From contig JADGPC010000211.1 of the NCBI GenBank assembly GCA_017882645.1, forward strand, positions 1 through 36,428: 36,428 bases of DNA. The letters run 5' to 3'. Positions 1 to 36,428 of the stretch are shown piece by piece. The DNA comes from Streptosporangiales bacterium. Its GTDB lineage: Bacteria > Actinomycetota > Actinomycetes > Streptosporangiales > Streptosporangiaceae. Both the position numbers and the translations under genes were made by a program. The notes beneath the pieces were generated by a model. It had not been told where the DNA came from. It ran no database searches and was given only the letters and a program-made list of their open reading frames with translations. Within the stretch, counting starts at the first letter, position 1; each line of letters begins with the position of its first letter.

Positions 1-849
1 GCCACGCTGTTCGGCAAGGTGCTGACCGGGTCCTACGCGCAGAGCGTGATCCGGTACGCCGGATTCCGGTCGGGCAGCAACGTGCCGGACCGGTTCGCTC
101 CGTCATACGGACTCAGCAAGCAGCTACTTCAGGTCGCGACGCCCGCCACCGCGACCGAGGCTCCGACCGCCCTGCAGGTGTGGAACAGGCTGGCTCTCGG
201 ATCGCGGGACCTGACGCTGGTCGACGTCTCGTCCGCGATGGCCAGGCCGGCCAGCCCGTCCGATCCGACCGGCCCGACGATGGAGCAGGAACTGACCCAG
301 GCGGCATCGCTCGGCCTCGCGCTGTTCGCGGACACCGCCAATCTGGGCCTGTGGGAATTCGCCGATCATTTCCAGGGCGGCGCGCTGCCGTACAAGCAGC
401 TCGTGTCGGTCGGCCCGCTGCCGCAGAGCCTCGGCGTGATCAGCCGCCGCGCCCAGCTCGAGCGCATTAACGGGAACCTGCCGCCGACCGGCGGCCCGCA
501 TGTCGCGCTGTACGGCTCGATCCTGGACGCCTACAAGTACATGCAGTCGACCTTTAAGCCGAAGTTCTTCAACGCCGTGATCGTGCTCGCCTCCGGCGTG
601 GAGAACGCGCCAGGCGACATCACGGCCAGGCACCTGCTCAAGCAGCTCGCGAAGCTCAGCGACCCGGCCCGCCGGGTGGCGGTGATCATCATCGCCTTCT
701 CGCCCTCGGCTGACTTCACCGAGCTGAAGAAGATAGCGAACTTCACCGGCGGCCAGGCGTACCAGATCAGCGATCCGTCGCAGGTACTCAAGGTGTTCTA
801 CCAGGCACTGGCGCACCGGCTGTGTGATCACGGCTGCGTCGCGCCCTGA
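1..849 (+). CDS. VWA-domain protein, C-terminal part (5' end outside window; frame open from base 1)
   Basis: Frame 1 is open to the window start. Translation has a VWA-like core (LTLVDVSSAM..., LYGSILDAYKYM..., NAVIVLASGVEN..., ELKKIANFTGGQAYQISDPSQVLKVFYQAL). Confidence 0.75.
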   Translation, partial: ATLFGKVLTGSYAQSVIRYAGFRSGSNVPDRFAPSYGLSKQLLQVATPATATEAPTALQVWNRLALGSRDLTLVDVSSAMARPASPSDPTGPTMEQELTQAASLGLALFADTANLGLWEFADHFQGGALPYKQLVSVGPLPQSLGVISRRAQLERINGNLPPTGGPHVALYGSILDAYKYMQSTFKPKFFNAVIVLASGVENAPGDITARHLLKQLAKLSDPARRVAVIIIAFSPSADFTELKKIANFTGGQAYQISDPSQVLKVFYQALAHRLCDHGCVAP

Positions 850-876
850 TCAGCCAGCCAGCTACCGTTGGGCATT

Positions 877-1563
877 ATGAACCCCTTTCGCGCTCTCTCG
901 ACCACAGATCGAACCACGCTCGGCCGGCTGCGCGAGCGCGGCCTCGCTGACCGGGCCGCGCTGCACGACGTGCTCGACGCGGGCCTGATCTGTCACCTCG
1001 GCGTCGTGATCGACGGCACGCCGGTCGTGCTGCCGACCGGCTACGGCCGGATTGAGGAGACCCTGTACCTGCACGGATCATCGGCCAACCGGTCGCTGGC
1101 GGCTGCCGACGGGGCGGAGGTCTGCGTGACCGTGACCCTGCTCGACGGGCTCGTCTGCGCCAGGTCGGTCTTCCACAACTCGATGAACTACCGCAGCGCG
1201 GTGATCTACGGAACCGCGCGCCTGGTCACCGGCGACGCGGAGCGCCGCGCCGCCGTCCAGGCCATCACCGAGCACCTGATACCCGGCCGGTGGGACAACT
1301 CCAGGCAGCCCAGCCGCAAGGAGATGTCCGCCACCTCAGTCCTCGCGCTGCCGCTCGACGAGGCCTCGGTCAAGGCGCGGGCGGGCTGGCCGAAGGACGA
1401 CGACGAGGATTACGAGCTCGGTCACTGGGCGGGCCTGCTTCCCATCACCATGACCGTCGGGCCGGCCGAGTCCGACCCGCAGCTCAAGGAAGGCATATCC
1501 GTCCCCGCGCACATCACCGAACTTCAGACCCAAGCAGGCGGCGCGGGCACCGGCGGTAGCTAA
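877..1563 (+). CDS. Pyridoxamine 5'-phosphate oxidase family (FMN-binding, NimA-like) protein
   Basis: Motifs ICHLGVVIDGTPVVLPTGYGR, LYLHGSSANRSL and FHNSMNYRSAVIYGTARLV are typical of the family. ATG at 877 preferred over TTG at 868. Confidence 0.8.
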   Translation: MNPFRALSTTDRTTLGRLRERGLADRAALHDVLDAGLICHLGVVIDGTPVVLPTGYGRIEETLYLHGSSANRSLAAADGAEVCVTVTLLDGLVCARSVFHNSMNYRSAVIYGTARLVTGDAERRAAVQAITEHLIPGRWDNSRQPSRKEMSATSVLALPLDEASVKARAGWPKDDDEDYELGHWAGLLPITMTVGPAESDPQLKEGISVPAHITELQTQAGGAGTGGS

Positions 1564-1581
1564 CTGCCCTAGGCTAGGACA

Positions 1582-2220
1582 GTGACTGACCGACTGGTCT
1601 GGATTGACTGCGAGATGACTGGGCTTGATCTTGCCAGCGACGCGCTGGTCGAGATCGCCTGCGTGGTCACCGACCGTGACCTGAACGTACTAGACGAAGG
1701 CATCGACCTCGTCATCAAGCCGCCGGCCGAGGCGCTCGACCACATGCCGGACCTGGTGCGCGACATGCACACCACGTCCGGGCTGCTGACCGAACTGGCG
1801 GCCGGGATGACGCTGGCTGAGGCGCAGGACCAGGTCCTCAGCTACGTCCGCGGCCACGTTCCCGAACCCAGGAAGGCGCCGCTGTGCGGGAATTCGATCG
1901 CCACCGACCGCGGGTTCCTGGCCAGGGACCTGCCGCGGCTCGATGAGTACCTGCACTACCGGATGATCGACGTTTCCAGCATCAAGGAGCTGGCCAGGCG
2001 CTGGTATCCCCGGGCTTACTTCGCCAGCCCGGCCAAGGTGGGAGGGCACCGGGCACTCGCCGACATCAGGGAGAGCATCACCGAGCTGCGCTACTACCGG
2101 GAAGCGGTTTTCGTTCCCATGCCAGGGCCCGACACCGCCACGGCACGTGAGATAGCGGCGAAGTTCTCTCCTGGTGCCGACGTTCCCGGCGATGGGGCCG
2201 AATCCGGTTCTGCTGGGTGA
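1582..2220 (+). CDS. orn: Oligoribonuclease (DEDDh 3'-5' exoribonuclease)
   Basis: [27 protein letters not shown]..., [54 protein letters not shown]. Confidence 0.95.
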
Positions 2221-2261
2221 GCCGGAAACGGTATGCTTCGACAAGCCGCCACGGCGGTCAT

Positions 2262-2338
2262 GGTGGGCGTAGCTCAGTTGGCAGAGCGCCAGGTTGTGGT
2301 CCTGGATGTCACGGGTTCAAATCCCGTCGTCCACCCCA
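2262..2338 (+). tRNA. tRNA-His (anticodon GTG), CCA encoded
   Basis: GTGGGCG acceptor pairs with CGTCCAC; D-arm AGCTCAGTTGG; anticodon loop TTGTGGT; T-arm GGGTTCAAATCCC; G-1 opposite C73, then CCA. Confidence 0.95.
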
Positions 2339-2360
2339 AATGATGTCTCAGGCATCGAGG

Positions 2361-2400
2361 ACACCGTGAACCCACGCTGGGTCACGGTGTTTTCGGTTTC
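2361..2400 (+). terminator. Intrinsic terminator downstream of tRNA-His
   Basis: ACACCGTGA a CCCA cgc TGGG TCACGGTGT followed by TTTCGGTTTC: 9 bp plus 4 bp stem with one bulged base. Confidence 0.75.
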
Positions 2401-2573
2401 GGGCGCCGCCGTTCACCAGCGCCATTTAAACACCGGCCCGAAATCGAGATTGCCCGCACGCAGCTTGACGCCCGATATGTCCGCTGGAGCGGGAGCCCGG
2501 GCCCGGCACGCGGCCGGGCGCGGCCCACACTGACAGTGCGGCCCGGCGTCGGGCGGCCGCAGGATCGATCCGA

Positions 2574-4634
2574 TCATGAATGTGCGGGCGCCGCGGCGGG
2601 CAGGTAGATGCGGAACGTGGTGCCGAGGCCTTCCTGGGAGTCCACGTCGATGATGCCGCCGGCGTCGGCGATGATGCCGTGCACGGTCGACAGCCCGAGC
2701 CCGGTCCCTGTGCCGGGCGACTTGGTCGTGAAGAAGCGCTCGAAGATCCGCGCCTGGACCTGCTCGCTCATGCCGGTGCCGGTATCGGTGACAGCAAGCT
2801 CGACGTAGCGTCGCGGGTCAGCACCAGGACGCAGGCGGACCCGCTGGCCGTCGAGGTCAGCGGGGCCCGTCGTGATCGTCAGCTTTCCGCCGTCGGGCAT
2901 CGCGTCGCGGGCGTTGACAGCCAGGTTGAGCAGCACCTGCTCCAGTCGGCCGCGGTCGGCCAGTACCGCAGGCAGGGCCCTGGGCCATGGCTCGAAGCTC
3001 ACCTCGGCACGACCGCTCATGCTGACGTCCAGCAGGTCCCTGATGCCCGCGATGAGGGCGTTCAGCTCGATCGCCTCGGGTCGGGTCCTGGCCCGGCTGC
3101 TGAAGCTCAGCAGGTCGCTGGACAGATGGACGGCCCGGTCCGCGGCGACGCGGATCTCGTCCAGGATCCGTCGCAGCTCAGGATCCAGGTCATCGCTGAC
3201 GTCCGCTGCCATCTCGGCATATCCGACGATGACCGCCAGCAGGTTGCCGAAGTCGTGGGCGATGCCGCTGGTGAGCTGCCCGACCGTCACCAGGCGCTCG
3301 GCCCGCCGCAGTTCAGCCTCGAGCGCTCGGCGGTCCGCCTCCGCGCGGACGAGTTCGGAGGTGCGCCGGCTGACCCGTTCCTCAAGCTCCGCGTTGAAGG
3401 CCCGCAGCAAGGTGGCGCGTTCCTGTTCGTCGCGCTGGCGCGCGGTGAGATCCACCGCGAAGGTGGTCCAGCGCAGCGGGCGCCAGTCGATGACCGCGGC
3501 GCCGACCAGGACCGGCACGTGACGCCCGTCGGAGTGCAGGTACTCCTTCTCATAAGGCCCGCACGCTCCCGTGCGGAGCAGCTGCGTGAGCGCGTCATCG
3601 TCGGTGGCGGCCCACTGCCGGGGCGTGATCGCACGCCAGGAGATCCGCCCGGATTCCAGGTCGTCGCGAGCGCGGCCGATGATGTCGAGGAAGGCGTCGT
3701 TGGCATCGTGAATCCCCGCCTCGCTGGACACGACCACGCCGAGGACGTTGGCCTCCCTGAGCCGCCCGAGCAGCCGGTTGTTCTGCCGCACGGCGGCTTC
3801 CGCCCGGCGCTGCTCGGTGATGTCGGTCAGCATGGCGTAGGCGCGCTGCGGCCGGCCCTGGCCGTCCCGCGCGTCCGGTACGGCGGTGACCCGCACCCAC
3901 CGCAGCTCACCGGTGCGCCCGTGCGGCAGGCCGACCACTACGTCGGTGACGACCTCGCCGGTGCGCAGGGCGACCATCACCGGAACGTCAGCCGTCTCGA
4001 ATGGCGTGCCGTCCTCATGCACAGCGCGACTGGCCTGGATCACCGGCCAGCTAGTTATCGCATCACGCGCGAGGCCCAGGATCCTCGCCGCCGCGGGGTT
4101 AGCGCCCAGGATCGACCCGTCGGCGTGGTGGTGGATCACACCGTGCGGCAGCGTCTCGAACAGGGTCCGGTATCGCTCCTCGGTGACCGCCAGGCGCTCG
4201 GCCAGTTCCTCGAGCCGACGCCGGTCCGTGACGTGCGCCGTGACGTCAGTGCCGTACAGCAGCACGCCGGCGACGCCGCCGGTTTCGTCGCGAACCGGCT
4301 GGTAGACGAAATCCACGAACAGCTGCTCGGGCTCCTGGCCGTGCCCGCGTACCCACACCTCAGATTCATGGCCACGGCGGGGTTCGCCGGTTCGGGCGAC
4401 CTTTTCGACCAGGTTAAGGTGCTCCCGCGCCTCTACCGGGAGTGCCCGGCGCAGCGGAACCCCGATCAGGTCATGCCCGCCGACGGTCTTGCGGAACTCC
4501 TCGTTGGCGAACTCGAAGACGAGGTCAGGGCCGGCCACATAAGCCACCCCCGCGGGCAGCCGCAGCAGGAGATCGTGCATCAGCACGAGCTCGGCAGGAC
4601 CGTCGCCGGGCGGGCCTGCGCCTGAACCCATCAC
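2574..4634 (-). CDS. Multi-PAS sensor histidine kinase
   Basis: Three PAS-like segments, then VTVGQLTSGIAHDFGNLLAVIVGYAEMA (H-box), LEQVLLNLAVNARDAMPDGG, DTGTGMSEQVQARIFERFFTTKSPGTGTGLGLSTVHGI. Confidence 0.9.
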   Translation of the reverse strand: MMGSGAGPPGDGPAELVLMHDLLLRLPAGVAYVAGPDLVFEFANEEFRKTVGGHDLIGVPLRRALPVEAREHLNLVEKVARTGEPRRGHESEVWVRGHGQEPEQLFVDFVYQPVRDETGGVAGVLLYGTDVTAHVTDRRRLEELAERLAVTEERYRTLFETLPHGVIHHHADGSILGANPAAARILGLARDAITSWPVIQASRAVHEDGTPFETADVPVMVALRTGEVVTDVVVGLPHGRTGELRWVRVTAVPDARDGQGRPQRAYAMLTDITEQRRAEAAVRQNNRLLGRLREANVLGVVVSSEAGIHDANDAFLDIIGRARDDLESGRISWRAITPRQWAATDDDALTQLLRTGACGPYEKEYLHSDGRHVPVLVGAAVIDWRPLRWTTFAVDLTARQRDEQERATLLRAFNAELEERVSRRTSELVRAEADRRALEAELRRAERLVTVGQLTSGIAHDFGNLLAVIVGYAEMAADVSDDLDPELRRILDEIRVAADRAVHLSSDLLSFSSRARTRPEAIELNALIAGIRDLLDVSMSGRAEVSFEPWPRALPAVLADRGRLEQVLLNLAVNARDAMPDGGKLTITTGPADLDGQRVRLRPGADPRRYVELAVTDTGTGMSEQVQARIFERFFTTKSPGTGTGLGLSTVHGIIADAGGIIDVDSQEGLGTTFRIYLPAAAPAHS

Positions 4635-4689
4635 GTCCTACGATCCCCCAGCATGCAGTCCATCCTCGGTTCGAGCTGCACGCCTCCCC

Positions 4690-4705
4690 AGGGACCTTTG
4701 TCCCT
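4690..4705. promoter_or_regulatory. GGGAC-N4-GTCCC palindrome (DosR/DevR-box-like)
   Basis: AGGGAC CTTT GTCCCT, 56 bp upstream of the PAS kinase start on the minus strand; degenerate second copy GGGCCTTAGTCC at about 4712-4723. Confidence 0.4.
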
Positions 4706-4776
4706 GATCAGCGGGCCTTAGTCCGGGCCAGGTCGGCAGCCGGTCACGGCGTGAGTCAGTTCCGTGGCCAGCAACA

Positions 4777-5052
4777 CTAGCTGGCCGGGCGGGCAATCGA
4801 CTTGTACTCGAGGTAGGACATGAGACCCTCCTCGGTGATCAGCTCGGCGATCTCGCCCAGCCGCCCGGCGTACAGGTCGGCGAGCCTGCCCACCGCCTCG
4901 GCCCGGTCGGCCGGCGCCATCCGCGGCCACGGCCCGTTGTCGAACGCCTCGCGAGCGGCTGCCACGGCCCGGTCCATGTCGGCCGCCGTGCCCTCGGGCA
5001 CCCGGCCGACGATCTCCTCGGTATGCGGCGAGATGACGTCGAGGGTGGAAGC
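4777..5052 (-). pseudogene. Aldehyde dehydrogenase remnant: N-terminal segment joined directly to a C-terminal tail
   Basis: STLDVISPHTEEIVGRVPEGTAADMDRAVAAAREAFDNGPWPRMAPADRAEAVGRLADLYAGRLGEIAELITEE is ALDH N-terminal; the following GLMSYLEYKSIARPAS* resembles an ALDH C-terminus. The catalytic middle is absent. Confidence 0.75.
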
Positions 5053-5999
5053 TCGGCCCGGCCCTGACCACCGGCAACTGCGTCGTGCTGAAGCCAGCGG
5101 AGCAGACGCCGCTGTCGGCACTGCTCCTCGCCGGGCTCATGGCCGAGGCTGGGATCCCGGACGGCGTCGTCAACGTCGTGCCCGGTTTCGGCGAGACAGC
5201 GGGAGCCGCGCTCGCCTCCCACCACGACGTCGACAAGGTCGCCTTCACCGGCTCGACGGAGGTCGGCAAGCTCATCGTCCAGGCCGCCGCGGGGAACCTG
5301 AAGAAGCTCACCCTCGAGCTCGGCGGCAAGAGCCCCAACATCGTCTTCGACGACGCCGACGCCAGCGCCGTCGAGGGCGCCGCGAACGCGATCTTCTTCA
5401 ACCACGGCCAGTGCTGCGTCGCCGGATCCCGGCTGTTCGTCCAGCAGGGCCGGTTCGAGGAAGTAGTCGACGGCGTAGCCGAGATCGCCAAGTCGATCAA
5501 GCTGGGCCCGGGAATGGATCCCGGCACCCAGATGGGCCCGCTGGTCTCCGAAGAGCAGCTCCGCCGCGTCACCGGCTACCTGGACGCCGGCCGCGGCGAC
5601 GGCGCCACCGCGCTGGCCGGCGGCGGACGGCACGGCCAGCACGGCTACTTCGTCGAGCCCACGGTGCTGACCAACACCCGGCCCGAGATGAGCGTGGTGC
5701 GCGAGGAGATCTTCGGGCCGGTCGTGGTGGCCGAGCCATTCAGCACCCTGGACGAGATTGCCGCCGTCGCGAACGACACCGACTACGGCCTCGGAGCAGG
5801 GATCTGGACCAAGGACATCTCCAAGGCCCACGCCCTGGCCAAGAAGATCAGGGCCGGCACCGTGTGGATCAACTGCTACAACGTCTTCGACGCGTCGCTG
5901 CCGTTCGGCGGTTACAAGCAGTCCGGCTGGGGCCGCGAAATGGGCCACGAGGTACTCAACAACTACACCGAGGTCAAGGCCGTGACCACGCTGCTCTGA
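5046..5999 (+). pseudogene. Aldehyde dehydrogenase, N-terminally truncated (C-terminal two thirds)
   Basis: WKLGPALTTGNCVVLKPAEQTPLSALLLAGLMAEAG..., FTGSTEVGK, LELGGKSPNIVFDDAD, FFNHGQCCVAGSR, FGGYKQSGWGREMGHEVLNNYTEVKAVTTLL. No N-terminal domain precedes it on this strand. Confidence 0.8.
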
Positions 6000-6007
6000 A
6001 GCAGCGG

Positions 6008-6042
6008 CGGGCGGAGCCTGGCTAATAGCCCGGCTCCGCCCG
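6008..6042. terminator. Strong hairpin after the ALDH fragment, between convergent genes
   Basis: CGGGCGGAGCC / GGCTCCGCCCG perfect 11-bp stem, with an inner GGCT-AAT-AGCC 4-bp stem. Confidence 0.6.
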
Positions 6043-6093
6043 CGGCCCGGGCAGCGGTTATTTCGCCGCTCCTTTTCCCGCCGTAAAGCCGGC

Positions 6094-6504
6094 TCAGGAG
6101 CCGCGGACAATCCCGTCCGCATCAGCCGATCCGGCGAAGTCCGCGAAACCGACAGCGCCGGCGGACAGGTAATGCTCGATGACTACAGCGAGTTCCGGAA
6201 CGGCCCGGAACTCCCGACCTGGCTCCTCGGCAAGGTCGACGACCAGCACCGGATGGTCGGGGCTGCTGACCGTCAGCTCGTCGATGACGAGCAGAAACGA
6301 GTGTGCGTAACCCGCTGGCGCCAGGCCGAGCAACTGGCAGGCCGTCTTCCCGGTGTACGCCGGGTCATCCAGGAACTCGACATTGGCCAGCAGCCCTTCC
6401 CCGGCTGGCTGCGATATAGCCGCGACGGTGGTTTTCCATGCCTCGTGATCCGAGAAATCGGTTCGGATCGCCAGCACGCTCGACGTCACTGGTATCAGAT
6501 GCAT
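6094..6504 (-). CDS. Conserved hypothetical protein (DUF6924-like)
   Basis: TSSVLAIRTDFSDHEAWKTTVAAISQP..., HSFLLVIDELTVSSPDHPVLVVDLAEEPGREFRAVPELAVVIEHYLSAGAVGFADFA; family name from memory. Confidence 0.65.
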   Translation of the reverse strand: MHLIPVTSSVLAIRTDFSDHEAWKTTVAAISQPAGEGLLANVEFLDDPAYTGKTACQLLGLAPAGYAHSFLLVIDELTVSSPDHPVLVVDLAEEPGREFRAVPELAVVIEHYLSAGAVGFADFAGSADADGIVRGS

Positions 6505-6660
6505 AATCAGTCCTCATGCCGGGCCAGGGCGCATCAGCAGACATGAGCTTAAGAACACCGCGACCAATGCGCCAGTGCCAATTTCCGGCTGGCTCCGCGC
6601 GGCCGGGCGGCGCGGGTTCTGAGATCATGGGGCCGAAGCGGCACAGGAGAGGATCCCGGC

Positions 6661-8592
6661 GTGACGGAGCCCAGCGCCGCGGCGTCGCAGTTCTCGCCCC
6701 GGACCGCGTGGGCGCGGCGACTGGAGACGCCGCTTCGCCAGTTCGTGCGCACCGAGACGGGCGGCGCAGCAGTCCTGCTTGCGGCCACCCTCGCCGCGCT
6801 GGCCTGGGCGAACATCAACCCGTCCGGATACGACGCCACGTGGCGCACCGAGTTCTCGATCAGGCTCGGCAGCTACGGGCTGGACGCAGACCTGCGCGAG
6901 TGGGTGAACTCCGGGCTGATGGCCTTCTTCTTCCTGGTCGCCGGCCTGGAAGCGCGCCGGGAGTTCGACATGGGCGAACTGCGCGTGCGCCTGCGGCTGG
7001 CGCTGCCGCTGGTGGTGGGGCTCGGCGGGATGATCGTTCCGATCGGGATCTACCTGGCCCTCAATGCGGGCCGCGCGTCAGCGAGCGGCTGGGGCACGGC
7101 CATGTCTACCGACACGGCGTTCGCCCTCGGGCTGCTGGCCCTGGTCGGCCGGAACGCTCCGGACCGGATCGGCACGTACCTGCTGACCTTCGCGATCGTT
7201 GACGACGTCGCGGGAATCGTGATCATCGCGCTGGCCTACAGCGGCCATGTCGATCTCACCGCGCTCGCGATCGGGCTGGCCTTCATCGGCCTGGTCCTCG
7301 TCATCCGCGGCCGCGGCGTCCACAGCGGCCTCGTCTACCTGCTGCTCGGGCTGGCGGCCTGGACGGCGTTCTTCAAATCCGGGGTCGACCCGGTGCTGGT
7401 CGGCCTCATCATGGGGCTGCTGGCCCTGGCCTACCCGGCTGCCCGGACCGACCTGGAGCGAGCATCGACCTCCTTCCGGCTGTTCCGCGAGCAGCCGACG
7501 CCTGACCTGGCCAGGGAAGCGCAGGAGAGCGTGCGGACGGCGATGTCGCCGAATGACCGGCTGCAGCAGATCTTCCACCCCTGGACGAGTTACCTGATCG
7601 TGCCGCTCTTCGCCCTGGCGAACGCCGGCATCACGATCAGCGGCGCCTTCCTGGCCCGAGCGTTCACGTCGGCGATCACCCTGGGGATCCTGCTCGGCTA
7701 CGTGCTGGGAAAGCCAGCCGGCACCGTCGGAGCGGCGTGGCTCCTCACGAAGGTCAGCCGCGGCCGCATCCGCCCGCCGGTCGGCTGGGCCGCCGTTACC
7801 GGCGTCGGCACCATCGCGGGCATCGGCTTCATCGTGTCCCTGCTGATCGCCTCGCTGGCCTTCCGGGGCACCGAGCTGGCCGAGGCCAAGGTCGGCATCC
7901 TGTCCGCCGCGGTAGGCGCGTCCGCGCTCACCTGGCTGGTCTTCCGGCTGACCGCGATGCTGCCGAACCGGCTGCGCCTGCGCGCGCTCCTCGGCACCGC
8001 CGACAGCGTCATCGACCTCGCGGTGCCGGTGGACCAGAAACGCGACCATGTCCGCGGCCCGGACCGGGCGCCGGTCACGCTCGTCGAGTACGGCGACTTT
8101 GAGTGCCCCTACTGCGGCGAGGCCGAGGCGGTGATCCGCGAGCTGCTCGCCGACTACGGCGACCTGCGCTACGTGTGGCGGCACCTGCCGCTCAGCGACG
8201 TCCACCCGCACGCGCGCATCGCCGCCGAGGCCGCCGAGGCCGCGGCCAGGCAGGGCAAGTTCTGGCCGATGCACGATCAGCTGCTCGACCACCAGGGTGA
8301 GCTGACCGCCAAGGACGTCATCGGCTACGCACGCGACATCGGGCTGAATGCCGAGCAGTTCGCCAGGGACCTGCGCACGCACGCCGGGGAAGCCAGGATC
8401 TCCGAGGACATTGACTCCGCCGACCTCAGCGGCGTCTCCGGCACTCCCACCTTCTTTGTCAACGGCAAGCGGCACCACGGCGCCTACGACATCGGCGCCC
8501 TCGCCGACGCCGTCCGCTCCGCCAGAGCACGCGCGCTGATCGGTGCGTCCCGGCAGCCGGCCGGACCGGATCGCGGCGAGCCGGCCGGGTGA
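6661..8592 (+). CDS. nhaA: Na+/H+ antiporter NhaA with C-terminal DsbA-like thioredoxin domain
   Basis: NhaA motifs (GLEARREFDMGELR, GWGTAMSTDTAFALGLLALVG, ALANAGI), then VTLVEYGDFECPYCGEAEAVIRELLADYGDLRYVWRHLPL...SGTPTFFVNGKRHHGAYD. Confidence 0.92.
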   Translation: MTEPSAAASQFSPRTAWARRLETPLRQFVRTETGGAAVLLAATLAALAWANINPSGYDATWRTEFSIRLGSYGLDADLREWVNSGLMAFFFLVAGLEARREFDMGELRVRLRLALPLVVGLGGMIVPIGIYLALNAGRASASGWGTAMSTDTAFALGLLALVGRNAPDRIGTYLLTFAIVDDVAGIVIIALAYSGHVDLTALAIGLAFIGLVLVIRGRGVHSGLVYLLLGLAAWTAFFKSGVDPVLVGLIMGLLALAYPAARTDLERASTSFRLFREQPTPDLAREAQESVRTAMSPNDRLQQIFHPWTSYLIVPLFALANAGITISGAFLARAFTSAITLGILLGYVLGKPAGTVGAAWLLTKVSRGRIRPPVGWAAVTGVGTIAGIGFIVSLLIASLAFRGTELAEAKVGILSAAVGASALTWLVFRLTAMLPNRLRLRALLGTADSVIDLAVPVDQKRDHVRGPDRAPVTLVEYGDFECPYCGEAEAVIRELLADYGDLRYVWRHLPLSDVHPHARIAAEAAEAAARQGKFWPMHDQLLDHQGELTAKDVIGYARDIGLNAEQFARDLRTHAGEARISEDIDSADLSGVSGTPTFFVNGKRHHGAYDIGALADAVRSARARALIGASRQPAGPDRGEPAG

Positions 8593-8661
8593 GCGGCTGC
8601 CGGGTTCGGGTTCGGACAACTCCGCGCCCGCTATCAGATTGGCAGATACCCTACCTTTAGT

Positions 8662-8725
8662 GGCAGGCTGCGGACCACGCACTGTTAACGTGCCAGACTC
8701 CCCGGAGCAGTTTGCTCGTCGGCCG
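8662..8725 (+). repeat. Conserved noncoding leader block, copy A (upstream of the 8774 small ORF)
   Basis: GGCAGGCTGCGGACCACGCACTGTTAACGTGCCAGACTCCCCGGAGCAGTTTGCTCGTCGGCCG aligns with 18455-18520. Confidence 0.75.
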
Positions 8726-8773
8726 TTCGGCAACTGTCAGCGCGGCCCTGCCACGTGACGGAGGTGGGTAAGC

Positions 8774-8983
8774 GTGAACAACGAGGAGACTGTGGCCTGG
8801 ATCCGCCAGGCCAACAACGAGTCGTGCTGGATGTGCGGTATCCGCCTGCGAGCCGACCAGATGGTCGCCGACGGCGGCCCTGCGTGCCCTGACGTCCGCT
8901 GGTACTGCCTGGATACGCGGGGATGCACGCAGCGCTGGACGGCGCGGGTCAGTGCGGTCTCCGGTTCGCCGCGGCCCTGGTAA
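8774..8983 (+). CDS. Small Cys-rich (CWMC) putative zinc-binding protein, paralogue A
   Basis: MNNEETVAWIRQANNESCWMCGIRLRADQMVADGGPACPDVRWYCLDTRGCTQRWT; paralogue at 18599-18808; RBS-like GGAGG upstream; GTG start. Confidence 0.75.
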   Translation: MNNEETVAWIRQANNESCWMCGIRLRADQMVADGGPACPDVRWYCLDTRGCTQRWTARVSAVSGSPRPW

Positions 8984-9124
8984 GTTCCCGGCCCCGATCC
9001 TCGACGGTCGTCCGCCGGATCTGACCCGGGTTCATCCCGCCGCTTTCGACGGAGCGTGCTTCACGGGCGAGCACCGTTCCGGCCTCGACTCCACATCCCA
9101 AGGGACATCGTCGCTCTTATTTAC

Positions 9125-9159
9125 TGGAACAGCATTGTATTAAAAACAACTCTGTTCTA
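9125..9159. promoter_or_regulatory. Imperfect palindromic operator upstream of the tetR-family gene
   Basis: TGGAACAGCATTGT-attaaaa-ACAACTCTGTTCTA, 11 of 14 arm positions complementary, ending about 10 bp before the ATG. Confidence 0.6.
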
Positions 9160-9169
9160 GTCTCGGCAG

Positions 9170-9880
9170 ATGACACCGGACAGGCAACCGCCGACGGTCA
9201 TCGCCGACGACGCAGACTCGCCAGCTGGCAAGCGCCGGTACCGTTCCGCGCACCGGCGAATGCAGGCCGAGCAGACCCGGGCCAGCGCCATCGCTGCGGC
9301 TGGCCGCGTCTTCGCGGAGCGTGGCTGGATTGCCACGAATATGCGAGACGTCGCCCGCGAGGCCGACGTATCGGTGGAGACGCTGTATTCCGGCTTCGGG
9401 TCGAAGGCTGGGCTGCTGACGGCCGCACTGGATGTGGCCATCGTCGGCGACGATGAGCCGGTGCCGTTCGCGCAGCGGGCCGAGGCCGCCGTCATGGGCG
9501 CCGGTCCCACCATGGCGGCCAGGGCCCGGACCGCCGCGCAGGTGGTGACCGCGATCAACATGCGCATCCACCGCCTAGACCAGGCGCTGCGGCAGGGCGC
9601 GGCGGTCGAGGCCGTCCTGGCCGACCGGCTCGCCTCATCAGAGGCGAGCCGCCGCATTGCGGTCGCATCCGCGGCGACCATGGTCGCCAGGCGGCAGGTG
9701 ACGAGGTCAGAGGTCGACGAGATCGCCGTCCTGACTAGCTCAGTCGTGTACGACCTGCTGGCCCGCTCGTCGGGCTGGAGCAACGCCCAGTACGAGCAGT
9801 GGCTGGCCGAACGGCTGGCAGAACTCATTCAGCGGAACCAGAACGGCCAGGACATAGAACGACCCGACGACCGCGAGTGA
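9170..9880 (+). CDS. TetR family transcriptional regulator
   Basis: TRASAIAAAGRVFAERGWIATNMRDVAREADVSVETLYSGFGSKAGLLTAALD is a TetR_N helix-turn-helix. Confidence 0.9.
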   Translation: MTPDRQPPTVIADDADSPAGKRRYRSAHRRMQAEQTRASAIAAAGRVFAERGWIATNMRDVAREADVSVETLYSGFGSKAGLLTAALDVAIVGDDEPVPFAQRAEAAVMGAGPTMAARARTAAQVVTAINMRIHRLDQALRQGAAVEAVLADRLASSEASRRIAVASAATMVARRQVTRSEVDEIAVLTSSVVYDLLARSSGWSNAQYEQWLAERLAELIQRNQNGQDIERPDDRE

Positions 9881-9915
9881 GCGGTCAGCCGGCACCTGGA
9901 TAAGGAGCCATCTCG

Positions 9916-11121
9916 ATGCGAACGATCAGTGACCAGCCCGCCGATACGACGATCATGGGCATTGTCCACGACGCTCTGCGCCGCGACCTGGGCCGGGCCG
10001 CCGCCGCGATCTCATCGGAGCCGGCCCCAGCCGACCGGCAGCGGGTTGCCATCGCGGTCCACGTCCAGTGGCTGATGGATTTCCTGCGTTCTCACCACGG
10101 CGGCGAGGACCAGGGCCTCTGGCCCCTGGTGCGGGCGCACAACCCGGGAGCCGGCGACATGCTTGACCAGATGGACGCCGACCACGCCAGGATCGGGCCG
10201 CAGATCGACCGCGTCGCCGACGCCGCCGCCAGCTACCAGGCAGGCCCCTCCTGCGCTGCCAGGGAAACCCTGGCCACGACGATCGAGATGCTCCGATCGG
10301 TTCTCGATCCGCATCTGCGGCGCGAGGAGGACGAGATGATGCCCATCGTCTCGCGCAGTATCACCGACGCTCAGTTCAAGGCCTACGAGAACGCCAGCCA
10401 CGTGGCCGCCAAGTCCAAGAAGGACCTCGGCCGCGAGGGACACTGGCTGATCGACAGCCTGGAACCCGAGCGCTTCGACGTGGTCGTGCATACCGTGGGA
10501 GCACTGCCACGATTTGTCATGCTGCACGCCCTGGCCAGGCCGTACCGGCAGGAATGCGCCGCACGCTGGGGACGGCAGGTCGAGGTCTCGCCGCTCGGCA
10601 AGCGCAGGCCGGCCGGCCAAGCCGATACCAGCCGTCAGCACGGCTGGTATCGCGTCCGCGGCCAGGTCAGCCTGGACATTCAGGCCTCGCCGCAGGCCTT
10701 GTACGACCTCGTCGCAGACGTCACCCGCATCGGCGAACGCAGCCCCGAATGTTACGCGGCGAGGTGGCTGCCTGGCCTGCCGCCGCACACCGTCGGCGCA
10801 CGCTTCCGCGGGCAGAACAGGAAGGGCCCGATCCGGTGGTCGCGCGTATGCGAGATCGTCACCGCTGAACCGGGGCAGGAATTCGCATACCGCACCATCC
10901 CCGAGCGAGCGGACCTCAGCCGCCGTGACTCCACGACCTGGAGTTATCGGTTCACGCCCGGGAACACCCAGACCAGGGTCACCCACTCCTACGACGTCAC
11001 CCAGCTCCCGCTGCGGCCCTTCCTGGCGCTCTATCGCCGGCTTATGCCACAGCACGCCGACATGCGGCCGGCGATGACCCGCAACCTCGCCGCCCTCAAG
11101 CAGACAGCCGAATTCGGCTGA
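9916..11121 (+). CDS. Hemerythrin-like domain fused to SRPBCC (polyketide cyclase-like) domain
   Basis: N-terminal HHGGEDQGLWPLV...DADHARIGPQID...HLRREEDEMMPIV; C-terminal VSLDIQASPQALYDLVADVTRIGERSPECYAARWLPG...VTHSYDVTQLP. Confidence 0.8.
   Translation: MRTISDQPADTTIMGIVHDALRRDLGRAAAAISSEPAPADRQRVAIAVHVQWLMDFLRSHHGGEDQGLWPLVRAHNPGAGDMLDQMDADHARIGPQIDRVADAAASYQAGPSCAARETLATTIEMLRSVLDPHLRREEDEMMPIVSRSITDAQFKAYENASHVAAKSKKDLGREGHWLIDSLEPERFDVVVHTVGALPRFVMLHALARPYRQECAARWGRQVEVSPLGKRRPAGQADTSRQHGWYRVRGQVSLDIQASPQALYDLVADVTRIGERSPECYAARWLPGLPPHTVGARFRGQNRKGPIRWSRVCEIVTAEPGQEFAYRTIPERADLSRRDSTTWSYRFTPGNTQTRVTHSYDVTQLPLRPFLALYRRLMPQHADMRPAMTRNLAALKQTAEFG
10623..10652. repeat. Perfect 12-bp inverted repeat inside the CDS at the domain boundary
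   Basis: CGATACCAGCCG-TCAGCA-CGGCTGGTATCG. Confidence 0.9.
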
Positions 11122-11148
11122 GGCCGCTGGCCTGGCTCCGGCCATCGG

Positions 11149-12225
11149 TCACGATGCGCCCTCCGTCGGGCCGACCGCGGCGGGCGGATGCGGTGCGTCG
11201 GACAGGCTGGCCGTGACCGCGTCGCGGATCACCTCGAAGGCTTCGGCATAGAGCCCGTCGCTGAAGCGCGACCAGTAACGGGCTGTCGATTCGATCAGGT
11301 CCGGCTTGAGGTAATCCCGGACCTGAGTTTGCGAGGCGAATGAGCCGATGGCCAGAAGCTTGCCCTCAAGCTGGTCATCAATGGTCACGAAATGGTTGGG
11401 CCGGAAGTCCACCGTGGCCGACGGCGACTGGAAGCAGTAGACCCGCCCGACCTCCCGGCCAGCAACCATCGCCGCCTGGTGCGTGTTCCGATGATCCTGG
11501 TGCAAGTCGTGCAGCGAATGCGTGTAGATCACGGTGGGACGCACGATCTGGACGACGCGACTTATCGTCGCGATCGTCGGGTCGCCTTCGGCGATGCTGG
11601 TGTCGTGGAGATCTTCCAGGTAAAGGTCGGCGCCGATGGCTAGCGCGGCCATCTCGGACTCGCCGGCTCTGGTGCTCTCCGGGCCGCCGCGCGCACCGCG
11701 GCTAAGGGTCAGGATGGAGACCTCGTGGCCCATCCCGCGGTGGGCGAGGAGCGCGCCGGCGGCGCCTATCTCGACGTCGTCGGGGTGCGCGCCGATCGCG
11801 AGCACTGCCTGGCGGTTGGCCAGCCTGGCGGCCCGGCCCTTAGCAACGAGCGAGCCGACCGTGGCCAGCAGCTGATCGGGCGGCACCGTTTTCTCCAGGA
11901 ATTCGTCGGCGTCATCGCGCAGCGCGCTGACCACGTTGTCGAACGATGCGTGCGCGGTGAGCACGGCAACGGGCAGGTGGGGTGATATCTGCCGCAGCTG
12001 GCGGAGCAGCTGAATGCCCGTCATCCCCGGCATTTCGACGTCGGTCACGACCAGATCCCACGTTTGCGACCTGACGTCCTGCAGGGCGGCGGCGGGATCG
12101 GTCGTGTGCGTGACATCGAATCCGCCGCGTTCGCCCAGCAGATAGGTGAGGAAGCGGCCCGTCACCGGATCGTCCTCGACCACGAGTACCCTGCCGGGCG
12201 TCCCGTCACCGCTGGTGCTGCTCAT
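11149..12225 (-). CDS. Receiver (REC) domain fused to PIG-L/LmbE-family deacetylase
   Basis: REC: VLVVEDDPVTGRFLTYLL...DLVVTDVEMPGMTGIQLLRQL...VLTAHAS...FLEK. PIG-L: VLAIGAHPDDVEIGAAGALLAHR...ILTLSRGARGG...THSLHDLHQDHRNTHQA. Start ATG at 12225 overlaps the cheR stop (ATGA). Confidence 0.9.
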   Translation of the reverse strand: MSSTSGDGTPGRVLVVEDDPVTGRFLTYLLGERGGFDVTHTTDPAAALQDVRSQTWDLVVTDVEMPGMTGIQLLRQLRQISPHLPVAVLTAHASFDNVVSALRDDADEFLEKTVPPDQLLATVGSLVAKGRAARLANRQAVLAIGAHPDDVEIGAAGALLAHRGMGHEVSILTLSRGARGGPESTRAGESEMAALAIGADLYLEDLHDTSIAEGDPTIATISRVVQIVRPTVIYTHSLHDLHQDHRNTHQAAMVAGREVGRVYCFQSPSATVDFRPNHFVTIDDQLEGKLLAIGSFASQTQVRDYLKPDLIESTARYWSRFSDGLYAEAFEVIRDAVTASLSDAPHPPAAVGPTEGAS

Positions 12226-13499
12226 GGGCCACTCCCGTCGCTCCTCATCCCTGCATCGCGCACTCCGAGCCGCGCCCGGCATGCCGCCGCGATGTCGCTG
12301 ATGTCGATCTGCTGGAGCATCCGCTCATGCCTGTGATCGGCGGGGTCGAACGTGCGCAGCGCCTGCTCGTAGGCGCGCCGGGCCGCAGGCTCGTCATCCA
12401 GCGCGTCGTAGGCACGGCCGAGCGTGAATGCCGCGAGCGCAAACGCTGCGTCGGCGCAGAGGGCCCGGCGCAGCGCTGCCGCCGATCTCGCCGGGCGGCC
12501 TGCTTCGAGCCAGACCAGCCCGTCGATGAAATGGGCGTCGGCATCGAGCGGGTCATCCGCGAGCAGCGCGTCCACGTAGCTGAGGGCGCCACCTCGGTCG
12601 CCGTTGTCGGCTGCTTCCAGGGCCGCGTCCAGCCGCTGCTCACGGGTGAGCAGCAACGCTGGCTGGTGCGGGCGGCGCTGACGCAGCCTCGATGCTCGAA
12701 TCTCGCCCTCGGGGCGGCGGCCGGGTGACCCCGGCGGGCGGGGCGGCCGCAGCAGCGCGTCGGCAGCACCGAGCAGCAGAATGCCGCCTGGCCGCAGGGA
12801 ATGCTCGAGTGATTCGATCACCCGCCGCACGAGGGCAGCGTCGAAGTAGATGAGCACGTTCCGGCAGGAAATCAGGTCAAAGGCCGCCTCGCCGGCCGGC
12901 GGCGCCTGGTCGCAGGCAAGGTTGTGCCGCCTGAAGCGCACCAGGTCACGCAGGTGCTCGCGAACGAGGTAGTGCCCGTCGGCCTGCCGGTCAAGGTAGC
13001 GCGTGCGGAGCGACGATTCCAGGCCGCGCACGGCCCGGGCACCGTACCGGCCACGCGCGGCAGCGGCGAGCGCGGCGACGGACACGTCGGTCCCCAGCAC
13101 GGAGACCGGCACGTCCGGCACGGCTAGCACGTCCGCCGCCAGCAGCGCCAGCGTGTAGGCCTCTTCACCGCTCGCACAGCCGGCGCTCCACACCCGGATG
13201 CCCGGTGAGCCTGCGGCCCGGGCAGAGTCCAGCAGCCGCCGCCACGGGATCGTATCGAGCTGTCCGCGGTCCCGTACGAATGACGTCTCCTGAATGGTCA
13301 CCTCGTCGATCAGCCGGTCCAGCAGATCGCGGCCATCCGGGCCTGCGGCGATGCTGGCCAACGTGCCGGGATCGAGGCCTGGCGCTGCCCGGTCCGCTGC
13401 GGCCAGGATGGCCGTCTTCCGCGCCGCTGGCAGGACGATGCCAGTCTCGGCGCGGATCAGCTCGGTGATCCCGGCCAGTGCAGCGGACTCGTGCTTCAT
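12222..13499 (-). CDS. cheR: CheR-type MCP methyltransferase with C-terminal TPR repeats
   Basis: VTIQETSFVRDRGQLD, IRVWSAGCASGEEAYTLALL, FDLISCRNVLIYFD, HSLRPGGILLLGAADALL; TPR-like DADAHFIDGLVWLEAGRPARSAAALRRAL...AFTLGRAYDALDDEPAARRAYEQAL. Confidence 0.92.
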   Translation of the reverse strand: MKHESAALAGITELIRAETGIVLPAARKTAILAAADRAAPGLDPGTLASIAAGPDGRDLLDRLIDEVTIQETSFVRDRGQLDTIPWRRLLDSARAAGSPGIRVWSAGCASGEEAYTLALLAADVLAVPDVPVSVLGTDVSVAALAAAARGRYGARAVRGLESSLRTRYLDRQADGHYLVREHLRDLVRFRRHNLACDQAPPAGEAAFDLISCRNVLIYFDAALVRRVIESLEHSLRPGGILLLGAADALLRPPRPPGSPGRRPEGEIRASRLRQRRPHQPALLLTREQRLDAALEAADNGDRGGALSYVDALLADDPLDADAHFIDGLVWLEAGRPARSAAALRRALCADAAFALAAFTLGRAYDALDDEPAARRAYEQALRTFDPADHRHERMLQQIDISDIAAACRARLGVRDAGMRSDGSGP

Positions 13500-14524
13500 C
13501 GCAGTGGCTGATGGCGCAGGGCCAGCAGGCAGGCAGCGATCTCGGCCGGCGGCAGGACGACATCGATCCCGAGTTCTGTCGCGGCCTTCGGCATCCCGAA
13601 GACCGCCGACGACTGCTCGTCCTGGGCGATGGCGAGCCCGCCGCCGCGGCGCACGTCGGCCGCGCCGATGGCGCCGTCCCTGCCCATGCCAGACAGCACC
13701 ACGGCCACGCCGGCGCTGCCGGCGGCGTCGGCGATGCTGGTGAGGAGGACATTGCCGGATGGCCGGTGCGCCCCGGCGTTTGTCAGCCGGTCAAGGTGCA
13801 ACCGCCCGCCGGCCGCCAGCATCAGGTGGGCGCCTTCAGGCGCGAGCGAAGCTCCGGTCATGACCATAGCCCCCTGTGTCGCGAGCCGCACCGGAAGCGC
13901 TACCGACTGGTCGAGCCATCGGACGAGGCCGTCGGTGAACCCGGCCGCTATGTGCTGAACGATCAGGACCGGAATCGGGTAGTCGGCTGGCAGCGCCTCG
14001 AGCAGGTACATCAGGAGCTGAGGGCCACCGGTGGACGCGCAGATGCCGATCACCGAGGCGCGGCGGCCCTGGACGGGAGCGCGAGGCCGGATCCCGAGCC
14101 TGGCCCGCGGATGGCGGATGACCCGGGCCCGGCTGAGCGTCCTGACCCGATGCCGGAAGGCGGCGCCGGCCATCCCGGCCGGGTCACGCAGGTCGAGATC
14201 GTCCTTCGCCAGCGCGTCTAGCGCTCCCGCCGCCAGGGCGGCTGAGGTCATGTCACTGCCGGGCCCGACATAAGAGGACAGCACGAGAATCGGCATGGGC
14301 CGTGAGCTCATGATCTCCTCGACCGCCCTGAGTCCGTCCATGCCGGGCAGCTCAAGATCCATGGTCAGCAGATCTGGCTCCATGCCGGGCAGCGCTGCCG
14401 CTGCTTCCTCCGCGGTCGCGGCGAACGCCACGACCTCGATATCGCCGTCATATTCGAGCATCCGCCGCAGCCCGGTGGCGTACACGCCGGAGTCCTCGCA
14501 GACCAGCACGCGCACTGCGCTCAT
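13496..14524 (-). CDS. cheB: CheB-type methylesterase/response regulator
   Basis: REC VRVLVCEDSGVYATGLRRML...LLTMDLELPGMDG; effector VIGICASTGGPQLLMYLLEALPADYPIPVLIVQHIAAGFTDGLVRWLD...VLSGMGRDGAIGAADVRRGGGLAIAQDEQSSAVFGMP. Confidence 0.95.
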   Translation of the reverse strand: MSAVRVLVCEDSGVYATGLRRMLEYDGDIEVVAFAATAEEAAAALPGMEPDLLTMDLELPGMDGLRAVEEIMSSRPMPILVLSSYVGPGSDMTSAALAAGALDALAKDDLDLRDPAGMAGAAFRHRVRTLSRARVIRHPRARLGIRPRAPVQGRRASVIGICASTGGPQLLMYLLEALPADYPIPVLIVQHIAAGFTDGLVRWLDQSVALPVRLATQGAMVMTGASLAPEGAHLMLAAGGRLHLDRLTNAGAHRPSGNVLLTSIADAAGSAGVAVVLSGMGRDGAIGAADVRRGGGLAIAQDEQSSAVFGMPKAATELGIDVVLPPAEIAACLLALRHQPLR

Positions 14525-16494
14525 GCCTTCACCCGGCCGACGAGCCGCTCGACGGTCGCGAGCATGGCCTGCTGGTCAAAGCTTCGCTTGGCCATGTAAG
14601 CGTCGGCGCCAGCCTCGAGCCCCTCCCGCCGGTCGTCCTCTGATCCCAGCGTGGTGAGGATCACGACCGGCAGCGACGAGCGGGTGGCGTGGGCGCGAAT
14701 GGCCCGCGTGAGCTGGATCCCGTCCAGCTCGGGCATCTGCAGGTCAGTGATGACGAGCGCGATCTCCGGATCTCGGTCGAGCGAGTCGAGCGCGTCCATT
14801 CCGTCGCGCGCGGTGACCACCGGATAGCCCGCGGCTTCGAGAATGCCCCGCTGGAGCTCGCGGACGGTAAACGAGTCCTCGACCACGAGAATCCGGGGGG
14901 CAGCGGGCAGTCGGGACCCGGGTTCAGGTGCTGCTGTCGTGCCATGTCGCCGGGATTCGCGGGTCAGCATGCTCGGCTCGATGATCAGGGCGATCCTGCC
15001 GTCCCCCAGGATGGCAGCGCCGAGGTATCCTTCCGCGCCAGCCAGCAAAGTCCCGAGCGGCTTGATCATGACCAGGGCCTGGCCGAGGAGCGCGTCGCAC
15101 GTCGCGACGGCCTGCCGGCCGCCGACGGAGATGACGAGAGCAGGCGGTCTGGCGGGCAGCGACGGCATGTCGGTGCCTAGCAGCACAGCAAGGTCAGTGA
15201 TCGGCACGGCCTTGCCGTGAACGTGCAGTGACTGCACGCCCTGCAGGGCCAGGGTCCGGGTCACGGTCATCACTTCGCTGATCGCGGCGAGCGGTACCCC
15301 GTAGACGTCGGCGCCGCGCTCGACCAGGAGCACCTCGACGAGGGCAAGCGCGAGCGGCAGCAGCAGGATGATCTCCATCCCGCGGCCGGGCTCGCTACGT
15401 ATCTCGAAGCTGCCGCCCATGGACCGCACGTATGCGCCGACGGCGTCAAGACCTACACCGCGACCAGCGAGGTCGGTCACCTGCGCGGCCGTCGAGTACC
15501 CCGGCCGGGCGAGAAGGTCCGCGAGTGATCCGGCGCGGCTGGCCTCCTCGGCGACCTTCGCGGTCACTCCCCGGCCGTCATCGGTGACCGTGATCTGCAC
15601 CACGGCACCTCGGGGCTCGGCCCGCAATTCGATCCGGGCGCGCGGAGCCTTGCCCGCCCGCTGGCGCTCGCCGGGCGGCTCGACGCCGTGCACGACCGCA
15701 TTGCGCAGGAGGTGAACCAGCGGCTCCGTCAGGCTCTCGATGATGACGCGGTCGAGTTCCGTCTCGGCGCCAGTAATGACAAACTCGACATCCTTTCCCG
15801 CCGTGTGGGCCAGGTCTCTCACCGCCCGCGGCAGCCGGCCGGCGATCACCGCCAGCGGCAGCGTTCGCATCCCTACGGCTGTGTCCTGCAGTTCGTCGAA
15901 GAGGCGAGTGCCCGCTCCGAGTGCGTCCGCGACCTCCGCCGACGGCGGGCCATCCGTCCCGAGGGCGTGCGCGAGCCGCCGCCGGTCCTGCATGATCTCC
16001 CCGGCTATGTCGAGCAGATCATCGATCTTGCCGGCGGGCACCCGCAGCGAATGGGCGGCCGGTGCCGGCTCGGCCGCTGGTGCCGGCTCGGCCGCTGGTG
16101 CCGGCTCGGCCGCGCCAGCGGCCAGCTCATCCCGGCATTTCTCAAGGTCGTCCAGCAATCCGTCGGCGGACGAGCCGACCGGCTGTCCGGTCACCTGCGC
16201 GCGAATCGCAGCGGTCGCACGCAGCAGCGGCGCGGCCATCGACGGCGGGGAGGCCCCCGATCCGCGCACTTGGGCCAGTACGTCCTCAGCGGCGGCCGCC
16301 ATGGCCTGGATGTCGCCGAACCCGAGCATCCCGGCCGCGCCCTTGATGGTGTGCGCGTGCCGGAACAGCGAGTCGACGGCGTCGGCTCCCGCATCTCCAG
16401 CCTCGATCGCGACCAGCGCGGCATCCATCTGCTCAAGCCGCTTCGACGTCTCGTCGCGGAAAAGCTCGATCAGCCTGGTGTCGGGATCGCTCAT
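14521..16494 (-). CDS. cheA: CheA-type hybrid histidine kinase (Hpt-HATPase-CheW-like-REC)
   Basis: Hpt HAHTIKGAAGMLG; HATPase LLRNAVVHGVEPPGER, DLAGRGVGLDAVG; CheW-like VYGVPLAAISEVM; C-terminal REC ILVVEDSFTVRELQRGILEAAGYPVVTARDGMDALDSL...LVITDLQMPELDG. Confidence 0.95.
   Translation of the reverse strand: MSDPDTRLIELFRDETSKRLEQMDAALVAIEAGDAGADAVDSLFRHAHTIKGAAGMLGFGDIQAMAAAAEDVLAQVRGSGASPPSMAAPLLRATAAIRAQVTGQPVGSSADGLLDDLEKCRDELAAGAAEPAPAAEPAPAAEPAPAAHSLRVPAGKIDDLLDIAGEIMQDRRRLAHALGTDGPPSAEVADALGAGTRLFDELQDTAVGMRTLPLAVIAGRLPRAVRDLAHTAGKDVEFVITGAETELDRVIIESLTEPLVHLLRNAVVHGVEPPGERQRAGKAPRARIELRAEPRGAVVQITVTDDGRGVTAKVAEEASRAGSLADLLARPGYSTAAQVTDLAGRGVGLDAVGAYVRSMGGSFEIRSEPGRGMEIILLLPLALALVEVLLVERGADVYGVPLAAISEVMTVTRTLALQGVQSLHVHGKAVPITDLAVLLGTDMPSLPARPPALVISVGGRQAVATCDALLGQALVMIKPLGTLLAGAEGYLGAAILGDGRIALIIEPSMLTRESRRHGTTAAPEPGSRLPAAPRILVVEDSFTVRELQRGILEAAGYPVVTARDGMDALDSLDRDPEIALVITDLQMPELDGIQLTRAIRAHATRSSLPVVILTTLGSEDDRREGLEAGADAYMAKRSFDQQAMLATVERLVGRVKA
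16061..16114 (-). repeat. Three 18-bp tandem units in cheA encoding the EPAPAA linker
   Basis: ggtgccggctcggccgct repeated at 16061, 16079 and 16097 (last unit slightly diverged); protein AEPAPAAEPAPAAEPAPAA. Confidence 0.9.
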
Positions 16495-16895
16495 GACCGG
16501 ACCTGCTCGAGCACGTCAAGGACGCGCGGCACGTCGAGCACGCCGATCAGACAGTCCCCCGCGAGCGCAGCACCGACGAGCAGCTCTGACGGTGCGTCGT
16601 CGGCCGGATCCCCCAGTTCACAGACTGCGCTCACGCCGTCTATCGCGAATCCAGCCCGGCGGCCTGCTACGTCGGTGACCAGCAGGCAGCCGGGCGGTGC
16701 CACTCGCGCGACGCCGAGGAGCAGGGCCAGATCGGCCACCGGGACGATCTGCCCGCGCAGGTTGCATACGCCTAGCAGCTCAGGCCGGGAACCCGGCACC
16801 GTGCGAACAGTGCCCAGGGCAGCTACCTCGCTGACCTGCTCGACGGGAACCGCGTAAGCCTCGGATCCCACTTGCAGCCGTACGTAGACACTCAC
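16491..16895 (-). CDS. cheW: CheW-type coupling protein
   Basis: [58 protein letters not shown]. Confidence 0.93.
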
Positions 16896-18343
16896 GATGA
16901 GCGCTTCTCGCCGCTCTCGCTGAGGGCGCCCTCCAGCTCGTCTACCAGCGCCTCAAGCCGCCCGGCAGTCGCTGACCACTGCGCTTGCTCGGTCGCGAGC
17001 AGATCGGCCGCCGCCCGGATCTGCTGGATGGCCAGGTCGACCTGGTCAGCCGCGGACTTCTGCTGCTGAGTGGCGAGGATCGACTCCTCGAGCATCGTCG
17101 CCGTGGAGGTCATCAGATCGCCGACCCGCCGGGCCTGGCGGGTTCCTTCCTCGGTGGCCATGATGGTCGAGTTCGTACCGTCCTGAACTCCGGCGATGAT
17201 GACGCTGATCGAGTCGGTCGAGTGAACTGATCGCTCGGCTAGCTTGCGCACTTCGGCCGCCACTACGGCGAAGCCCTTGCCGGCTTCACCCGCCCTGGCC
17301 GCCTCGATGGCGGCATTCAGGGCGAGCAGGTTCGTCTGTCCGGCAATGTCATTGATCAGGTCCAGGATCTCGCCGATCTGCTGAGCGTGCTTGCTCAGCG
17401 AGAGCGCCCGCTCGGTAATGTCATCGATTTTCGCCTGCAGCTCGCCCATGGTGTCGCCGGTCTGCTCGGCCGCCACCGCGATGGCATGGGCGTTGTCGGC
17501 GATTGCTCCGGCCGTCGTGGCAAGCTCCTCGATCGTCGCGGATGTCTCCGCGACCGCGGACGATTGCTCACTCGTCACGGCGGCTGCGTTCTTAGCCGCG
17601 AGCCGCAGCTCGCCGGTAACCTCGCTGAGCACCGCCGAGGTCGAGCGCAGACGGCTGAGAAGTCCGTTCAGCCGCCCGAGCGTGGCGGTCAGTTCCCGCT
17701 CCCGCTCAGACGCACGCCGCAGCAGCTGGATGGCGAAGAGCGAGAATCCACAGATCGCGAGGACCGCGAGGATGCCAGCCACCACGCCGATCACGAGCGC
17801 CTGACCCGCGGCCGACGCAGCATGAGCCTGGCCTGCGTCGGCCCGCTCTTGCTGAGCGTGATCGAGCTGGCTGAGCGGTCCGAGCACGTTATCCTCGGCG
17901 GCGGCTAGCGCGGAGATCGCCCGGATCTCGCGCGCGACCGTCGTTCCCCCGGCCGGTCGGACCCGGTTGAACAGCGCGACGTAAGCAGTATTCGCGGCCG
18001 AAGCCCGGCTTCGGAGGCGCTCCTCAGGTCCCGTCTGACTCGTTCCGAGAATCGCGGACGTAGCAGCGAACTGAGCCCGCTGCAGGTCTACCTCGCGCAG
18101 CCGGGACGACATCGGAGCGATCATGTACTCGTTCATGGCCTCGTGCTCGTGCCAGAAGCCGGCCACCAGTTTCGCGGTTAGCCGCGCGTCGTGCCGTGCG
18201 TCGAGCGCCGTCCCCGACTGCGCGAGAGCTGCCTCATAGCGCCAGATTGTGATGCCGATCACGGCCGCAATGACCAGGCCGGCGACGATGCTGACCGCCG
18301 TGAAGCGGCGGACCGAGTCGCTAACACCTCGTTGGGCAATCAC
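16892..18343 (-). CDS. Methyl-accepting chemotaxis protein (two TM helices flanking an extracytoplasmic domain; no obvious HAMP)
   Basis: Hairpin tip [49 protein letters not shown]1 [23 protein letters not shown]2 [24 protein letters not shown]. Confidence 0.95.
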
Positions 18344-18454
18344 TCATGCGCTTCCTGTTGAAGTGGCAGCCGCGCCCCCGCATCCTGCCGTCCATGCTGG
18401 ACTTACCCGTTGACAGCACAGAAGTACCGTCCAGTTACGGTCGGTAGCGGAGAC

Positions 18455-18520
18455 GGCAAGCTATGGACCACGTGCCCTTAACCTGCCAGACTCCCCAGGA
18501 ACAGCTATTTGCGTCAGCCG
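18455..18520 (+). repeat. Conserved noncoding leader block, copy B (upstream of the 18599 small ORF)
   Basis: GGCAAGCTATGGACCACGTGCCCTTAACCTGCCAGACTCCCCAGGAACAGCTATTTGCGTCAGCCG aligns with 8662-8725. Confidence 0.75.
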
Positions 18521-18598
18521 CGATGTTGCGGCTAGCTCCCGCTGTCGGGACCGGGAGCCGTCCGGCACCTCTGCCATGTGCCGGAGGGGGGATGAGCA

Positions 18599-18808
18599 AT
18601 GAACGACGTGGAGACTGTGGCCTGGGTTCGGCAGGCCGCAAACGAGTCGTGCTGGATGTGCGGCGCTCGCCTGCGAGCTGGCGAGATGATTGCCGACGGC
18701 GGCAGCGCGTGCTCCGATGTGCGCTGGTATTGCCGGGACACGCCAGCATGCACGCGGCGCTGGACTGGGCGGCAGCGGGAATCCTCCGCCATGGCGCAAT
18801 TGCGGTGA
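18599..18808 (+). CDS. Small Cys-rich (CWMC) putative zinc-binding protein, paralogue B
   Basis: MNDVETVAWVRQAANESCWMCGARLRAGEMIADGGSACSDVRWYCRDTPACTRRWT; about 43 of the first 58 residues identical to paralogue A by hand count. Confidence 0.75.
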   Translation: MNDVETVAWVRQAANESCWMCGARLRAGEMIADGGSACSDVRWYCRDTPACTRRWTGRQRESSAMAQLR

Positions 18809-18845
18809 GCTCACCCGCGTGCCAGCTCACTACACTTGCGGACCC

Positions 18846-19280
18846 ATGGGCTACACCGACGCTCCGGACGGCTGGTGGCGCGAGTTCGTACTGGCCTCGC
18901 CGGCTCGAACGGCCAAGCTCGCCGTGGTCCGGGCGGACGGCTCACCGCACGTAGCTCCCGTCTGGGCGGATCTCGACGGCGACGAGATCGTCTTCATGAC
19001 CTCGGCCGACACGATCAAGGGCAAGGGCATCCTGCGCGACCCCAGGGTCTCGCTGTGCGGGGATGACGAGCGCCCGCCCTTCAGCTTCGTGACGATCGCC
19101 GGAACTGCGACGACCTCCGCGGACCCGGACGAGCTGCTGGCCTGGGCCACCCGCATCGGTGGCCGGTACATGGGCGCCGACCAGGCCGCGGTATACGCCC
19201 GGCGCAACGCAGCGCCACCAGAGCTCGTCGTGCGGGTCACCCCGACCCGCATCACCGCCAAGGTCGACGTGGCTAACTAG
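18846..19280 (+). CDS. PPOX-class (possibly F420-dependent) oxidoreductase
   Basis: ASPARTAKLAVVRADGSPHVAPVWADLDGDEIVFMTSADTIKGKGILRDPRVSLCGDDERPPFSFVTIAGTATTS. ATG at 18846 preferred over the upstream start at 18690. Confidence 0.85.
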   Translation: MGYTDAPDGWWREFVLASPARTAKLAVVRADGSPHVAPVWADLDGDEIVFMTSADTIKGKGILRDPRVSLCGDDERPPFSFVTIAGTATTSADPDELLAWATRIGGRYMGADQAAVYARRNAAPPELVVRVTPTRITAKVDVAN

Positions 19281-19300
19281 GACTCCGGCTCGCCCGGCCG

Positions 19301-19327
19301 GTCAGCCCCCGTCCGGTCAGGGCTGAC
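19301..19327 (+). terminator. Hairpin downstream of the PPOX gene
   Basis: GTCAGCCC-ccgtccggtca-GGGCTGAC, perfect 8-bp stem with no long T tract. Confidence 0.4.
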
Positions 19328-19379
19328 TCCTACTGCTCAGCGATCCAGCTGCCGTGGAAGCGCCCAGAGGAGGTCAGAG

Positions 19380-19787
19380 ATGGCCCAGGCAGGACCAGAG
19401 AACGAGATCATCACCAAGATCAGCCCGGACTCGGTGCAGGCAACTGTCTCGCGCCTGACCGGCCTCGTCGACGCCAAGGGCATGCGGCTGTTCGCCGTCA
19501 TCGATCAGCGCGAGGAGGCTCGCCGGGCCGGCCTGGACCTGCGCGAGACCGTCCTGGTGCTCTTCGGCAGCCCGGCCGCCGGCACCCCGGTGATGGAGGC
19601 GGCCCCGCTGGCGGCCCTCGACCTCCCGCTCAAGGTACTGATCTGAGCCGATGGAGAGCAGACAAAGGTCTCCTATAACGCGCCAGAGGCTCTCGCCGCC
19701 CGGTATCACCTCAGTCACGACCTGACCGGCCGACTCGCCGGGATCAACACGATCACCGATGTGCTCGTGACCGCGCCACCTGCTTAA
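19380..19787 (+). pseudogene. DUF302 domain protein interrupted by an in-frame TGA at 19644-19646
   Basis: ...APLAALDLPLKVLI[TGA]ADGEQTKVSYNAPEALAARYHLSHDLTGRLAGINTITDVLVTAPPA* continues in the same frame to TAA at 19785-19787. Confidence 0.8.
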
Positions 19788-20365
19788 CGGCCCGGCTCGG
19801 CGCAGCCAGCTAACCCGAACGCAGACCCGGCGAATTCGGCGGCCAGGCGTTGCCACCGCGGCCGGCCGCGCAGCATCGCATGATCGCCGCCAGCGACCAG
19901 GACCCGCCGCACGCGGGTGACTGCCTCGGCGCGGTCCGCGAACGCCCAGGTCATCTCGGGGCTCGTCACCTGATCCTGGTCACCATGGGCGAGCAGCACG
20001 CGCGTCCCGGCCAGCTGGCCGACGGGTTCGCCGGGCGGCAGCCAGGGGGCTAGCCCGGCTACCGCCGTGACCTGGGGATGCCCGGCCGCCCGCAGTGCGG
20101 CTCGCGCTCCCATCGAGTGGCCGATCAGGACGATCGGCACCGGGCCGAACTGCTCCGCTGCCTCGTCGAGCCACTGGCTCAGGTCGGCGACTGGGGACGC
20201 GAGCTCGCCGTTCCAGCCGCGCAGCCGGAACCTCGGCCGGCGCACGATGATGCCGCTGCCGCGCAGGGCCCGTCGGACCGGCCAGGCCAGTGCTGCTATC
20301 CGGACCACGCTGAGCTGGCCTGGCCGGGTGACGTCCGAGCTGACCGACCGGCCGCCATGCAGCAT
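19784..20365 (-). CDS. Alpha/beta hydrolase (true start may lie upstream)
   Basis: LLLMLHGGRS, PIVLIGHSMGARAALRAAGHPQV, RVLLAHGDQDQVTSPE, VAGGDHAMLRG. Confidence 0.75.
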   Translation of the reverse strand: MLHGGRSVSSDVTRPGQLSVVRIAALAWPVRRALRGSGIIVRRPRFRLRGWNGELASPVADLSQWLDEAAEQFGPVPIVLIGHSMGARAALRAAGHPQVTAVAGLAPWLPPGEPVGQLAGTRVLLAHGDQDQVTSPEMTWAFADRAEAVTRVRRVLVAGGDHAMLRGRPRWQRLAAEFAGSAFGLAGCAEPGR

Positions 20366-20578
20366 CAGCAGCAAGCCGGGCAACGGGTCGGGCGGGTCAG
20401 CACCGACCGAGCGGGCCTGCTTGCTTCCGGGCGAGTCCAGGCAGAATCCCCTCATTGCGGGGCAGCGGCCGACGCCGCTAACCATCTCCGGGGCGGCGCC
20501 CCGGAAAGCGAGGCCCGGCCCGGGCGGGGCGGGCCTGACCGAGGATACTTCGGCAGCCGCGTGCGATGATCGTGAGCA

Positions 20579-21367
20579 GTGAACTGCCCGAGCGAACGCG
20601 AGCGGCTGGCCGCGACCTTCACCCACCCCGGCGTGGCGGGCGCATATCAGCACCGTCCGCCGTACCCGCCCGAGGTCTTCGGCATCCTGGCGCGGCTCAT
20701 CACCGACCGGCCCACGACGGTACTGGATCTCGGCGCCGGCGAAGGGGCGCTCGCCAGGCCGCTGGCCGGACTGGTCGACCACGTCGACGCGCTGGATATC
20801 TCCGCCGCGATGGTCAGCGCGGGCAGGCGTCGCCCCGGCGGCCGCCAGCCGAATCTGCGGTGGGTGGTCGGCCCGGCCGAGACGGCCCGGCTGGGTGGTC
20901 CGTACGCCCTGGTCACCGCAGGCGCCAGCCTGCACTGGATGTCGTGGCCGCGGACATTGCCGCGGCTGGCGGCGGCGATGACCGCCAACGCCTACCTGGC
21001 GATCGTCGAGCACGGTTACGACCACCTGCCCTGGCGCACTGAGCTGACCGAGATCATCCGCCGCCATTCCTGCAATCCCGGCTATGACCCGGAATTCTCC
21101 CTGGTCCATGCCCTCTGCGGCAGCGGACTGTTCGAGACCGCCGGGCAGGCGGCGGTGATCCCGGACCCCATCAGGCAGTCCGTGCCGAGTTACGTGGAGC
21201 ATTTCCACTCGACCGCCAGCCTGGCCCGCGAGCTGATGCCAGCCGAGGACTCCGCGGCGTTCGACCGTGAGGTGGCCGACCTGGTCGGGCCTTACGCGGT
21301 GGACGGCCTGCTCGAGATGAACGTCGTCACCCAGCTGGACTGGGGCCGCATCACGGTCGTCAGCTAG
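20579..21367 (+). CDS. Class I SAM-dependent methyltransferase
   Basis: TVLDLGAGEGALARPLAGLVDHVDALDISAAMV...LVTAGASLHWMSWPRTLPRLAAAM. Confidence 0.88.
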   Translation: MNCPSERERLAATFTHPGVAGAYQHRPPYPPEVFGILARLITDRPTTVLDLGAGEGALARPLAGLVDHVDALDISAAMVSAGRRRPGGRQPNLRWVVGPAETARLGGPYALVTAGASLHWMSWPRTLPRLAAAMTANAYLAIVEHGYDHLPWRTELTEIIRRHSCNPGYDPEFSLVHALCGSGLFETAGQAAVIPDPIRQSVPSYVEHFHSTASLARELMPAEDSAAFDREVADLVGPYAVDGLLEMNVVTQLDWGRITVVS

Positions 21368-21548
21368 CGGGGAGGAACACGTCCCGTCCGCCCGCCTGGT
21401 AGCGGTGGACGTATCCCGGCGCCAGCAGGCCGGCCATCCGGTCCAGGCCGGAGTCGTCCGACCAGCACTCTTCGATCAGCACCCGCACCAGGTCGGCCTG
21501 TGCCGCTGGCCCTGCCTCTGCCACTCGTGCCTCCCGCACCCGTGTCAC
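21360..21548 (-). pseudogene. Probable SnoaL-like / ester cyclase N-terminal remnant
   Basis: LVRVLIEECWSDDSGLDRMAGLLAPGYVHRYQ resembles a SnoaL-family N-terminus; stops soon after (AGGRDVFLPAS*). Confidence 0.4.
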
Positions 21549-21587
21549 GGAGCACCCGACAGTATCTATCAGGCGTAAGGTGCGCGT

Positions 21588-22076
21588 GTGACCGATCTTG
21601 GATCGCGGCTGAGGCGCGTCCTGCGCGACGACCTGGATCAGCGGCAGCGGGCCGCCCTGGCCTCGTGGATAGCCTTCACCGGCACCTTCGCGGTGGTCCG
21701 CGGCATCACCTGGAGCATCAGGGCCGGCCGCGGCCCGTTCCGCAACCTCAGCGCCGGCGGCGAGCACCTGCACCACTATCTGTGGGGCATCGGCATGCTG
21801 GCCGGAGTCGGCGCGGTCGCCGTCCGCGGCACCGACAGCCAGCGGGCGCATCCCGCGGTGGCCGTCAGCTACGGCAGCGGCCTGGCCCTGATCGTCGACG
21901 AGTTCGCGCTGCTGCTCGACCTCAAGGATGTCTACTGGGCCCAGCAGGGCCGCATCTCGGTCGACCTCGGCGTCGGCGGGATCGCGGTGACCGGGTCGTA
22001 CTTCGCTGCCCTGCCGCTCCTGCGCGCGCTGCGCGACGAGTTTCACGACGGGCAGCCGGCCGCAACAGCGCGATAG
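21588..22076 (+). CDS. Conserved hypothetical integral membrane protein
   Basis: Several hydrophobic segments; GGEHLHHYLWGIGMLAGVGAVAVRG...SYGSGLALIVDEFALLLDLKDVYW. GTG start. Confidence 0.75.
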   Translation: MTDLGSRLRRVLRDDLDQRQRAALASWIAFTGTFAVVRGITWSIRAGRGPFRNLSAGGEHLHHYLWGIGMLAGVGAVAVRGTDSQRAHPAVAVSYGSGLALIVDEFALLLDLKDVYWAQQGRISVDLGVGGIAVTGSYFAALPLLRALRDEFHDGQPAATAR

Positions 22077-22147
22077 CTGACTGGCACGCGCCTGCGCGCT
22101 CCGCGGTGACACCGGCGAGGCCCGCCCGACCGACCGCTCCCGCCGCG

Positions 22148-22336
22148 TCACTTGCTGGGGTGCGGGCACGCCACCTTCGGGTTGGCGCCGAAGTAATTCA
22201 GCGGTCCGGCCAGGACGGTGACGACGATCGTGCCGGTTCGGGCGCAGCCTGGGTCTGAGTTGTAGTAGTGGCGCTGAGCTCCGGCGATAGCGCCGATGAT
22301 CAGCCAGATGACGAGCAAGATTCCAAGGATCCGCAT
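22148..22336 (-). CDS. Small membrane protein
   Basis: MRILGILLVIWLIIGAIAGAQRHYYNSD...; N-terminal TM helix; GGAGG-like RBS upstream (ccatGGAGACCTCC on the plus strand). Confidence 0.65.
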   Translation of the reverse strand: MRILGILLVIWLIIGAIAGAQRHYYNSDPGCARTGTIVVTVLAGPLNYFGANPKVACPHPSK

Positions 22337-22660
22337 GGAGACCTCCGATCATCCAAGGCGATCGCTGTGAGCGCCTGGCGTGGCCACGGGGATCCGGCGG
22401 GGACGACCCGCCGGCCGCCGCTGGCGACCCGCAACTACCATCGGTTCTGCTACATAAACCCCGATACCGCAAGCGTAGCCATCAATTGCCGCGTGACTGG
22501 CGTGCACCGTGAAACTCTATATTCCTCATGTTTGCTTCATTCGTCTTATATCCGATATATACGTCTGATCAGGCACGGCGGTCAGGTCGTCCCGAGCCGG
22601 GATGTTTAAACGAAACCGTCTGGGCAGTGTGCGGCCAGGAACTGGAGAAAGAAGAAAGCC

Positions 22661-22927
22661 ATGGCCGTCGTGTTCGCGGTGTTCTTGGTGTTCTTGCTCG
22701 CCATCCTCCTGGTGTTCACCCTGTCCGAGGGACGGGAGGGCCGGCTCGCACGGCTCTCGCAACTCCGCACCGAGGCAGCGCAGGCGGCCAGGGTTATCCG
22801 GACTCGCGGAGCAGATGCCATCGAGCGCCTCGCTGCCCGGCTGGCCCCGGATCGTGGCCGCCGGATCGGTCTCGATCAACTCCTTGCCCAATCCCGCGGG
22901 GGCCGAGCACCTCGACGGGCCGGCTGA
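22661..22927 (+). CDS. Small single-TM hypothetical protein
   Basis: MAVVFAVFLVFLLAILLVFTLSEGREGRLARLSQLRTEAAQ...; upstream GGAGAAAGAAG RBS. Confidence 0.6.
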   Translation: MAVVFAVFLVFLLAILLVFTLSEGREGRLARLSQLRTEAAQAARVIRTRGADAIERLAARLAPDRGRRIGLDQLLAQSRGGRAPRRAG

Positions 22928-23096
22928 GTCCTGAAGCGCGGTGGCCCGGCCAGCCTTTCGGCCGCTTTCTTCCTGCACTCTTGCCTGCCGATGTTTGAAA
23001 TTCGCACATGGGGCACCACTGGCCCGTGCCCAGAGCTGGTTCGCCGGAGGTGACCGGGAAATGACTCGAGCAGCAGCGACCATCGAGCCGAGTCCG

Positions 23097-23260
23097 ATCA
23101 GCGAGCTTCCCGCCCGGGAGCTTGAGCAGCGCGACGACGCCGCGCTTCTTGAGAGATCAGCTCGAGCAGGTGCTGGACATGGAGGCGGTCTGGAAGCACT
23201 GGCGTGGCCTGCCCGACCGCGAGCAGCAGCTGCTTCTGCTGCGCTCCTAGGCAGCCGCAG
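23097..23260 (+). pseudogene. Possible sigma-70 family region 3/4 remnant
   Basis: FLRDQLEQVLDMEAVWKHWRGLPDREQQLLLLRS* resembles the segment before the region-4 helix-turn-helix in SigB/SigF-like factors; frame ends in TAG. Confidence 0.4.
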
Positions 23261-23303
23261 ACGTTCCCCAATCCCGCCTAGCATTGTGAAGGGACCGAAA
23301 ACC

Positions 23304-23624
23304 ATGAAGTCAGCGACAGCACTGACGATTCTGGCCATTGGCGCCATCTTCGCGTTCGCCGTCACCGCCCATCCGTCATTCCTCAACATCCAGGTCCTCG
23401 GCTGGGTGCTCATGCTGACCGGCATCACCGGCCTGGTCATCCCCCGGCGCGGGAAGGGCTGGCTGCGCCGCAGCGTGCTCGTCAAGGGTTCCCCGGACTT
23501 CACCGAGGTCGTCGACGCCGATGCGCGGAAGCCGATGGTTCCGCTGGGAACCGGGGACTCCGCGCCGACCGTCGTCGACGGCCAGGTCGAGCGAGAGTCG
23601 ATCGTCGAGTACATCGAGAAGTAG
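23304..23624 (+). CDS. Small membrane protein (DUF6458-like)
   Basis: MKSATALTILAIGAIFAFAVTAHPSFLNIQVLGWVLMLTGITGLVIPRRGKGWLRR; RBS gaaggga before ATG 23304. Confidence 0.7.
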   Translation: MKSATALTILAIGAIFAFAVTAHPSFLNIQVLGWVLMLTGITGLVIPRRGKGWLRRSVLVKGSPDFTEVVDADARKPMVPLGTGDSAPTVVDGQVERESIVEYIEK

Positions 23625-23687
23625 CCGGCGGCTCGCGGCCCGAACGCCATCCCGGCGGGTGGCATTGGCCCCGATCAATGGCACCCG

Positions 23688-23996
23688 CTACGGCTCGGCG
23701 GTGCGGCCTGCGCCCGCGGGCACCCGGCTGGCCATCGCCGGAAGCGGCCGGCTCGTGCGGGCCGCCAGGACGTGCTGTCTCTCGTCCTCGGACGTGCCGC
23801 CCCAGACGCCATGAACCTGGCGCGTGGCCAGGGCGAACTCCAGGCACTCGGCCCGTACCTGGCAGCCAGCGCAGACCGTCTTCGCCTGATCTAGCTGCTC
23901 GACCGCAGGGCCGGCCGAGGACAGCGGGAAGAAGAGCTCAGGGTCGGCGCTCAGGCAGGCGCCACGCGCGCGCCAGTCGGCATCTGCTTTCGTCAT
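23688..23996 (-). CDS. WhiB-family iron-sulfur transcriptional regulator
   Basis: WRARGACLSADPELFFP...AKTVCAGCQVRAECLEFALATRQVHGVWGGTSEDER: four conserved Cys plus GVWGG. Confidence 0.95.
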   Translation of the reverse strand: MTKADADWRARGACLSADPELFFPLSSAGPAVEQLDQAKTVCAGCQVRAECLEFALATRQVHGVWGGTSEDERQHVLAARTSRPLPAMASRVPAGAGRTAEP

Positions 23997-24167
23997 CGCG
24001 ATCAGTCTTCCTGCGGCGCGCTATCGCCATCGTGCAGGCGCCGCCGTCATTGCTCATTTGGCCAGCCTTCCACTGCCCGAGATTTCCGCATGTACTCATC
24101 CGCGCGAAGAGCCACCGCCTGTCACTCCTGGCGCGCAGCGCGCTTCGGTCCACTTCTTGCGCTCTGG

Positions 24168-26135
24168 TCACTTCTTGCGAGGGGCGCGCTTCGGGGCGTC
24201 GCCGACCCTCAGCACCACCATCGTGATGTCGTCTATGAGATTGCCTGCGGTGAATTCGAGCAGCCGCCGGCGCATCGCGGCCTCGAACTGAGCGGGAGGG
24301 AGCCCGGTCAGGCCGGCCAGCTCGTCGAGCAGCCGCGTCTGAAAGTAGGTCTTGTCCAGACCGCGCGCCTGAGTGAGCCCGTCGGTATAGAGGAACAGAA
24401 TGTCGCCCTTGCGCATCGTAAGCTCGTGCGTGCCGGGCTCGGCGTCGGCGAGCAATCCGAGCGGAAGTCCGCCGCCGCCCGGCATCTGAACCCGCCCGTC
24501 CGAGCGGATGACCGCAGCGCTCGGGTGGCCCGCGCTGCCGAGAACCAGGTGCAGGATCCCATCTCGCCAGTCCAGGTGCGCGATGCTGGCGGTCACGAAC
24601 CCGCCGCTCAGTTCCTCGGCCAGCAGGATCTCGTTGGCCCCGGACAGCACGGCGGCGGGGTCGGCGGTGCCGTGCGCGGTCACCCTGATCGCATGCCGCG
24701 CGGCGGCGGTGACGGCCGCCGCTTCCTCGCCCTTGCCGCAGACATCGCCGACGGACAGTCCCCAGCCTGCCGGGGTGCGGTAGACGTCGTAGAAGTCCGC
24801 GCCGATCTCGACGCCCTCTGAGGCTGCGATATAGGCCGCCGCGAGCTCGATTCCGGCGATCTCAGGCAGGCGGCGCGGCAGCAGGCTGGCCTGGAGGGCA
24901 TCGGCTACCTCGGTGCGCCGGCGGAACAGATGGTCGACCCGGATGGCGAGGGCAAGCTGCTCGCCAAGCTCGGCGACCAGGCCGAGATCGGCGATTTCGA
25001 AATGCCCCTCCCCGCCGCGCTTCGCCAGCGTGAGGACGCCGTAGCGTTTCTCGCCGTCGGTGATCGGAACCGACAGCACGGATGTCGAGCCAAGCAGCAT
25101 CAGCAGCGGGATGTCACCCGGCCCGGGGCCGAGTATTCCTGCGTCCTCGGCATGCGCGATCAGAACCGCCTGGCCAGATTCGTGGACCTGCTGCGGCAGC
25201 GAGCCTGGCGCTGGATTCAGGGCCGCGGCGGAGTCCCTGATGCCGGCCAGTCCGGGGCCTTCCGGCCCGATCACGAACTGGCGGCTGAGCCGCCCTCTGC
25301 GGTCGAGGTCGACGATGACCCAGGCCGCCAGCTCGCCGGCCAGCAGCCGGGCGCAGCGCTGCAGGATCATCGACTCGCTGAAGTTCTCGTTCTCCAGCAG
25401 GATCCTGGTCACGGCGGTCACGAGGTCCATCCGCTGAGTAATGGCCTCGATCGCCCTGGCCGGATGACCTGCCGCCGTCGCCCCGGTATCGGCACCCCGG
25501 CGAGAACTGGCCTTCGCCTTCGCCGCGCCCGCACCGGGCAGGTCATCGGTGCCTCCGGCTTCGACCGCCGCGCCGACCAGGTCGGTGACAGCCACGACTA
25601 GCCGGTCGGTGTCACCGCTGACGCTGACCAGGCCCATGGTCAGCAACCGGGGCGCCGCCCCAGCCGAGCCAAGCAGGCCGCACCTGACGCTGGCCTCCTT
25701 GCCGCTTCTGGCCACGGCGCTGAGCTTGGTCTCCACTGCGGCCCGGCTCTGCAGGGCGACGAAGGCCGTGAAGGGCCGGCCGGTCGCGTACCCCGGCTTC
25801 GACCCGAGCAGCTCGGCGGCTGACTTATTGACCCGCACCACGGTGCCGTCCCTGGCCAGCAGGAACAGCGGCACCGGCACATCGGAGAAGGCGGCGCGCA
25901 GCAGGCGGCGTTCCGCGCCGTCCGCGTCGGCGGAGCGCCCGCCGCCCGCCTGGCCAGGGTGAGCAGACGGCCCGGCGAGCAGGCCGATGGCGCCTTCAAG
26001 CTCGGTGAAGGCCGCGTCGAGTACCGCGCCCAGATCGGCAGCGGGCAGGCTCGCTGCCTGCCGCAGCGCCGCCTGGCGCTTCTCGAGCTCGGCAACCTGA
26101 CTCGACGCGTCGTCAGGCTCTGGCTTTACCGGCAC
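24168..26135 (-). CDS. PAS-GAF-SpoIIE/PP2C-type protein phosphatase
   Basis: PAS (PLFLLARDGTVVRVNKSAAELLGSKPGY), GAF (WVIVDLDRRGRLSRQFVIGPEG...VLSVPITDGEKRYGVLTLAKRG), PP2C (ASEGVEIGADFYDVYRTPAGWGLSVGDVCGKGEEAA...GDILFLYTDGLTQARG). Confidence 0.92.
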   Translation of the reverse strand: MPVKPEPDDASSQVAELEKRQAALRQAASLPAADLGAVLDAAFTELEGAIGLLAGPSAHPGQAGGGRSADADGAERRLLRAAFSDVPVPLFLLARDGTVVRVNKSAAELLGSKPGYATGRPFTAFVALQSRAAVETKLSAVARSGKEASVRCGLLGSAGAAPRLLTMGLVSVSGDTDRLVVAVTDLVGAAVEAGGTDDLPGAGAAKAKASSRRGADTGATAAGHPARAIEAITQRMDLVTAVTRILLENENFSESMILQRCARLLAGELAAWVIVDLDRRGRLSRQFVIGPEGPGLAGIRDSAAALNPAPGSLPQQVHESGQAVLIAHAEDAGILGPGPGDIPLLMLLGSTSVLSVPITDGEKRYGVLTLAKRGGEGHFEIADLGLVAELGEQLALAIRVDHLFRRRTEVADALQASLLPRRLPEIAGIELAAAYIAASEGVEIGADFYDVYRTPAGWGLSVGDVCGKGEEAAAVTAAARHAIRVTAHGTADPAAVLSGANEILLAEELSGGFVTASIAHLDWRDGILHLVLGSAGHPSAAVIRSDGRVQMPGGGGLPLGLLADAEPGTHELTMRKGDILFLYTDGLTQARGLDKTYFQTRLLDELAGLTGLPPAQFEAAMRRRLLEFTAGNLIDDITMVVLRVGDAPKRAPRKK

Positions 26136-26217
26136 TAGGTGTCCTATTCTCGTCGCGGCACTTCAGGCCCACTAGATCAGTCATGCGTCGCGAGCGTCCA
26201 GTGCCGGCTACGTCGGG

Positions 26218-26846
26218 TCAGGTGTGATGTCGCCACCGGCGCCCGCCGGGCGGCCGGCCGGGCCCGCTGAGCCGCTCGATCGCTGCAGCGGCGAGGTCAG
26301 CGATGTGAGCCAGGACGCTCAGCTCAAGGAACGTCACGTGCGGCTCGGTGCGGCGGCGCACGATGGTGATCGCGCCGACTGATGCGTCATCGACCGAGAC
26401 CGGGCCCACGGCGTAGGATCCGGCGCCGAGCGCCTCCACCACGCGACGGCCGTCCGGAAGGATGCCAAGCTCGGCCGGGTCCGCCATCGAGGCCTGGACG
26501 AGCGGCGTGCGCTGGGTCATAGCCGACGCGATCAGCGGGCAACTGTGCACCGGCAGCTTCGCACTGCCGCCGCGAGATCGGGCTCGTGGCGGCTGCCGGC
26601 GACCGATCGGGAGCCCGGTCCCCACGGAGCCAGGTCGACGATGACCCAGTCAGCAAAGCGCCCGGTCAGGGCGTCGGCGGTACCGGCCTGGAGATCCCGC
26701 TCGGCGGTCGCGGTCGCGGTCGCGGCCACGGCCGCGCCGCCCGCTGCCGCGAAGGCATCGAGCGCCGTCGTCCACGCGCGGACCCGCTCTGCGGGCCATA
26801 CGTATCCTGCCGGGAGGTTCATCTTCCTTCTGACCTGGATCTGCAC
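26218..26846 (-). pseudogene. GAF-domain protein split by a frameshift near 26540-26575
   Basis: Upstream frame: ...RFADWVIVDLAPWGPGSRSVAGSRHEPDLAAAVRSCRCTVAR*. Downstream frame: ...CPLIASAMTQRTPLVQASMADPAELGILPDGRRVVEALGAGSYAVGPVSVDDASVGAITIVRRR. Together they make one GAF domain. Confidence 0.7.
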
Positions 26847-26937
26847 TGGTCGCCCGCCCGCCGGGCTGCCGTCCGTTGGACGGCCGGCGGGCTGGCAGCG
26901 AGCCGCAGCTACCCCGGGCCTGCTCGGGGAAACAGGC

Positions 26938-27678
26938 TCAGCCGCGCTCGAGCTCGTGCGACTCGACGATCCGCCTCGCGACCTCGGTGACCTTGATCTG
27001 GCTGGTCTGCGAAATCTTCCGCATCCGCCGCAGCGCCTCGTCAGCGCTGCAGCTGAGGCCGACCATCAAGATCCCCTTGGCCTGATCGACCACCGCCCTG
27101 GAGTCAGCTCCCTCGCTCAGCTGGCGGACAGTCCGCTGCGCGGCGTCATAGTCCGAGGTGTTGCGCATCACCGCACTGCCGAAAGCGATCAGCAGTTCGC
27201 CGATCGGCACTCGCTCGGGGTCGAGCACCCGGGGCCGGGTGGCGTACATCGTCAGCGTCAGCGCGAGCGTTCCTGACCCATGCACCAGCGTGAGCGACGA
27301 CCGGACTCCCAGTGACAGCGCCCTGCTCGCGTACTCCGGCCACCGCGTCTCGGTCAGCGTGTCCGGGCAGCTGACCTGATTGCCGGCCGCGAGCGCCGCT
27401 ATCACGGGCCCGCGCCGCCAGGCCTGCTGGACTTCGGCGAGCTCGGACAGGTCAGGATGGCTGGCCGCGGTAATGGCCGGCTCGCTGTCGTGCCACAGCA
27501 CGGACGTTGCGCCCGAGCAGCCCGGCACATGCCGGGCCGCGAGCTCCACCAGCCGGTGCATGGCCCGCGACTCTGAGGCACTCGCAAGGGTCAGCAGTTC
27601 GCCGGCGGCCTGCGCGAGGTCCGCGCTCAGGTCCCCTGACTCCGCTTCAGACACCGCCACCTCGTGCGCGCGATTCAC
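26938..27678 (-). CDS. GAF-ANTAR domain putative antitermination regulator (start uncertain; ORF open to 27816)
   Basis: C-terminal ANTAR: RTVRQLSEGADSRAVVDQAKGILMVGLSCSADEALRRMRKISQTSQIKVTEVARRIVE. GTG 27678 candidate start. Confidence 0.85.
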   Translation of the reverse strand: MNRAHEVAVSEAESGDLSADLAQAAGELLTLASASESRAMHRLVELAARHVPGCSGATSVLWHDSEPAITAASHPDLSELAEVQQAWRRGPVIAALAAGNQVSCPDTLTETRWPEYASRALSLGVRSSLTLVHGSGTLALTLTMYATRPRVLDPERVPIGELLIAFGSAVMRNTSDYDAAQRTVRQLSEGADSRAVVDQAKGILMVGLSCSADEALRRMRKISQTSQIKVTEVARRIVESHELERG

Positions 27679-27850
27679 GTCCGATAACAACCACCATCTA
27701 CTATTTTGGCGGACCACCGCCACAGCGGGAAATAGTCTGGCCACGGTCCTGCACTCCGGGTCGGGCGATCCGCCGGGAGGCTGCTCCCCCTGCAATCCGC
27801 CGATTGCCCTCGACAAGGCACTATCCCACCGTCACGAGTAAGCTCCCTCG

Positions 27851-29074
27851 ATGAACCGACCCGGCGAGACCGCCCGAGGGATTCACGGAATGCTCCAGCT
27901 TGCCACAGAAGGCACCGCCGACGAGGTGGTACCTGTACTCCTGATCGAGGATGACGAGGCCGACGCCATCCTCGTGCGAGAGTACCTGCACGACGCCGGC
28001 CTCGGCGTCTCGCTGTCCTGGCAGCAGAGCCTCGCCGCTGCCACCCCGGAGCTCGCGGCCGGCCCGGTCTGCGTGCTTCTCGACCTCGGGCTGCCGGACT
28101 CAGTGGGATTTGAGGGGCTGCGGCATGTACTGCGCCTGGCTCCCGACGCTGCGGTGCTGGTCCTGACCGGGGCCAGCGACGCGTCGCTCGGGATCGCCGC
28201 CATGACGGCTGGCGCGCAGGACTACCTGGTCAAGGGTCAGGTGGACGGAGCGACGCTGAGCCGGTGCATCAGGTATGCGATCGAGCGGAAGCGCGCCAAC
28301 GACTCGGCCCGCAAGCTGCGCGAAGCCGCGATGAGGCAGGCCGAGTACGCCAGGCTCGAACGCGGGCTGCTACCGGTTCCGATCCTGGACGACGAGAACC
28401 TCTTTCATTCGCTGCGCTACCAGCCGGGCCGCGATCAGGCGCTGCTTGGCGGCGATTTCTACGACCTGGTTCAGACTGGTGACGGCACGCTGCACGCCCT
28501 GATCGGCGATGTCTGCGGTCACGGGCCTGACGAGGCGGCGCTGGGTGTCTGCCTGCGGGTCGCCTGGCGGACGCTGGTGCTGTCCGGCCACGAGCCAAGT
28601 CACACGCTGAATTGCCTGCAGGAAGTGCTGATCCGCGAACGGCACCGGCGCGAGGTGTTCGCTACCGTGGCGACGCTGAGCATCGATGTGGCGACGGGCG
28701 ACGGCGTCATGCACATCGCCGGTCACCCGCCGCCGGTCTTGCTCGGATCGCTACCGTCCGCCCTCGGCGACGGACGCGCCGGGCCGCCGCTCGGACTGTT
28801 CGACGAGGACTGGCCGGAGGTGCCCGTCTCGCTCGGCCAGGAATGGGCGCTGATGCTCTACACCGACGGGCTCATCGAGGGCCGCGGCGGATCCGACCGG
28901 CGGGTGCTCGGCCCTGAGGGGCTGCTCGACCTGATCGCGGCATCATCGCCCGGGCCAGCTGTTCGTGGGTTCGAGGACACGCTGGCCGAGACGCTGCTCA
29001 AGACCGTCGAGCGGCTCAATTGCGGGCCGCTTGCCGATGATGTCGCGGTGATCATCATCGGCCGGCACGCGTGA
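27851..29074 (+). CDS. Receiver-SpoIIE/PP2C phosphatase response regulator
   Basis: REC VPVLLIEDDEADAILVREYL...CVLLDLGLPDSVGFEGL; PP2C QALLGGDFYDLVQTGDGTLHALIGDVCGHGPDEAALG...LMLYTDGLIEGRGG. Confidence 0.92.
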   Translation: MNRPGETARGIHGMLQLATEGTADEVVPVLLIEDDEADAILVREYLHDAGLGVSLSWQQSLAAATPELAAGPVCVLLDLGLPDSVGFEGLRHVLRLAPDAAVLVLTGASDASLGIAAMTAGAQDYLVKGQVDGATLSRCIRYAIERKRANDSARKLREAAMRQAEYARLERGLLPVPILDDENLFHSLRYQPGRDQALLGGDFYDLVQTGDGTLHALIGDVCGHGPDEAALGVCLRVAWRTLVLSGHEPSHTLNCLQEVLIRERHRREVFATVATLSIDVATGDGVMHIAGHPPPVLLGSLPSALGDGRAGPPLGLFDEDWPEVPVSLGQEWALMLYTDGLIEGRGGSDRRVLGPEGLLDLIAASSPGPAVRGFEDTLAETLLKTVERLNCGPLADDVAVIIIGRHA

Positions 29075-30669
29075 CCGATCAGCTGGCCAGGACCGCGCCG
29101 GCGCGCGCCGCTCAGGACGGCCCGTCCACCGTCCGGGCCAGGACCCGCCATACCTTCAGCGAGGGAACCTGGTCACTCAAGCGCAGGCTCGGACTGGCCT
29201 TCACCGTGGCCGGCGCGGTGTTCGTCATCGGGAGCGTGCTCGGCGGGCTTGCGCTCAACGCCATGGTGAGCGCGGTCAACCTCCAGGTCAACCGGCTCGA
29301 CCCGGCCGCGCACAGCACCAGCTACCTGCTCACCTCGCTGGTCGACGAGGAGACCGGCGTCCGCGGCTACATCATCAGCCGCCAGCAGTCCTTCCTGGCG
29401 CCCTACCGGCAGGGTGTCCGTCAGACGGCCAGCTATATTTCCGAGCTGCACAGGCTCGTGGATGCCTATCCGGCGCTCCGGCCCCGCCTGCACGCCGTCG
29501 AGAGCCAGGCCAACCTGTGGCGCAGTCAGTACGCGGAGCCCGCGATCACGACCATCATGGGTAAGAAGCAGGTCCCCGCCGCGCTTGAGACGACGGGCAA
29601 GCTCGACTTCGACCGGCTCCGCGCCGACATCGCCAGCCTGAATAGGGAGATACTCTCCGAGCGCGCCGCAGCGCTCCGCCGGCTGCACGCGGCCACCACC
29701 GCGGTGATCGTCGTGGCGATCACCGGCGCGATCGCGCTGATCGCCGCCGCCGCCGCGGCCTGGGCCGCGATGAACGCGTGGGTCACCAGGCCGCTGGCCC
29801 TGCTCGGGAACGAGGCGCAGGTCGTGGCGTCGGGCGGGCTCGACCATGAGCTGAAGGTCAGCGGCCCGCAGGAAGTCATGGAGCTGGCGGCCGACGTGGA
29901 GGCCATGCGTCGCCAGCTGCTGGCCAGCCTCGACGACCTGTCCTACAAGGCCACCGAGCTCGAGCGGTCCAACCGGGAGCTCGAGCAGTTCGCCTACGTC
30001 GCCTCGCACGACCTCCAGGAACCGCTGCGGAAGGTGGCCAGCTTCTGCCAGATGCTGGAATCCCGGTACGCGGGGCAGCTGGACGACCGCGCCCACCAGT
30101 ACATCGCGTTCGCCGTTGACGGCGCCAAGCGCATGCAGCTGCTCATCAACGAGCTGCTGACGTTCTCCCGGGTCGGCCAGCCAGGAACCGTCCGCGGTCC
30201 CGTCGACCTGAACACCGTGGCCAGCGAGGCCGCGGACCGGCTGGACGCCACGATCGCCGACACCGACGCGGAGGTCGTGGCCGGGGAACTGCCCACCGTG
30301 ACCGGCGACGCGACGCTGCTGACTCAGCTCTTCCAGAATCTCATCGCCAACTCGATCAAGTTCCGGCAGCCGGACGAGCGGCCGCTCGTCCGGATCACGG
30401 CCGAGCGCAAGGACGGGTACTGGGAGTTCGCGTGCCAGGACAACGGGATCGGCATCGCTCCGGCGCACGCGGAGCGAGTCTTCGTGATCTTCCAGCGGCT
30501 GCATCCGCGGGACGCTTACCCCGGAACCGGCATCGGGCTTGCGCTGTGCCGGAAGATCGTCGATTTCCACGGCGGGACCATCTGGGTGGATACCGGCGCT
30601 GATCCAGGATCAGGCACTACGATCCGGTGGACAATTCCCGAGTCGGACGAGCTGAAGGAGGCCACGTGA
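29071..30669 (+). CDS. CHASE3-HAMP sensor histidine kinase
   Basis: CHASE3 [30 protein letters not shown] region [62 protein letters not shown] start overlaps the upstream stop (GTGA). Confidence 0.92.
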
Positions 30670-31112
30670 CCAGCGGCGATCCACCGGTCATGATCCAGAT
30701 CCTGCTCGTCGAAGACGACCCTGGGGACGTGCTCATCACCAGGGAAGCCTTCGCCGAGAACAAGGTGCGCAATCATCTCAGCGTGGTCTCCGACGGGGAG
30801 ACGGCGATGTCCTTCCTGCGAAATGAGGGCGATTTCGCCGCTGCGCCGCGGCCGGATCTCATCCTGCTCGACCTCAACCTGCCCAGGAAGGCGGGGCATG
30901 AGGTACTTGCCGAGATCAAGTCCGACGTCGACCTGCAGCGGATTCCGGTTGTCGTGCTGACCACCTCCGATGCCGAGGAGGACGTACTGCGCAGCTACGA
31001 CCTCCATGCCAACGCCTACGTCACCAAACCTGTCGATTTCAGCTGCTTCCTGAACGTGGTCCGGCAGATCGACGAGTTCTTCGTCTCGGTGGTCAAGCTT
31101 CCTGGCCGGTAA
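30666..31112 (+). CDS. Rcp1-like single-domain response regulator
   Basis: [48 protein letters not shown]...[23 protein letters not shown]...YVTKPVD. GTG start overlaps the kinase stop. Confidence 0.92.
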
Positions 31113-31209
31113 CTGAATCAGCCGCTGGCCGGGATTACCTCACCGGATCGCGGGAAGTGCAGACCAGCCGCCGCACGGCGCGGTGCAGGGCGCTGACTCA
31201 GGGTTCGGG

Positions 31210-31719
31210 ATGAGAACAACGGACGACGACAGGAACGAGTCCCCGCAGCAGCGGGATGACCGCAATCTGATGGAACTGCTTCAGGAGCTGCGGGTCGCTG
31301 GGCTCGGCGTCCAGGTACTGTTCGGGTTCTTGCTCTCGCTCCCGTGCACGAACAGGTTCATCAAGCTCAGTCAGTCCCAGCGCGGGCTGTACGTCGCGGA
31401 CCTGCTGCTCGCGGCCCTGTCGACCGCGCTGCTGCTCGCCCCGGTCGCCTATCACCGCCTTGTCTTCCGGCAGCATCTCAAGGAGCGGCTGGTCAGGATG
31501 GCCAACGGGATGGCTATCGCCGGCCTGGTCGCCGTGGGGCTGGCCGTGACCGCAGCGGTGCTGCTGGTGGTCAGCTTCGTGGCCGGCGGCGCGCCCGCCG
31601 TCATCGTCGGCGTCTTCCTCGCCAGTCTCATCACCGCGCTCTGGTTCGTGTTCCCGCTGGCCCGCCGCGAGGAAGCTGAGGAGTCGCGTGCCTCGGGTGG
31701 ACGTACCATGCACCAGTGA
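31210..31719 (+). CDS. DUF6328-like membrane protein
   Basis: NLMELLQELRVAGLGVQVLFGFLLSLPCTNRFIKLSQSQRGLYVADLLLAALSTALLLAPVAYHRLVFRQHLKERLVRMANG. Confidence 0.75.
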   Translation: MRTTDDDRNESPQQRDDRNLMELLQELRVAGLGVQVLFGFLLSLPCTNRFIKLSQSQRGLYVADLLLAALSTALLLAPVAYHRLVFRQHLKERLVRMANGMAIAGLVAVGLAVTAAVLLVVSFVAGGAPAVIVGVFLASLITALWFVFPLARREEAEESRASGGRTMHQ

Positions 31720-32582
31720 CCGCAGCGAACCGGGCCGGGACGAGCCACGCTGAACTGGCCGGGCTGCTCAGGCGCTGGAGCGACGACCTGGCCGCGTGGG
31801 CTATCCCTGCGCACATCCTCGCGGCGGTGCCGGACTCTCCCTGGGTGCTGCCTGGCCAGGTCTTCGCCCGGCGGGCGGACAAGCTGGCCGCCGAGCCGGC
31901 CGGCCCGTCGTTCGAGCAGGCCTGGGCGGCGCTCGACCCCCCCGGGACCGTGCTGGACGTCGGCTCGGGAGCCGGTGCCGCCTGCCTGCCGCTGCTGGCT
32001 CGCACCACCAGCCTGACTGCGGTCGATGCCGACGAGCGGATGCTCGCCCTGCTCGCCGAGCGGACCGACGCGCGGGGTGCGCGGGCTCGCCGTGTGCACG
32101 GCCAGTGGCCGCAGGTCGCCCCCGAGGTGCCCGTCGCGGATGTCGTCACCTGCCATCATGTCCTTTACAACGTTCCTGACCTGGCTCCCTTCGTGACGGC
32201 TCTGACAGGTCATGCCGGGCGCCTGGTCGTGGTCGAGACCGCCAGCTCGCATCCGATGACCTCCCTGAACCAGCTGTGGCTGAGATTCCACGGCCTGCGC
32301 CGGCCGGACCGCCCGACCGGAGACGACCTGCTGGCGATCCTGCGGGCCATGGACCTGGACATCTCGTGCCAGCGATGGCAGCGGCCAGGCGGTCCTGATT
32401 ACGAAAGCTTCGGCGAGCTGACCGACGTGACCCGCCGGCGGCTGTGCCTGCCGGCGGAACGGGCCGGCGACGTCGCTGACGCGCTGATCGAGGCCGGCAT
32501 CGATCCGCTGCATCCGCTCGACCTCGGCTCTTCCGGCCGGGATGTCCTGACCATCTGGTGGAAGGGCGGCGGGCAGAATTAG
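31716..32582 (+). CDS. SAM-dependent methyltransferase
   Basis: VLDVGSGAGAACLPLLARTTSLTAVDADERMLALLAERTDARG...VADVVTCHHVLYNVPDLAPFVTAL. GTGA overlap with the upstream gene. Confidence 0.88.
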   Translation: MTAANRAGTSHAELAGLLRRWSDDLAAWAIPAHILAAVPDSPWVLPGQVFARRADKLAAEPAGPSFEQAWAALDPPGTVLDVGSGAGAACLPLLARTTSLTAVDADERMLALLAERTDARGARARRVHGQWPQVAPEVPVADVVTCHHVLYNVPDLAPFVTALTGHAGRLVVVETASSHPMTSLNQLWLRFHGLRRPDRPTGDDLLAILRAMDLDISCQRWQRPGGPDYESFGELTDVTRRRLCLPAERAGDVADALIEAGIDPLHPLDLGSSGRDVLTIWWKGGGQN

Positions 32583-32595
32583 CGCACTGGCGGTA

Positions 32596-32657
32596 CTAGC
32601 CGACTTCGGGGAGCTAGCCGGCTTCGGCGGGCAATCCGGCCCGGGGCTAGCCGATTT
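32596..32657 (+). repeat. Three direct CTAGCCGRYTT repeats upstream of the LCP gene
   Basis: CTAGCCGACTT (32596), CTAGCCGGCTT (32614), CTAGCCGATTT (32647). Confidence 0.6.
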
Positions 32658-32719
32658 GGCTGCTCGCACGTCTTGTTGTAGAGACGATAGGACAGCGTGA
32701 CGACGGTGAGGCACCTTTC

Positions 32720-34180
32720 ATGACCGACTGGCCAGACGACTGGTTTCGCGACCCCGCGGCGGGAGCGAAACAGCCAGGTGACGGGTCCGAATCCGGGCCA
32801 GGAACCGCGGGAACCGGAAATGCTGGCCCGGCTAATGCCGAGCCCACCGTGCAGCTCCCTTATCGCTCGCCGGGAGGCGGGCCGGCGGCACCGCTCGGCC
32901 GGCCGGCCGGCGCCGCCTCGGTGACCAGGCCGGGTCAGCGCCGCCCAGGATCCGCTGGGCCGGCCGCACGCCCCGGCCGGCCTGGACCTGGCGGGGCCGG
33001 CGGAGCTGGCGGACCGGGCGGACCCGGCCGACCCGGCGGACCCGGCGGACCCGGCGGACCCGGCGGACCCGGCCTACCGCCCGGCAGCTGGCCAGCTCAG
33101 CCTGCCGCGCGCACGCCGAGCCGGCCGGCCCGGCCGCCGCTGATGCCGGGCGCCGGTGCCGGCGGGCGGGGACCAGGCGGCTACTCCGGCCAGCCCGGCT
33201 GGCGGCGGTGGCTGCGGCCGCGGCCGATCTTCGCCCTGATCGCCGTCCTGCTCTCCCTCGCGATCGTCGGCAGCATCGCCACGTACTTCTACATGGACTC
33301 CAAGCTGACCAGGAAGAACATCCTCGTCGACTACGCCGGCCGGCCGGCCCCGGGGGCGGGCCAGAACTGGCTGATCACCGGATCGGACAGCAGGCAGGGC
33401 CTGAGCCGCAAGGAGGAGCGAAAGCTGGCCACCGGACACGACATCAGCGGCCGGCGTTCCGACACGATCTTGGTCTTGCACCTGCCGAGCAACGGCGGCC
33501 GGCCGGTACTGGTCAGCCTGCCCCGCGACTCGTACGTGCCGATCCCTGGCCATGGCTCGGACAAGATCAACGCCGCGTACGCGCTGGGCGGGCCGAAGCT
33601 GCTCGCCGAGACCGTGCAGAACGTGACCGGGCTGCATATCGATCACTACATGGGGATCGGGTTCGGCGGCTTCGTCCGGGTCGTCGACGCGATCGGCGGC
33701 GTCCGGCTGTGCCTCAAGGCTCCGCTGGTCGACCCGGCCGCCGGCCTGCACCTGCACAAGGGCTGCCAGGTGCTCAACGGCGCCGAGGCACTCGGCTTCG
33801 TCCGGTCCAGGCACAACTTCGCGACGCAGGACCTCCAGCGGATCCAGAACCAGCGGCTCTTCCTTCGTGCTCTGCTCCGCAAGCTGACCAGCGCCGGCGT
33901 CCTGGCCAATCCGTTCGCCGCGCTGCCGGCCGCGTCCGGCGTGGCCGGCACGCTCACCGTCGACAGCGGGACGCACCTGTACCAGCTGCTGAAGGTGGCG
34001 TTCGCGCTGCGCAACCCGATCACGACGACCGTACCGATCGGCAACTCGAACTACGTCACGCCGAGCGGGCAGGATGCGCTGCTGTGGGACCGCACCCAGG
34101 CGCTGCAGCTCTTCCGCGACCTGCGCAACGACCAGCTGGTACCCAAGAGCCTGATCACCGGATCTAAGCAGGCGGGCTAG
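32720..34180 (+). CDS. LytR-CpsA-Psr (LCP) family protein with Gly/Pro-rich cytoplasmic N-terminus
   Basis: TM FALIAVLLSLAIVGSIATYFYMDS; NWLITGSDSRQG; RRSDTILVLHLPSNGGRPVLVSLPRDSYVPIPGHGSDKINAAYALGGPKLLAETVQNVTGLHIDHYMGIGFGGFVRVVDAIGGV; GAEALGFVRSRHNF. Confidence 0.93.
   Translation: MTDWPDDWFRDPAAGAKQPGDGSESGPGTAGTGNAGPANAEPTVQLPYRSPGGGPAAPLGRPAGAASVTRPGQRRPGSAGPAARPGRPGPGGAGGAGGPGGPGRPGGPGGPGGPGGPGLPPGSWPAQPAARTPSRPARPPLMPGAGAGGRGPGGYSGQPGWRRWLRPRPIFALIAVLLSLAIVGSIATYFYMDSKLTRKNILVDYAGRPAPGAGQNWLITGSDSRQGLSRKEERKLATGHDISGRRSDTILVLHLPSNGGRPVLVSLPRDSYVPIPGHGSDKINAAYALGGPKLLAETVQNVTGLHIDHYMGIGFGGFVRVVDAIGGVRLCLKAPLVDPAAGLHLHKGCQVLNGAEALGFVRSRHNFATQDLQRIQNQRLFLRALLRKLTSAGVLANPFAALPAASGVAGTLTVDSGTHLYQLLKVAFALRNPITTTVPIGNSNYVTPSGQDALLWDRTQALQLFRDLRNDQLVPKSLITGSKQAG
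33008..33075 (+). repeat. Degenerate 9-bp tandem repeat (GGCGGACCC) in the LCP N-terminus
   Basis: Encodes GGPGGPGRPGGPGGPGGPGGPG. Confidence 0.85.
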
Positions 34181-34215
34181 GCCGGCCGACTGCGCGCCGG
34201 TGCTGCTCGCGGCGA

Positions 34216-34259
34216 GTTCAGCGCTGTCTCAGCCCGCCTTCAGGCAACGTTCAGCCAGA
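34216..34259 (+). promoter_or_regulatory. Four tandem 11-bp direct-repeat half-sites, probable OmpR/PhoB-type binding array
   Basis: GTTCAGcgctg / TCTCAGcccgc / CTTCAGgcaac / GTTCAGccaga starting at 34216, 34227, 34238 and 34249. Confidence 0.7.
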
Positions 34260-34276
34260 AGGCGGACAATGGACAG

Positions 34277-34996
34277 ATGAGCACCGCCGCCGGAGACCGC
34301 CAGCAGCCTGCCGCGAAGCTGCTGGTCGTCGAGGATGAGCCCAACATCCTCGAGCTGCTGGCGGCCAGCCTGCGCTACGCCGGGTTTGAGGTCGTCACCG
34401 CGGCGGCGGGCTCCGACGCCGTCCAGGCGGCCCAGCGGCACCGGCCCGATCTCATCGTGCTCGACGTCATGCTGCCCGACATGGACGGCTTTGACGTACT
34501 GCACAGGCTCCGCGGCGGCGGCACCCGCACCCCGGTGGTGTTCCTGACGGCACGCGACTCCACCGAGGACAAGGTCCGCGGGCTGACGCTCGGCGGCGAC
34601 GACTACGTCACCAAGCCGTTCAGCCTGGAGGAAGTCATCGCGAGGATCCAGGCCGTCCTGCGGCGGACCCGCGGCGGGGCGGCTGAGCCGTCGCCCAGGC
34701 TGGCCTTCGCTGACCTCGAGCTCGACGAGGACAGCCACGAGGTGTGGCGCAACGGCACCCAGGTGCAGCTGTCGCCAACCGAGTTCAAGCTGCTCAGGTA
34801 CTTCATGCGGAATGCCGGCCGGGTCCTGTCCAAGATGCAGATACTCGACCACGTCTGGGATTACGACTTCCGGGGCGACACCGGCATCGTCGAGTCCTAC
34901 GTCTCCGTGCTGCGCCGCAAGATCGACGCGTCCGAGCCGCACCTGCTGCACACGCTGCGCGGTGTCGGCTACGTCATGCGCCTTCCGTCGTCCTAG
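34277..34996 (+). CDS. OmpR/PhoB-family response regulator
   Basis: REC KLLVVEDEPNILELLAASLRYAGFEVVTAAAG...DLIVLDVMLPDMDGFDVL...DDYVTKPFSLEEVIARI; winged helix LSPTEFKLLRYFMRNAGRVLSKMQILDHVWDYDFRGDTGIVESYVSVLRRKID...LLHTLRGVGYVMR. Confidence 0.96.
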   Translation: MSTAAGDRQQPAAKLLVVEDEPNILELLAASLRYAGFEVVTAAAGSDAVQAAQRHRPDLIVLDVMLPDMDGFDVLHRLRGGGTRTPVVFLTARDSTEDKVRGLTLGGDDYVTKPFSLEEVIARIQAVLRRTRGGAAEPSPRLAFADLELDEDSHEVWRNGTQVQLSPTEFKLLRYFMRNAGRVLSKMQILDHVWDYDFRGDTGIVESYVSVLRRKIDASEPHLLHTLRGVGYVMRLPSS

Positions 34997-35010
34997 CCGG
35001 GCACGCTCCG

Positions 35011-36428
35011 ATGGCCTCGTCACCAGGCTCCGGGACCTCTGGCCCGACCGGCTTCTGGCGATCGCTCCGGGAGCTGCCAAGCCGGACGCCGCTCAGGGTC
35101 AAGCTGATCGCCGCCGTGCTGACGCTAGTGACGGCCGCTCTCGCCGTGATCAGCATCGCCGGCATTGCGTTCCTGCGCAGTTATCTCCTCCATCAGGCCG
35201 ACCATGAGCTCCGCGCCGCGGCTTACGCCAACACAAGCACGATCATCTACCCGTACCTCTTTCTCGGTGCAGGCCCACAACCCGACTACGGCGGCCTGTC
35301 CGTCCAGTGGCTGCCGGTCAGCGGCAAGCTGCAGCAGGTCGTCGCCGACTACTCCGGATTCAGGGGCGGGCAGCTGGTCCCCGGGCCATCGGTCCAACCG
35401 ACAGATAGCTGGCTCTACAAGCCAGGACCCGCGAACTACCGCGCCGACAGCTGGCTCAACACCCGAGGGGCCCCGGTCTCGGCGCCAGTCACCGTCCACG
35501 CGTCGTCGGGCAACGGCCGCTGGCGTGTCGTCAGTTCGGCCGCTACCTTCCACGGCCCGGGCGGCCAGGTCGTCAAGGGCACGATCATCCTGGGCATCGA
35601 GGTGACGACGCCCTACCGGACCCTCAACGAGCTGACCATCATCGACCTGATCGTCAGCGGTGCCTTGCTCGTCGTACTGGCGATCTTCGGCATCGCCGTC
35701 ATCCGCTCCAGCCTGCGGCCGCTGACCGACATCGAGCGGACCGCGGAGGCCATCGCGGCAGGTGATCTCGGCCGCCGCGTGCCTGAGCGTGACCCGCGCA
35801 CGGAGGTCGGCAAGCTGGGCCGCTCACTCAACGCGATGCTGGCCCAGATCGAGTCCGCTTTTCGCGCGCGAACCGCATCCGAGGAATCGGCCAGGCAGTC
35901 AGAAGATGCGGCCCGCCGGTCCGCGCTCGCCGCGAGCCGGTCGCAGGACCGGCTGCGGCAGTTCGTCGCCGACGCCAGCCACGAGCTGCGGACGCCGCTG
36001 ACCGCGATCCGCGGCTACGCCGAGTACTACCGTCAGCGCGGCGGCGTCGGCGGCCTGGCGACCGACGAGCCGCCGGCGGACAGCCAGCCGGCCGGCTCAG
36101 CGACCGCCTCCGACCCCAGTGTCCCGGCTGGTCCGCTCACCCGCTCCGACCTCGACCACCTCATCGAGCGGGTCGAGAGCGAGGCCACCAGGATGGGCGT
36201 GCTCGTCGACGACATGCTGCTGCTGGCCCGGCTCGACCAGCAGCGGCAGCTCGAATTCCGCACCGTCGACCTGCTCGCGATCGCCGCTGACGCGCTGCAC
36301 GACGCGCGTGTCATCGCGCCGAAGAGGGCCATCAACCTGACCGTCGGCACGCCGGAAGCGCCGCTGGTCACCGGCGACGAGGTCGGCCTGCGGCAGGTCG
36401 TCGGCAACCTGATGAGCAACGCCATGAC
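35011..36428 (+). CDS. HAMP sensor histidine kinase, 3' truncated by window edge
   Basis: Frame open from ATG 35011 to the window end, so absent from the supplied ORF track. TM VLTLVTAALAVISIAGIAFL; HAMP RSSLRPLTDIERTAEAIAAGDLGRRVP; H-box LRQFVADASHELRTPLTAIRGYAEYYRQRG. Confidence 0.93.
   Translation, partial: MASSPGSGTSGPTGFWRSLRELPSRTPLRVKLIAAVLTLVTAALAVISIAGIAFLRSYLLHQADHELRAAAYANTSTIIYPYLFLGAGPQPDYGGLSVQWLPVSGKLQQVVADYSGFRGGQLVPGPSVQPTDSWLYKPGPANYRADSWLNTRGAPVSAPVTVHASSGNGRWRVVSSAATFHGPGGQVVKGTIILGIEVTTPYRTLNELTIIDLIVSGALLVVLAIFGIAVIRSSLRPLTDIERTAEAIAAGDLGRRVPERDPRTEVGKLGRSLNAMLAQIESAFRARTASEESARQSEDAARRSALAASRSQDRLRQFVADASHELRTPLTAIRGYAEYYRQRGGVGGLATDEPPADSQPAGSATASDPSVPAGPLTRSDLDHLIERVESEATRMGVLVDDMLLLARLDQQRQLEFRTVDLLAIAADALHDARVIAPKRAINLTVGTPEAPLVTGDEVGLRQVVGNLMSNAM

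Follow-up and report, generated by a model that had tools for sequence, protein, structure and literature searches.

Two CWMC genes and their surroundings

The window, a stretch of 36,428 nucleotides, carries two paralogous genes of the CWMC family, each preceded by a copy of the same noncoding block (Table 1). The two proteins share 64% identity, and the cysteines C18, C21, C45 and C51 (CxxC-x23-C-x5-C) are invariant in the family, whose sequence signature reads CWxCG...M.xDGG.AC.D.RWYC.D...CT.RWT. The CWMC protein looks like a zinc ribbon, and the structure model shows a small beta part with a C-terminal helix (mean pLDDT 72.6, pTM 0.50). No Pfam, NCBIfam or PHROG family scored above its cut-off for these proteins, and no significant match was obtained in PDB sequence and fold searches. 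Searches for phage and plasmid relatives gave none that was credible, the matches on viral contigs spanning only 23 residues.

Copy A is neighboured by an NhaA-DsbA fusion gene and a TetR gene, and copy B by a divergent chemoreceptor operon and a PNPOx-type gene. The chemosensory operon, in which CheR, CheW and MCP were found, has other upstream neighbours in G002 and G004 of the same genus, both of which are without copy B. The CWMC neighbourhoods in G021, G033, G018, G229 and G092 differ from one another and from those of A and B. In G092 (L077 102-773, L076 1966-2667) each CWMC paralogue lies directly 3' of a paralogous cysteine-rich protein gene with the start ADRRKCEQCGAVFVPRREHARFC, which suggests that a segment of two genes was duplicated in this genome. 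Empty-site comparison with same-genus genomes did not find locus A and showed locus B rearranged, so that it does not define where the duplicated or inserted unit begins and ends.

Table 1. Features of the two CWMC loci and nearby genes (window coordinates).
Feature	Position	Strand	Remark
NhaA-type Na+/H+ antiporter fused to DsbA-like thioredoxin domain	6661..8592		
Shared leader block, copy A	8662..8725	+	putative core promoter and early transcribed region
Predicted -35 hexamer CGGACC, copy A	8671..8676	+	GGAC invariant in four leaders of three genera; candidate promoter part
Predicted extended -10, copy A (TGC + CAGACT, C shared)	8691..8699	+	hexamer 8694-8699; 17-nt spacer from -35
Predicted transcription start, copy A	8704..8706	+	purines 5-7 nt past -10; placed from published Streptomyces TSS distances
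Early transcribed element GTCGGCCG, copy A	8718..8725	+	consensus GYCRGCCG; conserved, 15-18 nt from predicted TSS
RBS patch CTGCCACGTGACGGAGG, copy A	8748..8764	+	Shine-Dalgarno GGAGG 8760-8764
CWMC gene copy A	8774..8983	+	69 aa zinc-ribbon-like protein; dN/dS 0.26 against B
Chemosensory operon	12222..18343	-	
Shared leader block, copy B	18455..18520	+	
Predicted -35 hexamer TGGACC, copy B	18464..18469	+	
Predicted extended -10, copy B	18484..18492	+	hexamer CAGACT 18487-18492
Predicted transcription start, copy B	about 18497..18499		
RBS patch CTGCCATGTGCCGGAGG, copy B	18571..18587	+	
CWMC gene copy B	18599..18808	+	69 aa
WhiB-family regulator gene	23688..23996	-	

The leader block within the genome

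An earlier note on this DNA had reported that the block before copy A recurs before copy B, and our comparison confirmed both sequences and their coordinates. The block ends 48 nt before the GTG start of copy A and 78 nt before the ATG of copy B. The spacer from block to RBS is not alignable between A and B, as had been claimed, and the RBS patch is indeed common to the two (15 of 17 positions identical), its upstream half being shared by A and B only among the four leaders compared below. When the A leader plus gene was used as BLASTN query against the own assembly (4.36 Mb, 536 contigs, 78% complete), the B leader was returned as a separate match (76% identity, E=1e-4) and no third block copy was found, all other matches having E>0.1. 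The local alignment of the A and B leaders scored 33 without the RBS part, more than any of 2000 dinucleotide shuffles (mean 10.6, maximum 20). Both copies precede the paralogous CWMC genes and no other site carries the block, which excludes a repeat family in this genome. Neither the strict pattern nor the sequence-only model R1 pointed to a regulon, as only the CWMC leaders score high in the own genome.

It had been argued that the synonymous sites of the two genes have diverged while the block has not. The direction of this claim holds weakly, with dS of 0.51-0.59 between A and B (NG86), a block distance of ~0.38 (Jukes-Cantor) and a ratio of block distance to dS from 0.40 to 1.06 in the six pairwise comparisons among the four genes with a block, but the fourfold sites of A and B do not bear it out, 16 of 21 (76%) being identical, about equal to the block. 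The comparison of A with B is thus by itself no proof of constraint; what points to constraint on the block is its sequence in other genera.

The block in other genera

The CWMC gene was found in six of 343 genomes of the family Streptosporangiaceae, and in a class-level sample of 395 genomes the own genome was the sole carrier. The six named relatives are loci of metagenome-assembled genomes, and the gene is missing from all of the four further genomes of its genus. Three carriers (G000, G021 and G092) have two copies each. As the earlier note had proposed, the block was queried across the genome and its relatives, and further copies precede homologues in other genera, several more distant homologues being without it. 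In G033 (L027) and G021 (L029), which belong to two other genera of the family, TGGAC-N15-TGCCA[G/C]ACT followed by GYCRGCCG stands before the homologous gene. The block was undetectable before the two homologues of G092, that of G229 and the second G021 copy, and the G018 leader matched only weakly and partially, in the 3' portion of the block (E=0.03 in 351 bases). In the protein tree A and B are sisters (support 90/94), and support is otherwise too poor to separate a single gain of the block from several losses.

These copies bear on whether the block is a passive remnant of a segmental duplication, kept without selected function. The sister relationship of A and B and the similarity of their fourfold sites agree with such a remnant, but the block also stands before the homologue in two other genera, and the DNA that flanks it there does not align. 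A recent segmental duplication is thus not the sole explanation, and the passive reading is largely refuted and very improbable.

The block is also specific to the gene. A pattern with free spacing (11-19) gave 27 matches in 37 genomes, below the reversed control, and only A and B in the own genome; with the spacing held at 15, the matches in the same 37 genomes were A, B, the G021 leader and one site in G041, which belongs to another family. R1 scored the four leaders at 56-63 bits and the next best place among the 37 genomes at 21 bits, in unrelated coding sequence, a gap that measures specificity and not independent confirmation because R1 was trained on the same four leaders. The best places outside the leaders, in G004, G039 and G010, reach 20-21 bits and overlap unrelated coding regions or fall within them.

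Promoter-like layout of the block

The arrangement GGAC-N15-TGCCA[G/C]ACT stands at identical spacing before A, B, G033 and G021a. The spacer between the two hexamers is 17 nt in all four, which is fixed between homologues and falls within the 15-19 nt of sigma70/HrdB-type promoters. The -35 versions are CGGACC, TGGACC, TGGACT and TGGACG, with the GAC core in 4/4 and G replacing T at position 2, and the -10 versions are CAGACT and CACACT, in which A2 and T6 are present and the first T is missing. Invariant columns make up 12 of 15 in the -35/extended -10 footprint versus 13 of 58 elsewhere (Fisher p=7e-5, for a footprint chosen post hoc). A generic sigma70 scan made no call on the block, and a count of -35/-10 pairs over 449 kb of the assembly showed no enrichment peak at 17-nt spacing, with too few sites and low power. 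The layout resembles that of Streptomyces promoters mapped by 5'-end sequencing, which have a -35 of nTGACn/NTGACC and a -10 of TAnnnT, with a mean spacer of 17.4 nt and a mostly purine TSS 6.3 nt past the -10 (PMC8079986, PMC4895711); only 42.9% of leadered S. lividans promoters have the first T of the -10 (PMC8079986).

From this layout we infer a promoter role, a sigma factor and a start site. The block is probably (roughly 70%) the core promoter, together with the ~20 bases transcribed first, of a monocistronic unit for the zinc-ribbon-like protein. RNA polymerase with an HrdB-type housekeeping sigma factor would most likely read the -35 YGGACC, the 17-nt spacer and the extended -10 TGC-CAGACT. 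Transcription would begin at the purines 5-7 nt past the -10, giving a predicted leader of ~70 nt in A or ~100 nt in B with the GGAGG ribosome site. Points that speak against this reading are the departures of the -35 and -10 from the consensus, the outcome of the sigma70 scan and of the pair count, the homologues in which no block was detected, and the position of GYCRGCCG beyond the core promoter.

The putative early transcribed element and other readings of the leader

The GYCRGCCG element sits 3' of the core promoter contacts, 15-18 nt past the predicted start in all block-bearing leaders, a nearly constant distance. Most likely it would serve as a site for a regulator or affect initial transcription or early elongation. 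The block as a whole might be an operator for a dedicated regulator, perhaps the CWMC protein itself, that overlaps the promoter and includes GYCRGCCG. Such an operator would fit the conservation, which continues at an almost constant distance for ~20 nt behind the predicted start, and it would fit a gene-specific block without a regulon, but no palindrome or direct repeat was seen by eye across the four leaders and no regulator gene is common to the loci; we hold it to be unlikely. That the CWMC protein binds the block as an autoregulating factor is much less probable still, a guess only, as no family or fold identifies the protein. In that case this rare orphan family would be a DNA-binding factor maintained, together with its operator, as an independent unit in unrelated places.

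Another reading is a cis-regulatory RNA or structured 5' UTR. The stem AGCCGC-gatgtt-GCGGCT is possible in copy B, and in G033 GGCCAGCCGCG pairs with sequence further on, but the leaders show no structure beyond chance: folding z-scores were -0.24, -0.63, -0.38 and -0.81, the four leaders gave four different minimum-energy folds, pairing between the element and other leader sequence exceeded the shuffles in G033 only, and there was no Rfam match. Moreover, the majority of the block lies 5' of the predicted start, and a role as structured RNA is highly improbable. Among the three options once offered for the block, the promoter or operator is supported, as a promoter, by cross-genus conservation and fixed spacing, and the structured 5' UTR and the repeat family are not. 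A short leader peptide read from GTGCCAGAC was considered as well. In A the open frame VPDSPEQFARRPFGNCQRGPAT ends at the RBS, but B has CTG for GTG and a 2-nt insertion, and in G021a one nucleotide is deleted and a stop follows early. The block thus preserves neither a peptide nor a reading frame, and the upstream ORF was rejected as having next to no likelihood.

The promoter reading and known systems

Under the promoter reading, gene and promoter would have been duplicated together in the own lineage, and the promoter would be common to the G033 and G021 copies; the block most likely predates the gene duplication as a common promoter. Since the neighbours are unrelated at each locus, every CWMC gene must bring a promoter of its own, and this need accounts for the block most simply. 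The block itself is an ordinary kind of element. It marks a rare small zinc-ribbon family, to date met with only in metagenome-assembled genomes from a single actinobacterial family, which would keep its own promoter across unrelated neighbourhoods. A comparison of paralogues by eye can reveal a conserved promoter, which other genera then confirm.

The CWMC proteins resemble small zinc-ribbon and CxxC proteins in having four invariant cysteines within 69 aa and a model of small beta part and C-terminal helix, but differ from the known ones in that they have no family or significant fold match. Like the HrdB and sigma70-type promoters of high-GC Actinobacteria, the block has the GAC core in its predicted -35, the 17-nt spacer, and a -10 with A at position 2, T at position 6, a TG extension and purines 5-7 nt further on. 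On the other hand, its -35 is YGGACN where these promoters have TTGACN, its -10 begins with C, and its conservation runs ~20 nt beyond the predicted start.
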